The notes under the pieces are model-generated. The model was not told the origin of the DNA. It worked only from the letters and a program-made list of their open reading frames with translations, and did not search any database. A stretch of DNA of 64,000 nucleotides from Arachidicoccus sp. BS20 (GTDB lineage Bacteria > Bacteroidota > Bacteroidia > Chitinophagales > Chitinophagaceae): contig NZ_CP015971.1 of NCBI RefSeq assembly GCF_001659705.1, positions 2,297,029 to 2,361,028 on the forward strand, written 5' to 3'. Made by a program: the position numbers and the translations under genes. This document shows, piece by piece, positions 1 to 64,000 of the stretch. Each line of letters begins with the position of its first letter. The first letter of the stretch is position 1.

Positions 1-1238
1 TTTCTTGCACCGAAGGCATAAGCGTTTGCAACGAGAACGGAAGTTGGGTCGCCTTGCATAATGCCTGTTTCAACATTTGCCAACACCCAACGCGGGAAGC
101 CGCCGCCCGATTGTTCTGCAAAATCTTTTAAAGAAGAAACTACATCCGAAGCAATATCCGGTTCGAGCATACTGAGCAATTGTATTTGTGTTCTGTAAGT
201 GTCCCAATTACTGAAAGAAGTATATTGTGAATGTGCAGGAACTGTTGTATGAATTTTATCATCCGCGCCCATGTACTCGCCATTTACATCGTTACAAATA
301 TTCGGATGAATTAATGCGTGATATAAGTGCGTATAAAATTGTTGTACGTGAATGCTGTCTTTATCTTTCACTTCTATCTCGGATAAATATTTGTTCCATT
401 CGCTTTGTGCGTTGTTCTTTACTGATTCAAAATTCCATCCTGCGTTTTCCTTGCGAAGATTTTCCTTTGCATTACTTACGGAAACATAAGACACGCCTAT
501 TTTGTATTTGATAACGTGTGTCTTGTTTAGGTTAAACACAAAATAAAGTCCCGAATGTGCGCCTTCGACAAAAGAAGCGCTATCCGTTATTTTTTTATCT
601 TTCCATGTACCGAAGTTGATGGCATCTGCATCAAACTCCGCAGCGAAATAAACTTTATACGGCGTTGATATACCGCAGAAAGAACCGCCGTACGAATAAC
701 CCTCGCATGAATGCGGGCTTGTAATAACAACGGCAGAAGCTGTTGTGGGCGTAGATGCAACGCCACCGCCGATAATGACCGTTCCATTTTCGCTGTTTGC
801 AGGATAGGAAAATTTTGCCATGCCCGTGCGCTTGGTAACAGTCAGTTCCGCCAATATGTTATCATTGACGGTTGCTTTATAATAACCCGCTGTTCCCGAT
901 TCTTTTGAAATAGTTGTTCTGAGATGAACAATATCATCGGGCGAAACATTCAGCCTTCCGTTTAAAGGAAGAACCGGAAAATTACCCATGTGGTCGCAGC
1001 CCGCGCCGCTCAACTGATTAATGCCAAAACCCTGCAATGTTGAAAAATAAGGTCTCGTAAACTGCACCATCCCAAACGGATAAGTAGCACCGGGATAAGT
1101 ATTTCCGCCGGCTTCCGTTCCGATAAGCGTATTGACCTTTTTCGCATAATCTGTGTTTTGCGCGCCTGCTTTAAAACTTATAAGACCGTATATATAAAAT
1201 ATCAGAAAAAATTTCCTCTTCTTCAAAATACTTACCAT
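1..1238 (-). CDS. GH92 alpha-mannosidase, 3' end beyond window
   Basis: This is the N-terminal part (about 412 residues) of a secreted glycoside hydrolase family 92 enzyme. GH92 members are calcium-dependent exo-acting alpha-mannosidases. I translated the minus strand from the ATG at 1236-1238. It begins with a signal peptide ending near the residues AGAQ, then the GH92 N-terminal beta-sandwich opening (VNTLIGTEAGGNTYPGATYPFGMVQ) and the block around GFGINQLSGAGCDHMGNFPVLP. The frame stays open to base 1, so the catalytic (alpha/alpha)6 barrel residues lie largely outside the window. It follows two beta-propeller genes by 23 bp and is probably the last visible gene of the SusCD operon. It is the third GH92 in this locus. 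The family call is firm; linkage specificity cannot be read. Confidence 0.9.
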   Translation of the reverse strand, partial: MVSILKKRKFFLIFYIYGLISFKAGAQNTDYAKKVNTLIGTEAGGNTYPGATYPFGMVQFTRPYFSTLQGFGINQLSGAGCDHMGNFPVLPLNGRLNVSPDDIVHLRTTISKESGTAGYYKATVNDNILAELTVTKRTGMAKFSYPANSENGTVIIGGGVASTPTTASAVVITSPHSCEGYSYGGSFCGISTPYKVYFAAEFDADAINFGTWKDKKITDSASFVEGAHSGLYFVFNLNKTHVIKYKIGVSYVSVSNAKENLRKENAGWNFESVKNNAQSEWNKYLSEIEVKDKDSIHVQQFYTHLYHALIHPNICNDVNGEYMGADDKIHTTVPAHSQYTSFSNWDTYRTQIQLLSMLEPDIASDVVSSLKDFAEQSGGGFPRWVLANVETGIMQGDPTSVLVANAYAFGAR

Positions 1239-1261
1239 GCTTTCTTATGTTTCTTATTTTA

Positions 1262-2437
1262 TTATTCCCAATTATATAATCTTACAAAATGCGGTCTGTA
1301 GAGGTCGGCGCTGCCGGGCGCATTAAAGTTTGCCGCGAAATCGTTGGGATTGGTATTATACGCAATCACTAATTCGCCTTGCGTGGACAGTGATTGATGA
1401 AGCGTAGTATTGTAGGTAACGCCCCAACTAAAATCGGGAATGTAATAGATGGTTCTTCTGTTTGTAAACGGACCTGTCGGACTGTTGGACTCCCAAAGAT
1501 AAATCTGATGTCCGTACACAGCTCCCTGACTAATCATATAATATTTATTGTTTTTCTTGATGATATTGGGCAGCGTTTGCGCATCTTCCAACACCGTATA
1601 ATTATCGGGATTATCTGCCCAGCCGTTAGCCGTAAGAAATTGCCAATTGGCAGTTAAGTCATGATCAGGCGCACGAGCAATGTGTAAATCGTAAGCTAAA
1701 AAATTCTGAGTGTTTCCGTAAATGTAGGTATAGCCGTCGTCGTCATCAAAAATACCTGCATCATAGCTTATATCGCCGTTTACTTTATTTTTTATTACCT
1801 GCTCCAAAGCCATATCGGGAATGCTGAAAACAGCCAAATCCGTACCCGGATGGTCTAAGCCGCCGGAATTATTATATACCAAATGCCCCAGTAAAAGCTG
1901 AAACTTTCCGTTCACGACGTGTCCGTCTCCCGCCCAGTAAAGCTCTTTGGTATCGTTGGATTCCAGATTGTCGTACATGAGCCAAGTCTTACTGTTATTG
2001 AGCGTTCCCTGATTTAACTGAACAAAACTTTGAAGGGATTTGTTATACTGCAAAGCGGCTGCATTTCTTACAAACTTGTTCAAAGCCGGGTCGCGATTAC
2101 GCGTATTATCTATGGTACCGATAAAGCTGTCCTGAAAAGTCCACAGCGTAGTAGTATCATTAATAACATGGGAATAATTACCGTCGCCGCCGTTCCAGCC
2201 GGAATAACGTGTCAGATATGCATCGTATTGCAAATCTTCATAAGCCTGCACAGAAGCATCCCATTGACCTGTATTTTGTATCTGCTTTAATATGGTAGTA
2301 TCGTTACGAATATCAACAGTTGAATCGTTGTTTGAAGCCGTATCAACGGGTCTGTGATATGGTGCAATGCCATATTCATTTTTGAGGCTGCAAGACGCAG
2401 CTGATAATATGAGAATATACAGACTTATTCTTTTCAT
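1262..2437 (-). CDS. Beta-propeller lipoprotein (DUF5005/DUF4185-like), PUL accessory
   Basis: This 391-residue predicted lipoprotein has the lipobox LSAASC, with the cysteine at residue 16. No catalytic family can be assigned with certainty. The body has repeated aromatic and glycine-rich strands typical of a five-bladed beta-propeller: WTFQDSFIG near residue 100, YTYIYGNT near 238 and WESNSPTGPF near 320. The SPTGPF signature is shared with GH43-like, DUF4185 and DUF5005 propellers and with the neighbouring protein at 2470-4116, so the two look distantly paralogous. It is 32 bp downstream of that gene and 23 bp upstream of a GH92 gene, hence probably co-transcribed. The likely role is binding or cleaving a glycan at the cell surface. 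The DUF assignment is from memory and needs a profile search. Confidence 0.65.
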   Translation of the reverse strand: MKRISLYILILSAASCSLKNEYGIAPYHRPVDTASNNDSTVDIRNDTTILKQIQNTGQWDASVQAYEDLQYDAYLTRYSGWNGGDGNYSHVINDTTTLWTFQDSFIGTIDNTRNRDPALNKFVRNAAALQYNKSLQSFVQLNQGTLNNSKTWLMYDNLESNDTKELYWAGDGHVVNGKFQLLLGHLVYNNSGGLDHPGTDLAVFSIPDMALEQVIKNKVNGDISYDAGIFDDDDGYTYIYGNTQNFLAYDLHIARAPDHDLTANWQFLTANGWADNPDNYTVLEDAQTLPNIIKKNNKYYMISQGAVYGHQIYLWESNSPTGPFTNRRTIYYIPDFSWGVTYNTTLHQSLSTQGELVIAYNTNPNDFAANFNAPGSADLYRPHFVRLYNWE

Positions 2438-2469
2438 AAGAATTTACAATTAAAATTTACAAAATTGTT

Positions 2470-4116
2470 TTACAAACCGATTTGAGAGTAAGGAATCCGT
2501 ATTCCTTTTACACGATAAAAATACGGGTCTAAATAACCATCTTTACAATCCTTTACGCCGCAGCCGGAAAAATTCAAACAATAGGTAACCAACAATTCAT
2601 TGTGACCATTATCAAATTCAGGATGAACCGCAACAGTATAATATCTTGCATAGCTGCCATACATATATTCACAAATAGAATAAACCTTTTTGCGTGCACC
2701 GAAAGGTCCTGTCGGGCTGTCGGAAACGGCAGCATAAATATTTCTTTCTTCTTCGCAGTTAAACCCCTGATCCATTGTTATCATTACATATTTGTGATGC
2801 ACATACGCTATTGAAGCAGTTCCCAGCCCGGCAGCTACTCTTGCCGAATCTTCCGGTACAGGTGTCGAAGTCCACGAAGACCCGTTCCAAAATGTCCATA
2901 ATTGCGGCTTTCCAACAGGGAACCGCGCTACGTACACATTCAGTTTATATCCAAAATCTTTTCCCATAGTGCCGAAGACATAGACATACCCGTCATTTTG
3001 TTTGACCATTCCTGCTGCATAATTAATCAAAGAGTCGTTTTTCAAACCTTCGGGAACAGTTCGTTTCACTTTCCATAAATGACCTTCGCTCTCGGTCAAA
3101 TCATACAAAGACTGTCTTTTAAATATCAGCCCGTCTCCTTCCCCACATTGCAGATATACATGATTTCTTATTTCAACGCCGGCTGAAGGCCATGCAAATT
3201 CCGAATGGGGCATCACGTCGCATATCTGTTTGGGGCGATGTTGCAGACTGCCTTCACGAATTATGTTTAACGTGTGATTGGGATTCCAATCATCCACCGA
3301 AGGTTGTATCATCACGGAGTTTCTGTAATGAAAATAATCGGTACACTTAAATTTATTATTAAGCTGCAATGATTCGCCGTCCCATGCATCCTGCGTTACC
3401 CACAACACTTTTCCCTTGTTCGCTCCGTAGCTTAAAGGAATAGACATTCCTTCGTCAAATGCGACTGAACCGAGCGCTTTATTATTGCGGTTGAAAAATT
3501 TTACGACTTCGTCATCACGATAAGTAACTGCAGATTGGGGCATAAATGACCATAATTGGTTTTCGTTATTTTTTATCGTTTTGAGAACCACAGGAATATT
3601 ATCAGCCGAAGCATCGGAACTACTCAGTGCAAGGTTTGTTTTTTTATTGATGATATAAAATTTACCGGTAGCGCCAACACGTTTAATTTGCCAGAGTTCT
3701 TCATCTGCCAACGAATCTGACTTGAAATATTGTTGCAATTGTGTTCCGTTATCAGGTGCTTTCAGCAACTTACCACTAAAAACATTTCGGATGTAATAAT
3801 ATTTTTTACCATCTTCCGTTTTATTGTAAATCACATACCATTGCTGCCATCCTGCAATTTTATCTTTATAATATTCAGTTTTATTCAGAACTATTTTACT
3901 GCCATCACTATATTTTTCGTTATAAAGAATATTTCCTGCAACCTGCATAAAATTTTTATGCATGCCGTTTTGAATTAAGTAAACCGCATAAGCTGTATCT
4001 ACGTCTGTAACTTCTTCCGGTAACTGATTCTTTACAGCAACGGCGGCTTGTACTCTTTCCGTATTACCAAACCACAAAACCGATATACAGCATAAGAAAA
4101 AAGCTATTCTTGTCAT
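2470..4116 (-). CDS. Secreted ricin-type lectin plus beta-propeller protein
   Basis: This 548-residue protein has a Sec signal peptide (cleavage near residues 24-25, VQAA). Residues about 45-195 look like a ricin-type beta-trefoil lectin: repeated blocks end in Q-x-W motifs (GWQQWYVI, EELWQIKR, ENQLWSFM), each followed by short YYIRN or FYIIN strands. Residues about 210-548 form a beta-propeller like that of the downstream lipoprotein, with DSPTGPF near residue 475. The trefoil would bind sugar, while the propeller could be a binding or hydrolytic domain; no catalytic residues can be assigned. It lies 27 bp after susC and 32 bp before the second propeller gene, so it belongs to the same transcript. 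No lipobox cysteine is visible, so it may be periplasmic or exported. Confidence 0.65.
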   Translation of the reverse strand: MTRIAFFLCCISVLWFGNTERVQAAVAVKNQLPEEVTDVDTAYAVYLIQNGMHKNFMQVAGNILYNEKYSDGSKIVLNKTEYYKDKIAGWQQWYVIYNKTEDGKKYYYIRNVFSGKLLKAPDNGTQLQQYFKSDSLADEELWQIKRVGATGKFYIINKKTNLALSSSDASADNIPVVLKTIKNNENQLWSFMPQSAVTYRDDEVVKFFNRNNKALGSVAFDEGMSIPLSYGANKGKVLWVTQDAWDGESLQLNNKFKCTDYFHYRNSVMIQPSVDDWNPNHTLNIIREGSLQHRPKQICDVMPHSEFAWPSAGVEIRNHVYLQCGEGDGLIFKRQSLYDLTESEGHLWKVKRTVPEGLKNDSLINYAAGMVKQNDGYVYVFGTMGKDFGYKLNVYVARFPVGKPQLWTFWNGSSWTSTPVPEDSARVAAGLGTASIAYVHHKYVMITMDQGFNCEEERNIYAAVSDSPTGPFGARKKVYSICEYMYGSYARYYTVAVHPEFDNGHNELLVTYCLNFSGCGVKDCKDGYLDPYFYRVKGIRIPYSQIGL

Positions 4117-4143
4117 ATTTTTTACTTAATAAAGAACAATGAA

Positions 4144-7100
4144 TCAGAATCCGATTTGCAGCCCTAAAGTTACCACACGCTGGTTAAGATACGCATCGCC
4201 TGCTGTATTGGATTGCACTTCCGGGTCTTGCTGATATTTTTTTGAAACATTACTCCATGTTGCAATGTTGTAAGAGCTGAAATATATTCTTGCATTATTA
4301 ATTTTAAAAGGCAATACTTTATTGGGTAACTGATAGCCTAACTCGATTGTTTTTAACCTTATGTAATATGCGTTTACCAACCAAAAGTCAGACATATACA
4401 CGGCAGGGCTATTTACCGTTGTAGGATTGGTCGTCAATCTTGGAAATTCAGCAGTAGCCGCAGTCTCAGGCGTCCATCTTTTTTCGTGGATTGGCTGAAA
4501 CTGGCTTTGGAACGGTTCTATCGCAGTGCCCGTAAGCGCTAAACTGTAATCAAACGCACCCTGAAAAAGGAAATTGATATAAAATCCTTTGTAGCTTAAA
4601 TTAATCGGAAGCCCCAATGTTGTAGTCGGTAAATTAGGATGACCGATTGCCTGCCTGTCATTCTCATCAATTACACCGTCGCCATTCAAATCTTTATATT
4701 TCAAATCGCCAGGCTGAATGGCTATTGCCGTCGATGGTTTCGGCACAGAAGCATCATCGACATCAGCTTGGGAATAGAAGCCTTCAAATACATAGCCGAA
4801 CGGCTGGTTTATCGGCTTTCCGGTTGCAGCCAACCAGGGATATCTTGGCGAAGCTTCGGCTTCATATAAAATTTTATTTTTCGCATAAGACCATACAACT
4901 CCAACGCTATAATTCATCGCGCCTATTTTATCTTTATAAGTGATAGTTCCATCGAAACCGCGATTGACTGTTCTCGCTACGTTTGTGGGCGATACGCCTA
5001 TTCCGAGTATCTCAGGAATATCGCCTCTTGTTACCAATTGGTCGTACCTGTAGTCTCTGAAATAATCTGCCGTTACGGAAATCTTATCATTAAATGCATT
5101 GAAATCAAGACCTATATCTAAACTTCTTTTCTTTTCCCACGTAACATCATTATTGCCTAAAGCACCTTCATAAATAGTTCCTCTGCCTTGCGGCGATTGA
5201 CCAAAGCTGTAACCCCCGCCTGTAACATATACCTGCTGATATAAATACTGGTCGCCCGGAGCAACATCCGAACCTACAACGCCATAAGAAGCTCTTAATT
5301 TAAACAAGCTGAACCCAGAAAGAACATTTTTCATAAAATTTTCTTTCTTTAAATTCCAACCCAAACCGATTGCAGGAAAAAAGCCATATCTTTTCTTTGC
5401 TTCAAACCTGTCCGAACCATTATAGCCGACATTAAAATCCACAAGATATTTCTGGTCATAGTCATATCCTATTTTATAGGAAAACCCTCTGAACTTTTGC
5501 GGCGCTGCTGCTATTACATAATTCTCATAATTTTCCTGGTTCCAAAGCAATAATGAATTGATATGATGGTTTCCGAACGTTGCTTTATAATTCAGATACA
5601 ACTGCATATTTACGCGCTGGTCTTTCAAATCGGTATTGGCGATAGTTCTGTATCCGATTAGTGTATATCCGCCGGAGCTTACGCCGGTGTTGAGCGTGTA
5701 CGAGCTGTCCCTCGGGTCGAAATGATAAGACGGTGGGAAAGCATAAGGTCGTGCAAGGTTCAGGGTATTCTGTTCTATACCCGCATAGGCAACTCTTCCT
5801 GTTAAAGAAAGCCCCTTAACAAGGAAATCCAATTTTTCATTAAATTGTACGAGCGAATTATAATCGGTTCTTCTTTGTCTGCTGTAACCGCCTGTTGCAA
5901 GCAATGCATTAATAGTCGGTAACTGGTCTTGCGTATCATACGCATAAGCGTAGCTTCCATTGGGATTTAAAAACGGCGCTGAATAAGGATGATACTTGGT
6001 AAAATCATAAATGTCGCTTGTTACATTCTGATTATACGGCTGGTTGATATCGCCGAAACGCGCCGTAAGGTCAAGCCTTAAGCTGAAATTGTGTGTTACC
6101 TGTATATCGAGATTTGACCTTACCGTATATCTTCTGTAAAAATAATTGGTATTCACACCGTCTTCATTCGTTGAAAAATCCCGGACCTGACCGTTCTGGC
6201 TAAAGACACCTCCGGATACGAAATACTTAACAGAAGCCGTTCCGCCCGAAATATCCAGGTTAGAATTTGACTGTGTGGAATAAGGTTTCATAATAGCCTT
6301 GTACCAATCAATATCCGGATGTCCGTAGGGGTCATCTCCGTTTTGAAAAGCATCAAAATCGCTTTGATTAAATGGCGCTACAAGACCATCGTTTGTGTAT
6401 GCTTCGTTAACCAGTTTCGCAGTATTATAAGCATTTAAAAACTTAGGCGTTCTTACCGGCGTCTGCACGCCTGTTTCCTGAATGAGATTAAAACTCGGAT
6501 GCCCCAATTTACCTCTGCGCGTAGTTACAATCAATACGCCGTTCGCACCTTTAATACCGTAAATCGCAGTTGTAGATGCATCTTTCAGAATGGATATGCT
6601 CTCAATTTCATTTACATTTATTTGCGCCAGCTGTTCATAGGTATATTCAATACCGTCCACAATAATTAACGGTTGGTTACCGGCAGAATTTAAAGAACTT
6701 ACACCTCTGATAAAATAATCGGACGCATCTTTTCCCGGCTGTCCCGAACGTTGCTGGGCAAAGAAACCGGGCAACCTGCCTGCTAACGTATTTTGTACGC
6801 TGGATGTTGGAATTCTCCTGATTTCTTCTGCATTAATGGAAGCTACCGAACCCGTATTGGTAACTCTTTTGGTTGTACCAAAACCTACAACAATCACGTC
6901 GTTTAAAGAACTGTTGGTTTTATCCAAAACGATATTCAGCAACGATGTTCCTTTGGTTATTACTTGTTTCGTCTCGTAGCCGACAAAACTCACACTTAAA
7001 GTATCGCTGTTTACCGTAATTGTAAAGAACCCGTTCTTGTCGGTATTGACTCCATTCTTCGGATTAGCTTTTTCAATGACAGTTACATCCCTCAAAGGTC

Positions 7101-7194
7101 CGGCGGAATCCCGCACAAATCCTCTGACAGTCTGCTGCGCCAAACCGGCAAAACAACTACCTAAAAAAAGAGTAAAAAATATTAGTTTCTTCAT
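4144..7194 (-). CDS. SusC/RagA-type TonB-dependent glycan transporter
   Basis: This 1016-residue outer-membrane TonB-dependent transporter of the SusC family imports oligosaccharides with a SusD partner. It shows a signal peptide (ending GLAQ), a carboxypeptidase-regulatory-like domain (about residues 22-95), a plug domain with LNDVIVVGFGTTKR near 97 and IRGVSSLNSAGNQPLIIVDG near 165, and a long beta-barrel ending in VTLGLQIGF with a terminal aromatic residue. There is no N-terminal STN domain, so it is not expected to signal to an anti-sigma factor. It lies 47 bp downstream of the second susD. That order (susD before susC) is the reverse of the usual one, so its partner may be either SusD of the locus. 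Confidence 0.93.
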   Translation of the reverse strand: MKKLIFFTLFLGSCFAGLAQQTVRGFVRDSAGPLRDVTVIEKANPKNGVNTDKNGFFTITVNSDTLSVSFVGYETKQVITKGTSLLNIVLDKTNSSLNDVIVVGFGTTKRVTNTGSVASINAEEIRRIPTSSVQNTLAGRLPGFFAQQRSGQPGKDASDYFIRGVSSLNSAGNQPLIIVDGIEYTYEQLAQINVNEIESISILKDASTTAIYGIKGANGVLIVTTRRGKLGHPSFNLIQETGVQTPVRTPKFLNAYNTAKLVNEAYTNDGLVAPFNQSDFDAFQNGDDPYGHPDIDWYKAIMKPYSTQSNSNLDISGGTASVKYFVSGGVFSQNGQVRDFSTNEDGVNTNYFYRRYTVRSNLDIQVTHNFSLRLDLTARFGDINQPYNQNVTSDIYDFTKYHPYSAPFLNPNGSYAYAYDTQDQLPTINALLATGGYSRQRRTDYNSLVQFNEKLDFLVKGLSLTGRVAYAGIEQNTLNLARPYAFPPSYHFDPRDSSYTLNTGVSSGGYTLIGYRTIANTDLKDQRVNMQLYLNYKATFGNHHINSLLLWNQENYENYVIAAAPQKFRGFSYKIGYDYDQKYLVDFNVGYNGSDRFEAKKRYGFFPAIGLGWNLKKENFMKNVLSGFSLFKLRASYGVVGSDVAPGDQYLYQQVYVTGGGYSFGQSPQGRGTIYEGALGNNDVTWEKKRSLDIGLDFNAFNDKISVTADYFRDYRYDQLVTRGDIPEILGIGVSPTNVARTVNRGFDGTITYKDKIGAMNYSVGVVWSYAKNKILYEAEASPRYPWLAATGKPINQPFGYVFEGFYSQADVDDASVPKPSTAIAIQPGDLKYKDLNGDGVIDENDRQAIGHPNLPTTTLGLPINLSYKGFYINFLFQGAFDYSLALTGTAIEPFQSQFQPIHEKRWTPETAATAEFPRLTTNPTTVNSPAVYMSDFWLVNAYYIRLKTIELGYQLPNKVLPFKINNARIYFSSYNIATWSNVSKKYQQDPEVQSNTAGDAYLNQRVVTLGLQIGF

Positions 7195-7241
7195 TGAGAA
7201 AAAAGATAAACTGTGTTATAATTATTTTGTACAAAATATTG

Positions 7242-9011
7242 CTACCATCCCGGGTTCTGTTTCATGTTTTCATCCTTAACAAATTCAGTATATGGTATCG
7301 GATAAAAATACATTTTCGGGCTGCTGAAACTTGGCGTTAAAACCTGTATTTCATTATAAAAAAGCTGTCCGTTGCTTGACTGCTGTATGTCCATTCCCCG
7401 TAATGGCTTTGCATACAGACTGTCGGCGATTTTCCATCTTCTGATGTCCCAGTAACGCTGCTCTTCAAATGCCATTTCTATTCTTCTTTCATTTCTTATG
7501 GCTTCGCGCATCTGGTCTTGATTCATTCCTTGTTGCAATCCGTAGGATTGATTATCTCCCGCTGTAATTCCCGCTCTTTGCCTTAAAGAATAAAGTACAT
7601 TATAAACATCTGAGGTTGGTCCTTCATACTCATTGGCGGCTTCGGCATATTCCAATAAAACATCGGCATATCTTAAATATATCCAGTCATGATTGGTATT
7701 TGAATAAACAGGACTGCCGCTGACACTCTCAAAATTTCCCATAAACTTGCGCATGTAATAAGCGGTTTTTGTTTGCTGTAATGTTCCGCCCGGCTTATCA
7801 AGCCCACCATCAAAAGTTTCTATTGCACGGTTTAACCAAAGCATTCCGTTGTAAAAGACCGTCGCGCTCAAACGCGGGTCTCTGTTGGTATAAGGATTAG
7901 CTTCATCATAGCCCGAATTGACATCGGTAATTGCAAGCCCGTTATTCATTGGAAATGCATCTACCAAATTTTGCGTAGGGCTTGTTCTTCCCGAACCGCC
8001 CGCAGAAGTATATCCTATAGGACCGTTGACCGTTTCAACCGAAGTATTATTGCCGTTTTGTCTCCAAAAGATTGTTTCGGTATTCCCGGCAATAGGTTCT
8101 GCCTGTGTTGTAAACACATCGGAATAATTGGGCATCAAAGCGTAAGTACCCAGATTAATAACAGCTTGGGCTGCATCTTTGGCAAGCTTCCACCTGTTTT
8201 TATCATAATCCGCATATCCCGTAAGAGAATCGCCGTCATCTATATTGCCGCCGTTGAAAAGAGGGCTTGCGGCATATAACAGTACTTTTGCTTTCAAAGC
8301 CATTGCAGCACCTTGAGTAATGCGTCCATAGTTGGTGCTATTTACCTGTGGTTGTGTTCTCAAACTATCTTTGGCTGCATCCAATTCACTTACCACGTAA
8401 TCAATACATCGCTGAAAGCTCGCTCTTGGTAATTCCACATTATCCGTTATTTCATAAACAGTATTGCCCAGCAAGGGAACGCCTCCATAACGCCTTATCA
8501 ATTCAAAATATGTCCATGCACGGAGAAAACGGGCTTCCGCTTTATAAGCCGAACGGGCAGACCTTCCATCGGGCAATTTTTCGATAATCGGCACTCTATC
8601 TATATTTACAATGAATATAGTTGCTGCCCTGATAGCTTTATAGCTTTGTGTCCAAATATCATCACTGTTCGGCTGAGTTGCCGTATAAGCACCTGTTGCT
8701 ATTTGCTCTACGGCAGACAAGCCATTGTAAGAAGATATGGCATCGTCCGAAGCAGCATCCAAATAATCGCCGCCAACTCTGTTGTGACCACTAAACAGCG
8801 CATCATTATAAACTGTATTTAGAAATTCAATAGCATAAGTTCCTGCCGAATCATGGGAGTCAAAAGTTAAATCGATAGACTGTTCCTGACCCAAAGGAAT
8901 TTTTTCATAATCTTTGGCGCAGGAAGAAAATCCTATACATAAGCCTATGAGTAAAATTCCGGCTATTGAGTTTAATAAAATTTTTTTCGTGCTATATTTA
9001 TTCTGAAGCAT
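7242..9011 (-). CDS. SusD/RagB-family glycan-binding lipoprotein
   Basis: This 589-residue surface lipoprotein caps a SusC barrel and binds the incoming glycan. It has a lipobox cysteine near residue 31 (GFSSC). It has SusD landmarks: the tetratricopeptide-like helical region with KAEARFLRAWTYFELIRRYGGVPLL near residues 153-180, ALKAKVLLYAASPLFNGG near 240, DRDPRLS-type NRDPRLSATVFYNG near 380, and the C-terminal RNERRIEMAFEEQRYWDIRRW near 510. Its start codon lies 4 bp after the stop of the upstream susC (9016), the canonical susC-susD order, so these two are the best-supported pair. The product ends in QNPGW, typical of SusD. Confidence 0.93.
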   Translation of the reverse strand: MLQNKYSTKKILLNSIAGILLIGLCIGFSSCAKDYEKIPLGQEQSIDLTFDSHDSAGTYAIEFLNTVYNDALFSGHNRVGGDYLDAASDDAISSYNGLSAVEQIATGAYTATQPNSDDIWTQSYKAIRAATIFIVNIDRVPIIEKLPDGRSARSAYKAEARFLRAWTYFELIRRYGGVPLLGNTVYEITDNVELPRASFQRCIDYVVSELDAAKDSLRTQPQVNSTNYGRITQGAAMALKAKVLLYAASPLFNGGNIDDGDSLTGYADYDKNRWKLAKDAAQAVINLGTYALMPNYSDVFTTQAEPIAGNTETIFWRQNGNNTSVETVNGPIGYTSAGGSGRTSPTQNLVDAFPMNNGLAITDVNSGYDEANPYTNRDPRLSATVFYNGMLWLNRAIETFDGGLDKPGGTLQQTKTAYYMRKFMGNFESVSGSPVYSNTNHDWIYLRYADVLLEYAEAANEYEGPTSDVYNVLYSLRQRAGITAGDNQSYGLQQGMNQDQMREAIRNERRIEMAFEEQRYWDIRRWKIADSLYAKPLRGMDIQQSSNGQLFYNEIQVLTPSFSSPKMYFYPIPYTEFVKDENMKQNPGW

Positions 9012-9015
9012 AAGA

Positions 9016-12000
9016 TTATAATTTTATATTGATGCCTGTATTAAACACTCTTTGCAGCGGATAATTTGTCAATGAAATTTCCGGATCAACTAAATTATAC
9101 TGCGCATAAGTGTACAGATTGAGTGCATTGACAAATATTTTGATGCCGCCTATTCCGCCTAAATGTTTAATCCATTTATAAGGCAGATTGTAAGCGAGGC
9201 TTATATTTTTTATACGGAAATAATTATCCTTGTGTAAAAACAAAGCACTGGATGTGTATAGCGGAGCATAATTATATCCATTGCCACCGGCAGTTAATCT
9301 CGGGTAAATTGCAGTTGTTGCTGTTTCGGGAGTCCAGCGCGTTTCTGTCTGTTCATACGCTTGCCCGTAACCATTGTTTTGTGATTGGAAGCCGGCGTCA
9401 ATCGGTAAATTGTCTGCATAGATTTCGTTGTTCAAAATACCTTGCAACAAGGTGCTGAATTCAATTCCTTTATAAGAAAAGCCGAATGTCAGTCCCCAGA
9501 AAATCTTTGGCTTAGTTGTACCAATAGGCGCAATATCAAAAGCATCGATAACGCCGTCATTGTTCAAATCTTTGTATTTTACATCTCCCGGTACAAGCGT
9601 ATAACCTGCAATAGTTGCCGTATTACTTGCTTCGGTTGCCGACTGGATAAATCCGTCTGTCATTAACCCAAACCTTTCGCCGACAGGTAACCCTGTATGT
9701 ACGTTCCATGCATATTTTTCATACTGCTCATCCATATACACAACCTTCGATTGCTGTATAGAGGCATTGCCTGTAACAAAATAATTGAAATCTTTAGCAG
9801 CATTCTGATAGGTCAGCGAAAATTCGTGACCTGTATATAAATCAACACCGATGTTTTCCGCAGGATAATTAGCACCTATCAAAGCAATGCTTTTGCCTCT
9901 CGTTTGCATTACATCATAATATCTTTCGTGATAATAATCATAAGTGAATTGGAGATGTTTATCAAACAAAGAAATGTCTGTGCCGATGTCTAATTTCTTT
10001 GCCTTTTCCCAGGTAGCATTCACATTGGGAAGTGTTGCATTTTCCTGGCTTCCCGTGGGCGCAGGATAGGAGCTTCCGATTTGATAAGACGGAACATATT
10101 GAGAAAAGTGCGCCAGCCAAATATAATATCCGTAATCATCTACATTGGCGTTTCCGGTTTTACCATAAGTCGCTCTGATTTTAAATTTGTCAATCCACTT
10201 GATATTATTCCGAACAAAATTTTCTTTTGCAATATCCCATCCAAGTCCACCTGCGTAGAACAAGCCGTACCGATGACCACTTTCGTATCTGTCATACCCG
10301 CCATAATCTGCAGCTGCTTCTGCAAAATATTTTTCAGCATAATTGTAATATCCCTTAAAGGCATAGTTAGTTTGAACAGTCGGCAAATCGTAATTGAGTA
10401 ATGTTTGTCTTTGGTCGTACATTAATAATGCACCGAAAGCGTTATCTCCAATGTGCGTATCATAACCGGTTTGCGCTCTCGCATACCAATATCTTGCCCA
10501 CGAAGTAGTGGTATAAGTGTTGTTCTGGTTTACCGTGCTGCCATATCTTTGATAAGTAGTATCGCCGTCTTTAACCGTCATAGCATATACAGGAACCTGC
10601 TTGCTGCGATTAAGATAACTTGCAGACTGCACAGAGACATTGCCATTGGCTTTGAACCACCATCCTTTAATCCAGCGGTCAAGCCTGTAATTCAGGTCGA
10701 GATTAACAAGAATATCCCGCTCCTGTTCGCTGAGATAACCGGAACCTGTAGTTTGTGCTAAGAGATTAGTTGAATAATTTGTCGTGCCTCCGAATGAACC
10801 ATCGGGATTATAAACGGGATAGGCGTTGTTCGGCGTTGTGAGTAAGGCGCTTAAAATACTTGATGCTCCCGCACCGGGTTGGTTGTGATTTTGAAGCCGA
10901 CCGATGATATTTAATCCTAAGTCAAAGTCCTTATTGATTTTGAAAAATATTTTTGAATCAATGGTGTATCTCTTTAAGTTCAGATTGGTATTGTAACTGT
11001 TGTCCGGCGATGTTTTAAAAAATCCATCCTGATTAAGATAACCAAGTGAAACCAGATACCGGGCTGTATTAGTACCTCCTGTAACGTTGAGATTATAACG
11101 GTTCATTATCGCATTCTTATCTATAATCGTTTTGTACCAATCCACGTCAGGATGCCCGTAGGGGTCTGAACCATCGCGGTATGCAGTAAAATCGTCCGCC
11201 GTATAAGCGGCATTTTTGCCATCGTTCAGCAAAGCTTCGTTTAATAAATAAGCATATTTATACGCGGGCAAAGGATTGGGTAATCCGGGAGAATTTTGAA
11301 TACCGGTTTCCGCAGAAAAAGTCAAATGGGGCTTGCCGATTTTGGGTTGTAACGTAGTTACTACCAATGCGCCTCTTGAACTGTTTTGTCCTAATAATAT
11401 ATTCGACAATGCATCTTTCAAAATGGAGACCGATTGAATTTCTTCCGGGTCGAGCGAATACATTTCTCTCTGTACGCCGTCAATAACCACTATCGGTGAT
11501 TGTCCTGCGCTGCCGGCATGACCCCTCAACTGAATATTAAACTGATTGTTATCGGTTGGTCCTGCACCACTATTATTGTTAGGTATATTTCCGACAAAAA
11601 TATCTTGTGTCGTTTGAGCACCAAGCGGCGGCAAATAAAATCCCTGTTGCTGAATTACGCTCAACCCCGAAAGCCTTCCCGGCAAAGCATAAGTATATTG
11701 CGGAGCCGGCGTATTGCTTATTTCATTTCCATAAACTGTAGAGGTTGCACCGAGAAAACCGGATGCATTCTCATCGCCATACAGCACTTTTAGTTTCCCG
11801 CTCATCAGCGAATCGAGGCTGTTATCATAAACGATATTGTTGCGGATTTGATATTCGGATAAATAAGACTGATGCATTCTAAAGACAATATTCTTTTCGC
11901 TACCAATATGAATAACAGCTTTATCAAATCCTGCGTGAATAGCATACACTTTTTGATAACTGCCAGCCGGCAAATCAAATTTTCCCTGAACATCCGTTAC

Positions 12001-12204
12001 AGATAACAGATCTCCATTTTTATTCACTACGTTTACTTTGCTTAACGGCTTGCCCCAATCATCCACTATAATTCCACCGAGAACAGAAGATGTATCATTA
12101 TTATTCTCAAGATTACTTGAATCCACTTGAGCTGTTACACAAACCGAAGTTGATAAGAACAGGATGGTGAATAATACATATATTTTCAAATAATGTTTGC
12201 TCAT
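9016..12204 (-). CDS. SusC/RagA-type TonB-dependent transporter, divergent plug
   Basis: This SusC-family outer-membrane transporter has 1062 residues from the preferred ATG at 12204. The longer reading frame from 12237 overlaps the upstream stop by 10 bp and adds 11 residues before MSKHYLKIY, which begins a good signal peptide. It carries a carboxypeptidase-regulatory-like domain (about 40-110), then a divergent plug: the usual LNEVVVVGYG-type motif is replaced by an unusual stretch around YQIRNNIVYDN and a long GxLGATSTVYGNEISN region. The barrel ends TGINIKL. There is no STN domain. It lies directly downstream of a DUF4961-type gene and 4 bp before susD. Divergence of the plug suggests a cargo or partner different from the second SusC. 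Confidence 0.9.
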   Translation of the reverse strand: MSKHYLKIYVLFTILFLSTSVCVTAQVDSSNLENNNDTSSVLGGIIVDDWGKPLSKVNVVNKNGDLLSVTDVQGKFDLPAGSYQKVYAIHAGFDKAVIHIGSEKNIVFRMHQSYLSEYQIRNNIVYDNSLDSLMSGKLKVLYGDENASGFLGATSTVYGNEISNTPAPQYTYALPGRLSGLSVIQQQGFYLPPLGAQTTQDIFVGNIPNNNSGAGPTDNNQFNIQLRGHAGSAGQSPIVVIDGVQREMYSLDPEEIQSVSILKDALSNILLGQNSSRGALVVTTLQPKIGKPHLTFSAETGIQNSPGLPNPLPAYKYAYLLNEALLNDGKNAAYTADDFTAYRDGSDPYGHPDVDWYKTIIDKNAIMNRYNLNVTGGTNTARYLVSLGYLNQDGFFKTSPDNSYNTNLNLKRYTIDSKIFFKINKDFDLGLNIIGRLQNHNQPGAGASSILSALLTTPNNAYPVYNPDGSFGGTTNYSTNLLAQTTGSGYLSEQERDILVNLDLNYRLDRWIKGWWFKANGNVSVQSASYLNRSKQVPVYAMTVKDGDTTYQRYGSTVNQNNTYTTTSWARYWYARAQTGYDTHIGDNAFGALLMYDQRQTLLNYDLPTVQTNYAFKGYYNYAEKYFAEAAADYGGYDRYESGHRYGLFYAGGLGWDIAKENFVRNNIKWIDKFKIRATYGKTGNANVDDYGYYIWLAHFSQYVPSYQIGSSYPAPTGSQENATLPNVNATWEKAKKLDIGTDISLFDKHLQFTYDYYHERYYDVMQTRGKSIALIGANYPAENIGVDLYTGHEFSLTYQNAAKDFNYFVTGNASIQQSKVVYMDEQYEKYAWNVHTGLPVGERFGLMTDGFIQSATEASNTATIAGYTLVPGDVKYKDLNNDGVIDAFDIAPIGTTKPKIFWGLTFGFSYKGIEFSTLLQGILNNEIYADNLPIDAGFQSQNNGYGQAYEQTETRWTPETATTAIYPRLTAGGNGYNYAPLYTSSALFLHKDNYFRIKNISLAYNLPYKWIKHLGGIGGIKIFVNALNLYTYAQYNLVDPEISLTNYPLQRVFNTGINIKL

Positions 12205-12227
12205 AAATATCGTTGAGTTGATGTTTA

Positions 12228-13220
12228 TTATTGACATTTAAAAGTATAAGTGAAAGGCGTAGAATCATCGCCCGTACTGCCGACTTTGACATTACCGGAT
12301 GCATCTGTAAAATAATACTGAAGGCTTGCCAATTGCTTATCGGCAGACAGATTAAAAAGCCCCCTGGGCCATATATCAATACGCCACTTCTTTATTCCAT
12401 CAGCAACTAACTTGGTTGTACTGTCCTGGCGACATACTTCAAGCGTATCGCCATCTGTAGTAATGCCTTTTGCGCATAAGAAAATATTGGATTCATTCGC
12501 CAAAGCATTGTCTATAATGCCACCATCAAAGCTCAGGGTAACGATGTCGTTATCAAGTGAATTCAGCGGGTCTACCGTTGAAAGTTGAGGATTGCAAAAA
12601 TCAATTAAGTCGCCTGTACCGAAGACCCTGAAACATCCGGGAAAAGCTGCATTATAATATTGCGGGTCAGAGAGTCCGTCAACGCTTTCGGCGACAACAT
12701 AGCCGAGTTTAAACGAGATATTATCCTGGCTTGTCTTGATTTTAATATTTACTGTTACACTAACATTTACATTTCCACCTACGTTATAAGCATTGTTCGA
12801 ATAAAAAGCGACCCATTCCCAACCGGGCAATAAATTGCCCCCATGACCTATTTTGTTGCTGATAAGCGTTGGCCAATCCAAACCGTTGCCTTGCGGCGCA
12901 GCTGTTCCGGCAGGAATAACCGACATTTTCTGTTCCCCGTCGGTAATACTACTGGTAAAACTAATTGATGCGTTACTGGCTACATTCCATACCTTCGGCA
13001 CTAATACAGCTACCATTAATTTTGAATTATCTTCCTCTGCATTTGTGGAGATTGTTACGTGCAACGTAGATTGCAGCGTTTCTCCGCCGTTAACGCTGTC
13101 AGGCTGGTCAATGCTGTCAATAGTAATACTGCACGCGACAACAACCAGCGCTATTACTACGCCAACTGCTATAAGTTGCCACCGGATTTTTCTCTTAATA
13201 TAATTGAGGCTTTTGCGCAT
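12228..13220 (-). CDS. DUF4961-like lipoprotein, PUL accessory
   Basis: This 330-residue membrane-anchored or lipoprotein product has a long basic N-terminus (RKSLNYIKRKIRWQ) followed by a hydrophobic stretch, IAVGVVIALVVVAC, with a candidate lipobox cysteine near residue 30. The rest is beta-rich with immunoglobulin-like strands and no catalytic motif. It resembles, from memory, the DUF4961 family found beside susCD genes in Bacteroidota, often with a DUF5004 partner, which is also present here. It lies 8 bp after the DUF5004-like gene and its end touches the susC frame, implying translational coupling. The probable role is as a surface glycan-binding protein analogous to SusE/F. This is inference; no binding site is identifiable. 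Confidence 0.6.
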   Translation of the reverse strand: MRKSLNYIKRKIRWQLIAVGVVIALVVVACSITIDSIDQPDSVNGGETLQSTLHVTISTNAEEDNSKLMVAVLVPKVWNVASNASISFTSSITDGEQKMSVIPAGTAAPQGNGLDWPTLISNKIGHGGNLLPGWEWVAFYSNNAYNVGGNVNVSVTVNIKIKTSQDNISFKLGYVVAESVDGLSDPQYYNAAFPGCFRVFGTGDLIDFCNPQLSTVDPLNSLDNDIVTLSFDGGIIDNALANESNIFLCAKGITTDGDTLEVCRQDSTTKLVADGIKKWRIDIWPRGLFNLSADKQLASLQYYFTDASGNVKVGSTGDDSTPFTYTFKCQ

Positions 13221-13228
13221 ATGGATTT

Positions 13229-13657
13229 CTAATTAACTTTTTGAAGAGTATATGTATAACTGTTCGAGCTGCAACCGGGAGAAAAAGTCAATACAATATT
13301 TCTTACTCCGTTAGTCGAAGGGTATTTAAGGTCTAATTCTTTGGAAGAATTATCCTGCGTTTCAAAATAAATTTTAAAAGGATATTGAGGGTCGTCCAAG
13401 TGATACTTTCCATTTTGGGTAACGATGAACGGAACCAGGCTGTCAATGGTATAAGAACTGTCGGTAAAGGTTATTTTGAAATGCGAAAAATCGAAACGGT
13501 TTATTAAATCTGTACCGTTTCGGGTTGCGCCTATTATTTTCCATGTACCGGCAATGGATTTTACCGGCTCTTGCTTATACTGAAGGATGTCTTCCCGATG
13601 ACAGTTGCTAAACAGCATCAGGACAAACAAAAAAGAAAATATCTTAATCAATTTCAT
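13229..13657 (-). CDS. DUF5004-like small lipocalin-fold lipoprotein
   Basis: This 142-residue lipoprotein has the lipobox MLFSNC (cysteine about residue 19). After a short linker it has the lipocalin-like opening IAGTWKIIGATRNGTDL (about 35-51), followed by alternating beta-strands and a C-terminal YTYTLQKV strand. It fits small DUF5004 or lipocalin-like proteins encoded beside DUF4961 genes. It lies 8 bp upstream of the DUF4961-like gene and 178 bp downstream of susD. The role is unknown; ligand binding at the outer membrane is plausible. The family assignment is from memory and needs a profile search. Confidence 0.6.
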   Translation of the reverse strand: MKLIKIFSFLFVLMLFSNCHREDILQYKQEPVKSIAGTWKIIGATRNGTDLINRFDFSHFKITFTDSSYTIDSLVPFIVTQNGKYHLDDPQYPFKIYFETQDNSSKELDLKYPSTNGVRNIVLTFSPGCSSNSYTYTLQKVN

Positions 13658-13835
13658 CTGTTTATTTTTATTGTTTTTTAATTGTCAGATGGAATGCCTT
13701 GAAATATTACGAACGGGTTATTTATTTTAATTTTTGCGTTCGTGAATTCCGCTTCGCTACATTTGACTTCGTCGATCTTCGATTCATCGCTTTGGATATG
13801 TAAAATATTTATGGGCATTTCATTAGTATAAATTT

Positions 13836-15581
13836 TTAATACAATGGATTTTGCTGTAATTCCCGTAGCTTGGATATTTCCGACAAAGGAAGTGGCCACA
13901 GATACATCGCTTTTTTAAAATTGTGTTTACGCACATTAAACACTTTATACGTTACCGTATTGCCTCTATCGACTTCCATACCGTGCATTTCCTGGTTTTG
14001 TGTAGAGTCTGCAATCATCCATCTTCTTACATCAAAAAACCGCTGACCTTCATAAGCCAATTCCACTTGTCTTTCCCTTCGTATCACTTGGCGCATCTCG
14101 GTTTGGGAAAGCCCTTGCGGCAACGTGTAAGGTCGAAGTCCCGCCCTTTGCCGGATAGCCTCTACTGCCTGATAAACATTTTCATCAGGTCCCGCATATT
14201 CATTTTGCGCTTCAGCATAGTCGAGTAATATTTCAGCATATCTTATTAACGGCAGGCATCTTGCTGTTGTACCCAATCCGTTATTAATAACTGCAGGGTC
14301 TATCATTTTAAAAATGTAATAGCCGGTAGGCGTACCTTTGTAAACTGCATCGCCGCTGGCGGCCGTCGCGGGCGAAACTTTTGTATTCCAATAAAGCTTG
14401 ACCGGTGTCGGCTGGTTGGCGCCGAAAGTGGTTCTTAAAGTTGAATCATGAATGATGGAATAATCCAGACGCGGGTCTCTGTTTTTATACGGATTTTGCG
14501 GGTCGTAACCGGAGGTCGGGTCGGTAATGTCTTTGCCGTTGCTCATAGGAAACGCATCCACCATTTCCTGATAGGGGAATGGTCCGCCCGAACCGCCCCG
14601 TGAAGGAACATCCCATAAGCTTTCCAGGTATTTATTGCCATCCATCATTCTTGCCAGAATGTATTCGGTATTATAACGTTGGGTAAATAATTCCTGAAAA
14701 CCATACCCGGGCTCGCCCGGTTTACTTGTAGAATCAACATATAACGAATAAGCATTCAACAGTATAACCTGCTCGGCAGCATTTGCCGCTCTTTGCCAGC
14801 GATTGGGGTCAGCATCGGGATATGCAACAATCGTATCCAAACCATTGCCTTGGTCTTTTCCTATACCGCCATTGTTAAACAGAGGACTTGCAGCATAGAG
14901 ATACAATCTGGCTTTTAATGCCAGGCAAGCTCCCTTGCTTGCTCTTCCGTAATTAGAGCCGGACTGTGTTACGGGTAAGTCCTGTGCCGCGCTGTCGCAT
15001 TCATCAGCAATGTAGTTCACACAACTTTCAAAAGAATTTCTTTTCTGAGCCACCTGGTCGCTTGCCGTATAAATGGTATCCCCGATGAGTGGAATGCCGC
15101 CATAGTGTTCCAAAAGCATAAAATAATACCATGCCCTTAAAAAGCGAGCTTCAGCTTTGGTTTCTGTTTTTAAAGATGAAGAAAAAGGTATTGTGGACAA
15201 ATGTTTCAAAAACTGGTTTACCGCGCGAATGTTAGCGTAAGGTATTCGCCAGGCATCATCCGGAACTATTGTCGGATTGACTGTTCCCGTTGCAAATTCA
15301 ATAAAACCATTTGTGCTGGAAGCATTCGGGCTTTCAGCTTCATCGCAGGACGCGTCTAAACCTGCTGCATAATTGCCGCCGCTAAAACGCCTGGGATCGC
15401 TGGCAAATCCAATATTAGTATAGATGTTATTTAAAAAATCCATAGCATTGGCGCTGTCCGAAAAAGTACTTGTCTCATTCAGACTTGATGTAGCAGTTTG
15501 GTCTAAAAAACCATTTTTCTGGCAGCTGAACCAAAAAGCAATCGGCACTAAGAATAATGGATAATAGAATCGTTTTTTCAT
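13836..15581 (-). CDS. SusD/RagB-family lipoprotein, first gene of the block
   Basis: This 581-residue SusD homologue has lipobox cysteine 20 (FWFSC). It carries the family signatures KAEARFLRAWYYFMLLEHYGGIPLIGDTIY (about 138-168), ALKARLYLYAASPLFNNGG (about 225-243), NRDPRLDYSIIHD (about 372) and RRERQVELAYEGQRFFDVRRWM (about 500-521). It is the promoter-proximal gene of the block 15.6-1 kb, preceded by a 386-bp gap. Unusually, no susC lies immediately upstream. It is followed by the DUF5004- and DUF4961-like genes and only then by a susC. Its natural SusC partner is therefore unclear. Confidence 0.92.
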   Translation of the reverse strand: MKKRFYYPLFLVPIAFWFSCQKNGFLDQTATSSLNETSTFSDSANAMDFLNNIYTNIGFASDPRRFSGGNYAAGLDASCDEAESPNASSTNGFIEFATGTVNPTIVPDDAWRIPYANIRAVNQFLKHLSTIPFSSSLKTETKAEARFLRAWYYFMLLEHYGGIPLIGDTIYTASDQVAQKRNSFESCVNYIADECDSAAQDLPVTQSGSNYGRASKGACLALKARLYLYAASPLFNNGGIGKDQGNGLDTIVAYPDADPNRWQRAANAAEQVILLNAYSLYVDSTSKPGEPGYGFQELFTQRYNTEYILARMMDGNKYLESLWDVPSRGGSGGPFPYQEMVDAFPMSNGKDITDPTSGYDPQNPYKNRDPRLDYSIIHDSTLRTTFGANQPTPVKLYWNTKVSPATAASGDAVYKGTPTGYYIFKMIDPAVINNGLGTTARCLPLIRYAEILLDYAEAQNEYAGPDENVYQAVEAIRQRAGLRPYTLPQGLSQTEMRQVIRRERQVELAYEGQRFFDVRRWMIADSTQNQEMHGMEVDRGNTVTYKVFNVRKHNFKKAMYLWPLPLSEISKLRELQQNPLY

Positions 15582-15967
15582 ATTTTTTAAAAAAGTATAT
15601 TTTTATTGATGAAGCGAAATTGTTTATCATAAAAAAATGGGTATTCACAGATGTATGCTAATGTGAACCATCTCTTATATTTTCAATACGCTTAAATACT
15701 AACTTACCAAAGTTTGTTAAACATCATATACTATGACACATAAAGTAAATTGCACCTCTACTATATAAATTTTTTAAGGCAAATCTTTTGACTTCTTTTC
15801 CCGGTTTTGTTCATGGCAATGCAGCTTTGCTCGTAATGGCGTTGATGGTCAATATTTTCAGATATACTTTGATTTTAGACAAAGAATCCGTCAACAAAAA
15901 TTTTATGTAGTCATTCTGCTCCAAAATGACGACAAAACAATAGACTGTTTTTATATCGGCTTAGAAT
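15582..15967. other. Intergenic gap upstream of the SusD/SusC block
   Basis: This is 386 bp of AT-rich non-coding DNA between the GH106 stop and the first susD start. It is the largest gap in the first 30 kb and the obvious place for the promoter of the susD-DUF5004-DUF4961-susC-susD-susC transcript. No exact TAnnTTTG -7 box was found on the minus strand; the closest match (AAACTTTG) differs in one base. Just after the GH106 stop the minus strand has a weak hairpin (GTCATT...GAATGAC) followed by a short T-rich run that could be a partial terminator. No open frame of interest was seen. Confidence 0.4.
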
Positions 15968-18900
15968 TTATTTTTCAATTGTATAATCATACGCCCGGAT
16001 TTCAACAGGACCGAGCAACCCGGAAGATTGTAGCGGAGAATCGGCTTTCCAGGGATTTACAGTTGTCCATGTCCGGCGTTCTTTTTCAGGCAGTTTTTGG
16101 TCGCCGATCAGGCGGTTTCGCCAATTATTCACTACGGTAATTTCTAATTTATTTTCTCCCGCTTTCAAGAATTTTGTTATGTTTAAACGATAAGGCGCAG
16201 TCCAAACACCACCAACATATTGCCCATTTAGTTTCACTTTAGCCATGACCATTACTTTGCCCAAATCGATATACAATTCCTGTTTTGATAAATTATGTAA
16301 AGTAAAAGTTGTCGTGTAAACTGCACTGCCCGAAAAATATTTGATGCTGTCGTTTGCTGCATCTTTCCAATCGGTTAACGTGTTGAAAGTAACGGCATTT
16401 GCAGGACCTCGTTTTCCTTTTTCAAAAGAGACTAACCAAGGTGTATTTATTGTATAAACTAATTGTTTAGTATTAAAATTAGTTTTATCATTATCAGATT
16501 TATGTCCCTTGCGAAACACGATGAATGCACTTCCATATTTATCCAATTCCAACGGAAGTAAAGTTCTGTTTCCTGCTCTTTTGAAATTTGGCAGCGAACG
16601 AATTTCGCCTGTAAGCGCATTCCAAAGTTCCGGCGACAGACCTGCATCAACTCTGAATACTCCGTCAAAATCTATCTTCCTGTTGGTTTGATTTGAGATA
16701 AAATAAATATCGCCGTCGTTCAATTTCCGATGAATAAATAAAACGGAATCCTGCGAAGTTGTAAAGTCGGGTTCAATGCCCAAATCATTCAACGCCTGTT
16801 GTAAATTTGTCGTACGATGAAAAACTTTTCCTTTGCCGAAAGTATTGGCAGCAAATAATTTCTGTCCTAAACTTTTAACTTCATTATCTGCTTCGGGATA
16901 ATTGGTTAAGCCGGGCGAATACGTTGGCGGCTCTCCGTAAACAGCCAAGCCGTCATTTACCAATTGGCATATTTTCTTCAACAATTCGGGACGCATAGAC
17001 TGTTGATTTGGCAATACCAGCAACCGATAACGCATTCCGCCGGGCAACACAAGATAACCGTCTTTTACAGTTGCTCTTTGCAACAACACTTCGGCATTGA
17101 TATAATCGAACGAATAACCTTTGGGCAACATCGGATCTTCAACGCCCGTCATTTTCGGGGCGTCTTCGCCGATGAAATAAGCAACATCGGCAATATATTT
17201 TCCTTGCTGTAACATCCAGTTTGCTCGATGTATATAATCAGTAAATACATCCATTTGACTAAACCAGGTATTCTTACGCTGGAAATCGTTTCCGAACCAT
17301 GCGCTCACGCCGGGATTTTTATCTTCGTACGGCTGATGAATATATACATGAAACAAAGTCGCGTTAATACCTTCCGTAAAAAACCTGTCAATGCGCGGTT
17401 TAAATTCCGAAGGATAATGCGTATAGTTAGATCCTCCGCTCGTAACCGATTCTGCCCAAGTACGTTGTTTCCCATAAATGTGCGCACAGGAAGATGCTGC
17501 GCGGTTCTCAATATCGCCTAAATCGCCTGCGAGCCAAAACTCGCCCGCTACTTCGTCCGATTGCCCGCCGTATTGCAGAAACTCTCCGGGAAATCCCCAA
17601 TGCCCGTAATTTTCCAGCCACGTTGTTAATCCATGCTGATGGCTTACATCGCGCAAACCGCCTACATAATCATAAGCAACTCTATCGGCAACAAGGCGGC
17701 GTAAATCCCATAAAAAGCGCGAAGAAATATCCTCGTTGCCTACGACTTTTCCCTGCAACACCGGTAAATATGGCAACGGATTATAACCGTACGTTTTTTG
17801 AAACACTTCGAGCATATCATCCGTCCAGTTTTGTCCGCCTGTTTCGTAACTATCCTCAACGGTTATCTTAAAACTTTTTCTGTCAGCTGCGGGAATACGT
17901 CGAAGAATTTCACCGAGATATGCGTCAAAGTGAGATGCCACGTGCTTTTTGCTCATCTTGTCCACTTCCAATCCTGTTGCTTCGGGTGTTGCGGGGCTAT
18001 TGGTTGTTCCTGTAGGTTTCATTTCCAAGACAGCAATTGTCCAATCGCCTGCGGGAACATTCCATTGTAATTTTCCGGCGGGAGAAAGTGAAGATGTTAT
18101 ATCGAGTACTTTGTCAGGCGAAATAATATCGGCAGATTTTTCATCGTACCAATCTTGTCTTTGCCACATATATGTTCCCCACATCGGATGCGGACGCTGA
18201 AACATTTTTGCAAAAGATTGTTCCGGATAACGTTCTACAATTTGTCGGGAAGACAATGTTACGGTTGCCTTTGCTTTTCCATGCGAATCATTTGTTTCGG
18301 CGAGTACTAAGCGGAAAGCCGTTGCTTCGGTCGCAGGCAAGGACAATACAACCGGCGCATCGGGAATAAAGCCGACGATTTTTTGATAATTGGTTCTGTC
18401 AATTTCAAATTTGCGGATGATCTTATATCTGCCTTCGATTTTTGCCTGTAACTCCGCATTTGTTCGTATATAATTTTCCGTCTTCAATGAAAAACTGCGG
18501 ATGGTTTGGTTTTCATCCACAGGCATATTCAAGGTATCGGACTGCGTGCCGAAATCTTTTAATTGATATTCTTTTTGATAAAAATTTTTCCGCGCGGGAA
18601 AAGCGATAATTTTTACCAATTGAGCAGAATCCGAAAAATTTGGGATATTCCATATTAATTGCTGAGCGCCGTTGACCAAAGTATCTGTTGATGCGAGATA
18701 GCGCATACTTTGATTAGGTTTTATCCAAGGTCCGCCCGATTGACTCCAACCCGGGCTGTTGAATATGCCGATTTCGATATTGAGCTTGGTTGCCGTTTTT
18801 AATGCAGTATGCAGAATGTCCCACCATTCCGGAGACTCAAATTTTACTTTTCCGTAAGGTTCGCCAAGACCAATATTGCCGATATATGCGCGTGTGATGC

Positions 18901-19102
18901 CCGCTTTTTTCATCGCCTGTAAATCTTTGATAACACCTTCTTTGGAAATATTATCCGAAAGCCAATACCAGTAACAACCAATGCGAATACTGTCGGGAAC
19001 CTGTTTAAAACCTGCTTCCGCAGTAAGCACCGTTGAGGTTTGCGCCCGGCAGAATACAGTTGATAAACAGCAAATTACCAATGCTATCAATACTTTTCTC
19101 AT
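15968..19102 (-). CDS. GH106 alpha-L-rhamnosidase
   Basis: This 1044-residue secreted glycoside hydrolase of family 106 removes alpha-L-rhamnose from glycans by an inverting, calcium-dependent mechanism. It has a signal peptide ending near CRAQ. Family landmarks are the N-terminal barrel opening PDSIRIGCYWYWLSDNIS (about 36-53), FNSPGWSQSGGPWI (about 113-126), the acidic segment KITVEDSYETGGQNW (about 405) that carries candidate catalytic or calcium-binding glutamates, and GFPGEFLQYGGQSDEVAGEFW (about 505). The C-terminal beta-sandwich ends with NWRNRLIGDQKLP and SGLLGPVEIRAY, typical of full-length GH106. It lies 102 bp downstream of an ECF sigma gene and may be co-transcribed with it. With the GH78 enzyme it gives the locus two rhamnosidase families. 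Confidence 0.92.
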   Translation of the reverse strand: MRKVLIALVICCLSTVFCRAQTSTVLTAEAGFKQVPDSIRIGCYWYWLSDNISKEGVIKDLQAMKKAGITRAYIGNIGLGEPYGKVKFESPEWWDILHTALKTATKLNIEIGIFNSPGWSQSGGPWIKPNQSMRYLASTDTLVNGAQQLIWNIPNFSDSAQLVKIIAFPARKNFYQKEYQLKDFGTQSDTLNMPVDENQTIRSFSLKTENYIRTNAELQAKIEGRYKIIRKFEIDRTNYQKIVGFIPDAPVVLSLPATEATAFRLVLAETNDSHGKAKATVTLSSRQIVERYPEQSFAKMFQRPHPMWGTYMWQRQDWYDEKSADIISPDKVLDITSSLSPAGKLQWNVPAGDWTIAVLEMKPTGTTNSPATPEATGLEVDKMSKKHVASHFDAYLGEILRRIPAADRKSFKITVEDSYETGGQNWTDDMLEVFQKTYGYNPLPYLPVLQGKVVGNEDISSRFLWDLRRLVADRVAYDYVGGLRDVSHQHGLTTWLENYGHWGFPGEFLQYGGQSDEVAGEFWLAGDLGDIENRAASSCAHIYGKQRTWAESVTSGGSNYTHYPSEFKPRIDRFFTEGINATLFHVYIHQPYEDKNPGVSAWFGNDFQRKNTWFSQMDVFTDYIHRANWMLQQGKYIADVAYFIGEDAPKMTGVEDPMLPKGYSFDYINAEVLLQRATVKDGYLVLPGGMRYRLLVLPNQQSMRPELLKKICQLVNDGLAVYGEPPTYSPGLTNYPEADNEVKSLGQKLFAANTFGKGKVFHRTTNLQQALNDLGIEPDFTTSQDSVLFIHRKLNDGDIYFISNQTNRKIDFDGVFRVDAGLSPELWNALTGEIRSLPNFKRAGNRTLLPLELDKYGSAFIVFRKGHKSDNDKTNFNTKQLVYTINTPWLVSFEKGKRGPANAVTFNTLTDWKDAANDSIKYFSGSAVYTTTFTLHNLSKQELYIDLGKVMVMAKVKLNGQYVGGVWTAPYRLNITKFLKAGENKLEITVVNNWRNRLIGDQKLPEKERRTWTTVNPWKADSPLQSSGLLGPVEIRAYDYTIEK

Positions 19103-19204
19103 GTATATTTTTTAATGCTTAAATATTTACGCATGAAACCTTTGATTGAAATATTTTTTTATCCACCGGCACCAAACCATTAGAGCCTGTTTTCAAATAT
19201 CTTT

Positions 19205-19768
19205 CTAATTCAATTCATAACGGTACTGCAATTTACACTTGATGATTTTAAGTGCTTTTATAATATGTTTTTCCACTGTTGAAACAGAAATCTTTAGTTC
19301 CCGGGAAATGTCTTTATAAGAGTAGTCTTTTTCCCGGCTTAACAGGAAAACCTCTTTACATTTCTCCGGGAGAGAATATATCACGCTGTTCACATACTCA
19401 TTTAGCTCTTTCGTTTCATAATCATTTGCATAAATGTTTCTCCCTTTATTCATATGGAATATTTCATCGTGGCAGCAAATATGTATCCGCTTGTTGCGTT
19501 TATTATTGATTATTCTGTGGCGCAACATTTGAAACAGGTATGCTTTTAAGGATACATTAATGTTTATGTTAGCAGCTTTCTGGATCAGGGAAATAAACAC
19601 GTCCTGTACAATGTCTTTTGATTCCACAAATGTTCCCATTTGACGACACGCCTCCCGCATGAGGCTGTTCCAATAGCGGACATAAATCTGCTCAAGAGCA
19701 TCGGTATCGCCAAACCTGAAAGATTGAAATAATTCTTCGTCGGAAGTATATACTAACGTTTTCATCAA
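19205..19768 (-). CDS. ECF-type RNA polymerase sigma factor without FecR partner
   Basis: This 187-residue sigma-70 family protein of the extracytoplasmic-function class directs RNA polymerase to alternative promoters. Region 2 is at about residues 20-88 (AREACRQ, DIVQDVFISLIQ, LKAYLFQMLRHRIIN) and region 4 at about 125-178 (LPEKCKEVFLLSREKDYSYKDIS, then the helix-turn-helix SVSTVEKHIIKALKII). Bacteroidota ECF factors of this type normally sit next to a FecR anti-sigma gene, but none is adjacent here, and both nearby SusC proteins lack STN signalling domains. It lies between a GH92 gene (199 bp upstream) and GH106 (102 bp downstream). It may drive parts of this locus by another input or be controlled in trans. 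Confidence 0.9.
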   Translation of the reverse strand: MMKTLVYTSDEELFQSFRFGDTDALEQIYVRYWNSLMREACRQMGTFVESKDIVQDVFISLIQKAANININVSLKAYLFQMLRHRIINNKRNKRIHICCHDEIFHMNKGRNIYANDYETKELNEYVNSVIYSLPEKCKEVFLLSREKDYSYKDISRELKISVSTVEKHIIKALKIIKCKLQYRYELN

Positions 19769-19967
19769 TATGCCGTTTAAAGTTTTCAGTAATTATTTAT
19801 TCAACTCATTTAAAATAACTAACATTAATAATTTTTAATAAACAAAAAAGAAACCCACTTCTGATAAACCGACTTCAATAACCCAAAAAAGTTAACACAA
19901 ACCTAAGTAACTAAATCGATTTAGCAAAATAAAAACGAAAAAATCTTAACAAGAAAAAATCCATCAA

Positions 19968-22253
19968 TTACTTTTCATTTAATAAAGAAAACGGAAGATC
20001 ATTTACCTGAATCCCTCTTTGAAAGTTCGGGCGGTTTCCCATATCAAAATGCAGCACGCCGCCGTTTGTAATATCGTCATAAGTTATCCAATTATGACTG
20101 TAAGATTTGCCATTTAAAGTGGCATTTTGGATGTACACACTTGCCGAATCATTATGATTTGCTTCTATAATAAATTGCTTCCCGTTTTCTAAAGTAATTG
20201 TCGCTTTTTGAAAAACCGGGCTGCCGATGACGTATTGGTTTGTTCCCGGACACACGCTATAAATTCCCAATGCGCTCAGCACATACCACGAAGACATTTC
20301 GCCTTCATCTTCGTCGCCGGGATAGCCGTTTTCCGTAGCATTATAAAGTTTACTCATCACCTCTCGTATATGCTGCTGCGTTTTCCAGGGCTCGCCTGCA
20401 TAATCATACAAATAAATCATGTGATGAATCGGTTCATTGCCTTGCGCATATTGTCCCATGTGCGCCGATTGCATTTCGCGCATCTCATGAATTGTATGAT
20501 GATATGTACCGGTAACAACGGAATCGGAAACATCAAAAACGGAATCAAGTTTCTTTATAAACTGTTGCTTCCCGCCTATCAAATTTATCAGGTCTTGTAC
20601 ATTTTGAAAAACGGACCATGTATAATGCCATGCGTTGCCTTCTACAAAAGGTCCGCCCCATTCATAAGGGTTAAAGGGTTCGTTCCATTTTCCATTGCTG
20701 TCTCTGCCGCGCACAAAATTGGTTGCCGTATCAAACACATTCCTGTAATTATACATTTGCTTCGCAAAGATTTTTTCATAAAAATGATTATGTGTCATTT
20801 TTGCCAATTGATAGCCGCAAAAATCATCATAAGCATACTCCAGAGTTTTGGCTGTCGCGCCTATACCACCTTGCGGATAAGGCACATAGCCCAATGTAAA
20901 ATAATCTTTCCAGCCGCTCCGTCCGAAACGTCCATTACCGGTGTTTGTCGCTTCGTGAAAATAAGCTTTCAAAGCGGTATCGGGATTAAATGTGCGAATG
21001 CCTTTTGCCCAAGCATCTGCCAATAACGAAATAGCATGATTGCCAATCATCACGCCGCCTGTTTCCGCAGGAAAAGACCAAGACGGCAACCAGCCGCAAT
21101 GCTCGTAAACGGCAAGGATTGATTGCATATATCGTCCCTGCATTTGCGGATGCAAAATATTACTTAATGGAAATTGCGCGCGAAAAGTATCCCAATAACC
21201 TTCATCGGTATAAAAATAGCCTTGGTAAATTTTTCCGTCGTTGGGGTCGTAATAATAAGGCTTGTTGTCTTTATTGTATTCATAAAATTTGCAGGGAAAT
21301 AAATTGGCTCTGTAAAGACATGAATAAAAAGTTGCTTTATCTTTTTCGCTGCCGCCTTCCACTAAAATCCGATTTAATAATTTATTCCAGATTTGCGCAG
21401 CCGCATTTTTTGTTGCATCGAAATTTTTAAACCTGCCAAGTTCTCTTTGTAAATTCAAATCTGCTTGTTGCGGACTGATGTAAGATGAAGCAACTTTTGC
21501 TTCAACTGTTGCGCCTTTTTTAAATTCTATATAAGCGCCTGTGCCTGTACCTTGCGTGGAATCGCTGTTTGCAGTTATTGTTCCATTTTTATTCCATGTT
21601 CCGTAAGCAACAAAAGGCTGATTAAAAACGAGTTCAAAATAATTTTTAAAATCGCCCGGTATAAATATTCCGTTATGCACAAAGCCCGTGATTTTATGTT
21701 CTTTCGGATAAATTTTTACTTCGCTCAAACCTGTGTAGCCATCCAAAACAATGTATGATTTTTGTTTAGGAAAACGAAAGCGAAAATGCGCGCCCCGAAC
21801 GGTCGGCGCAATTTCCGTTGTAATGCCGTTATCAAATTTTACTCTGTAATAATTCGGTTTTGCAATTTCATTTTGATGACTGAAAGTTGCCGCGCGCTGA
21901 TTTTCATCCACAGATAATTTCCCCGACACAGGCATTAAAGAAAATACGCCGTAATCGTTCATCCAGGGGCTGCATTGATGCGTTTCCCCGAAGCCGCGTA
22001 TGGTTGTTGCCGAATATTGATATTTCCAGCCGTTTCCATTTTCTCCCGTTTGCGGCGACCAGAAATTCATGCCGAAAGGCAGCGCAATCGCAGGATATAT
22101 ATTTCCGTTTGAATAATCGGGATTGGAATTTGTTCCCTGCAATCCATTGACATATTTCAGTAAATCAGGCAACGAATCTTTTTTCTGTACGCTGTGAAAT
22201 GCCGATACCTTTAAAGTAATTAATATTGCACAAACAAAAATCAATATTCGCAT
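19968..22253 (-). CDS. GH92 alpha-mannosidase (a)
   Basis: This 761-residue secreted GH92 exo-alpha-mannosidase has a signal peptide ending near VSAF. The N-terminal domain starts DLLKYVNGLQGTNSNPDYSNGNIYPAIALPFGMNFW. The catalytic barrel has EGNAWHYTW at 538-546 (Glu538 is the probable general acid), QGNEPIHHMIYLYDYAG at about 604-620 and GDEDEGEMSSWYVLSALG at about 646-663, which supplies the acidic base and calcium ligands. All key blocks are intact, so it should be active. It is the last gene of the operon that starts with the esterase, 21 bp after GH92 (b). Its sequence differs substantially from GH92 (b), suggesting different linkage preferences. Confidence 0.92.
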   Translation of the reverse strand: MRILIFVCAILITLKVSAFHSVQKKDSLPDLLKYVNGLQGTNSNPDYSNGNIYPAIALPFGMNFWSPQTGENGNGWKYQYSATTIRGFGETHQCSPWMNDYGVFSLMPVSGKLSVDENQRAATFSHQNEIAKPNYYRVKFDNGITTEIAPTVRGAHFRFRFPKQKSYIVLDGYTGLSEVKIYPKEHKITGFVHNGIFIPGDFKNYFELVFNQPFVAYGTWNKNGTITANSDSTQGTGTGAYIEFKKGATVEAKVASSYISPQQADLNLQRELGRFKNFDATKNAAAQIWNKLLNRILVEGGSEKDKATFYSCLYRANLFPCKFYEYNKDNKPYYYDPNDGKIYQGYFYTDEGYWDTFRAQFPLSNILHPQMQGRYMQSILAVYEHCGWLPSWSFPAETGGVMIGNHAISLLADAWAKGIRTFNPDTALKAYFHEATNTGNGRFGRSGWKDYFTLGYVPYPQGGIGATAKTLEYAYDDFCGYQLAKMTHNHFYEKIFAKQMYNYRNVFDTATNFVRGRDSNGKWNEPFNPYEWGGPFVEGNAWHYTWSVFQNVQDLINLIGGKQQFIKKLDSVFDVSDSVVTGTYHHTIHEMREMQSAHMGQYAQGNEPIHHMIYLYDYAGEPWKTQQHIREVMSKLYNATENGYPGDEDEGEMSSWYVLSALGIYSVCPGTNQYVIGSPVFQKATITLENGKQFIIEANHNDSASVYIQNATLNGKSYSHNWITYDDITNGGVLHFDMGNRPNFQRGIQVNDLPFSLLNEK

Positions 22254-22274
22254 CAGTCAATTATTTAAAATTTA

Positions 22275-24596
22275 TCACTCCGCTCCCCAATTAATATTCG
22301 GTTTACTGCCCATTTGCAATTCAAGTGTTCCGCCTGCAACAATATCTTTATAATCGATACAGCACTTGTTGTAAGGCTTTCCGTTTAGCCGCGCGCTTTG
22401 TATATAAATATTTTCGGAAGAATTTTTTTGAGCGATAACGGTAAAAACATTTGCGCCATTCTCTCCTGTTTTAATATTCATCTTATCAAAAACAGGGCTT
22501 GTGATTTCAAAACGCGTATCGCCCGGGCACAACTGATACAAACCGCTTGCCGCCAATACGTACCATGCGGACATTTGCCCTACATCATCATTACCCACCA
22601 AGCCTTCTACCGAATTATGATAAGCTCTTTCGCATATTGCCCTCGACCATTTCTGTGTGAGCCAAGGCGCTCCGATTCTGTTGAATAAAAACGCTGCATG
22701 ATGCACCGGTTCATTGGCATGATTATAATAATTATTCCACATCATATCCTGCGGTGTTTTTTCAAAAAAGTTCTGCAAATCGGCAATCGTTTTTTCTTTG
22801 CCGCCCATCAATTGAATCATCCCTGCTACATCCTGCGGAACAAACCAGCCTTGCTGATAAGGATTGCTTTCCACGCAGCCATAGCCCTGCGCCAAACGCC
22901 CGTCTTCGGGCAAAGGCAACCAATTGCCGTTCGCATCGCGCGGACGAAACCAATGCGTGGATGCATCAAAAATATTTTTATAATCTTTCGATTTATTAAA
23001 ATATTCTTCGACTATATCTTTCTTTCCTAATGCTTTTGCCAATGTCGATAAGCACCAATCATCATAAGCATATTCCAATGTTTCGGAAATGCTGTTATCG
23101 GTATAACCGTTTTTACCGTTATCAAATTTTTTGCAAGTATTCAGCGCATATTGATAAGCTTTGTTTACATCATAATGCCTGATATTTTTCGCATACGCAT
23201 CAGCTAACACAACTACCGCAGGATTGCCGAGCATGCATCCCGTATAAGCGTTGAGTAATTCCCAGCGTGAGAAATATTGTGAATCCGTCCGCTCGGCAAG
23301 TTTGGTTAAAGAATTAATTTCATCATTAACCACTTTAGGTTCAATGATTGTCAGCAACGGAAATTCGCTGCGGAATACATCCCAACCGCTGAAGAAGGTT
23401 CGCTTGGAAAATGAATCTGTTGTATAAATTTTCCCGTCGCCGTCGAGGCATTGCTTATTCACGTCCTGCACATTGCGCGGGTCAATCATTGCATGGTATA
23501 ACGCTGTATAAAAAACAGTTTTTTCTTCTTCCGTTCCGCCTTGCACCGTCATTTTGGAAAGCGCGTTATTCCACAACTCACGTGCTTGTTGATGAACTTT
23601 ATCGAAGTTCCAATCGGGAATTTCTGCTTGCAAATTTTCTTTTGCGTTATCCATACTGACGAATGATATTCCCGCTTTCATCAGAACTTTTTCCTGCTCT
23701 GAAGTTGCGAACGCTGTATAAAAACCAATATGCTTTCCTTCCTTTTCTTTAGCATTTTTCAGAACAGTTGCATCAGCAATTTTTTGTTGATAACGGTCGC
23801 TTTCTACATCTTCCCTTTTCCTGCTCCAATCATCGGGAATATCTGCGCTCCAAACGCCGTAATCTTTTAAAGGCTTATCAAACTGCGCATAGAAATAAAC
23901 GGTATAATTTGCCTTGCCTGCGCCATCGCCCCAACCGCCGCCGTCGGGCGTGCATTGCATCCAACCTTCAATCGTGTTTTCGTTTACAACTTTTACATAT
24001 TCTTTCGTTGCCGTTCCGCCCACGCGCCTTGCCAAATCTATCTGAATGCGCGATTGCCTGTTTTCGGGAAAAGTAAAACGCAAAATACCGCTGTGCGGTG
24101 CAGCCGTCATTTCCGCGCGAATATTATAATCAGTAAGCGTTGCGGCATAATAACCCGCCGAAGCTTTTTCATCTTTCTTTGAATATCGTGAACGATAACC
24201 TCTTTCTGGATGTTCGGGTTTTCCTGCAGATGTTTTGAGCGTGCCTATCGTTGGCATTACCAAAAAATTTCCCAAGTCGCCGTACCAACCGATACCGCTC
24301 ATTTGCGTAAAAGCAAAACCTTCTATCGTAGAATTTTCATAGCTGTAACCCGAACCGTTATCGCCGCCCGTGATTGTATTCGGACTAACTTGTACCATTC
24401 CGAAAGGCGTTGCTGCACCGGGAAAAGTTTTTCCTAAACCATGATAAATACCTGCTTTGCCCTCGCTTGTACTCGCACCGATAAACGGATTGATATAATC
24501 TGCGGGTTGTTTTTTTACAATGTTTATTTGTTCCCGGGAAAGTAGCGGCAAACAAAAGCAAACGAGCAACGTATAATAAAATTTCTTTCTGTTCAT
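22275..24596 (-). CDS. GH92 alpha-mannosidase (b)
   Basis: This 773-residue secreted GH92 enzyme has a signal peptide ending near LLSRE. It shows the family opening YINPFIGASTSEGKAGIYHGLGKTFPGAATPFGMVQ, the acid motif VESNPYQQGW at 575-584 (Glu576), NEPVHHAAFLFNRIGAPW at about 627-644 and GNDDVGQMSAWYVLAASGLYQLCPG at about 668-692. The acid block reads ESNPYQQGW rather than the more usual EGNxWQYxW, which may reflect a different subfamily and substrate. It is 50 bp downstream of the GH78 gene and 21 bp upstream of GH92 (a), so the two are probably co-expressed. Confidence 0.92.
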   Translation of the reverse strand: MNRKKFYYTLLVCFCLPLLSREQINIVKKQPADYINPFIGASTSEGKAGIYHGLGKTFPGAATPFGMVQVSPNTITGGDNGSGYSYENSTIEGFAFTQMSGIGWYGDLGNFLVMPTIGTLKTSAGKPEHPERGYRSRYSKKDEKASAGYYAATLTDYNIRAEMTAAPHSGILRFTFPENRQSRIQIDLARRVGGTATKEYVKVVNENTIEGWMQCTPDGGGWGDGAGKANYTVYFYAQFDKPLKDYGVWSADIPDDWSRKREDVESDRYQQKIADATVLKNAKEKEGKHIGFYTAFATSEQEKVLMKAGISFVSMDNAKENLQAEIPDWNFDKVHQQARELWNNALSKMTVQGGTEEEKTVFYTALYHAMIDPRNVQDVNKQCLDGDGKIYTTDSFSKRTFFSGWDVFRSEFPLLTIIEPKVVNDEINSLTKLAERTDSQYFSRWELLNAYTGCMLGNPAVVVLADAYAKNIRHYDVNKAYQYALNTCKKFDNGKNGYTDNSISETLEYAYDDWCLSTLAKALGKKDIVEEYFNKSKDYKNIFDASTHWFRPRDANGNWLPLPEDGRLAQGYGCVESNPYQQGWFVPQDVAGMIQLMGGKEKTIADLQNFFEKTPQDMMWNNYYNHANEPVHHAAFLFNRIGAPWLTQKWSRAICERAYHNSVEGLVGNDDVGQMSAWYVLAASGLYQLCPGDTRFEITSPVFDKMNIKTGENGANVFTVIAQKNSSENIYIQSARLNGKPYNKCCIDYKDIVAGGTLELQMGSKPNINWGAE

Positions 24597-24646
24597 AACT
24601 GTAATTTGTTCCTCAATATTACGATAAAAAACTACCGGATAAAAGA

Positions 24647-27031
24647 CTATAATGTTAACGAATTATATCCTGCTTTAAGCATATATGTTTTTGCTTTCCA
24701 AACCAATGTTCCGGATGTTTGTTGCGGCAGATTGATAATAATTTTCCATCGCTTTTTTTCAAGCATATATTGAACAGAAACTCTTCCGTTCGGATGCGGG
24801 ATTTCTCCGCTTACATTCGTTAATGTTCCCAAATGCGGTTCAATTTTTATCTTCTTAAATCCCGGTGCATAACTATCGATGCCCAATACTGTTCTGTAAA
24901 ATTCAATGTTCGGGCTACTCGCCCACGCATGGCAATCGGAACGTGTGGTTGCCAAATCAGAATATTCCGCCCAAGTTGTCAATCCCATTTTGATATTATC
25001 GCGCCATATACCCAGCCAGTTCATATAATCATTTCCCAATCCGCCTTTTATCAAAGCCTGATGCAAATAATATTTAAAATAAATGCTGCATTGTGTAAGC
25101 GATTTATCAGAAAGCATTTGATGACAGATTTCAGGAACATCCGCTTTATCTGCAACACCGGCAAGTATTGCCAAAGAATTCACGTGCTGCGAAAAACTGT
25201 TTTTATCAATATTATCGGCGTACAATTTTTTATTTGCAACCCAATACTTTTTATTAATCGTATTTTTTAATTGTAAAGCCTTCGCAGTGTACATTCTTGC
25301 ATAATCTTTTAGCCCGATTTCGTTTTCCATTTGCGCCGCGCTTTGGTAAGCCAGCAACAATTGCAAATCGAATATAGCAGCGCATCCGTCAGCGCCATTA
25401 CTGCCGCCTGCAAAATTGCCCGACCAATCTACAAACGCCCAATAGGGCATATTTTTTATGGAACCGTCAGGTTGTTCGTACTTACTGAAAAAATCCAGTA
25501 TATCTCTTTCGCCAATCAACTTACTTTTTATAAAATCACTGTCGCCGCGATACATCCAGTAATCATGCAGCATACAAATATACCACAGCGAAAATGTTGA
25601 AATTATTTGCGAACCGTTTGACGGATAGCAACTTCTCGTAACACCTTCTGCCAAGCGTGAGTGGTCCATTTGTGTAATTGCATTGCGAGCCAATCTGTCA
25701 TCGCTTGTATTGTAATAAGAAATCAAAGCCTGAATGCGTGTATCGCCAATATATTGGAGTTGTTCATAATACGGACAATCGGTATAAGATTCCCAAGCGT
25801 TTAGACGAGCTGTACGCCAACCGATGTCGAGCATTTGTTTTATAGTCGTGTCTGTAGAATTAAAAACCGAAACTCTTTTAAAAGGATAAGCCGTGAATGT
25901 TCCATACAAATCATTAACGGTTAATGGTTCATCTTTTGTATGCACGATTAATCGGATATAGCGATAAGTGCGAAAGTTCAATGTTGTAAAGGCTTGATTG
26001 TTTTGTCCGTCAGAAATCAAGCTGTCTATTCTTCCTATAAATTCTTTTCCGTCCACATCGTTTCGATTTCCTTTGCGCGTGCCGTTTGTTCCTTTTTCAT
26101 ACAACGCTTCGGCGTAGCCTAATGAAATGCCTGCGTCTTTCCCGCCGCTGAAATTCAAGGTTACATAAGCATTTGTTTCAACGGTTTGGTCGAGCAATAA
26201 AACGACCGTAGTATTTGCAGGAACCGTAAACGAAGATTTTTTTGCAGGAAATTCAGAAGGAACTTTTACACCTGTTGCATAGCGCAATACAGGAATACGC
26301 TGATACGTCATTTCTCTCGGCGGCAACGGAGAAGGAACTAAATTCCAATCTCCGCCCCAAGACATTCCTTTTAATTTTCCGTCGCCGATTTTAGCAGCAG
26401 ACGCCCAATTGCTGTCATTAAAATCCGATGCTGTCCAATCCCCTTTAACGGCTTCGTTCATATTAACCATTTCGCCTTTGCTTGCTGCAAAGAAATAACC
26501 GGGAACAGGCTGATGTCCGTTATCTTTTATACATTTCCACGAGTCGTTTGTATTTAATATTTCTTCGGTTGAAGAATTTCCCTGAACAATAAAAGCAGTT
26601 CTTATCGTTATTTGCGCTGCGGGTTTATACTGCGCTTCGTTCCAAACTAATGCAGCTATTATATTTTTGCCTACTTTCAAATAAGGCGATAAATCAACCG
26701 TTTCATAATTCCAGTAATAGGTATCGCTGCGTGTAGGTCCAAGTGAAACCAATGTTCCGTTCACATACAACTTGTAACGATTGTCCGCCGAAACATGAAT
26801 GATGAAAGAATGCGGCTTCGTTGCCAAATCAATATTTTTTCGGAAATAATAAACACCATATTCTGTTCCTGCATCATTTGGCGCGGCAATCCAACTCGCG
26901 TTCCAGGGTCTTTCACTCTGTAATGAAATATTGGTCTGAGCGCAACCGTTGTTCTTTGTGAAGAACAACAGTAAAATACTTAACAAGAATGAAGTAAGAT
27001 ATCTCATGAATAAAATAATATTAGTCTGCAA
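24647..27031 (-). CDS. GH78 alpha-L-rhamnosidase
   Basis: This 794-residue secreted GH78 enzyme is an inverting alpha-L-rhamnosidase. After a signal peptide (ending near GCAQ) it has an N-terminal carbohydrate-binding-like sandwich (WNASWIAAPN at 43-52; LYVNGTLVSLGPTRSD at about 88-103). The (alpha/alpha)6 catalytic domain contains the hallmark DCPYYEQLQYIGD at 418-430, where the Asp and Glu contribute to the active site. Near the C-terminus is TTWAEYSDLATTRSDCHAWASSPNIEF, with a second conserved glutamate. The start at 27031 adds eight residues before a second Met (MRYLTSFLLSIL, start 27007), which may be the true one. It lies 5 bp after the GH38-like gene. Confidence 0.92.
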   Translation of the reverse strand: MQTNIILFMRYLTSFLLSILLLFFTKNNGCAQTNISLQSERPWNASWIAAPNDAGTEYGVYYFRKNIDLATKPHSFIIHVSADNRYKLYVNGTLVSLGPTRSDTYYWNYETVDLSPYLKVGKNIIAALVWNEAQYKPAAQITIRTAFIVQGNSSTEEILNTNDSWKCIKDNGHQPVPGYFFAASKGEMVNMNEAVKGDWTASDFNDSNWASAAKIGDGKLKGMSWGGDWNLVPSPLPPREMTYQRIPVLRYATGVKVPSEFPAKKSSFTVPANTTVVLLLDQTVETNAYVTLNFSGGKDAGISLGYAEALYEKGTNGTRKGNRNDVDGKEFIGRIDSLISDGQNNQAFTTLNFRTYRYIRLIVHTKDEPLTVNDLYGTFTAYPFKRVSVFNSTDTTIKQMLDIGWRTARLNAWESYTDCPYYEQLQYIGDTRIQALISYYNTSDDRLARNAITQMDHSRLAEGVTRSCYPSNGSQIISTFSLWYICMLHDYWMYRGDSDFIKSKLIGERDILDFFSKYEQPDGSIKNMPYWAFVDWSGNFAGGSNGADGCAAIFDLQLLLAYQSAAQMENEIGLKDYARMYTAKALQLKNTINKKYWVANKKLYADNIDKNSFSQHVNSLAILAGVADKADVPEICHQMLSDKSLTQCSIYFKYYLHQALIKGGLGNDYMNWLGIWRDNIKMGLTTWAEYSDLATTRSDCHAWASSPNIEFYRTVLGIDSYAPGFKKIKIEPHLGTLTNVSGEIPHPNGRVSVQYMLEKKRWKIIINLPQQTSGTLVWKAKTYMLKAGYNSLTL

Positions 27032-27036
27032 CAGCT

Positions 27037-29659
27037 TTATAAAGATTGCACATTTTCAAGTTGAATAGTTCTGATACCAAATTTCGGAATATACACATCT
27101 ACAACAGTTCTGTTTTTCTTATCCTTGTGCATCTTCAGGTTTTCAACTTCTTGACCATTAAGTTGCACCGATGTTATTTTCGTTGCTTTACAGTCGAAAG
27201 AAATTTGCTTTATTCCCGCAGAACCGGATTCGTTGTACAATCTTACCCATAAATCATTTCCATGAAAATTAACAGCAGATATTTTCATTCCTTGTTGTTC
27301 AAGCTGGATTAAAGAGTGGCTATTATCTTGTTTCGATTTTATATTCATCAACACAAGAGGCATCTGTTCATTCCATTCATCATTTGCTTCGGTTACGTTG
27401 CCGCTTTTATAATTTCCTTTGTGTGGCATGATAGCGTAATGAATTTCCGAAGGACCCGAAATTGTATAATTTCCCCCCCACAAACCATAACCGGAATATT
27501 GCAAATTCAAACCCAAAGGATAATGAGCGCCATGAACATAAGATGTAGTATGGTCGCTGAACAAAGCTACGCCATATTTGCCGGACGAATCCGTTACATC
27601 GACCCAATGCAAAATGATATTGTTTTTGATACTGTCCCAACGACTGAAAAAAGTATTCGCCAATTCGCTTTTACAAACATCGAACGGAGCATCTTTATAT
27701 ACTTGTTGCCCTTTTAATTTTAAAGGAAACAGCACCAACAATTTGCTGCTATCATTATAAAAACCTTTTTCCGGCGCTTTCAAATCATCGTTATGCGCAT
27801 ACGCTCCGATTCCGGGATTTCCCTGCCAATCGAATTTTACATCGAAATCAATAACAGGTTGTCCTTGTTGTAAAGTGATGGTTTGCGTGTATGCTTGAGA
27901 TGCAATCGTATTTTTTAACTGTAGCCGAATACGCAACGGACCGTTCTCCAATATTTTAATTTCAGCGGGATTTTCTTTGTTGGAATGATAACCGCCGTCT
28001 TTATAAAAATTTCCTCTGATTTCGTTGAAAGCAAAACGATTCGCTGAATCAACAAAGTCTTTATTGTCTATGTTTTTTGCAATAAGATGTTTTATAATAC
28101 CGCCATGCTTTGCATCAATAATCATCTTGTAAAAATTCTGTTTCCAACTGATATTTTCCGTCCTGAAGCTTGATGATATGCGCGCCAGAATGCCCTTGAA
28201 CATTTTCTTCTTTCAACTCAAAAGTATTGTATCCGAAAGCAGGAACATTTGCCCTAAACATCAGTTCATTTTTTGTTGTCTGTGTCAATAATTTATGATG
28301 AACCGCATCAGTAACAATTAGCTGTTTATTTTGCAATGAGGTCGGCAATTTAATTGTAACCGTTTCATTTCGTGAATAACCTAAGCCGTTAAAAACTCTT
28401 ATATATTTCGTATCGTTTTTTTTGCCATTATTTTGAGCAAGCGACTGAACGGAAGCATTGATAATGCTATCACTTTTCCTTTTTGTCAAGCCCGTCCAAT
28501 CTACCACGTGCTCCCCCCAAGTTTTATCGGAATTCCATGAACGATTGTAAGGCGTAATCCAACAATCGTGGTGCTGCGACAATAATAAATTTTTCCATGC
28601 AATATCAAAGGCACCCTGCGACCAAGAAGCATTTTGATACGCCTTTGCCATCGAAGCCATTTTTTCTGCAAGAATAATATCGTTTTCTGCGCTGCGCACT
28701 TCCTGTGCTATCTTTTGCAGTACTTGCGCTCCCCAAACCAAGCTTACACGTACATCTTCCTGGCTAAGATGATAATCTTTCAAGGAATGATTCTCGGCAA
28801 TATTTTGAATATAGTTGCGCCACGTAACGTACTGATATGGTTTGTAATAATTTTTGATTGTTCCGCCCAACCACGGACCGCCGTTCCAGCCTCTCGACCA
28901 CATAGCATCCTGATAACACATTCCAACGGGATGCTGAATGCCGTTATCAAAACATGCCTGTATGTACTTTTCCGAATTATCCCATGCAATAGTTTGCCAA
29001 GCAGAATTCGGTTGAAGTGCTTCGCAATTATAGCGAGGCACAGCTATGACTTCGCTCCCATCAGAACCGCGCCAGTTCACAAGCTCTCCGCCCGAAGCGG
29101 CAACATAACCGCCCCAATCGGTGTCAGGATTTTTTAATACCGCATACTTCAAACCGAAAGAAGTAAGCACCTGCGGCAAACAACTTGTAAAACAAGGCTC
29201 TTCCGAAGAATAAGTAGTAAAAACAATATTGGGAAAATGCTCTTTCAATTTTTCCATACCATATTGGAACTGGCGAATAACACTTTCGCCCGAAATATTC
29301 CACAGATAACTTTGTGCATAAGCGGGATTCACGTATTCAATTCTTCCTTCGGTTGTTTGATTGGCGAACAACTTTTTAAAAGCCTCGTAATCTTCGGGAT
29401 ATTTTTTTGCCACACTGTCCCAGGTTGCAGGCTCTATTTCCAGATTGATTTTCCAATCGGGATATTTGTTCAGCATCTTTACTATAAACCCTGTTTGTCC
29501 GTCGGGAAAATGCCCGTAAATACCACCATGAAATCCATCTGCAAAATAAGCCTGCTGTGCATTCGCCATCGGTTTCTGCCATAAGAATAAAACCAATAAA
29601 ACCAAACGCGTAAAAATTATACAACGAGAATACTTTTTTGCAAATACAGCCGATATCAT
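27037..29659 (-). pseudogene. GH38-like alpha-mannosidase, interrupted by a +1 frameshift
   Basis: Two overlapping frames make one GH38-like protein. The first (29659 to 28115, 514 residues) has a signal peptide ending MANAQ, a divergent N-terminal motif GFHGGIYGHFPDGQTGF in place of the usual HxDxAW block, and SGGELVNWRGSDGSEVIAVPRY and LLLSQHHDCWITPYNRSW. The second (frame 28203 to 27037) supplies the C-terminal beta domains starting YKMIIDAKHGGIIKHL. Removing one base from the A5 run at 28131-28135 (T5 on the coding strand) joins them as LETEFYKMIIDAKHGG, the expected family context. Its ATG overlaps the stop of the SGNH gene (ATGA). It could be a pseudogene, a phase-variable or slippage site, or an assembly error. 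The N-terminal divergence makes alpha-mannosidase activity likely but unproven. Confidence 0.75.
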
Positions 29660-31044
29660 TGTATCGCCTCCAACTCGATTTCATGTGTTACCGGTTTGTT
29701 GATGGCATATATTTTATCTACAAGCTGATTCATTTGATTTTGCCATATCTCACGAACATTTTTATAGTGACCCGCAACAAAAGCATTAAGGTTTCCACGA
29801 ACAAAAGGATTGGTTTTAGCGCCTTCGCTTACGGTATCCAAAGCTGCTATGTCATCGTGGAATAGCATTCCTTTGTCTTGCAAGAAAGAATATTCCACCC
29901 ACAAATAATCCCGGAATTTTCTCTCTATTTCCCAGCGTTCTTCATTCAGTTCCATCACTTCTAATGCCTGCTGATATTCGGGCGTATTTTTTTGTTCCGC
30001 AAGATTTATTCCTTTAGCAAGCGCATCTGCAGGCCATTCTCCTATTTTCTGCCCGTCTATTTTTAAAACATAATTTGCTTCCGGGAGATTATTAACAGCT
30101 AACAGCTCATTGTCAAATTCTTTCATAAACGGAATAACAGACAATGCTGCCGAAGCCGGTTTTGTTTCATCCCAGCCGCGCACAATTGTATCAACAGGAA
30201 ATGGCAATGATTTAGCGAGATAACTGAATTTTAAAGCTTTGGGGGAAACGTTCAACTGAGATATGGTGCAATTTTCCTCTTTGCTTATTTTTCCCGCTTT
30301 TGCGTCAATGTTAATATTTGCAACATCTTTACCGGCAAGCCCTTGTTTTTTTAAAATCAGAGAAGCCATTACCAGATGCCCGTCTTCATCGGGATGTATT
30401 CTGCCGGAGCCTTCCAGCGTGAAAGAAGAATCTCGTTTTTGTTCTCTTTCATTGATTGCGGTCATCGGGCGGTTAAGGTCGATAAAGCCCCAATGATTTT
30501 GTTCGGCAGATGCTTGCTGAAAGCTGTCAATCCGCAGCATTGCTTTATTTTTCCCGGGGAAATTCTGGCTTTTCAGTTTTGCAGTTTCATCGAACGGCGG
30601 CGAAGACATAATCACTTTTTTCGCCTGCGTATAATTTTGGAAACGCTTTTCTATTTTCTTATAATCTTCATAAGACTTTGCGACTTTTTTTGCAGCCTGT
30701 TCCACAGAATCAGGCTGTAAATATTCATAATAACCTGCATCGTTCATACCGAAAGTAAGAAAAATAACAGTAGGCTTTTTCGTGAAAACATCGCTGTCCA
30801 GCCGGTTATACATTTGCCCTGCCACATCGCCGCCGATACCGCAATTAAATACCTGGATTTTCCTGTCAGGGAAATGTGTCATATAATACAACCACACATA
30901 AGAATGATAATGACCTCCATGCGTGATGCTGTTGCCTACAAAAGCAACCCTGTCTCCCGTTTTAAACTGTGGTATATCCTGTGCATTTGCCGATAAGCAA
31001 CATAATGCCGACAGGAAGCTTAGCGAAATAAAAAACCTTTTCAT
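29656..31044 (-). CDS. SGNH/GDSL hydrolase (probable carbohydrate esterase)
   Basis: This 462-residue secreted hydrolase has a signal peptide ending LSANAQ. All SGNH blocks are present: block I GNSITHGG with Ser39, block II GIGGD at 69-73, block III GMND at 99-102, and block V HPDEDGH near residue 218. The C-terminal ~200 residues form an additional domain ending with a helical segment. Such enzymes deacylate glycans (acetyl or other esters), which fits its place in the glycosidase operon. It is 15 bp downstream of the alpha/beta esterase and overlaps the GH38-like start by 4 bp (ATGA), so the two are translationally coupled. Confidence 0.87.
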   Translation of the reverse strand: MKRFFISLSFLSALCCLSANAQDIPQFKTGDRVAFVGNSITHGGHYHSYVWLYYMTHFPDRKIQVFNCGIGGDVAGQMYNRLDSDVFTKKPTVIFLTFGMNDAGYYEYLQPDSVEQAAKKVAKSYEDYKKIEKRFQNYTQAKKVIMSSPPFDETAKLKSQNFPGKNKAMLRIDSFQQASAEQNHWGFIDLNRPMTAINEREQKRDSSFTLEGSGRIHPDEDGHLVMASLILKKQGLAGKDVANINIDAKAGKISKEENCTISQLNVSPKALKFSYLAKSLPFPVDTIVRGWDETKPASAALSVIPFMKEFDNELLAVNNLPEANYVLKIDGQKIGEWPADALAKGINLAEQKNTPEYQQALEVMELNEERWEIERKFRDYLWVEYSFLQDKGMLFHDDIAALDTVSEGAKTNPFVRGNLNAFVAGHYKNVREIWQNQMNQLVDKIYAINKPVTHEIELEAIQ

Positions 31045-31059
31045 TTGTGTATTTTAAAT

Positions 31060-31881
31060 TTATTTATTTAAAAAGAAATTGTGCATAAAAAGAAGTTCAT
31101 ACTGAACCGAATTTGCCCAGTATTCCCATGTGTGCGCGCCGGGACGGGTAATAAAATCGTGGTCAATTTTATCATACAACAATTTGTTGTGCAACGCTAA
31201 ATTCTGCTGATATAAAAAATCATCGGAACCGCAGTCAATAATCAGCTTTAAAGAATCATTCGTCAGCAAAGGAATTAAACCGATTACGCTATGATTAACC
31301 CATCTTTCCGGAAATTCGGCATACGAACCTAAAAGCTTTGAAATGCCAAACGAGCTTGCCAACCCTGTAATATCTACCGCTCCGCTCATGCTGCCAGCCG
31401 CGCCGTATTCATCCTGATGTTTGAAAGCAAGAAATAACGCGCCGTGTCCGCCCATACTCAATCCTAAAATTACTCTTCCTTTTCTGTTATTAATAGTGGA
31501 AAAATGGCTATCCGTCCATTGCACTAATTCTTTAGATACAAATGTTTCATACTGACTGCTTTTATCCACAGGGCTATCAAAATACCAGCCGGCAAATCCC
31601 CCGTCCGGGCAAACGATAATGAAATTATACTCATCGGCATACGTTTTTATGGCCGGGACTTTTGTAACCCAATCAGCATAGCTGCCCGAAAATCCATGCA
31701 ATAGGTAAACGACCGGAAGCGGCTTTTTTCGGTCATAACTGTCAGGTAATATAACCACAGATTTTATATTTCGTTCCATGGCAGCGCTGTAAACGGAAAC
31801 GGTATCTACCGTCGCGGCTTTTGATGAATATTGAATAATAAGTAAGAAAAAGAAGAGAAGAATTGTTTTTGTTTGTTTCAT
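31060..31881 (-). CDS. Secreted alpha/beta-hydrolase esterase (esterase D/CE1-like)
   Basis: This 273-residue protein has a signal peptide ending SSKAA. The alpha/beta-hydrolase core shows LPVVYLLHGFSGSYADW (about 55-71), the nucleophile elbow GLSMGG with Ser142, DCGSDDF with Asp220 as acid, and GAHTWEYW with His250. The fold matches the S-formylglutathione hydrolase/feruloyl-esterase type family used as carbohydrate esterases. It is the first gene of the degradative operon running down to 19968, with 225 bp upstream that should hold the operon promoter. Together with the SGNH enzyme it suggests that the target glycan is acylated. Confidence 0.87.
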   Translation of the reverse strand: MKQTKTILLFFFLLIIQYSSKAATVDTVSVYSAAMERNIKSVVILPDSYDRKKPLPVVYLLHGFSGSYADWVTKVPAIKTYADEYNFIIVCPDGGFAGWYFDSPVDKSSQYETFVSKELVQWTDSHFSTINNRKGRVILGLSMGGHGALFLAFKHQDEYGAAGSMSGAVDITGLASSFGISKLLGSYAEFPERWVNHSVIGLIPLLTNDSLKLIIDCGSDDFLYQQNLALHNKLLYDKIDHDFITRPGAHTWEYWANSVQYELLFMHNFFLNK

Positions 31882-32106
31882 TTACGAGAATTGTTTTTCA
31901 TCAATAATTCAGGACTTTCCCTTTTTAAGAAACATAACAGGACAAAAACCTCTATATCAATAAGATTATTAACAAATAAACTTATTATGATATATAAACA
32001 GCGCCGGTATGATGCGTTTACACTTATTTGAGAAAATGATTTGCAGGCTAATTAATTTTTAAAATGCTGCTTCATGCTCTTTAGTTACGAGCAGAATGAA
32101 ATCCGA

Positions 32107-33150
32107 CTATAAAGAATTTCTCAATTTGCAACTGAACGGAATGGCAGACTGAATTACCGTTTTATCCATAATAATCTGAGCTGCGCTTTGTCCCATCATC
32201 TTAAAATCTGTAGAGATGGTTGTGATGCCATTAAGAAGAATTTTTTTTATTGGCGTTTCATTGTAAGATATAACGCCTACATCTTTACCTATTCCTTTTT
32301 CATTCTCCATTATTTTTTCCAATAACACAACGAGGTCATCTTCCATTAAAGAAATATATACAGTTCCATCCCGGACAATCTCGTTTTTTATATTTTCTAT
32401 AATTCCGTGATTAAAGCAATGCTCAATACAGAAATCGTTAAACCCTTCCAATATTTCTTTTGGATGATAAGCATAATCGGGAAAGATAATCTTCAGTGTA
32501 TGGTATTTTTGAAGACGCTCACTAATACTATCCAATGCATTATAAATATCATTCTTGAAATCTTCGAAAACCATGCTGCACTTATCGGATAATGAGGGTA
32601 TTGCTTTATCCAAAAGAATCAATTTTCCCGGTGGAATTAATTGCAACACTTTCGCAAATGCAGACTCTTCCTGTGTCAGGTGTGGAATGATTACATAATG
32701 CGTGTAATTATCAATACTTTTTTCTATCAGATTTTTGAATAAATGAAAGTCATTATTATAGATATAAAAGTCAATAATGGCGGAGGCGCCTAAGCTCGCT
32801 ACAAAAGAATCATAAATAATTTTTTTATGCGCACTCAGTTTATTAAATAAGAGAAATACTTTGTGAAACTGCAAGGAGTCTGCGTTTCTGATAAAAAATC
32901 CTTTTCCCGGAACCGTACCCAAAATGCCTATATTCTTGAGATAATTAAAGGATTTAACTACTGTGTCGCGGGATATTTCGAACTGCGTGCTGAAATTATT
33001 CAGCGAAGGCAACTGGTCGCTATCCTGTAATTTGCCGTCGGTAATAGCTTTTATAATAGAGTTGGCTAATTGCAAATATTTAGGAGTTACCGAATACTCG
33101 TCTATTTCGATATGTTTAAAAAAATAGTCCATACATATTTTACTCTCCAC
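32107..33150 (-). CDS. GntR-family regulator with LacI-like sensor domain (probable rhamnose regulator)
   Basis: This 347-residue transcription factor has an N-terminal GntR winged helix at about residues 20-82 (YLQLANSIIKAITDGKL, LPSLNNFSTQFEISRDTVVKSF, GKGFFI). The remaining ~260 residues resemble a periplasmic-binding-protein fold as in LacI sensors (VGVISYNETPIKKILLNGITTISTDFKMMGQSAAQII near the C-terminus). The ATG at 33132 (MDYFFKHIE) is a good alternative start. It is the last gene of the L-rhamnose cluster, 54 bp after the kinase. The inferred role is a rhamnose- or rhamnulose-responsive regulator of the cluster and perhaps of the adjacent glycosidase operon. No operator could be confirmed. 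Confidence 0.85.
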   Translation of the reverse strand: MESKICMDYFFKHIEIDEYSVTPKYLQLANSIIKAITDGKLQDSDQLPSLNNFSTQFEISRDTVVKSFNYLKNIGILGTVPGKGFFIRNADSLQFHKVFLLFNKLSAHKKIIYDSFVASLGASAIIDFYIYNNDFHLFKNLIEKSIDNYTHYVIIPHLTQEESAFAKVLQLIPPGKLILLDKAIPSLSDKCSMVFEDFKNDIYNALDSISERLQKYHTLKIIFPDYAYHPKEILEGFNDFCIEHCFNHGIIENIKNEIVRDGTVYISLMEDDLVVLLEKIMENEKGIGKDVGVISYNETPIKKILLNGITTISTDFKMMGQSAAQIIMDKTVIQSAIPFSCKLRNSL

Positions 33151-33204
33151 GTTTCTTTTTAAAAAAGAATTATTATCGTGATAGCGCAGACAAATTTATT
33201 TTTT

Positions 33205-34566
33205 TCAACGATGCATTTCATTTAACGCAGAATAATATTTCAAATCGATAATATCATTTGGCAATGGATGCTTGTTCCAATGTTGATGAATAGCCATCGC
33301 CGTTCCCAAAGCCGTTGCCTGCGCCATCGACGCAGCATACACTTCAATTTCGGAAAAAGATAATGCCAGCAAATTCATATAAATATTGTTCTTGCCGAAA
33401 CCGCCATCTACGAAAATTTTCGTAGTAATGCCTTTTTGCAATACATGGTTTGTTGAGATACATTGTTGCGCCGTAATATCCATCATCAGCTGATGATAAG
33501 CTTCTTCCACATTTTCAAATTCATTCAAATCTCTTTGTTCAAAAGAAATATTTTCTTTGTGTTTTGCTTTTAATTTTTCTACAATCTCTACATCAAAAAT
33601 CATATTCCTGCAAACGGAGATATTGGTATGAAAATGTTCGGCGATGCGGCGCATTTGCTGTTCGTGTTCATAGCCTGCAAACAAGCGCGAAGCCTTGACA
33701 GGATTGCCTTTGAAGCTGAGATAGCAAAGACAATTATTGCTCACTTCATCCTGCGTCAAAGGCGCGTGGTTAAAGGGGTTCAGGCTGATGCACCAAGTTC
33801 CTGTCGATAGTAAAATAAAAGGTTCTTTAAAATTGATGAGATAAGGAATGAGCGCAGCGGAACTATCGTGCAAGCCAACGCCCACCAAATAATCGCGCCC
33901 CATAAAACAACTTTTGCTCACTTCATCCGAAGGAAAAACGGGAGCAAGTTTTTTATCTAAATTTTCTTTTCTTACCCAATCGTGATAATCATTTTTTTCA
34001 AAATTCCACAAGTGCGTATGACAACCGATGCTCGTAATATCGGAATAAAATTTTCCCGTAATGAGCGAACTCATAAACTGCGGCAAATGCAAAGCGTATT
34101 TTATTTTCTCATACAATTCAGGTTGCTCATATTTGATGCGATACAATTGCAAACCCGAATTTAAACTGCCCGAACATGGCGATGCAGTTGTCAAAGACAA
34201 TGCTTCGCAACCGCCATATTTACTGTAAAATTCTTCCTGTAATTTTCCGGGAAAAGGTTTGAGATAATTATACAACGGCGCAAGAGGTTTGCCGTTTTCA
34301 TCCACATATACAAGGCTGGCGCCGTAAGTCGTGAAGTTGATGGCGCGAATGTCAAAACGCGCATCGCGCAACACTTCGTTGAGCGATTCAAACACCGAAA
34401 GCCGCAGACTGTCTATGTTTTCGCAGGCAAAGCCGTCTTCATCGCTTGTTTCGAGAAAGCGCGCAGATTTCTCGTAAACAATGCGATAATGTTCATCAAA
34501 CAGGAAAATTTTTTTATTGGTTTTTCCTACATCAAAGATGGCTATGACAGGAATTTTGTTCATCAT
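33205..34566 (-). CDS. rhaB: L-rhamnulokinase-like FGGY sugar kinase
   Basis: This 453-residue FGGY-family kinase presumably phosphorylates L-rhamnulose to L-rhamnulose 1-phosphate with ATP. The N-terminal phosphate-binding motif is IAIFDVGKTNKKIFLFDE (about 7-24). GVGLHDSSAALIPYL (about 228-242) corresponds to the conserved G-x-HD-S motif with the catalytic aspartate, and ILLSTGTWCISLNP (about 252-265) and KIFVDGGFGKNNIY (about 385) complete the nucleotide site. Substrate is inferred from context, since it abuts the isomerase with no intervening base (stop TAA, then ATGATG) in a full rhamnose pathway. A fuculokinase-like substrate is less likely. Confidence 0.85.
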   Translation of the reverse strand: MMNKIPVIAIFDVGKTNKKIFLFDEHYRIVYEKSARFLETSDEDGFACENIDSLRLSVFESLNEVLRDARFDIRAINFTTYGASLVYVDENGKPLAPLYNYLKPFPGKLQEEFYSKYGGCEALSLTTASPCSGSLNSGLQLYRIKYEQPELYEKIKYALHLPQFMSSLITGKFYSDITSIGCHTHLWNFEKNDYHDWVRKENLDKKLAPVFPSDEVSKSCFMGRDYLVGVGLHDSSAALIPYLINFKEPFILLSTGTWCISLNPFNHAPLTQDEVSNNCLCYLSFKGNPVKASRLFAGYEHEQQMRRIAEHFHTNISVCRNMIFDVEIVEKLKAKHKENISFEQRDLNEFENVEEAYHQLMMDITAQQCISTNHVLQKGITTKIFVDGGFGKNNIYMNLLALSFSEIEVYAASMAQATALGTAMAIHQHWNKHPLPNDIIDLKYYSALNEMHR

Positions 34567-35841
34567 TTAAAGCCCCGTAGTTTGTGCGTTTTCGCCTCTT
34601 TCTTTAATTAATTGCTCTCTTACTTTCAACTCACGATACAATGCAATCGGCTGCAAAGCCCCGCCGTTTCTCAATCTTGCTTCGGCAACCAACGGGCGCA
34701 CATCGGTGCGAAAAGCATTTTGTAAAATATTCTGTGCTTGCGTTACATCATTATTTTGTTGTGCATCGTTCAAAGAATTTTTATCAACCAACAACGCCTG
34801 CGCATAAGCCAACATGATTGCTTCAACGCTTTGCAGCAAATCTTCCAGCGGGTCTTTCACATTATGCGAAGCATCAATCATCCAAGCCAAATCGCTTGTG
34901 TGGTTCATGCCGCGCGCATCCATGCCTTCGACCAATTCTTTAAAAATTAAAAAGAGTTGGTAGGGCTTGATGCTGCCTGTGGTTAAATCGTCATCGCCGT
35001 ATTTTGAATCGTTGAAATGAAAGCCGCCGAGTTTTTTTTCATTTAATAATAAAGCAACAATTTGTTCAATATTGGCATTGGGCAAATGATGTCCCAAATC
35101 GACCAACGTATATGCTTTGTCGCCCAATTTGCTTGCATACAAATAGGATTGTCCCCAATCGCCCACCGTCATGGAATAAAAATTCGGCTCGAATGCTTTG
35201 TACTCGACAAAGACTTTCCAGTCGCTTGGCAATGCTTCATAAATTTCCTGCAAACTCTCCAAAGTATTTTCAAATGCTTTGCGGAAATTCAGTTGTCCGG
35301 GAAAGCAAGAACCGTCTGCAAGCCACACTGTGAGCGCGTTTGAGCCGAGTTTAACGCCGTGTTTGATAACTTCGATATTGTGTTCAATAGCTTGCTTGCG
35401 CACGGCTTTATCCACGTGTTGTAACGAACCAAACTTATAACTTAGTTTTTGGTTTGGCTGGTCTTGAAACGTATTGGAATTTACCGCATCGAACTTCAAA
35501 TCATTTTCTTTTGCAAGTTCTTTTATTGCATGGTAATCCTGCGGAATATCCCAGGGAATGTGTAAAGAAATGGCGCCGTTGTTTTTGGTTAATGCTTGCA
35601 ACAAGCCAACGTCTTCAATTTTTTCTTCCAACGTACGCGGCGCGCCGCCGAAATGAAAACGCCCGAAGCGTGTGCCGCCTGCGCCCAAAGCCCAACTCGG
35701 AATACCGATTTGAAAGGCTTGCAGCTTTTGAATAATTTCCTCAACATTCGGAACAGAAGACGATGTATAATCAAATTGCTTTTGGTGTTTGGATAACAAA
35801 CTTTCGTTAAAGGATTCGATTTGTTGTTTGTCTATGTGCAT
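34567..35841 (-). CDS. rhaI: L-rhamnose isomerase (RhaI type, TIM barrel)
   Basis: This 424-residue cytoplasmic sugar isomerase converts L-rhamnose to L-rhamnulose. It belongs to the RhaI-type family rather than the E. coli RhaA type. Metal-site blocks are visible: VDLGHHLPNANIEQI (about 259-273), GGFHFNDSKYGDDDLTTGSIKP (about 285-306) and MIDASHNVKDPLEDL (about 335-349), which match the metal-binding residues of that family. It is 10 bp downstream of the mutarotase and its stop is immediately followed by the kinase start, so the three genes are tightly coupled. Confidence 0.9.
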   Translation of the reverse strand: MHIDKQQIESFNESLLSKHQKQFDYTSSSVPNVEEIIQKLQAFQIGIPSWALGAGGTRFGRFHFGGAPRTLEEKIEDVGLLQALTKNNGAISLHIPWDIPQDYHAIKELAKENDLKFDAVNSNTFQDQPNQKLSYKFGSLQHVDKAVRKQAIEHNIEVIKHGVKLGSNALTVWLADGSCFPGQLNFRKAFENTLESLQEIYEALPSDWKVFVEYKAFEPNFYSMTVGDWGQSYLYASKLGDKAYTLVDLGHHLPNANIEQIVALLLNEKKLGGFHFNDSKYGDDDLTTGSIKPYQLFLIFKELVEGMDARGMNHTSDLAWMIDASHNVKDPLEDLLQSVEAIMLAYAQALLVDKNSLNDAQQNNDVTQAQNILQNAFRTDVRPLVAEARLRNGGALQPIALYRELKVREQLIKERGENAQTTGL

Positions 35842-35851
35842 TATTTTTTTA

Positions 35852-36166
35852 TTAAGGTAAATAAAATATTTCTTTCAACGGAATGCTTACGGGCGAATTA
35901 TCTTCATTTGTCGGCATAATGCCTTTCATGTATGCCCACCATTTTTTCATCACAGGATGATTGGGCAAATCATTAAATTTCGCCTCGTTACTTAGTGATA
36001 ATATTCCGAATAAATCGTTTGTGGTTTCATCTAAAAAAATTGAATAATCGCTCACACAATGCTCCTTTAATAAGTCTTTCAGTTCAGCCCAAATTTCATC
36101 ATGCCGTTTTTTGTATTCAGCTTCAAACCCTTTGTACAACTGCATTTTGAAAGCGATTCTTTTCAT
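35852..36166 (-). CDS. rhaM: L-rhamnose mutarotase
   Basis: This 104-residue protein matches the usual RhaM length (about 104). It interconverts the alpha and beta anomers of L-rhamnose so the isomerase can use both. It shows FKMQLYKGFEAEYKKRHDEIW, where His22 matches the catalytic histidine of the family, then DYSIFLDETTNDLFGILS and the C-terminal VMKKWWAYMKGIMPT. It is 10 bp upstream of rhaI. A 333-bp gap with a structured repeat separates it from the upstream aldolase/dehydrogenase gene, so it may have its own promoter. Confidence 0.92.
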   Translation of the reverse strand: MKRIAFKMQLYKGFEAEYKKRHDEIWAELKDLLKEHCVSDYSIFLDETTNDLFGILSLSNEAKFNDLPNHPVMKKWWAYMKGIMPTNEDNSPVSIPLKEIFYLP

Positions 36167-36207
36167 TATTTTGTTTTAATCACAACCACTGACAACGCGG
36201 ACGAAAC

Positions 36208-36277
36208 AGAATGTTCTATCTTTTAAAATTAAGACTCTGTTTAAGTTAATTGTAAAAAACTAAATAAAGAACATTCT
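36208..36277. promoter_or_regulatory. Pair of AGAAYRTTCT sites upstream of rhaM (candidate operators)
   Basis: AGAATGTTCT at 36208-36217 and its exact reverse complement AGAACATTCT at 36268-36277 form a 10-bp inverted repeat. Each copy is itself a palindrome of the form AGAA-NN-TTCT. Centre-to-centre spacing is 60 bp, close to six helical turns. They lie 42-111 bp upstream of the rhaM start, where a repressor or activator such as the GntR-family protein could bind. The spacing and position are seen in the sequence; operator function is inference. Confidence 0.3.
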
Positions 36278-36278
36278 C

Positions 36279-36395
36279 TGTTCCATGGGAACATCTGGTT
36301 GGTAGCCGGTTCAAAATGATGATTCAGGCGTTCCGAAGGAACGCTTGATGAGCACGAAATCTATTCTCTACCAAGCAAATGTTCCTTACGGAACA
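36279..36395. repeat. Structured palindromic repeat element with three GTTCC/GGAAC hairpins
   Basis: A 117-bp element holds three perfect hairpins with GTTCC/GGAAC cores: 36279-36293 (6-bp arms, 3-nt loop), 36328-36344 (7-bp arms, 3-nt loop, extendable to 11 bp at 36324-36348 with one G-T pair) and 36380-36395 (6-bp arms, 4-nt loop). In addition TTGGTAG (36299-36305) pairs with CTACCAA (36368-36374), closing a larger stem around the central hairpin. The fold is therefore a branched structure with flanking hairpins, resembling REP/BIME-like interspersed elements of Bacteroidota. No second copy was noticed in the window. It could act as an mRNA-stabilising element between rhaEW and rhaM. Confidence 0.6.
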
Positions 36396-36499
36396 AAATG
36401 CAGCCTCAAATATGCTCATTACAAAAATTAAATTTATTAACTTAATAGGCTCTTAACAAATCCATCAATCCTTCTAATCTTTCCAAATCATGGTTCAGA

Positions 36500-38620
36500 C
36501 TATCGCACAAATCCACTCGCCACGCCACCGTCCACATTCAAAATATTTCCGGTAGATTTATTCAGCAATCCGCCGACAAAAGCGAAGCAGGCGTTTGCAA
36601 TATCTTCCGGCAAAATCACTTCATTCAAAATGGTACGCTTCGCATAAAACGCAGGCAATTCTTCCACCGAAATTCCGTATGCTTTTGCGCGACCTTCCGC
36701 CCAGCCGCCAGCCCAAATATTGCTGTCGCTGATGACTGCATCGGGGTTCACTGTGTTCACTCTTATTTTATCGCCGCCGAGTTCTGCCGCGAGCAGTCTT
36801 GTGAGATGCGCCTGTGCGGCTTTTGCGCTGCCGTAACCGGAATTGTTCGGACCGGCAACAATGGAATTTTTGGAAACAATATTGATAATGTCGCCGCCCA
36901 AATCTTGCTTACGCAAAATATTAACCGCCGCTTTGGAAACAAGAAACTGACCTTTTACCAAAATATTGTAGAGCCTGTCCCATTCTTCAATCGTGTGCTC
37001 CGCGATGGCTTTTGAAATGCTGATGCCCGCGTTGTTTACAACAATATCCACGCCGCCGAAAGCAAGCGCCGTTGCGGCAAAGGCTTTTTCAATATTATCA
37101 TAATCTGTAACATTTAATATTGTTGATGCCACAACGTCTTTGCCGAATTGTTTTTTAAATTCATCCACAGCGCTGTTCAATCTTTCTTCGTTAATATCAT
37201 TTAAAATAACACAAGCGCCTTCTTCCGCAAACTTTTTGGCAATGGCTTTACCTATGCCGCCGGCGCTGCCTGTAACCAAAGCAATTTTTCCGCTTAATGA
37301 TTTTGGTTTCGGCATACGTTGCAACTTCGCTTCTTCCAGCAACCAGTATTCAATGTCGAATGCTTCTTGTCTTGGCAAGGAAGTGTATTCGCTCACAGCT
37401 TCCGCGCCTTTCATTACGTTGATGGCGTTGATATAAAATTCTGCCGCCACTCTTGCCGTTTGTTTATTCTTTGAAAAAGTAAACATACCCACGCCGGGAT
37501 ATAAAATCACCACAGGATTTGCATCACGTATCGCAGGACTGTTCGGATGCTTGCAGGTTTCATAATATTCCGTGTACATTTTTCTGTACGCTTCAAACAA
37601 AGGCTGCAATTTTTCTTTGAGATTTTTCACATCGCTTAAATCTTCATTTGGCGCAAGATTCAACACCAACGGAGAAATTTTTGTACGCAAAAAATGGTCG
37701 GGGCAACTTGTTCCTAACGGAGCTAATCTGTCCAAATCATTTGAATTAATAAATTCCAAAACTCTGTAATCATCCATAAAATGACCGAGCATTTTTGTTT
37801 TGGAAGAACAAAAGCCGCGCAGCATGGGAGCCAATGCTGCCGCTTGTTTCAGCCTTTCTTCTTTGGGTAATGATTGAATTTTTTGTCCGCCGAAAACAGG
37901 TTTGTCTTTACCGATATGTTGTTCCAGATATTCCGCGCAGGTTTCGATAACTTCCAATGTGTTGAGATAACTTTCATATGCCGTGTCGCCCCAGGTAAAC
38001 AATCCATGCGAACCCAACATAATACCGCGAATGCCGGGATTTTCATCCAGACATTGTTTCATTTTTAATCCTAAATCAAAACCCGGGCGCTGCCATTCTA
38101 CCCAACCTATTTTTCCTTTAAATAATTCCTGCGTAATGTGTTTACCATCTTTTGCAGCAGCGATGGCAATCGCCGCATCGGGATGCAAATGGTCAATATG
38201 TTTGAAAGGCAAAAAACCATGCAAAGGCGTATCGATGCTCGGCGCTTTGCTCGCCAAATCGTAAATGCAATGGTTGAATAAAGCAACCATTTCGTCTTCA
38301 TGTTCAATGCCGCGGTATACATTTTTCAGACTTCTTAATCTATCAACATACAACGCTGCAAGCCCACTTCTTTTCATCGTTCCCAAATCGCCGCCGCTGC
38401 CTTTTACCCACATTACTTCAACTTCATTTCCTGTGAGCGGGTCTTTTGCAGACACTTTGCAAGAGGTGTTGCCGCCGCCGTAATTGGTCAATCTTAAATC
38501 TGCGCCCAGCAAATTGGAACGATAGACCAGCAATGCTACTTCATCGCCGGCGAGCTTCGCAGCTTCCGCTTCGTCCCATAAATAACTTACGTGCTTAAAT
38601 TGTGTTTTTTGTACTGACAT
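36500..38620 (-). CDS. Bifunctional rhamnulose-1-phosphate aldolase / short-chain dehydrogenase
   Basis: This 706-residue two-domain enzyme, called RhaEW in Bacteroidota annotation, splits L-rhamnulose 1-phosphate into dihydroxyacetone phosphate and L-lactaldehyde. It then oxidises or reduces the lactaldehyde. The N-terminal class II aldolase/adducin domain (about 1-430) shows LTNYGGGNTSCK (about 41-52), HGFLPFKHIDHLHPDAAIAIAAAKDG with metal-binding histidines (about 127-152) and GSHGLFTWGDTAYESY. The C-terminal SDR domain (about 442-706) has the NAD motif TGSAGGIG at 450-457, NNAGIS near 529 and the catalytic Tyr596/Lys600 (YGSAK). It lies between rhaT and rhaM. Confidence 0.92.
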   Translation of the reverse strand: MSVQKTQFKHVSYLWDEAEAAKLAGDEVALLVYRSNLLGADLRLTNYGGGNTSCKVSAKDPLTGNEVEVMWVKGSGGDLGTMKRSGLAALYVDRLRSLKNVYRGIEHEDEMVALFNHCIYDLASKAPSIDTPLHGFLPFKHIDHLHPDAAIAIAAAKDGKHITQELFKGKIGWVEWQRPGFDLGLKMKQCLDENPGIRGIMLGSHGLFTWGDTAYESYLNTLEVIETCAEYLEQHIGKDKPVFGGQKIQSLPKEERLKQAAALAPMLRGFCSSKTKMLGHFMDDYRVLEFINSNDLDRLAPLGTSCPDHFLRTKISPLVLNLAPNEDLSDVKNLKEKLQPLFEAYRKMYTEYYETCKHPNSPAIRDANPVVILYPGVGMFTFSKNKQTARVAAEFYINAINVMKGAEAVSEYTSLPRQEAFDIEYWLLEEAKLQRMPKPKSLSGKIALVTGSAGGIGKAIAKKFAEEGACVILNDINEERLNSAVDEFKKQFGKDVVASTILNVTDYDNIEKAFAATALAFGGVDIVVNNAGISISKAIAEHTIEEWDRLYNILVKGQFLVSKAAVNILRKQDLGGDIINIVSKNSIVAGPNNSGYGSAKAAQAHLTRLLAAELGGDKIRVNTVNPDAVISDSNIWAGGWAEGRAKAYGISVEELPAFYAKRTILNEVILPEDIANACFAFVGGLLNKSTGNILNVDGGVASGFVR

Positions 38621-38729
38621 ATTTTTCTTTTAAATAGTTTGTGTTATTATACAACAACATAGAAACATAGAATTTATAAGTAGAAGAAAGATGGTTGAAG
38701 TTCGTTTGATATTGTGATAAATAGAAAAC

Positions 38730-38760
38730 CATAGTTTTTCATCTTAGATGAAAAACTATG
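38730..38760. repeat. 31-bp perfect palindrome upstream of rhaEW
   Basis: The arms at 38730-38743 and 38747-38760 are perfect 14-bp inverted repeats around the trinucleotide TTA. The arms are AT-rich (CATAGTTTTTCATC and its complement), unlike a GC-rich intrinsic terminator, and no long T-run follows directly on either strand. It lies 116 bp after the rhaT stop and 110 bp before the rhaEW start. It could be an operator, a weak bidirectional terminator or an RNA-stability hairpin. A degenerate copy of one arm with its flank occurs at about 38790-38812. Confidence 0.55.
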
Positions 38761-38875
38761 TGCCGCTTTTATTTTCGCTTCTATCATCTATGTAAAAAAC
38801 TATTGTGCCTATGTGGTTCATTTTATTGATAATTAAAAAAAATAAAATTTTTAGTTTCATAGAAAACGAAGGCTT

Positions 38876-39955
38876 CTATTTCAACGAATTACCATATCCT
38901 ACAACCAAAACCGATATAATAATAATGATGATGCCCGCCAATACTGTTGCAAAAGTTTTCTTTCGCACGCCTTTCCACTCTTTTAAAAATAATCCCCACA
39001 AATTGGCGACGATAATGATAAACGCCATGTGCAAAATCCACGAGCTTGCGCCGTTTCCTAATCTGCTTTCGCCCATGCCGTAAAAGAAAAACTGTAAAAA
39101 CCAAGTGGTGCCTGCAATTGCGCAGAAAATATAATTTTTCAGCAAGGGCGTTTTTGCATTGGTATAATCGCCGAATGTTTTGTTGCGCGCGTTTAAAATC
39201 ATGCACCAAATCAAATTTGTTGTCAATCCGCCCAATAAAATTATAATGTAGGTTACATTATTCTGAAATAAAAATTCGCCTTGATTGGGATGCGCCGCTT
39301 TCCACAAAGCATTGGCTTCGTTCGCCATGTCTTTGCCCGCATCAATGCCGAAAGCAAAGCAAGCGCTGAGAATGCCGGAGATAATGGCAACGACTAACCC
39401 GATACCGATTTTATATTCACTTGCGGCGTCTTGCTTTTGCGCCGATGCGGGCAAATCTTTTTCTTTCATCATGCCGGCTTTACCGCAAACAATGATGCCG
39501 ATGATGCAAATAATAATTCCTGCAAGAATAATTTCGCCCCATTTATGCGTGAGCAAATCGGTAAAAGTATCGTGCCCGGCAGAAGGAAAAAAATTGTAAT
39601 AAACCGACGGAACGAGCGAACCGAAAACCGAGCAAAGCCCAAGTATAATGGTACTTCCAAGCGATACGCCGAGATAGCGTACGCCCAATCCGTAAGTCAA
39701 TCCGCCGATGCCCCACAGCGCGCCAAACATGAAAGTAAGCCACAAAATGCTGTGCTGCGTGTGCGCAATAATTTGCATAAAATGCGGAATGGTAAGCCAC
39801 GCTGCCAAAAACGGAATGAACAACCATGAAAAAATGCCGCCGGCAATCCAAAGAGATTCCCATGCCCAGCCTTTTACTTTTTTATACGGAATATAAAAAC
39901 TACCCGAAGCAAAGCCGCCGAGAAAATGATAAATGATGCCGAGAATGACTTGCAT
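38876..39955 (-). CDS. rhaT: L-rhamnose/proton symporter
   Basis: This 359-residue inner-membrane transporter of the RhaT family imports L-rhamnose with a proton. It is strongly hydrophobic with about ten predicted membrane segments. Family-like stretches are FLGGFASGSFYIPYKKVKGWAWESLW (about 12-37), GALWGIGGLTYGLGVRYLGVSLG (about 78-100), ISGILSACFAFGIDAGKDMA (about 195-214) and AGTTWFLQFFFYGMGESRLG (about 285). It is the most upstream gene of the rhamnose cluster, with 579 bp of non-coding DNA before it that should contain its promoter. Confidence 0.93.
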   Translation of the reverse strand: MQVILGIIYHFLGGFASGSFYIPYKKVKGWAWESLWIAGGIFSWLFIPFLAAWLTIPHFMQIIAHTQHSILWLTFMFGALWGIGGLTYGLGVRYLGVSLGSTIILGLCSVFGSLVPSVYYNFFPSAGHDTFTDLLTHKWGEIILAGIIICIIGIIVCGKAGMMKEKDLPASAQKQDAASEYKIGIGLVVAIISGILSACFAFGIDAGKDMANEANALWKAAHPNQGEFLFQNNVTYIIILLGGLTTNLIWCMILNARNKTFGDYTNAKTPLLKNYIFCAIAGTTWFLQFFFYGMGESRLGNGASSWILHMAFIIIVANLWGLFLKEWKGVRKKTFATVLAGIIIIIISVLVVGYGNSLK

Positions 39956-40534
39956 AAATATTTTTGCTCAATAAGTTGAAAATGCTAAAGTAAACACTTG
40001 TTTGTTATTTACTGTTATGTGCTGTGCTGTAAAGCAGCTATTTATCCTGACCAATTTATTAAGTCTTGAATCTCATTGGAATTTACATTCAGCAGTAGGG
40101 GCAATTTTGAATGTAGTGTAATTTCCTGATTGAAGAAGGTATCATGACCTCCACCCAAGTTGTTTTGGCATATTGTTTTTATGAGGTAAAATTCGGTCTA
40201 ACCTACATTAAATGGATAAGGCAAACGTTTTTGGTACATCAGCATTTTCTTAAAAACATAAAGGGACTAATGTAGTATACTACCGGTAAATCAAAACGAC
40301 AATTTGTGAAATAAGGAATTATTATTTGAATGATAATGAAGAGATACTCCAATAAACTATTCCCGGATTTGAATAATTATCAGACTGTTTTTTCACATTC
40401 TCTTGTCACGTCTTTGATTTCGATGCCGAATACTTCTACATAATTATTTGTTTATGCTGACAAAAGCAGCCAGCCGAATCATAGAAAATATTTATTCGTG
40501 CACAATATTCGGATATTCATCGTTGGATAAGATA
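39956..40534. other. Intergenic gap upstream of rhaT
   Basis: This is 579 bp of AT-rich DNA between the GH35 stop and the rhaT start. The rhaT-proximal part has a partial inverted repeat AGTAAA...TTTACT within about 39995-40019 that could be a regulator site. No exact TAnnTTTG box was seen on the minus strand; TACTTTAG near 39990 is one base off. Only very short frames occur, for example a 43-codon plus-strand frame at about 40143, and none is recognisable. The length suggests either a long regulatory region or a fully decayed gene. Confidence 0.35.
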
Positions 40535-43456
40535 TTACTTGATTATGATACGTGCTTTGTCTCTGCTTGCCTGCTGTTCAGGATATATACTTATATTGTC
40601 GGGAGTGTTGCCAAATTCATCAAATACCATTATCTCGTTTTTCCCTTCTTTTAACCAACATTCAGGAATATATAATCCGTCAATTGGTATCTTTTCAGGA
40701 TAGCGTCCGAGGTTATGACCATTGACCCAAATAAATCCATGGCTGAGCCCTTTAAAAGATACTCTCCACATTGCTTTTACATTCGGCGCAGTGTCTTTTA
40801 TAGTGAAGTAATTTCTGAAGAATGTCGGTACGCCCGTATTGCCGGCAATTGCATTTGTCCATCCTTTCAGGCTATATATCTGGAGACCGCCTTTCATACG
40901 CCATCCTTTGATTTTTTTATCATTGTTAAAAACGGCTTTTACAATTTTGCCTATTCCACCACTCCCGTCTGTATTCTCTACAAAAAGCGTAATGATATTG
41001 CTGTCGGCATTGCCTTTGACAAAAGGTACGGAAAAAGATTTTCCCCAGCCTTTATGTACCCCCGCTCTTACACCGTTGATATACACAATTGCATTGTCGT
41101 CTATATCGCTGAAGTAAATCGAGTCAGGCGTAATTGCTTTCGGGAACGTTGTCTGAAACCATCCGAAACCTTTTTCGCCGTGAAAAGCATCCCCTCCTGC
41201 AAAATAGTTTTTGCCATCGGCAAAAGAAGGAGTATTTGCAGAGTCTGCCGGACTTTCAGCTTTTACAAATTGCCAATGATTAAGGTTTGGCAGTACACCT
41301 TTGTGCAAAAGTGCTTCTCCCGCTATACCTTTTTCGTCCAGATCCAGTTTGCCCACATAACTTACCAATTTATTTCTTCCGTCATGAGTCGCAAAAATGG
41401 CTAATGTGTGCTCGCCTTTTGAAAGAGAAAACTGTAAATGGTGTATATTATCTGAAGTTGTTTTTTTCCCGTCAATGAATACAATATACCTGCCGTTGCC
41501 CTTGCTTATGTCCAGAGAATAAATATCATCTAACGGCGCACTGATGCGTGTCCTGTACCAAGCATAAGCCGTGGTATCGCCATCTGCGCCCATTTGTAAG
41601 GGATTTTCACTTTTCAGCCACTTACTGTCATCAAACGTTGTTTCGGCCGCAATAGAAGCATCTTTCATTTGCCATACTGTCGTAAACACTAATGAATCGG
41701 GATGATAAACATCAGGAACCTGGTAATCAGTTTCCTTCACTTTTTCGTCAAATGCCCAAATATGCGGAAATATCTTTTTTTGAGTCCAAAAATGTTCCGT
41801 ATTCAATGCATAGCCTTCTTCGCTTTTTTGGATATCTCCTAAGTATTCAGGTCCGACGATAACCGAATGTATATTATTTTCATTGATAAACCAGGTCCGA
41901 TCAGATAATTGTGTATCGACGGCCACTATACGAATTGTTTCATTATCCGATGTAAATTCATATATGGTGGGCGTTGCTTCGTCAAAAGAAAAATGAAGCC
42001 GGAGTTTCTTCTCTTGTTGCTCAAAATTTCCCTTCCCTTTTGTAACCCGCATATCTTGGTTTGCAATAAAATATATTTCTCCCGGAGTAGCCGCATTACC
42101 ATACACAACTATCGTTGTAACCATGCCTGAATGTTCAATGCCCAATATTCTTGTTATAGCCCAGTCAATAGCAACGTCATTTGTCAGTTTGAAGCGGTGT
42201 ACAATAGGAAAGATCTCTCCGGATGCAAGATGTATACCTCCTTCTTCGGGCAGCAATATGCCATCATGAGTTCTTATCTGCGTTGTTTTCGGTTCTTTTC
42301 CTTTGTTGTCAAGAAAAACAAGGGTGCCTTGCTCATTTGTACGTGCATTAATGTGGATAGAACTGTCGGTAGAAATATTATTGTATGCGGCTGTGGTCGT
42401 ACAATTCTCTAAAATATTCCGGAAACTTTCTGCGAATAACGCGTTGCGTTTGAACTGATAATAAAGCGGACGTAAATCACCTGTTTGCCCTACGGCAGCG
42501 CCGTAGTCATAAGAGGCGGCATCTTCATCGTCATTGGTATAGCCGAAGTTGCTGCCGCCATAAGCCATGTAATAGTTATAACCGCCACCGCCGCGCGAAA
42601 TTATTTTCCATGTCCTGCGACCGTATTCGTCTGCATCTTTCTGGTCCGAACCGTACTTGTCAAACCAAACGCTCCAAAATTCCGTAGTAAACCAAGGATT
42701 CGGTCTTTTCGGATCATAGAGCTCCGGAGTATTTCCGGCGGGATCGCTGCCATGGTGCAGTCCGCTAAAAAAATAGGGGACTTCTATACCAAGAGATAAA
42801 GCCGTTCTTTGCAAGTGGCTGAAATATTCATTCGGAATATATGTGCCCCAAGAAGCAGGATGTTCATTTTCCAATTGCACCATAATTACCGAGCCGCCGT
42901 GATTGATTTGGTTTGCCGCTATAATGGGAATCAATTTTCCAAAGAAGTGGTCCACGTATTGTTCAAATTGTGTATCCGGATATCTTACAACCATTCCTTC
43001 CTTCTGCCTGAGCCAATGCGGATAACCTCCGAAGTCCCACTCCGCACAGTAGTACGGTCCAACACGAGCTATCGCATACATTCCCATTTGTTTTACCAAT
43101 TGGAGAAATGCGTTCAAATCATGGTCGCCACTGAAATCAAATTTCCCTTCTTGCGCTTCGTGAAAGTTCCAGAACGTATAAAACTCTACACAATTAAAAC
43201 CACCGCGTTTTAACCGCAGCAACCTGTCCTTCCATTGTGCCCTCGGCATACGTGCATACTCTAAGCCTGCAGATACAAGGAACGTCCGTTTTCCGTTTAT
43301 GATAAATCCGTGGGAATCCATGTCTATATATTTCTTGGCTGCTGTAGAAGCAGGAAATATATGGTCGTTCGTCTGGGCAGGTAACCTTATTGAACAAATG
43401 AATAAACTAATAGATAATAATGTTATAGCTCGCATAAAATATTTGTCATTTATCAT
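40535..43456 (-). CDS. GH35 beta-galactosidase
   Basis: This 973-residue secreted GH35 enzyme is a retaining exo-beta-galactosidase. A second Met at residue 8 (MRAITLLSISLF, start 43435) fits the signal peptide better. The catalytic TIM barrel contains KRGGFNCVEFYTFWNFHE (about 84-101), RVGPYYCAEWDFGGYPHWL (about 131-149), VQLENE with probable acid/base Glu198, and FTTEFW with probable nucleophile Glu259. Two or more C-terminal jelly-roll domains follow, ending with GFIWVNGHNLGRYPE and PECWLKEGKNEIMVFDE, typical of GH35. It is longer than minimal GH35 enzymes. It has its own upstream region and is not within 300 bp of another carbohydrate gene, so joint regulation with the rhamnose locus is only a guess. 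Confidence 0.92.
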   Translation of the reverse strand: MINDKYFMRAITLLSISLFICSIRLPAQTNDHIFPASTAAKKYIDMDSHGFIINGKRTFLVSAGLEYARMPRAQWKDRLLRLKRGGFNCVEFYTFWNFHEAQEGKFDFSGDHDLNAFLQLVKQMGMYAIARVGPYYCAEWDFGGYPHWLRQKEGMVVRYPDTQFEQYVDHFFGKLIPIIAANQINHGGSVIMVQLENEHPASWGTYIPNEYFSHLQRTALSLGIEVPYFFSGLHHGSDPAGNTPELYDPKRPNPWFTTEFWSVWFDKYGSDQKDADEYGRRTWKIISRGGGGYNYYMAYGGSNFGYTNDDEDAASYDYGAAVGQTGDLRPLYYQFKRNALFAESFRNILENCTTTAAYNNISTDSSIHINARTNEQGTLVFLDNKGKEPKTTQIRTHDGILLPEEGGIHLASGEIFPIVHRFKLTNDVAIDWAITRILGIEHSGMVTTIVVYGNAATPGEIYFIANQDMRVTKGKGNFEQQEKKLRLHFSFDEATPTIYEFTSDNETIRIVAVDTQLSDRTWFINENNIHSVIVGPEYLGDIQKSEEGYALNTEHFWTQKKIFPHIWAFDEKVKETDYQVPDVYHPDSLVFTTVWQMKDASIAAETTFDDSKWLKSENPLQMGADGDTTAYAWYRTRISAPLDDIYSLDISKGNGRYIVFIDGKKTTSDNIHHLQFSLSKGEHTLAIFATHDGRNKLVSYVGKLDLDEKGIAGEALLHKGVLPNLNHWQFVKAESPADSANTPSFADGKNYFAGGDAFHGEKGFGWFQTTFPKAITPDSIYFSDIDDNAIVYINGVRAGVHKGWGKSFSVPFVKGNADSNIITLFVENTDGSGGIGKIVKAVFNNDKKIKGWRMKGGLQIYSLKGWTNAIAGNTGVPTFFRNYFTIKDTAPNVKAMWRVSFKGLSHGFIWVNGHNLGRYPEKIPIDGLYIPECWLKEGKNEIMVFDEFGNTPDNISIYPEQQASRDKARIIIK

Positions 43457-43557
43457 TGTTCAATAATAGTACAAAAAAATAAAGGGATCTATAATAACTT
43501 GGACTCCTTTTAAAAAATTAACTTCCAGGATACTACTTCAACAATAATAAAGATAAA

Positions 43558-43774
43558 ATGCACGGGCTTATTCTTGACAATTTTGCAATGCACATTTCAT
43601 TGAGTGACGAAGAAAAAGAACATGTGCTGTTCAAATTGCAATACAAGAAAATCAAGAAGAATACAGCACTGCTGAAGGCAGGTAAAGTGTGTGCAAATAT
43701 TGATTTTGTCCAAAGTACGCCTCACGGTATCACGCTCGTTTTTCTCAAAAAAGAAATATGAGCAATTGAAATAA
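43558..43774 (+). pseudogene. Remnant of a Crp/Fnr-family regulator gene
   Basis: The plus-strand frame from 43558 opens with MHGLILDNFAMHISLSDEEKEHV, KLQYKKIKKNTALLKAGKVC and ANIDFVQ, the start of a Bacteroidota Crp/Fnr cyclic-nucleotide-binding domain. After FVQ the homology stops. In the +1 frame, RSFFSKKKYEQLK at 43733-43771 followed by a stop resembles the later linker segment of such proteins (xKKYEQLK). About 90 residues in between and the whole C-terminal helix-turn-helix are missing. This is a gene that has suffered an internal deletion plus truncation, and it cannot act as a regulator. Confidence 0.55.
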
Positions 43775-43941
43775 AATCCTTTATGATATTAGTAGCAGAT
43801 AGTCTTGGTTCACTATAAAATACTATCACATAAGACAGAGAAAAAGTTACTTCTTTATTTTACGTATTCCAAATGCAAAAATATTCAGGTAACCGACCAT
43901 TCCGGAAAAAGCAGCTTACCGAAACAGCCGGTTTATAAGAC

Positions 43942-45072
43942 TTAGCGCATATACTGTAAAAATTTTTCGTAGAGCCCTTGTCCTCTCAAATTAGTTGCCA
44001 GTATAGTACCATTCGGGCTTATCAAAACATTCTGCGGAATAGCATCAATACCATACTGAACAGCAACTTCGTTTTTAAATCCTTTCAAATCGCTTACTTG
44101 TGTCCAAGGCAAACTATCATGATGAACTGCATTTAGCCATGATACTTTACTTTCGTCGAGTGAAACACTTATAATTTGTAAGTCTTTATTATTTTGTCTC
44201 AACTTCTTATAGGCAGCCACAAGGTTGGGATTCTCTGCACGGCAAGGTCCGCACCAGCTTGCCCAAAAATCTACTAGTACATATCTACCACGAAAGTCAG
44301 ACAATTTTATTGGATGACCCGCTGTATCGTTTTGTATAAAATCCATTACTTTCCGCCCCACTTGCCTTTTCTTAGCGATATCGATTTTTTGTCGATATGC
44401 TACTCCTAATTTAGTTTCTTTTAATTCAGGAGTAAATTTTACAAAATTTTTTTCAGCCGTATCGGGATTGAAAGAATACCCTAAATCAGTTAACTGAAAC
44501 GCCACTAAAGAAATATAAGAATTTCTGTTAGAATCTATAAACGATTTACGAATTTGCATTTGAGCCGCTATCCCAGCCTTACAACTGTCCCTTGCTCTTA
44601 AAAATCCGGGATCAGTAGTGTCTGATGAATGTCCGTATTTTCTTATATAAAAATTGAGAATATCTCTATAAGGCTTTATACGCGATTCGAGCAGTTCATT
44701 ATCGGCATTTATTTTTGAATTTAAAATTTTCGCATATTTGACCGAATCTTTTACTACTATTTGCATAGGTTTATTCTCCAGATATACGCTTAAATCATCC
44801 CTTAAATACCACCTTATTACTTTGTCTCCTGCGTGTCTCATTTGAATACTTGCATTTGAGGGGGATGAGTAAAGTTTTCCTTTAAATTCAAATTTTCCGT
44901 TTTGAGGCTTGATAGAGTCCGTTTGAATTTCTTTTTCATTGATAGGATAACTTAAATACAGCATTACCGATGGGTCTTTTGACTGTATAGTTCCTTTAAT
45001 TTCAAATTCCTCTTGCCCGAAGACTGTTGTGACAATTAATATTGCCGATATTACAAAGAGTATTCTTTTCAT
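43942..45072 (-). CDS. DUF4369/TlpA-like thioredoxin protein (second copy)
   Basis: The ATG at 45072 (MKRILFVISAILIVTTVFGQ) gives a clean signal peptide and a 376-residue protein. The longer frame from 45177 overlaps the upstream gene and adds 35 unlikely residues. The N-terminal half (about 22-125) is a DUF4369-type beta domain (EIKGTIQSKDPSVMLYLSY, GKFEFKGKLYS). The C-terminal half is a thioredoxin/TlpA domain with the active-site WCGPC in DFWASWCGPCRAENPNL and the cis-proline segment AIPQNVLISP. It is periplasmic or lumen-facing and probably reduces or isomerises disulphides. It is 40 bp downstream of its paralogue, in the SusCD transcript. Confidence 0.87.
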   Translation of the reverse strand: MKRILFVISAILIVTTVFGQEEFEIKGTIQSKDPSVMLYLSYPINEKEIQTDSIKPQNGKFEFKGKLYSSPSNASIQMRHAGDKVIRWYLRDDLSVYLENKPMQIVVKDSVKYAKILNSKINADNELLESRIKPYRDILNFYIRKYGHSSDTTDPGFLRARDSCKAGIAAQMQIRKSFIDSNRNSYISLVAFQLTDLGYSFNPDTAEKNFVKFTPELKETKLGVAYRQKIDIAKKRQVGRKVMDFIQNDTAGHPIKLSDFRGRYVLVDFWASWCGPCRAENPNLVAAYKKLRQNNKDLQIISVSLDESKVSWLNAVHHDSLPWTQVSDLKGFKNEVAVQYGIDAIPQNVLISPNGTILATNLRGQGLYEKFLQYMR

Positions 45073-45112
45073 GATATGATTTTTATTCCAATTTTTATAA
45101 ATAAATCGCTTC

Positions 45113-46252
45113 TTATTTTTTAATGAATAGTGTTGACAGTTTTTCGTCCAAACCTTCGCCGCGAAGATTTCTTGCAATGATTTTTCCGGAAGGGTCTAAA
45201 AGAAAATTTACAGGAATAGCTTCTACGGCATATAAAACAGCGGCTTTACTTTTGAATCCTGTCAACTCGGAAATTTGTGTCCAAGGCAAACTATCATAGC
45301 GAACTGCATTTACCCAAGCAGATCGAGTTTTGGCTTCATCGAGGGAGACGCTGAGTATGGTAAAGTTATCGTCCTTGTATTTTTTATAGGCTGCTATTAA
45401 GTTGGGATTTTCTGCGCGACAAGGATGGCACCACGAAGCCCAGAAATCGAGTAAAACATAATGCCCTCGAAAATCGGAAAGCCTTACAAGATTTCCGAGC
45501 GTATCTTTTTCTGCAAAATCTGGAGCAATTCTGCCCATCATTGTTGCTTTGTTCTTATTAATAATGGTCTGAATTTTTTTCCCTAAAGAAGATTCTTTAA
45601 GTGTAGTAGAAAATTTGTCGAATTTCGGTTGCGCTGTATCGGGATTAAAATTATAAGCAAGCTCTACTTCCTTAAAAGCTTCCAGTGATACATAAGAATT
45701 TAAATGGCTGTAAATAAATTTCCTGGTGGCGCTGTCATAGTCATGCTGGGTAATAGCCATTATCTTACCCGCATTTGCCTTAAATGCGCTGTCTTTTCTT
45801 TGCTCGGGAGTAAGTGTATAATAAACTTTTGTAATAGAATCGGCAACTTGTCGATAGGGTCTTTGAATTTTGTGAAGCACTATGTCATCATCATTCGTTT
45901 GCGATCCCTTTACGATTGCGTCTTTCAATGAATCGGGAGAAACAATACTAATATCTGAATTCTCTATATAAAAATACAGTCCGTCTTTTTGTTTATATAA
46001 AGGCTCGTTCGGATTATTTTGAACCGTTAATGTTACTGCGGAGGGAGAAGATAAATGTCCTTTAAATATAAAATTACCGTTATCCAAAACTGTGGAATCT
46101 AAAACATGAGTCGTATCATCTCTATATTCAAGAAAAATTTTTGTCGGTTGTTTTAGAACGTACGGAATTTTCCCTTGAATAGTGTAACCTTTTTGGGCAA
46201 ATCCGCCAAAGGGAATGAGTGAGAGAATGAATATTATTTTTTTTGTTTTCAT
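45113..46252 (-). CDS. DUF4369/TlpA-like thioredoxin protein (first copy)
   Basis: This 379-residue exported protein has a signal peptide ending GGFAQ and a DUF4369-like N-terminal domain (YTIQGKIPYVLKQPTKIFLEY, about 23-43). The C-terminal TlpA/thioredoxin domain has WCHPC at 274-278 in DFWASWCHPCRAENPNL. Its closest visible relative is the downstream protein: both share SLPWTQxSxLxGFK, an AIPxN cis-proline block and NLRGxGLxEK near the end, so they arose by tandem duplication. The active-site dipeptide differs (HP here, GP in the other), which usually changes redox potential. It lies 36 bp after the DUF1735/discoidin gene. Confidence 0.88.
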   Translation of the reverse strand: MKTKKIIFILSLIPFGGFAQKGYTIQGKIPYVLKQPTKIFLEYRDDTTHVLDSTVLDNGNFIFKGHLSSPSAVTLTVQNNPNEPLYKQKDGLYFYIENSDISIVSPDSLKDAIVKGSQTNDDDIVLHKIQRPYRQVADSITKVYYTLTPEQRKDSAFKANAGKIMAITQHDYDSATRKFIYSHLNSYVSLEAFKEVELAYNFNPDTAQPKFDKFSTTLKESSLGKKIQTIINKNKATMMGRIAPDFAEKDTLGNLVRLSDFRGHYVLLDFWASWCHPCRAENPNLIAAYKKYKDDNFTILSVSLDEAKTRSAWVNAVRYDSLPWTQISELTGFKSKAAVLYAVEAIPVNFLLDPSGKIIARNLRGEGLDEKLSTLFIKK

Positions 46253-46288
46253 AATTCGTATAATTTGTTTTTTCTACAGGTTTAAATT

Positions 46289-47221
46289 TTATGGTACCAA
46301 TCCAATTTCACTAATAAATATTGCATTATATGCGCTTGCGTATGGCACACAAGACAAGGATGTAAAGCGCAAATAGTTTGCAGTAACCTCTCCTGTATTG
46401 AGTGTCTGCATATTATTGCTAATATCTCCTGCAAACGTTCCATTATCTATCCAATTGGTTCCGTCCATACTTGTTTCAATTTTTATAGAAGTAGGATAGC
46501 CGCCATAGTTTGGATAATACAAACTTGTAGGTAAACGATATGTAACAGCACTAAATGAAATTTCCTGATTGAAATTGATGGCAATCCATTGAGGCATTGA
46601 TTGTGTTATATTCGATGTCCAATAGGTAGCCGGGTTGTCGTCCAATATATTGGTTGCTACATAGGTGCTATAACTTGAAGATACTCCGGCGATAGTCCAT
46701 TTGGTTTTACGAATAAATGTAGGTTTACCTGCTTTAAACACTACATAAAACACTTGCTCTTTTGCTATATCTTGCACATTGCCGTCAATAGATTGAATTA
46801 CTATCGGAACTACATAATCGATATAGCCGTCCAACTTCGATTCTTGTATTATATTAATTTGTACAGAGTCCGACATATCGGAACCTGCAACAATATGACA
46901 CATAGGTTTATAAAATAAGTATGCATTTGAAGGCAATAAAGTTCCATTGCCATAAGTAGAATTATAGTCGCTAACCTTAGTTGTATCTACAGCAAAGGTA
47001 ATCCAATGATCGCCGGTTGATGTGCCGCCGGATAATTTAGCCTTCAGTCCTACAACGATGACAGAATCTTTCAGAACCGGCATAGCGGTTACAAGTGTAT
47101 CGGTTCCCGAACTTGCTTGTATAGAAATATTGTCCGCCGGCAAAACGGATTTTATATTGTCTTTAGAACATGCCGAAAACAGAATGAGTAAACAAAATAA
47201 AAGCCTGTATTGTAATTTCAT
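46289..47221 (-). CDS. DUF1735-discoidin surface lipoprotein
   Basis: This 310-residue lipoprotein has lipobox LFSAC (cysteine about 18). Residues about 30-165 match the DUF1735 type found beside SusCD genes (VTAMPVLKDSVIVVGLKAKLSGGTS, FAVDTTKVSDYNSTYG, LPSNAYLFY). Residues about 175-310 are an F5/8 type C (discoidin) carbohydrate- or ligand-binding domain (NILDDNPATYWTS, PQWIAINFNQEISFSAVTYR, IKIETSMDGTNW). It sits 45 bp downstream of susD, in the usual place for a surface ligand-binding accessory protein. There are no catalytic motifs. Confidence 0.85.
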   Translation of the reverse strand: MKLQYRLLFCLLILFSACSKDNIKSVLPADNISIQASSGTDTLVTAMPVLKDSVIVVGLKAKLSGGTSTGDHWITFAVDTTKVSDYNSTYGNGTLLPSNAYLFYKPMCHIVAGSDMSDSVQINIIQESKLDGYIDYVVPIVIQSIDGNVQDIAKEQVFYVVFKAGKPTFIRKTKWTIAGVSSSYSTYVATNILDDNPATYWTSNITQSMPQWIAINFNQEISFSAVTYRLPTSLYYPNYGGYPTSIKIETSMDGTNWIDNGTFAGDISNNMQTLNTGEVTANYLRFTSLSCVPYASAYNAIFISEIGLVP

Positions 47222-47266
47222 TTTAATAATATTTAAATTGAATTTTTTCTTAGCAAATGCTTATCA

Positions 47267-48637
47267 TTACGGGTTTTGTTGCATGCCGGGATTGAATTGC
47301 AATACCTGCACCGGTATTTGTAAAGTATATTTTGTACTATGCGGCGGCAATGTAGCGATAACATTTTCTTGCGCGTCGTATCGATACACCGTATCCATTC
47401 TACCCTCTTTATCAAGCCTGCGCATATCAAACCATCGCAATCCGCTAAATGCCAATTCATGTTTTCTTTCAACCAAAACATTTTCCAATACGCTGTCTTT
47501 ATTATCCGATTGATAGGGTTCATAACTGCTTGCCGAGAATCGGTCTCTACGTATATCGTCCAATTGTTGCAAAGCGGTAGATAAATCATTGGAACGCGCT
47601 GCCGCTTCGGCTATTATTAATTTCATTTCTTGTACGGATGTACCTGTGTTTACATATTGCAAAGAAGGTGTTCTACCGGCAGGATAGTATAATGTAGCGC
47701 CTCTTATCGCATAGGTATAAGCATCGGTGCTGTAATAAAGCTCACTGACACGCAAATCATTTGTAGCAAAAGACCGCATAAAATCCAGCGCAGCAGTATT
47801 ATAACCAATGACCATTCTTCCATAAATAACGTCTGGCTGAATGCTGATGTTAGCCGTAGTGGGCGGTGCTCCGTTAAAATCAAGCATGGTTGCCGAGCTT
47901 TTTTCTAAAGCCAACTCTGCATTCTTTCGCGCATCGGTGTAATTACCGGCATAAAAATAAATTCTTGCCAAAACACTATACGCAGCTGCAGTAGACCCGC
48001 GAAAACGATTGTTACTGTTATCAACCGGTAAATCGGGAATGGCTGCGTTTAAATCGGAAATTATTTGAGTATAAATTTCTTGTATTGTACTTCGTGCCGG
48101 AGTTTTTTGACTTACATCGTTTGATGTAACAAATGGAACACCCAGGTCTTTATCAGCGGTAGATGAGTCGTACTCATTTCCGTATTCATTTACGAGGTAA
48201 AAATATTCAAACGCACGCCCTAAGAGCGCTTCTGCTTTGAGGCTTCTTTTTTGTTCATCAGTAGCATTTGTTGCTTTGTCTATCCCCAATAATACCGTAT
48301 TGTATTTATTTATATTGGCATAATGTTGCCCCCATAAGGGCGGAGAGATACTTAAATCGGTTGAGAATTGAGGCGCCCATGTAAACATAAGTTCACCGAC
48401 CGCCGACGGAGGAACAGTAATGGTGGGATAATCAGTATAATCTGAAAAAATATCCAAATAAGATCCGAGAGTGCCAATACCATAATCCAGTGAGACATCA
48501 TTCAGCCACAAATCATAATCATTAGCGGTTTTCAGTAAGGTATATCCTTTGGGCTGTACATTAAGATATTTGTCGCATCCGGAAAGTAATACACAACAAA
48601 TAACCAAAGCGTTTATAATATATTTAGAATATTTCAT
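47267..48637 (-). CDS. SusD/RagB-family lipoprotein (second SusCD locus)
   Basis: This 456-residue SusD homologue is shorter than the two in the first locus (589 and 581). It has lipobox LLSGC (cysteine about 21), then CDKYLNVQPKGYTLLKTANDYDLWLND, a typical SusD start. Family blocks are KAEALLGRAFEYFYLVNEYGNEYD (about 131-154), AAAYSVLARIYFYAGNYTDA (about 213), KLIIAEAAARSND and VLVERKHELAFSGLRWFDMRRL (about 395-416). It follows susC by 12 bp and is the cognate partner. It ends QQNP, consistent with the family. Confidence 0.92.
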   Translation of the reverse strand: MKYSKYIINALVICCVLLSGCDKYLNVQPKGYTLLKTANDYDLWLNDVSLDYGIGTLGSYLDIFSDYTDYPTITVPPSAVGELMFTWAPQFSTDLSISPPLWGQHYANINKYNTVLLGIDKATNATDEQKRSLKAEALLGRAFEYFYLVNEYGNEYDSSTADKDLGVPFVTSNDVSQKTPARSTIQEIYTQIISDLNAAIPDLPVDNSNNRFRGSTAAAYSVLARIYFYAGNYTDARKNAELALEKSSATMLDFNGAPPTTANISIQPDVIYGRMVIGYNTAALDFMRSFATNDLRVSELYYSTDAYTYAIRGATLYYPAGRTPSLQYVNTGTSVQEMKLIIAEAAARSNDLSTALQQLDDIRRDRFSASSYEPYQSDNKDSVLENVLVERKHELAFSGLRWFDMRRLDKEGRMDTVYRYDAQENVIATLPPHSTKYTLQIPVQVLQFNPGMQQNP

Positions 48638-48649
48638 TGTTATTTGAAT

Positions 48650-51600
48650 TTAAAAATTGGTAAATATCCCGAGGGTATAGGTAGGTGTTACATACGATTT
48701 TTGATACCCGCCTGTTGCCGCACTATAATTATATTTGTTCAGCCCGACTGTCCATACATTAGAGGCTTGCAACTTTATTTCAAAATGCGAGAATCCTATT
48801 TTCTTTATAAACTTGTTCTTATCCATGCTGTAAGAAACAACTATATCTCCCAGCGTTATATAATCCCCGTTTACCAGATATTTGTCTGCATAGTTGTACA
48901 CCCCGTTTGCATAATAATTGCTATAAGCACTCAATGCCATTACATCTGTTTTTGTTTCGTCGCCGGGTTGTTTCCAGTAATCGCCGGCTCCTTTCAGTGG
49001 TCTTGTTGCCGCAGGATTCGGACGTGGCACAAATACTTTGAACCCGCCGTAATAATTGAGCATGCAATAAATATAAAAGCTGCCTATATCCCAGCGATTG
49101 CTTATGCCCGCATTGATGGTAGGAATGGATGACCCCATGTCTCGGACAATATTTGATGTATCGTTACTGAATGTATAATAAGTCGGAGAACCCGTTGTAT
49201 TATCTTCTGTATGATATATTGTTCCTTTTGTATTTTTTACGGTCGGGTATCCTAAACTATCCAAGCCTGCATAACGGTAAGCAAAAAGTGCTCCGACAGG
49301 CGCTCCTTGCACAAAGCCCAGATTATTGATTTCCATAGGAGAATACTCCTTTCTGTTAAGACCCGGAATTAAATAATCCCGATATACTTTCTGTACTTTA
49401 CTGGTATTGCGCGCTAAAATAAATCCTGTGTTCCAGTTAAATTTTTCATTGCTAATCCAGTCGGCATGTAAGCTTATTTCTATTCCTTTATTGTTAATGT
49501 CTGCACTATTTATTATCGAAGGGCTGGTGCCGATGGTTGGGTCAATCTGCGCACTACTCATAGCATCAGTAGTTTTTTTATTGTAAAAATCTACACTTCC
49601 GTAAATGTGTTTAAACAAAGCATAGTCCAGGCCTATATTGAAATTATTAGTTTGCTCCCAACGCAAACTCCTGTTGGCATTAGATTTCAATACTAAGGAA
49701 GAAGTATATGGAGATGTATAAATATTTGTTTGAGATTCTGCAATTACCTCAGGCAGCGATGATTTTGCCACATTCCCGTTGAAGCCATCGGCTATGCGCA
49801 GCTTCAGCATTTTTATCCATGAAACATTTTCCATAAATTTTTCTTTATTAATGTTCCATGCTGCACCAACCGACCACAAAGGTTTGTATTTATATTTAGG
49901 ATCTGTGCCAAAAAGATTGGACTGGTCTATACGCACACTTCCTGTAACGGAATAAGTATTTCTAAATGAATAAACAATATTGGTATAGCCCGATAAATAC
50001 CTGTCTTTTGAATAGGACTGGTCGAAAAAATCGGAATAATTGTATGAACCAAATGAGGAACCGAAAAACGCACCTGTTATATTTCCACTAAAAAGGCCAC
50101 CGTAATCAACAGGCTGCTGTAACAATGTTTGATCATCGTAACCGAAATAGGAAGCTATGTTTCCCTCATCTATTACCTGTCTTACCTCCGTTCCCAATAT
50201 TGCATTAAAAGAATGTTGAGAACCGATAACCTTATTATAATTCAATTGGGCCCTGAGTGTATAACTTGAAAGATTGTCGTGTTGTTGTTTAAGAAAACCT
50301 CCTTCCGGAATATTGAATGTAAGTTTTCCCGTATTGTCTTGAGTAACTGCACTATTAATATATTGTCTCGCCTCAGATGAATTTCCGGAAGCATAATGTC
50401 TCATATCTGTAACGGATCTTTCATATATACCACCGAAAGACAAATCAAAACCGCTGCCAATAATATAATCAAAGTTGGCAGTAACGCTATTGCTGATAGT
50501 GTGTGTTCTATCGGTTACTTCGTTAATTTCACTTAATGGATAATAACGCGCGTCTTCCAATCCTAAAGACATTATGTAATTATTATAAAACGGATTCGCA
50601 TTTGATCCCTGAGAAACAGACAATGGATTTCCGTTTACATCTTTTAAATGTTCATAAGGATAAAGAGAAGTGATATCAGGTACCGGAGCACCATTGATAT
50701 ATGATTCCTGATAATTGGTTGTCAGTTCCAACGAAAGTTTTTTGGAGAACTTTAAGGTTGTTCGTCCGGTCAGCAAAAGCTTGTAATCATTGTTCTTAAT
50801 TTGTTCAGCTCTGTTGCCTGTATAGTTTGCAGTAAAATAATAAAGCGCATTAGGATTTCCGCCGGAAACATCTACATTATAAGTTTGCGTTACGGCTGTA
50901 CGCAGGAAATATTTTCCATAATCTTTGGCGTTGTTATATTCTTCAAGTGCTGCATACGACTGTTGGGCCTGATAAGGTGTAATTACATTTGCCATCTGCT
51001 GCGCCAAAATATAATACACAGGAGAAAAAGAAGAACTACGCGTTTTCGTTGAAAGTTGCCCCCATGTGTCAGCATTAACTACGTAATTATTTTTCTGATA
51101 GTTTGTAACAATAGCTGAAGCATCATCTGCCCAACGGTATCGCGTATAATTTTCTTTAGGCGTAATCCCTACCGTAGCACGAAACGAAATCAAAGGTTTT
51201 CCAACCTTCGCTTGTTTTCTTTCTATCACAATCACACCATTTGAAGCCCGCACTCCGTATATGGCTGCGGCTGCGGCATCTTTTAATACGGTAACGGATT
51301 TGATTTCGTTAGGATCAATCATGTCCATCGTAAGTTCCGTAGGATAGCCATCCACCACAATCAATGGTTGCGAATTTGCAGAGATAGTAGAAATGCCGCG
51401 AATATTGAAAAGACTGTGGGAAGATTGATTGCCATTCGCGTCCTGAAAATTAAATTGCACATTAGGGTTAATCATTAACCCCGGTATTTTATTGACCAAG
51501 CCGTCTATAAAACTCGTACTGATTCTCGATTCATAGTCTTTTGTGGTTATTTGCGAAACGGCACCCGTACTTTGTTCCGGCTTAATTCTTTGATAACCTG

Positions 51601-52294
51601 TATTTATCGAACCTATTGACAGTGATTCTAATTCATGAACCTGTGCTTCTAATACAACATTGACTTCAGAATCATTTCCTATTTCAATTATTTTTTGCTT
51701 ATAGCCTATATAAGAAAATAATAGTTTTTCGCCTTTTTGCGCAGCAATTTCAAAATCTCCATTTTCATTTGACACTGTGTATATGACAGATTCAAACTCA
51801 CCCTTCCTGTCAATAACAATACTTACACCTTGCAGTGGTTTTCCGGCAGAATCGGTTATATGACCGTGAACAGAAACCTGATATGTTTTTTGAATTGCAA
51901 CTGCATCTTTTCGAATCTCAGTATGCTCATCTTTAAGTTGTACAACAATATTTTTGTTGACAATTTTATACTGTAACGGTTGGTTGGCAAAGCATTTGTC
52001 CAGCGCCTTTTTTAAGGGAACTTCTTTCAGATTTAAGGTTACCGGAGTTGCCTTATTGAATAAGGCATAATTATAAAAAAATGCATACCCGCTTTGGGCC
52101 TCTATTTTTCTGAAAACATCGGTCAGAGGAGCTTTTTTTACAGATAAAGTGATTGTCTGTGACAATCCTTTAGCGCTTACCTGCAAGCAACCGATAATCA
52201 ATATAGTTGTAATAATTTTCATAATACATATCGGGATTTTTTTTAGCAGTAACCGTCGCCGCAAGGCAGGGAGTTTTGTTGCATTTAATTGCAT
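48650..52294 (-). CDS. SusC/RagA-type TonB-dependent transporter with STN signalling domain
   Basis: This 1214-residue outer-membrane transporter starts MQLNATKLPALRRR; a second start at 52222 (MKIITTILIIGCLQVSAKG) gives a normal signal peptide. Residues about 48-118 are an STN (secretin/TonB N-terminal) domain (ITLSVKKAPLTDVFRKIEAQSGYAFFY, TLNLKEVPLKKALDKCF), which contacts the FecR anti-sigma factor. A carboxypeptidase-like domain follows (VSVHGHITDSAGKPLQGVSIV), then the plug (FNIRGISTISANSQPLIVVDG) and a 22-strand type barrel. Together with the fecR and sigma genes upstream and susD downstream this is a complete trans-envelope signalling and uptake unit. Confidence 0.94.
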   Translation of the reverse strand: MQLNATKLPALRRRLLLKKIPICIMKIITTILIIGCLQVSAKGLSQTITLSVKKAPLTDVFRKIEAQSGYAFFYNYALFNKATPVTLNLKEVPLKKALDKCFANQPLQYKIVNKNIVVQLKDEHTEIRKDAVAIQKTYQVSVHGHITDSAGKPLQGVSIVIDRKGEFESVIYTVSNENGDFEIAAQKGEKLLFSYIGYKQKIIEIGNDSEVNVVLEAQVHELESLSIGSINTGYQRIKPEQSTGAVSQITTKDYESRISTSFIDGLVNKIPGLMINPNVQFNFQDANGNQSSHSLFNIRGISTISANSQPLIVVDGYPTELTMDMIDPNEIKSVTVLKDAAAAAIYGVRASNGVIVIERKQAKVGKPLISFRATVGITPKENYTRYRWADDASAIVTNYQKNNYVVNADTWGQLSTKTRSSSFSPVYYILAQQMANVITPYQAQQSYAALEEYNNAKDYGKYFLRTAVTQTYNVDVSGGNPNALYYFTANYTGNRAEQIKNNDYKLLLTGRTTLKFSKKLSLELTTNYQESYINGAPVPDITSLYPYEHLKDVNGNPLSVSQGSNANPFYNNYIMSLGLEDARYYPLSEINEVTDRTHTISNSVTANFDYIIGSGFDLSFGGIYERSVTDMRHYASGNSSEARQYINSAVTQDNTGKLTFNIPEGGFLKQQHDNLSSYTLRAQLNYNKVIGSQHSFNAILGTEVRQVIDEGNIASYFGYDDQTLLQQPVDYGGLFSGNITGAFFGSSFGSYNYSDFFDQSYSKDRYLSGYTNIVYSFRNTYSVTGSVRIDQSNLFGTDPKYKYKPLWSVGAAWNINKEKFMENVSWIKMLKLRIADGFNGNVAKSSLPEVIAESQTNIYTSPYTSSLVLKSNANRSLRWEQTNNFNIGLDYALFKHIYGSVDFYNKKTTDAMSSAQIDPTIGTSPSIINSADINNKGIEISLHADWISNEKFNWNTGFILARNTSKVQKVYRDYLIPGLNRKEYSPMEINNLGFVQGAPVGALFAYRYAGLDSLGYPTVKNTKGTIYHTEDNTTGSPTYYTFSNDTSNIVRDMGSSIPTINAGISNRWDIGSFYIYCMLNYYGGFKVFVPRPNPAATRPLKGAGDYWKQPGDETKTDVMALSAYSNYYANGVYNYADKYLVNGDYITLGDIVVSYSMDKNKFIKKIGFSHFEIKLQASNVWTVGLNKYNYSAATGGYQKSYVTPTYTLGIFTNF

Positions 52295-52301
52295 AGTTTT
52301 G
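52294..52301 (+). promoter_or_regulatory. Plus-strand -7 box TAGTTTTG over the susC start (antisense promoter candidate)
   Basis: The octamer TAGTTTTG exactly fits the Bacteroidota -7 consensus TAnnTTTG on the strand opposite to susC. A TTTG at 52275-52278 lies upstream but with a 15-nt spacer, shorter than the usual 19-21, so the -33 element is doubtful. Transcription would begin near 52308 and run toward fecR. An intrinsic terminator on the same strand at 52368-52401 supports it. Confidence 0.4.
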
Positions 52302-52356
52302 CATTGTTTGTGTGATAAATAAAAAGCATTCTAACCGTTTGTATTTTTAAGTCATT

Positions 52357-52364
52357 CAAACATA
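52357..52364 (-). promoter_or_regulatory. Minus-strand -7 box TATGTTTG of the susC operon
   Basis: On the minus strand these eight bases read TATGTTTG, an exact match to TAnnTTTG, 56-63 bases upstream of the longest susC start. No TTTG -33 element is found at the right distance; that position is occupied by the hairpin at 52369-52394. An ECF-sigma-driven promoter may not need it. It faces the plus-strand -7 box at 52294-52301, giving convergent promoters about 60 bp apart. Confidence 0.4.
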
Positions 52365-52367
52365 TTT

Positions 52368-52401
52368 GCCGCTCTGCCTCTCACCGCAGGGCGGTTTTGT
52401 T
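52368..52401 (+). terminator. Plus-strand intrinsic terminator between susC and fecR
   Basis: CCGCTCTGC (52369-52377) pairs with GCAGGGCGG (52386-52394), nine base pairs with one G-T wobble around an 8-nt loop, followed by TTTTGTT. The T-run is only on the plus strand. On the minus strand the hairpin is followed by CAAATATG, so it would not terminate the fecR transcript. Because no plus-strand protein gene precedes it, it implies a non-coding plus-strand transcript. Confidence 0.6.
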
Positions 52402-52422
52402 ATAAATAACTTTTTAGTATTT

Positions 52423-53577
52423 CTATTTCATAATAATCAGATTTTTATCTTCCATACGATAGCGAATATTGCTGTAAGACAATATTTTCAAAACTTCGGA
52501 TAAGTTACAATCCCGGGTAATTTTTCCGCCGAAATGCATATCGGGGACATTTCCTTCATATTCAACATTCACGTCATACCACCTGCTGATTTGGCGCATA
52601 ATGCCTTGCAGGTTTTCTCCGTCTTCAAAATCAAAGTAGCCGTTCTTCCAGGCTACGGAAGATTCTATATCAGTGTCGGTCGTAACTTTAACAATGCCGA
52701 TATTGTTTATTTGCCCCTGCTGCCCGGGAACTAATATTGTGCTTGCTTTATTCGTATTTATTCTCACTTTTCCTTCGAGCAGGGACACTTTCATATTTGG
52801 TTCATCTGAATATGCATTGATATTAAAATGTGTTCCCACATCTTCAACAATACTATTTCCCGTTTTCACACGAAACGGCAATTTGTCGTTATGGATAACT
52901 TCAAAATACGCTTCGCCCGTTATTTCCACGACTCTTTCTTTCCCGGCAAATGCAACCGGGTAACGTATAGACGATGCTGCATTCAGCCAAACTTTTGAAC
53001 CGTCCGGTAGTATCAATTTATACTGCCCGCCTCTCGGCGTGGATAAAATATTATATCCCACAGAAGCAAGATTTCCATCTTTATTATTACGCTGATAAGT
53101 CAATAAACCGCTATCAGTCTTTACAATGTTACATCCAATTTGATTAACTACCAGTCCCTTCCGGACACTATCCAACATTACCTTACTCCCGTCAGCTAAA
53201 GTCAATATTGCTTTGTTGCCACCGGGCGCTATGTCATGTTCTGCTACCGACGCGGCTATTGCTTTTTCATTTTTTCCGGCTTGGTGCATAACCGCTTGGC
53301 GAATACCAAACATTATGATAAACAATGCAGCAATTGATATTGCAACTTTATACCAATTGATTTTAAAAATTTTAGTTTTACTACCCAGATTTAATTCCCG
53401 GTCTAACTTATTTTTAATATTTATTTTAATCAGCTCTGCGGTAGCTTCATCAATATTCCATTCGGTTTTATCCAATACATTTTGATACCACGATTCTATG
53501 GTTTCTTTTTCTGCGTCATCACAAATACCCATACGGTACTTGTATAACATCAATCTTATCTCATCTATTTTTAACAT
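52423..53577 (-). CDS. FecR-family anti-sigma factor
   Basis: This 384-residue inner-membrane anti-sigma factor has a cytoplasmic N-terminus (about 1-72) that binds the sigma factor and a single membrane segment (about 75-93, WYKVAISIAALFIIMFGI). The periplasmic FecR domain shows YNILSTPRGGQYKLILPDGS, VWLNAASSIRYPVAF and VEITGEAYFEV (about 170-230). A DUF4974-type STN-like C-terminal domain follows (DFEDGENLQGIMRQISRWYDVNVEY, about 308-332). It is encoded 69 bp after the sigma gene and 128 bp before susC, the canonical order. It should release the sigma factor when SusC reports ligand through its STN domain. Confidence 0.93.
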   Translation of the reverse strand: MLKIDEIRLMLYKYRMGICDDAEKETIESWYQNVLDKTEWNIDEATAELIKINIKNKLDRELNLGSKTKIFKINWYKVAISIAALFIIMFGIRQAVMHQAGKNEKAIAASVAEHDIAPGGNKAILTLADGSKVMLDSVRKGLVVNQIGCNIVKTDSGLLTYQRNNKDGNLASVGYNILSTPRGGQYKLILPDGSKVWLNAASSIRYPVAFAGKERVVEITGEAYFEVIHNDKLPFRVKTGNSIVEDVGTHFNINAYSDEPNMKVSLLEGKVRINTNKASTILVPGQQGQINNIGIVKVTTDTDIESSVAWKNGYFDFEDGENLQGIMRQISRWYDVNVEYEGNVPDMHFGGKITRDCNLSEVLKILSYSNIRYRMEDKNLIIMK

Positions 53578-53646
53578 AAAGCGTATATGTTCTATATATA
53601 AGTGTAGAAAAACAGCAGTTGGTGGTAGAAAAAATTTAATTCTTTT

Positions 53647-54246
53647 TTAAAATACTATATCATAAACATAAAAAACGATTAAAATCAGAGGTATTTTGTC
53701 ATTCAAATGTTCTTTAATTATCTTTAAAGCATTATAAACTTGCTTTTTTACCGTTCCTTCAGAAATATTGAGTTTTTCTGCAATTTGTCGATGGGTCAGA
53801 TTGTTCTTTCTGCTTAAATTAAATATTTCCCTCATCTTCTTCGGCAAAGAGTTTATTGCTTTTTCAATGGCAAATTCCATTTTTGTTAAGTCGATATTTG
53901 ATTCAACATTCGTAATCATGGAGCTTTGATAATACTCCGACATTGACGTTATATCAGTATATTTTTCTATATTTTTTTCAATAATCCGTAAGCTGATATA
54001 ACGGGCAACCATGTATAAATATCCGGCTAAAGTATTTTTTATTACGATTGAATTTCTTTTTTGCCATAAAGTGCTGAAAACTTCCTGAACAACATCTTCT
54101 GCGTCACTTTCCGATTTAAGTATTTTCATTGCATTGCCGTAAATAGAAGCCCAATGCCGGTTGTAAATTTCATTAAATGCCGTTTCATCATTTTTTGCAA
54201 TGAACGACAACAGCTCCATATCATTGTAAGATTTATAATCCGGCAT
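53647..54246 (-). CDS. ECF-type RNA polymerase sigma factor
   Basis: This 199-residue ECF sigma factor is partnered with the downstream FecR. Region 2 spans about 22-92 (FNEIYNRHWASIYGNAMKIL, DAEDVVQEVFSTLW, LAGYLYMVARYISLRII). Region 4 spans about 130-182 (LPKKMREIFNLSRKNNLTHRQIAEKLNISEGTVKKQVYNALKII). A short C-terminal extension (IPLILIVFYVYDIVF) is hydrophobic and unusual for a soluble sigma factor. It is probably autoregulated and drives the susC operon. A 210-bp gap upstream contains its promoter and an imperfect cluster of inverted repeats. Confidence 0.92.
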   Translation of the reverse strand: MPDYKSYNDMELLSFIAKNDETAFNEIYNRHWASIYGNAMKILKSESDAEDVVQEVFSTLWQKRNSIVIKNTLAGYLYMVARYISLRIIEKNIEKYTDITSMSEYYQSSMITNVESNIDLTKMEFAIEKAINSLPKKMREIFNLSRKNNLTHRQIAEKLNISEGTVKKQVYNALKIIKEHLNDKIPLILIVFYVYDIVF

Positions 54247-54327
54247 AAAATTTTGCTATTCGTGAAAATATGCATAAAAGTATAATTTTTAAGCATTTCA
54301 ATGGATTTTCCATTTTTGACCTTCGAC

Positions 54328-54347
54328 TCGGAAATTGAAATTTCCGA
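54328..54347. repeat. 20-bp palindrome upstream of the ECF sigma gene
   Basis: TCGGAAAT at 54328-54335 and ATTTCCGA at 54340-54347 are perfect 8-bp inverted repeats around TGAA. The site is 82 bp upstream of the sigma start and 110 bp beyond the stop of the AraC gene. It lacks a T-run on either strand, so an operator is more likely than a terminator. Function is unproven. Confidence 0.3.
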
Positions 54348-54456
54348 ATTGAAATCCTTTACAATCGTTTTGCTCAAACTGGACCGGTTAATTGTAAGTT
54401 TCTAAGAAAGGAGGGTAAAGCAATGATGATGTTTGTCAGTTATTGGTCTTGGTCTT

Positions 54457-55239
54457 TCAGTTGGAAAGTTCGGTCGGGGTCAGTCCGAATTGCCTTTTAA
54501 ATGCATAGGAAAAATGTGATAACGTTTCAAAGCCCAATTCCAAATAAATATCTGATGGTTTTTGTTTTTTCTTTTCAAGAAGAAAATGGGCTTCCTGCAA
54601 GCGTTTCCGCACAAGCCAACGATTTGGCGTTTCATTAAAGGTTTCTTTGAAATCACGTTTAAATGCAGATAAACTTCGTCCTGTCAAATATGCGAAACGT
54701 GCAACGCTCACATTGAATTTAAAGTTGCGGTTCATAAATTCTTCAAGGTTTATTTTTTCGGGAATGCCGTAATCAAAAAACAAACCTGCGAGTTCGGGCT
54801 GCGCTTGTAATAAAATCAGCAACAATTCTTCACGCTTTACGTCAGCAAAGGGTTTTGCGATTTTGGCGTGGTCGTAATAAGGTAATAACGATTGAATAAA
54901 ATTCGGCAGTAAATCATTTTTCTTTATAGGAATCAATGTTTCGTTTGATTTGAATATTGTCGCCTGTATGTTATACTTTTTCTGAAATTGTTTAAGAAAG
55001 ATTTCATCGAAAAATACAAATACTTTTTCAAGTTCGTTATTCACTTTTTCTTTGTTGTAACGCGCCAAACGATTTTTTCGTGCAAGTCCACAATCGCCTG
55101 TTTTGAATGTATAGGTTTTACTTCCGTCATACACATTCATTATTCCTTTTATCACATAAGCGAAAGTATGCTCCGCAATAAATTGTTCGGGCGAAATTTC
55201 TTTGCCCACATAGTGCATTTGTGTTGTAGAATCTTTCAT
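54457..55239 (-). CDS. AraC-family transcriptional regulator
   Basis: This 260-residue regulator has an N-terminal cupin-like sensor (about 12-130, containing FAYVIKGIMNVYDGSKTYTFKTGDCGLARKN) and a C-terminal pair of helix-turn-helix motifs (about 160-258). The latter include FNVSVARFAYLTGRSLSAFKRDF and IYLELGFETLSHFSYAFKRQFGLTPTEL, the usual AraC signature. It starts 1 bp after the stop of the upstream short-chain dehydrogenase, so it is coupled with it and probably regulates that operon or its promoter. The effector is unknown. Confidence 0.9.
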   Translation of the reverse strand: MKDSTTQMHYVGKEISPEQFIAEHTFAYVIKGIMNVYDGSKTYTFKTGDCGLARKNRLARYNKEKVNNELEKVFVFFDEIFLKQFQKKYNIQATIFKSNETLIPIKKNDLLPNFIQSLLPYYDHAKIAKPFADVKREELLLILLQAQPELAGLFFDYGIPEKINLEEFMNRNFKFNVSVARFAYLTGRSLSAFKRDFKETFNETPNRWLVRKRLQEAHFLLEKKKQKPSDIYLELGFETLSHFSYAFKRQFGLTPTELSN

Positions 55240-55240
55240 T

Positions 55241-56026
55241 TTACTGCAACGAATTTATCAACTTTTGCCTTCGCTTTTTAATATTTCTATCTACCAGCTT
55301 TGCGAAAAAATCCGGTGCAATCCGGCTCATCCATTTCATTATGTTAGCTAAGCCCGGCCTTATTTCAAACTTATCCTTCAATATCCCTTTGACTGCAATA
55401 CTTACCATTTTATCGACTTTCATCATTCCTTTTCCGTTGGTTTCGGGAATTGCTTTTTGCATAGGGTTATCGGTTTTCGGTGGTGCAATTTCAAACACTT
55501 TCACATTGGTGTTTTCTAATTGAAGACGCAATGCCTGTGAATAAATGTGGATGCCCGCTTTTGTGCCGCAATATATAGGCGAAACCGTAAACGGAATGAA
55601 TGCCAAGCCTGATGAAATATTGATGATTGCCGAAGATTTTTTGGTTTGCAAATGCGGTAAAAACTGATGAATCATCCGGACTGTTCCTGCAAAATTTGTT
55701 TCAATTTCTCGTGTACAATTTTCTAAATCTAAATGCGGATTTTGCAAATCTGCATTCTGCATAATTCCCGCGTTGTTAATGATGATATTCAAGCCGGGAA
55801 ACTGTTGTGTAACCTGCTCATAAAGCTGTTCAATATCTTTCAAATTATTAATGTCGCTTTGAATAATATTGATTTGCGAAAATTGCTTTTTTGTTTGGTT
55901 CAGCTTCGCAATATCCCGAGCCGTAACAATAATTTTTGCGCCTTGCAGCAATAATTGTTTCGCAAATTCCAAACCGATTCCGCTTGTTCCGCCCGTGATT
56001 AAAATGGTACTGTCTGATAATTCCAT
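55241..56026 (-). CDS. Short-chain dehydrogenase/reductase (DltE-like)
   Basis: This 261-residue classical SDR has the cofactor motif TGGTSGIG (about 11-18), NNAGIM (about 85), the catalytic serine in INISSG and YCGTK (catalytic Tyr and Lys, about 152-156). ARD after strand 2 suggests NADP preference. The substrate is unknown. It lies in an apparent operon with a second SDR 37 bp upstream and an AraC regulator 1 bp downstream, a common arrangement for small-molecule or xenobiotic detoxification loci. Confidence 0.87.
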   Translation of the reverse strand: MELSDSTILITGGTSGIGLEFAKQLLLQGAKIIVTARDIAKLNQTKKQFSQINIIQSDINNLKDIEQLYEQVTQQFPGLNIIINNAGIMQNADLQNPHLDLENCTREIETNFAGTVRMIHQFLPHLQTKKSSAIINISSGLAFIPFTVSPIYCGTKAGIHIYSQALRLQLENTNVKVFEIAPPKTDNPMQKAIPETNGKGMMKVDKMVSIAVKGILKDKFEIRPGLANIMKWMSRIAPDFFAKLVDRNIKKRRQKLINSLQ

Positions 56027-56063
56027 TGAATAAAATTTAATAATTGCCCGGTAAAATACTTTA

Positions 56064-56981
56064 TCAAATCCTCGCTAATAAAGCACGTGTTTCCGTGGCA
56101 ACACGTTCCTGAAATTTTGCATCGTGTGCAAGTTCGGAGCCTTGCATAGGCATGCCTTTTTCATCAAAATAGATTCCCGTTTTTCCTGATGTATCGGTCA
56201 AAACTTCTGTGATAATTTTTGCGGCTTTTTGAGGTGTGCTTTTGAATCGGAAGAAAGCCGGCAGCAGCATCATCAGCTTCATTATATTGCTCATCAGAAA
56301 GCGCACGAAAGGATTGATATTGGCGTCGCTTCCGAGATTTGTGCTGCCGCCCATAATTCCGGGCTCTACCACATTGAAATTCAAACGCGGATTTTCTTTT
56401 GAAAGAAACATTGCAGCAGCAAGTACGCATTGTTTTGAAGTGGCGTAAGCATCAATGCCCGCCATTTTTGCGCCGCCTTCTTTCCATTCGCCACGCGCAC
56501 TCGCTTCGGCAGAAATGTAACGACCACCTTTCATACCCATCATTTTTGCCGGTTTGCGTTCGGGGTCTTCAATAGCAGAGCCTATAAACACTACGTTTGC
56601 GCCGATTGGAAGATGCGGTACAAGCGCTTCTGTGAATGCAAACGCACCGAGATAATTTGTTGCAAAAACCATATCAAAACCTTGCGCACTTTTGGTTGCT
56701 TTTTGCGACATAATGCCTGCGTTGTTTAGCAAGCCTGCAATCGGAAGATTAAGCGAAATGATTTGTTGCGCAGTGTGTTTCACACTTGTAATATCGGAAA
56801 TATCACAAACAACAGATATTGCTTTTCGTCCGTTTTGCTCAATCGTTTTTTGTACCTGATTTAATTTATCGCGATTTCGTCCCACAAGAATAACAGTTCC
56901 GTGTTTCGCAAGTTCTAATGCAGTTTCATATCCGATTCCCGAAGTTGGTCCCGTGATGATGTATGCTTTTTGACTTTCCAT
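56064..56981 (-). CDS. Short-chain dehydrogenase/reductase
   Basis: From the preferred ATG at 56981 (MESQKAYIITGPTSGIG) this is a 305-residue SDR; the longer frame from 57047 adds 22 residues that do not look like a leader. Motifs are the NADP-binding TGPTSGIG, VGRNRDKL after strand 2, NNAGIM (about 88) and YATSK with catalytic Tyr and Lys. It resembles the retinol-dehydrogenase/protochlorophyllide-reductase branch. The substrate is unknown. Upstream lies a truncated AraC sensor fragment, so the original operon may have lost its own regulator. Confidence 0.87.
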   Translation of the reverse strand: MESQKAYIITGPTSGIGYETALELAKHGTVILVGRNRDKLNQVQKTIEQNGRKAISVVCDISDITSVKHTAQQIISLNLPIAGLLNNAGIMSQKATKSAQGFDMVFATNYLGAFAFTEALVPHLPIGANVVFIGSAIEDPERKPAKMMGMKGGRYISAEASARGEWKEGGAKMAGIDAYATSKQCVLAAAMFLSKENPRLNFNVVEPGIMGGSTNLGSDANINPFVRFLMSNIMKLMMLLPAFFRFKSTPQKAAKIITEVLTDTSGKTGIYFDEKGMPMQGSELAHDAKFQERVATETRALLARI

Positions 56982-57096
56982 TGTCTGAAATTTTTGTACT
57001 GCAAAATTGAGCATAAAATTCCCCAACAGCTTTCGTAAGAAGTCCAAATTCAGTGTCGTGAAAAGTCCAAATAATTACAGAAAATGGCTTTTTTAA

Positions 57097-57402
57097 TTAA
57101 AGTAACAAAGAACAAACAACCATATTGGTAAAGTCTAAAATCCGATGTACTTGATTTGGATGCATATAAACAACTGCCGGGGCTTTGATTTTGTATTTCT
57201 GAAAATCAATTTCAATAACAAGAGAGTCTTTTTCAAGTATATGAAACGTATATCCCTCGTCCCGATGCGATTGAATTGCTTGTTCATATTGTTCTTCGGT
57301 TGTATAGTCGGATTGTTTAATACTGATTTTGTCAACAGCAATACCTTGGCTGAAATCGTCAGCCATTGAGTTCAGCGGTATGTTCTTGTTATTTTTCAGC
57401 AT
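57097..57402 (-). pseudogene. Truncated AraC-family sensor (cupin) domain
   Basis: This 101-residue frame contains an AraC-type N-terminal arm: DKISIKQSDYTTEEQY, HRDEGYTFHILEKDSLVIEIDFQKYKI and YMHPNQVHRILDF, the cupin strand that precedes the DNA-binding half. The frame stops after VVCSLLL, and only about 115 bp remain before the SDR gene, too little for the ~100-residue helix-turn-helix domain. It is therefore a 3'-truncated regulator rather than a small intact gene. A role as a free ligand-binding protein cannot be excluded. It is divergent from the dehydrogenase at 57487. Confidence 0.6.
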
Positions 57403-57486
57403 TCACCTCAAATTTACACCCTTTCACATTTTAGGGCTATCCTTAAAAAACATCTTATTATCTTTAACCTACAAAAAATAAAAATC

Positions 57487-58335
57487 ATGGTCGCATATTT
57501 AGGAACAGGGTTACTCGGCGCAAATTTTACCCGTGCTATGTTGAAAAGAGGTGTGGAAGTGCAGGTGTGGAATCGCACATCCGAAAAAGCTTTTGCTTTG
57601 GAACAGTACGGTGCCAAAGCTTTTGAAGATGTTACCAAAGCGGTAGAGAACGCTTCGGTTATCCATCTGACATTAAAAGATGATGCTTCGGTGGATGAAG
57701 TCCTGGAGAAAGCATCTGCTGCTTTTAAAAAGGGAGTTATCATTATCGATCATACCACGACTTCAGCTTCAGGTGCCGTCAAGAGAACCGCATACTGGAA
57801 GGAGAAAGGATTTGTTTACCAACACGCACCGGTGTTTATGGGGCCGCAGAATGCGTTGGATGCAACGGGTTATATGCTGGTGTCGGGCGATCGGAAATTG
57901 ATTGCAAATTTGCAACCTGATTTGTCTGCCATGACCGGTAAGTTGCTCAACTTCGGGGAAACTGTCGGCAAAGCGGCAAGCATGAAACTGATCGGGAATT
58001 TATTCCTGATTACATTTACCGCAGGGTTGTCCGATGTGCTCAGCTTAGCCGAAGCGCAAGATATTTCCACAGAAGATATTTTATCCTTATTAAATGAATG
58101 GAATCCTGCGGCTTCAAGCATTCCCGACCGCTTGAAGAAAATGAGCGGAACAGATTTTTCCAATCCTTCCTGGGAGTTGAACATGGCGAGAAAAGATACG
58201 CAACTGTTTATGAATGCAGTTAATGAAGCAGGGCAATCCTTTACGGTAATTCCCGCCATTGCAAAACGAATGGATACATTAATTGCCGAAGGACACGGCA
58301 ATGAGGATTGGATGGTTATTGGTAAGAAACAGTAA
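57487..58335 (+). CDS. NAD(P)-dependent beta-hydroxyacid-type dehydrogenase
   Basis: This 282-residue protein of the 3-hydroxyisobutyrate/6-phosphogluconate dehydrogenase superfamily has an N-terminal Rossmann motif AYLGTGLLGANF (about 3-14), with NRTSEKA after the second strand favouring NADP. Further motifs are DHTTTSASGA (about 96-105) and GKAASMKLIGNLF with the catalytic lysine (about 162-174). The C-terminal helical domain mediates dimerisation. Substrate is unknown; imine-reductase-like or tartronate-semialdehyde-type activity are options. It is one of two intact plus-strand genes, divergent from the AraC fragment with an 84-bp gap, and its end lies 13 bp from the convergent oxidoreductase. 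Confidence 0.85.
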   Translation: MVAYLGTGLLGANFTRAMLKRGVEVQVWNRTSEKAFALEQYGAKAFEDVTKAVENASVIHLTLKDDASVDEVLEKASAAFKKGVIIIDHTTTSASGAVKRTAYWKEKGFVYQHAPVFMGPQNALDATGYMLVSGDRKLIANLQPDLSAMTGKLLNFGETVGKAASMKLIGNLFLITFTAGLSDVLSLAEAQDISTEDILSLLNEWNPAASSIPDRLKKMSGTDFSNPSWELNMARKDTQLFMNAVNEAGQSFTVIPAIAKRMDTLIAEGHGNEDWMVIGKKQ

Positions 58336-58348
58336 AAATAACAACCGA
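58336..58348. other. Convergent gene junction without visible terminator
   Basis: The stops of the plus-strand dehydrogenase (58335) and the minus-strand oxidoreductase (58349) are 13 bp apart. No hairpin with a T-run is visible in or beside the junction, so read-through and overlapping 3' ends are likely. Confidence 0.4.
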
Positions 58349-59335
58349 TTAATTTTCTCCCGGATAGGTAACGCCGATTTGCTTTCTGATTTCATCCATG
58401 GTTTCACTGAGTTGCAAACTGAAAGCGTGAGGAAGCGAAGGACTTTCAATCAAATTGTTATCAAGGCATTTGACAACTTCAGCTATCTGGAACTCAAAAC
58501 CGTTGACAAGCTGTGGCAGTGTTACGGTTTGCCAATCCTTGTTTGTTCTTCGCCATTCAAATTGACTTACTCTGTGCCATCTCGAAGGAATGCGGATCAT
58601 TCCTTCCGTCCCGGCTATCTCTGCCGTCTGGGGCGTGTCGCAATCCAGCATGCTGGTAATAATACCCGCAGCGCCGTTCTCATATTGCAATACGGCGTGG
58701 CAGGATATATCCGCTCCGCCTTTGTCTGTATTTCCTGATACGACAATATGTTTCGGTTTGCCTAAAATCTGTTGGCAGAGAAATAAAGGATAAATACCGA
58801 TGTCCAATAAAGAACCGCCGCCGAGATTAATATCGAATAATCTGCTTTCAGGGTTATATTCCGCCTTGAATCCGAAATCCGCCCGAACATATTTGACGTC
58901 TCCTATTAAGCCATTATCTGTAATCTCCTTGACAGCTTGCATCCAAGGCAGGAACCTTGTCCATAAAGCTTCCATTAAAAAACACTGATTGTCTTTGGAA
59001 GCCTGTATCATTTTGCGTACCTGCGTTGCATTGAGCGCCATCGGCTTTTCACAGAGTACCGCTTTGTTATGTTGAAGGCATAAAATAGTTTGCTTGCAAT
59101 GGAACGCGTGCGGTGTGGCAATATAAACCACATCAATATCCGGATCTTGCACCAGCGCTTCGTAGCTGTGATAAGTTGTAGGACAGTTGAATGTTGCAGC
59201 AAATTGTTTTGCTTTATTGATATCCCTTGATGCAACAGCGCTTAACCGTACACGTTCTGTTAGTTGTAACGATTCTGCGAATTTCTTCGCGATTTTTCCG
59301 GGACCGATAATGCCCCATGTATAAGTCTTAGACAT
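58349..59335 (-). CDS. Gfo/Idh/MocA-family oxidoreductase
   Basis: This 328-residue NAD(P)-dependent dehydrogenase has a Rossmann start WGIIGPGKIAKKFAESL (about 7-23), the EKP motif in VLCEKPMALN (about 92-101) and a C-terminal alpha/beta domain with GGGSLLDIGIYPLFLCQQILG (about 172-192), in which the aspartate is conserved. Members oxidise or reduce sugars, inositols or related diols. The substrate is unknown. It lies 62 bp downstream of the M13 peptidase start-distal gene and ends convergently with the plus-strand dehydrogenase. Confidence 0.88.
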   Translation of the reverse strand: MSKTYTWGIIGPGKIAKKFAESLQLTERVRLSAVASRDINKAKQFAATFNCPTTYHSYEALVQDPDIDVVYIATPHAFHCKQTILCLQHNKAVLCEKPMALNATQVRKMIQASKDNQCFLMEALWTRFLPWMQAVKEITDNGLIGDVKYVRADFGFKAEYNPESRLFDINLGGGSLLDIGIYPLFLCQQILGKPKHIVVSGNTDKGGADISCHAVLQYENGAAGIITSMLDCDTPQTAEIAGTEGMIRIPSRWHRVSQFEWRRTNKDWQTVTLPQLVNGFEFQIAEVVKCLDNNLIESPSLPHAFSLQLSETMDEIRKQIGVTYPGEN

Positions 59336-59397
59336 GAAAATATGGGATAAATTTTTTTAATCGGGCGTTACAAATAACGGATGTTGCCGGGTTATCG

Positions 59398-61422
59398 CTA
59401 CCAGATTTTTATCCGCTCATCATCGGGCAAATACATTTTATCGCCGGGCTGCACATGAAATGCTTCATAGAAATAAGGACAATTCATCAAAGGTCCGTTT
59501 ACGCGCCACATCGGGGGCGAATGCGGGTTGTTGTTTATCCATAAGCGCAGAAACTCATTTTTCATTTTTACGCGCCATATTTTCGCAACGGAAATAAAGA
59601 ATCGTTGATCGGGTGTAAAACCGCCGATTTTTGCCGTATCATGTCCTTCTTTGGTCATTTTGAAAGCATCGTAAGCTACTGCAACGCCGCTTACATCTGC
59701 CGTGTTTTCTCCAACAGTCATAGCGCCTTTTATATGCAAAGTGTCCAATACAGTAAACGAACTGTATAAATCAATTACCTGCTGTGTCTTTGCTTTGAAC
59801 TTCGCGTAATCCTCTTTTGTCCACCAGTTTTTTACATTGCCGTCTTTATCGAATTGCGCGCCCTGGTCATCGAAAGTATGTGTCATTTCATGACCGATTA
59901 CCATACCGATACCGCCGTAATTGAGCGCATCATCGGCTGCATCGTCAAAGTAAGGCGGTTGCAATATAGCCGCCGGAAAAACAATCTCATTGGCAGAAGG
60001 GTTATTATAAGCGGTAACGGTGGACGGTGTCGTAAACCATTCCGTTTTATCCACCGGCTTGTTCAGTTTTGCCAGGTTGAATTGGTAATTATCAGCAGCG
60101 GTAGAAACCGTATTTTCAAAATATTTGTTTTTTTCAACAGTTACTTTACTGTAATCTCTCCACTTATCAGGGTAACCGATTTTCTTGGTAATGGCAAAGA
60201 GTTTCTCTTTTGCCTTTTGCTTTGTGCTGTCACTCATCCAGTCGAGCTTATCTATTCTAACGGCATACGCCTTCTGTATATTATTAACCAGTTCCAGCGC
60301 ACGCTTTTTTGCACTTTCCGTAAAATATTTTTTTACATACAATTGCCCCAAAGCTTCGCCCAAAGAATTGTCAATAGCATTCGCTATTTTCTCGCCGCGT
60401 GTTTTTTGCACTGCTTGTCCGCTCACTACTTTATTAAACTCAAAACCCGCATCTACAAAAGGTTGGCTCAAAATATCCGCATAATTGTTGAGTGTAAATG
60501 CTTTCAGATAAATTTTCCAATCACTTGTTGGAACAGATTTTAAAAGTGAATTGAGTTTGTCATAATAAGCAGGTTGCGATACATCAATCGAATCCGTTTT
60601 AGCGCCGAGATTATTCAGTAAATTATTCCAGTCAATATTCGGTTCTTTTTTCGCGAGTGCTGAAACAGGCATCTTGTTGTAATTCGCATTTATATCACGC
60701 AGTTCAATATTTGTTCTATGAGATGCGGCAATTTGTTTTTCGATTCCATAGACTATATCAGCATTCTTCGCAGCAGTCGCAGCGTCAGTTCCTGTCAGTT
60801 GAAATAATGTTGAAAGATATTTTTTATACGCATTTTGTATAGCAACGCTTTGCGAATCCGTACTGAAATAATAATCACGCTGAGGCAAACCGATTCCCGC
60901 TTGCGAAACATGCGCAATATTCATGCTGCTGTTTTTATTATCAGGTCCTACATACAAACCTATAATAGAATTGTTATAGACTTTTGCTTCATCTGCCACA
61001 AATTTTAATAATGCAGTTGTATTACTGATACTATCGATGCGCGCCAGCAAGGGTTTTACAGGTTCATAACCGCGTTGGTTAACGGTATTTGTATCCATGC
61101 CCGATGCGTAAAAATCTCCAAGTTTTTGTTCAATACTTCCTGCCGGATTATTTGCTTTTGATACGCTGTCCAATATGCCTTGCAGACGCAGACGCTGCGG
61201 ATAATTCATAAACATATACGCACCGACGCCTGCCTGCGAAGGCGGTATTTGTGCCGTGTCATACCAGATATGATTGACATACCTGAAAAAATCATCGCCC
61301 GGATTCAGAGAGGAATCAATGCCCGGTATATTCACGTATGCTTCCCGAGCCTCATTATCAGAGGCATTGTTACAACTCGCGAGCAACAGGATGCCGATAA
61401 AATAAAAGAGTGCTTTTTTCAT
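59398..61422 (-). CDS. M13-family zinc endopeptidase (PepO/neprilysin-like) lipoprotein
   Basis: This 674-residue lipoprotein (LLLASC, cysteine about 17) is a metalloendopeptidase of family M13. The zinc motif HEMTH is at 511-515 with GENTAD at 571-576 carrying the third ligand. NAYYNP-type active-site strand TAYNNPSANEIVFPAAILQPPYF precedes it. The protein ends DERIKIW, as M13 enzymes usually do. It probably degrades peptides in the periplasm or at the surface. It is monocistronic in appearance, with a 62-bp gap to the downstream oxidoreductase and a long gap upstream. Confidence 0.94.
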   Translation of the reverse strand: MKKALFYFIGILLLASCNNASDNEAREAYVNIPGIDSSLNPGDDFFRYVNHIWYDTAQIPPSQAGVGAYMFMNYPQRLRLQGILDSVSKANNPAGSIEQKLGDFYASGMDTNTVNQRGYEPVKPLLARIDSISNTTALLKFVADEAKVYNNSIIGLYVGPDNKNSSMNIAHVSQAGIGLPQRDYYFSTDSQSVAIQNAYKKYLSTLFQLTGTDAATAAKNADIVYGIEKQIAASHRTNIELRDINANYNKMPVSALAKKEPNIDWNNLLNNLGAKTDSIDVSQPAYYDKLNSLLKSVPTSDWKIYLKAFTLNNYADILSQPFVDAGFEFNKVVSGQAVQKTRGEKIANAIDNSLGEALGQLYVKKYFTESAKKRALELVNNIQKAYAVRIDKLDWMSDSTKQKAKEKLFAITKKIGYPDKWRDYSKVTVEKNKYFENTVSTAADNYQFNLAKLNKPVDKTEWFTTPSTVTAYNNPSANEIVFPAAILQPPYFDDAADDALNYGGIGMVIGHEMTHTFDDQGAQFDKDGNVKNWWTKEDYAKFKAKTQQVIDLYSSFTVLDTLHIKGAMTVGENTADVSGVAVAYDAFKMTKEGHDTAKIGGFTPDQRFFISVAKIWRVKMKNEFLRLWINNNPHSPPMWRVNGPLMNCPYFYEAFHVQPGDKMYLPDDERIKIW

Positions 61423-62164
61423 TCAATAAAAACTTTAGTGGAAGGTAAACAAGTTTTAAAGATAATTCATTTGGTTGTAAACTTCATGACTTAGCAACGA
61501 TTTTGATTGATTGCAAAATCAGAGCTGTAATAAACAGGATAAGAAATAAGCCGTTTGTTTGCGACTTTATACATTTATATAATGGAGATTGGATTGTCTC
61601 ATTTTTGTTTTTCAATTCGCAGATGTATCTACGCTTATATATTCACAAATACCTTGCAATGAAGGAATAATATCATTAATCAAACTTCATTTTACTGATT
61701 AAATCCGTAAAATATTGTGTGTCCCAAATAGCTAATTTATCATCATTTGGTATAAACAGTCTTCTTTTATGCCGGCAAATGAAACAGATGCTATTTTTTT
61801 CTGTTAATAATTACATCACTTGTTCAGAAGTAACGGTCTTCTCTTGCCAATCGCCGGTATCTTTGGCACGTACAAAAAATGGTGCAAGTTCAGAGGTATT
61901 CTTTTTTGTATCTCAAAAGTGGTTTTAGAACACCATAATTAACCCCCTCCTCTTTGCACATAATATTGAAAAAGGATTGTTCAAGAGCGAGCAATCCTTT
62001 AAAGATTTGGATGAACTTCCATCTTACGGAATACGTGCAAGCATTATCAGTTATAGCATTTATGCTCTTTATTAAACTTGTAAAACTATAAATGATATAA
62101 TTACAAATTTTGCACATTCCATTCCGCTAGGCATCGTAACTTTACTGATATAAATAGTCAAACT
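61423..62164. other. Gap between M13 peptidase and msrB
   Basis: This 742-bp gap has no intact gene. The part at 61423-61675 is AT-rich, probably the M13 promoter region, with no recognisable feature. The part at 61676-62117 holds a decayed minus-strand gene. The last 47 bp before msrB contain TAACTTTA, one base off a -7 box. Confidence 0.5.
61676..62117 (-). pseudogene. Decayed gene of unknown function (frameshift and stop)
   Basis: On the minus strand the first frame reads KFIQIFKGLLALEQSFF, NIMCKEEGVNYGVLKPLLRYKK and stops at 61890. Dropping one base from the A6 run (T6 at 61902-61907 on the plus strand) continues as NTSELAPFFVRAKDTGDWQEKTV. There is then an in-frame TAA near 61821, after which NSICFICRHKRRLFIPND and DKLAIWDTQYFTDLISKMKFD run to a stop at 61676-61678. 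The protein-like composition across all three pieces suggests one inactivated gene. I do not recognise the family. The true original start is unclear; 62117 is only the first ATG of the open stretch. Confidence 0.4.
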
Positions 62165-62632
62165 ATGAATGAAGAAAACAAACCATCTTATTATTCGCAT
62201 ACTGATACCTCGAAAATCGATGTCGATGATAATGAATTGAAAAAAATGCTTCCAGCCAATGTGTACTATGTTGCTCGGCAAAAAGGCACGGAGCGGCCAT
62301 TCACAAGCAAGTTTGAAACCTCAAAAGAGGTTGGCACATATTATTGTGCAGTCTGTGGCAATCCTTTGTTCATGAGTGATACAAAGTTTGAAAGCGGTTG
62401 CGGCTGGCCCAGCTTTTATGAACCCATTTCCAAGACTTCGGTTATTTATTTAAGAGATACAAGTCTCGGGATGAACCGCATCGAAGTTGAATGCGGTCGT
62501 TGCCATTCGCATCTCGGACACGTGTTTGAGGATGGTCCGCCACCGACAGGTTTGCGCTACTGTATTAACGGTGTGGTGCTTGATTTTGAAAAGGCGCAGG
62601 CTGCGGAAAAGAACTATGAAAATGAGCAATAA
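62165..62632 (+). CDS. msrB: Peptide-methionine (R)-S-oxide reductase
   Basis: This 155-residue methionine sulfoxide reductase B repairs oxidised methionine in proteins using thioredoxin. Two CxxC zinc pairs are visible at Cys61/Cys64 and Cys110/Cys113. The catalytic Cys133 lies in LRYCINGVVLDF. The family blocks GCGWPSFYEPIS (about 79-90) and HSHLGHVFEDGPPPTGLRYC are intact. There is no signal peptide or MsrA domain, so it is a cytoplasmic stand-alone MsrB. It is convergent with the DUF4907-type lipoprotein, with 2 bp between the stops. Confidence 0.96.
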   Translation: MNEENKPSYYSHTDTSKIDVDDNELKKMLPANVYYVARQKGTERPFTSKFETSKEVGTYYCAVCGNPLFMSDTKFESGCGWPSFYEPISKTSVIYLRDTSLGMNRIEVECGRCHSHLGHVFEDGPPPTGLRYCINGVVLDFEKAQAAEKNYENEQ

Positions 62633-62634
62633 TT

Positions 62635-63015
62635 TTAATTATATCTCGCGCCTGCTTTTTGCAATTCCAAAGTATCTATGGAAGGAAGTTCGTTATTCTT
62701 CAATTTTTCAATCACAAGCTTGGCTGCTTTTTTAGCGTCTTCTCTGGATAGGAAATAGTGTGTACCTGTTATCTGCGGCACTTTGTCTTGTTTAATGAAG
62801 AGTTTGTTACCAGCAAAAATTTCGTAGCCCCAGCCGTTTTGCAACTGTATTGGTTTTATGGTAAGAAGCACCATAGAATCGTTGTAGCCCGCAGTTTTTC
62901 TACTGCTTCCATTTCTGCACGAGGCAATACTAAAGCACAATGCTAACAAAGAAAAGCCGGCGATGTAAGCCGGCATTTTTAATTTAGTCATTATTTTAAA
63001 ATAATTATTAGTCAT
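62635..63015 (-). CDS. Small DUF4907-like lipoprotein
   Basis: This 126-residue lipoprotein has a hydrophobic leader and lipobox cysteine about residue 33 (SIASC). The ~80-residue mature domain reads NGWGYEIFAGNKLFIKQDKVPQI and FLSREDAKKAAKLVIEKLKNNELPSI, resembling the DUF4907 family of Bacteroidota. Its ATG overlaps the end of the Kelch-type gene (63008-63015), so the two are translationally coupled. A second start at 62991 (MTKLKMPAYIAG) is possible. Function is unknown; these two families commonly co-occur. Confidence 0.7.
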   Translation of the reverse strand: MTNNYFKIMTKLKMPAYIAGFSLLALCFSIASCRNGSSRKTAGYNDSMVLLTIKPIQLQNGWGYEIFAGNKLFIKQDKVPQITGTHYFLSREDAKKAAKLVIEKLKNNELPSIDTLELQKAGARYN

Positions 63016-64000
63016 TCACATTATAGTCTTCTGTAGGAAGAAATTCATCTAAATTGTCGTAAGGCAATGAACTTCCTGCGAAACCCAAACCTGCAAACCC
63101 GCGACCATTTACATTGAAGCCTACACCACCGTAAAAAGAATGGCGCTCATAAGATGTTCTTTGTTCCCATGTTCCAAGTCCCTTGTCTCCGGTTGGGTCA
63201 TAGCACCATGTTTGCGAACTGAATGACCCGCCATCGGAGGATTTCCCACCTGTAATATAGCCTTTAGAACCGATTGCAAATGCAACGCCGTCTGTACGGG
63301 AAATGAGGGATGCACGTACGGTGCCATAGTCGTCATCAAAAGAAGAGTCGGTAGCATTTTCTACCCGGCGAAGTTGTGTGAAGCCAGAAGAGGGATTGTA
63401 TTTCCAAAATTCACCAGAACCAGAACCATCTCCGATAGTGCCGCCAACTAAATAAGCATCATCACCTATAACAAATGATGTACCGCCATATTTCTTGTCA
63501 ATGAAAGGAGTTGATATATTTGTCCAGCTGTCTGAATTAGGGTCGTAAGCATACATATCTTTGAAATAGGCAGAACCGGCTGCACCAAAAACTACATATC
63601 CTTTGTCTCCCACAGAGAATCCTGTGGCACGAAATCTTGCTGTTCCTGGAAAATCTGCTATTTTCGTCCATGTATTGGATGTGCTGCTGTACTGATAAAA
63701 ATCGCTGTAATAATTTCCTTTACCATCTGTACCTGTACCTACATAACCGTTATCGCCAATGCTAAAACCTACGCCCCCTTCGAGTGTTTTACCGTCTGGT
63801 AAAGAAGTCTCTTGTGTCCATGAATCGGAACTTGGGTCATATCTCCATAAATCGCCCAGGTTATAATAAGTGGAGTTGTTAACTGCCCGTCCGGTAGCTA
63901 CGTAAGCATAATTCCCGATAACAAAAGAAGTCGCGTAAAAGCGCGCATCGCCATCCAAAGAAGACCTTTTTACCCAGTTGCCTTCGGTGCTTGTGTCTGT
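63008..64000 (-). CDS. Kelch-type beta-propeller protein, N-terminus beyond window
   Basis: The frame is open from the right window edge (no start seen; a TTG at 63958 is unlikely to be the start because the frame continues upstream as NWVKRSSLDGDARFYATS). About 330 residues are visible. Repeated units carry the Kelch pattern: GNYAYVATGRAVN...LWRYDPSSDSW, GDNGYVGTGTDGK...FYQYSSTSNTW, GDKGYVVFGAA...MYAYDPNSDSW, GDDAYLVGGTIGD, and GSKGYITGGKSSD. Each has the double-glycine then Tyr/Trp of Kelch blades. It probably is a secreted or lipidated propeller. It overlaps the DUF4907-like gene by 8 bp. The partner or ligand is unknown. Confidence 0.85.
   Translation of the reverse strand, partial: TDTSTEGNWVKRSSLDGDARFYATSFVIGNYAYVATGRAVNNSTYYNLGDLWRYDPSSDSWTQETSLPDGKTLEGGVGFSIGDNGYVGTGTDGKGNYYSDFYQYSSTSNTWTKIADFPGTARFRATGFSVGDKGYVVFGAAGSAYFKDMYAYDPNSDSWTNISTPFIDKKYGGTSFVIGDDAYLVGGTIGDGSGSGEFWKYNPSSGFTQLRRVENATDSSFDDDYGTVRASLISRTDGVAFAIGSKGYITGGKSSDGGSFSSQTWCYDPTGDKGLGTWEQRTSYERHSFYGGVGFNVNGRGFAGLGFAGSSLPYDNLDEFLPTEDYNVND

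Follow-up and report, generated by a model that had tools for sequence, protein, structure and literature searches.

The window analysed here, a stretch of 64,000 nucleotides from Arachidicoccus sp. BS20, lies on the 3.49-Mb chromosome. On its minus strand, genes for an ECF-type sigma factor, a FecR anti-sigma factor, a SusC-type TonB-dependent transducer, its partner SusD, an F5/8-C protein with a BT_3987-like domain and a thioredoxin-like protein follow one another in this order (Table 1). The sigma gene is immediately preceded, on the same strand, by an AraC-type regulator gene (ExsA_N and HTH_18; 54457-55239, minus strand). The gap between the end of fecR at 52423 and the start of susC at 52294 is 128 bp long and carries a candidate antisense RNA gene on the plus strand, across which the ORF list of the window holds no long plus-strand ORF. 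The window holds two more TonB-receptor genes (4144-7194 and 9016-12237, minus strand, the latter with a weak Plug score), which lie near susD and a GH106 rhamnosidase gene and have no fecR neighbour, and neither the box nor the antisense terminator described below was found at these two genes.

Table 1 Positions of the genes and of the predicted antisense elements in the window
Feature	Position	Strand	Basis or remark
Sigma factor, ECF-type (Sigma70_r2, Sigma70_r4_2)	53647..54246	-	domain matches and ORF
fecR, anti-sigma factor (FecR, FecR_C)	52423..53577	-	domain matches and ORF
susC, TonB-dependent transducer (STN, CarboxypepD_reg, Plug, barrel)	48650..52294	-	domain matches and ORF
susD, partner in the susC-susD pair	47267..48637	-	domain matches
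Putative -33 element TTTG	52275-52278	+	19 nt 5' of the box, first base to first base
Antisense -7 box TAGTTTTG, exact TAnnTTTG, overlapping the susC ATG	52294-52301	+	sequence and conservation
Antisense promoter, whole	52275..52301	+	fused form CATAGTTTTG, in which CAT reads as the susC ATG on the minus strand
Predicted antisense RNA, ~94-98 nt	52305..52402	+	starts at an estimated 52305-52308 and ends in the U-run
P1 helix, 5' strand TGTTTGTGTGAT	52305..52316	+	pairs with 52351-52362
P1b inner hairpin	52320..52349	+	folds; divergent among paralogues
P1 helix, 3' strand	52351..52362	+	minus-strand reading overlaps the TATGTTTG box at 52357-52364
P2 intrinsic terminator	hairpin 52368-52395, U-run to 52403	+	kept on the antisense strand only

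The sequence-only reading of this DNA had pointed to an exact plus-strand TAnnTTTG over the susC start, a GC-rich hairpin with a T-run about 70 nt downstream and no plus-strand protein gene, and all three were recovered here. The motif itself is common in the window (49 sites, below the shuffle counts), and thus a lone box by itself proves nothing; it is the box at a start codon taken together with an antisense terminator that comparative genomics renders significant. For example, a susC ATG with the perfect fused form CATAnnTTTG was found in 43 of 110 fecR-linked family loci against 1 of 385 control ATGs (later in-frame ATGs), and 1 of the 36 window ORFs of at least 200 aa, namely susC at 52294, carries it. 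In all 37 relatives examined, the fused ATG shared the reading frame of a long susC-like ORF, so it is very probably the true susC start. SusC proteins with a fused start have an extra 15-60 residues, often basic, ahead of the usual MKLT-type signal peptide, and the window SusC has a 24-codon extension (MQLNATK..., 52294-52222, minus strand) ahead of MKIITT; a possible reason for this pre-signal extension is that the antisense promoter fixes the position of the start codon. The same reading had also given susC a minus-strand box of its own. The TATGTTTG is indeed present at 52357-52364, but a sense-strand box in the corresponding interval was found in only 1 of 76 antisense-terminator loci and it is therefore not a conserved susC promoter.

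The terminator hairpin, GCCGCTCTGC-CTCTCACC-GCAGGGCGGT, comprises 10 pairs (-17.9 to -18.4 kcal/mol), is followed by TTTGTTAT, lies about 70 nt 3' of the -7 box and ranks first in the terminator list for 45-64 kb of the window. For its conservation, fecR-susC gaps were chosen solely by the FecR C-terminal domain (PF16344), which gave 128 gaps, 110 of them from 11 Chitinophagaceae genomes. At a cut-off of -12 kcal/mol or better, a terminator was found on the antisense strand in 62 of the 110 gaps, against 5 of 110 on the sense strand and 13 of 660 dinucleotide shuffles (2%); the strand difference has a Fisher p of about 3e-18. A strand-blind repeat finder detected a strong inverted repeat in 73 gaps, with a T-run after the repeat on the antisense side in 55 and on the sense side in none, and the G.U-type pairs in these strand-neutral repeats fitted the antisense strand in 72 cases and the sense strand in 20. 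An exact TAnnTTTG was located upstream in 46 of 76 antisense-terminator loci, mostly 60-79 nt ahead of the hairpin. The check that the sequence-only reading had proposed, conservation in related fecR-susC gaps, thus came out in its favor for the fused box and the terminator alike. About 40% of the family gaps have no clear antisense terminator, which counts against our main reading, and the RNA is therefore not essential for ECF/FecR control. Three fecR-susC gaps of the genome that holds the window (L020, L021 and L016) have antisense hairpins with T-runs and lack the canonical box; these are possibly variants with a different promoter or spacing. The terminator loops of L017, L019, L025, L014, L023 and others have a common UUCCAG / GNNCAA-like motif that is absent in the window copy and is a possible protein contact or stable loop.

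As the box overlaps the susC ATG, the RNA must begin about 11-14 nt upstream of the ATG. The earlier expectation that it would cover both leader and promoter is thus retained for the leader, which is all that is covered; the start codon is not. The window RNA has a predicted fold of -31.6 kcal/mol, and the stretch 52308-52402 (plus strand) has a fold z of -4.2 against shuffles. Across the family, the predicted RNAs (sequence-based lengths with a median of 91.5 and a range of 65-134 nt) begin with a long P1 stem at the 5' end, which usually encloses the inner hairpin P1b, and close with the terminator P2, and in most copies P1 sets in 0-3 nt past the box, about where the transcription start is expected. 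MAFFT and RNAalifold on alignment A1 recovered only part of P2 because the register of P1 varies, and the structure was therefore tested by comparing cognate with non-cognate duplexes and by a covariance model. In 56 fecR-anchored copies, cognate P1 strands paired at -12.6 kcal/mol against -8.0 kcal/mol for non-cognate ones, with 38 copies in the best tenth; the small gap in the 80 named-set loci (-14.6 against -13.6) is expected, since their 5' P1 strand is in large part dictated by the query pattern that selected them. G.U pairs in strand-neutral P1 helices fitted the antisense strand 66 times against 12, and 131 times against 9 in the named set. In alignment A2, which was fitted to the structure and of which the cognate-duplex and G.U tests are independent, double changes occurred at 18 of 18 model pairs, and covariation was 0.530 against 0.194 when shuffled and at most 0.159 in slid controls. 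The compensatory changes in P1 and the antisense fit of the G.U pairs indicate that the antisense RNA is the molecule under selection. Within a genome, paralogous RNA bodies share runs with a pairwise median of only 6-6.5 nt, so extensive pairing would be possible solely with the own leader, and P1b is the probable specificity region. YUNR U-turn or kissing-loop motifs were not enriched in the loops (15 of 48 against 32% expected), which also counts against the main reading.

The covariance model, R1, was used to follow the RNA beyond the anchored gaps. In the window, its sole confident match is 52280-52403 (plus strand; 69.3 bits, E 1.5e-12), a sequence that is itself part of the seed alignment. 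Across 61 relatives, at least 23 genomes had matches, all within the own family, and the top genome had at least 47 copies. The relatives G007, G033 and G021 carry at least 26-47 matches each, and G007 also has 118 FecR_C matches; relatives of this kind may run tens of parallel antisense-controlled uptake operons per cell. Of 40 R1 matches that were retrieved, almost all of them in genomes not used for training, 38 lay opposite a fused ATG that opens a long ORF, and 38 had, just upstream, the end of a long ORF on the same strand. R1 also matched several further families in phylum and class samples, and a DNA pattern run on named genomes matched Chitinophaga, Niastella, Terrimonas, Lacibacter, Pedobacter, Mucilaginibacter, Sphingobacterium, Arcticibacter and Dyadobacter; a long ORF together with an antisense terminator was found at 69 of the 80 named pattern matches. 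Three pattern matches lacking a susC-like gene (Clostridium, an archaeal MAG and another MAG) had neither a long ORF nor an antisense terminator. An STN domain was present in 49 of 50 SusC proteins with the RNA and in 14 of 20 without it (p 0.0017). BLAST with the 261-bp region matched other genera in the box and start segment only and would thus have missed the structure. Rfam 15 gave no family at gathering score and no credible weak match, and our literature search for RNAs of this kind in Chitinophaga or Sphingobacteria returned no paper.

The promoter-terminator anatomy, its conservation, the covariation, the strand and the link to fecR-linked transducer susC genes are computationally established, and conservation, covariation and strand asymmetry all support the DonS-type antisense layout that had been suggested for this gap. 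We are highly confident, judging from these sequence signals, that a selected antisense RNA gene exists here, and 52294-52402 (plus strand) is most likely a DonS-type cis-antisense RNA gene that holds susC-susD low, its expression, repression and pairing being what we infer. Repression of susC by the RNA is, taken separately, likely as well, and that leader pairing would be its main step is an evenly balanced proposition. In the proposed mechanism, housekeeping-sigma RNA polymerase would start at the -7 box overlapping the susC start codon, and transcription toward fecR would yield an RNA of about 94-98 nt with the 5' stem P1/P1b and the Rho-independent terminator P2. This RNA, whose predicted complementarity to the susC leader is perfect and sets in at about -11/-14 upstream, would pair with its own leader beside the start codon and keep susC-susD expression low; the leader duplex could block ribosome loading or be exposed to RNases, and convergent transcription may add to the repression. 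On a signal through the STN-bearing SusC, FecR would release the ECF sigma factor, and ECF-driven sense transcription would outrun the antisense RNA.

Several other explanations can be considered. It is possible, though rather unlikely, that the act of antisense transcription matters and not the RNA, the convergent promoter hindering the start or the progress of sense transcription, with its own reach limited by the terminator. The promoters face one another within about 100 bp, the fecR end is so close to the RNA gene in many relatives that sense polymerase must cross it, and the divergent RNA bodies among paralogues are compatible with interference too; however, interference does not require a conserved P1, and the compensatory changes and G.U pairs in P1 preserve the fold of the antisense strand, not that of the sense strand. 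An action mainly in trans on other mRNAs, which the 5' segment GUUUGGGUUAA common to many copies might suggest, is very improbable, as this segment is buried in P1, the remainder is divergent and the copies sit opposite fecR-linked susC starts. Hardly any weight is left for the reading, already disfavoured, in which a sense-strand feature (the start codon, N-terminal codons and ribosome-binding region of susC) or a DNA operator accounts for the conserved DNA and the antisense signals are by-products. The sense start is very probably real, given the in-frame fused ATG in 37 of 37 loci, and at the DNA level P1 forms an inverted repeat. Against this reading, the T-runs are on the antisense side only (55:0), the G.U pairs of both P1 and the repeats are asymmetric, the sense fold is weaker, the perfect fused context belongs to this susC alone among the 36 window ORFs, and a one-strand G.U preference is not expected from an operator. 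Finally, that the terminator just ahead of fecR merely halts stray antisense transcription out of susC into fecR and the sigma gene, the RNA being waste, is most improbable in view of the dedicated promoter at fixed spacing, the covarying P1 and the fecR-unlinked TonB-receptor genes of the window that have neither box nor terminator, even though antisense noise is frequent in AT-rich genomes and many antisense RNAs have been argued to be noise (PMC7366714).

For a cis-antisense RNA that would brake susC, the present results have several implications. First, the covariation speaks for selection on the RNA fold itself, against the view of many antisense RNAs as noise, and the parts open to mutation, namely the box, P1, P1b and the terminator, can now be named. 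Second, the device is not limited to gut Bacteroides, as it is widespread in Chitinophagaceae and present in Sphingobacteriaceae, and the covariance model enables its annotation and testing in culturable Pedobacter, Mucilaginibacter and Chitinophaga. By analogy with DonS of Bacteroides, relatives of the RNA at the equal position in many Bacteroidota probably each brake their own uptake gene. With middling confidence, we also propose that in many Bacteroidota each ECF/FecR-linked transducer susC has its start codon fused to an RNA-repressor promoter, which would make a phylum-wide family of mutually orthogonal, structured antisense RNAs, tens per genome and one for each uptake operon, sharing a fold (P1 and terminator) and not a sequence.

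DonS is said to belong to a PUL with ECF sigma and anti-sigma genes upstream as controllers, and here too the ECF sigma gene, fecR, susC and susD lie in this order. It was reportedly described by Cao et al. in J Bacteriol in 2016 (cited in PMC7366714, PMC10994844 and PMC11697453). DonS is assigned to a family of antisense RNAs, 78-128 nt long, by which the expression of susC-type genes is lowered (PMC7366714), it is reported as a repressor of its PUL (PMC7366714, PMC11697453), and 15 DonS-type loci are given for B. fragilis (cited in PMC9723704). Ten more antisense RNAs of this layout were detected in B. thetaiotaomicron, five of them by Northern blot (PMC7366714, PMC11697453). A set of 32 PUL antisense RNAs in that species shows mixed correlations, and some correlate positively with their own PUL, which we count against repression (PMC10994844). 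The mechanism of repression by DonS-type RNAs at polysaccharide-use loci is described as unknown (PMC11697453). In fecR-susC gaps of a Bacteroides-like genus, an assignment made solely through a PDB SusC chain of 79% identity, antisense terminators were found in 15 of 25 and sense ones in 2 of 25, together with several fused boxes, R1 matches down to E 1.8e-7 and P1 strands pairing better with cognate than with non-cognate partners (-10.7 against -6.7). We take that PDB chain to be B. thetaiotaomicron BT1763. This common architecture identifies the window RNA as a putative DonS-type PUL antisense RNA.

Compared with known systems, the present RNA shares with GibS, FopS and other trans-acting Bacteroides sRNAs the phylum and the tie to sugar-use genes, but those sRNAs are untied to a cognate susC start, and in this comparison no Rfam model matches the present RNA. 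CopA and RNAI of plasmids are short, structured, terminator-ended antisense RNAs that are fully complementary to their target leader. The window RNA resembles them in being short, structured, terminator-ended and complementary to its target leader, whereas the present RNAs are chromosomal, have dozens of divergent copies per genome and are not enriched in YUNR loops. It differs from DonS in its Chitinophagaceae host and in being known from sequence alone, and it is set beside DonS by published description. Like DonS, it is encoded opposite the 5' end of a susC homologue, its predicted length of about 94-98 nt falls inside the reported 78-128 nt, and it has its own housekeeping-type TAnnTTTG promoter and intrinsic terminator, seen in sequence and conservation; as a predicted gene, it now extends the DonS-type RNA to Chitinophagaceae and Sphingobacteriaceae.
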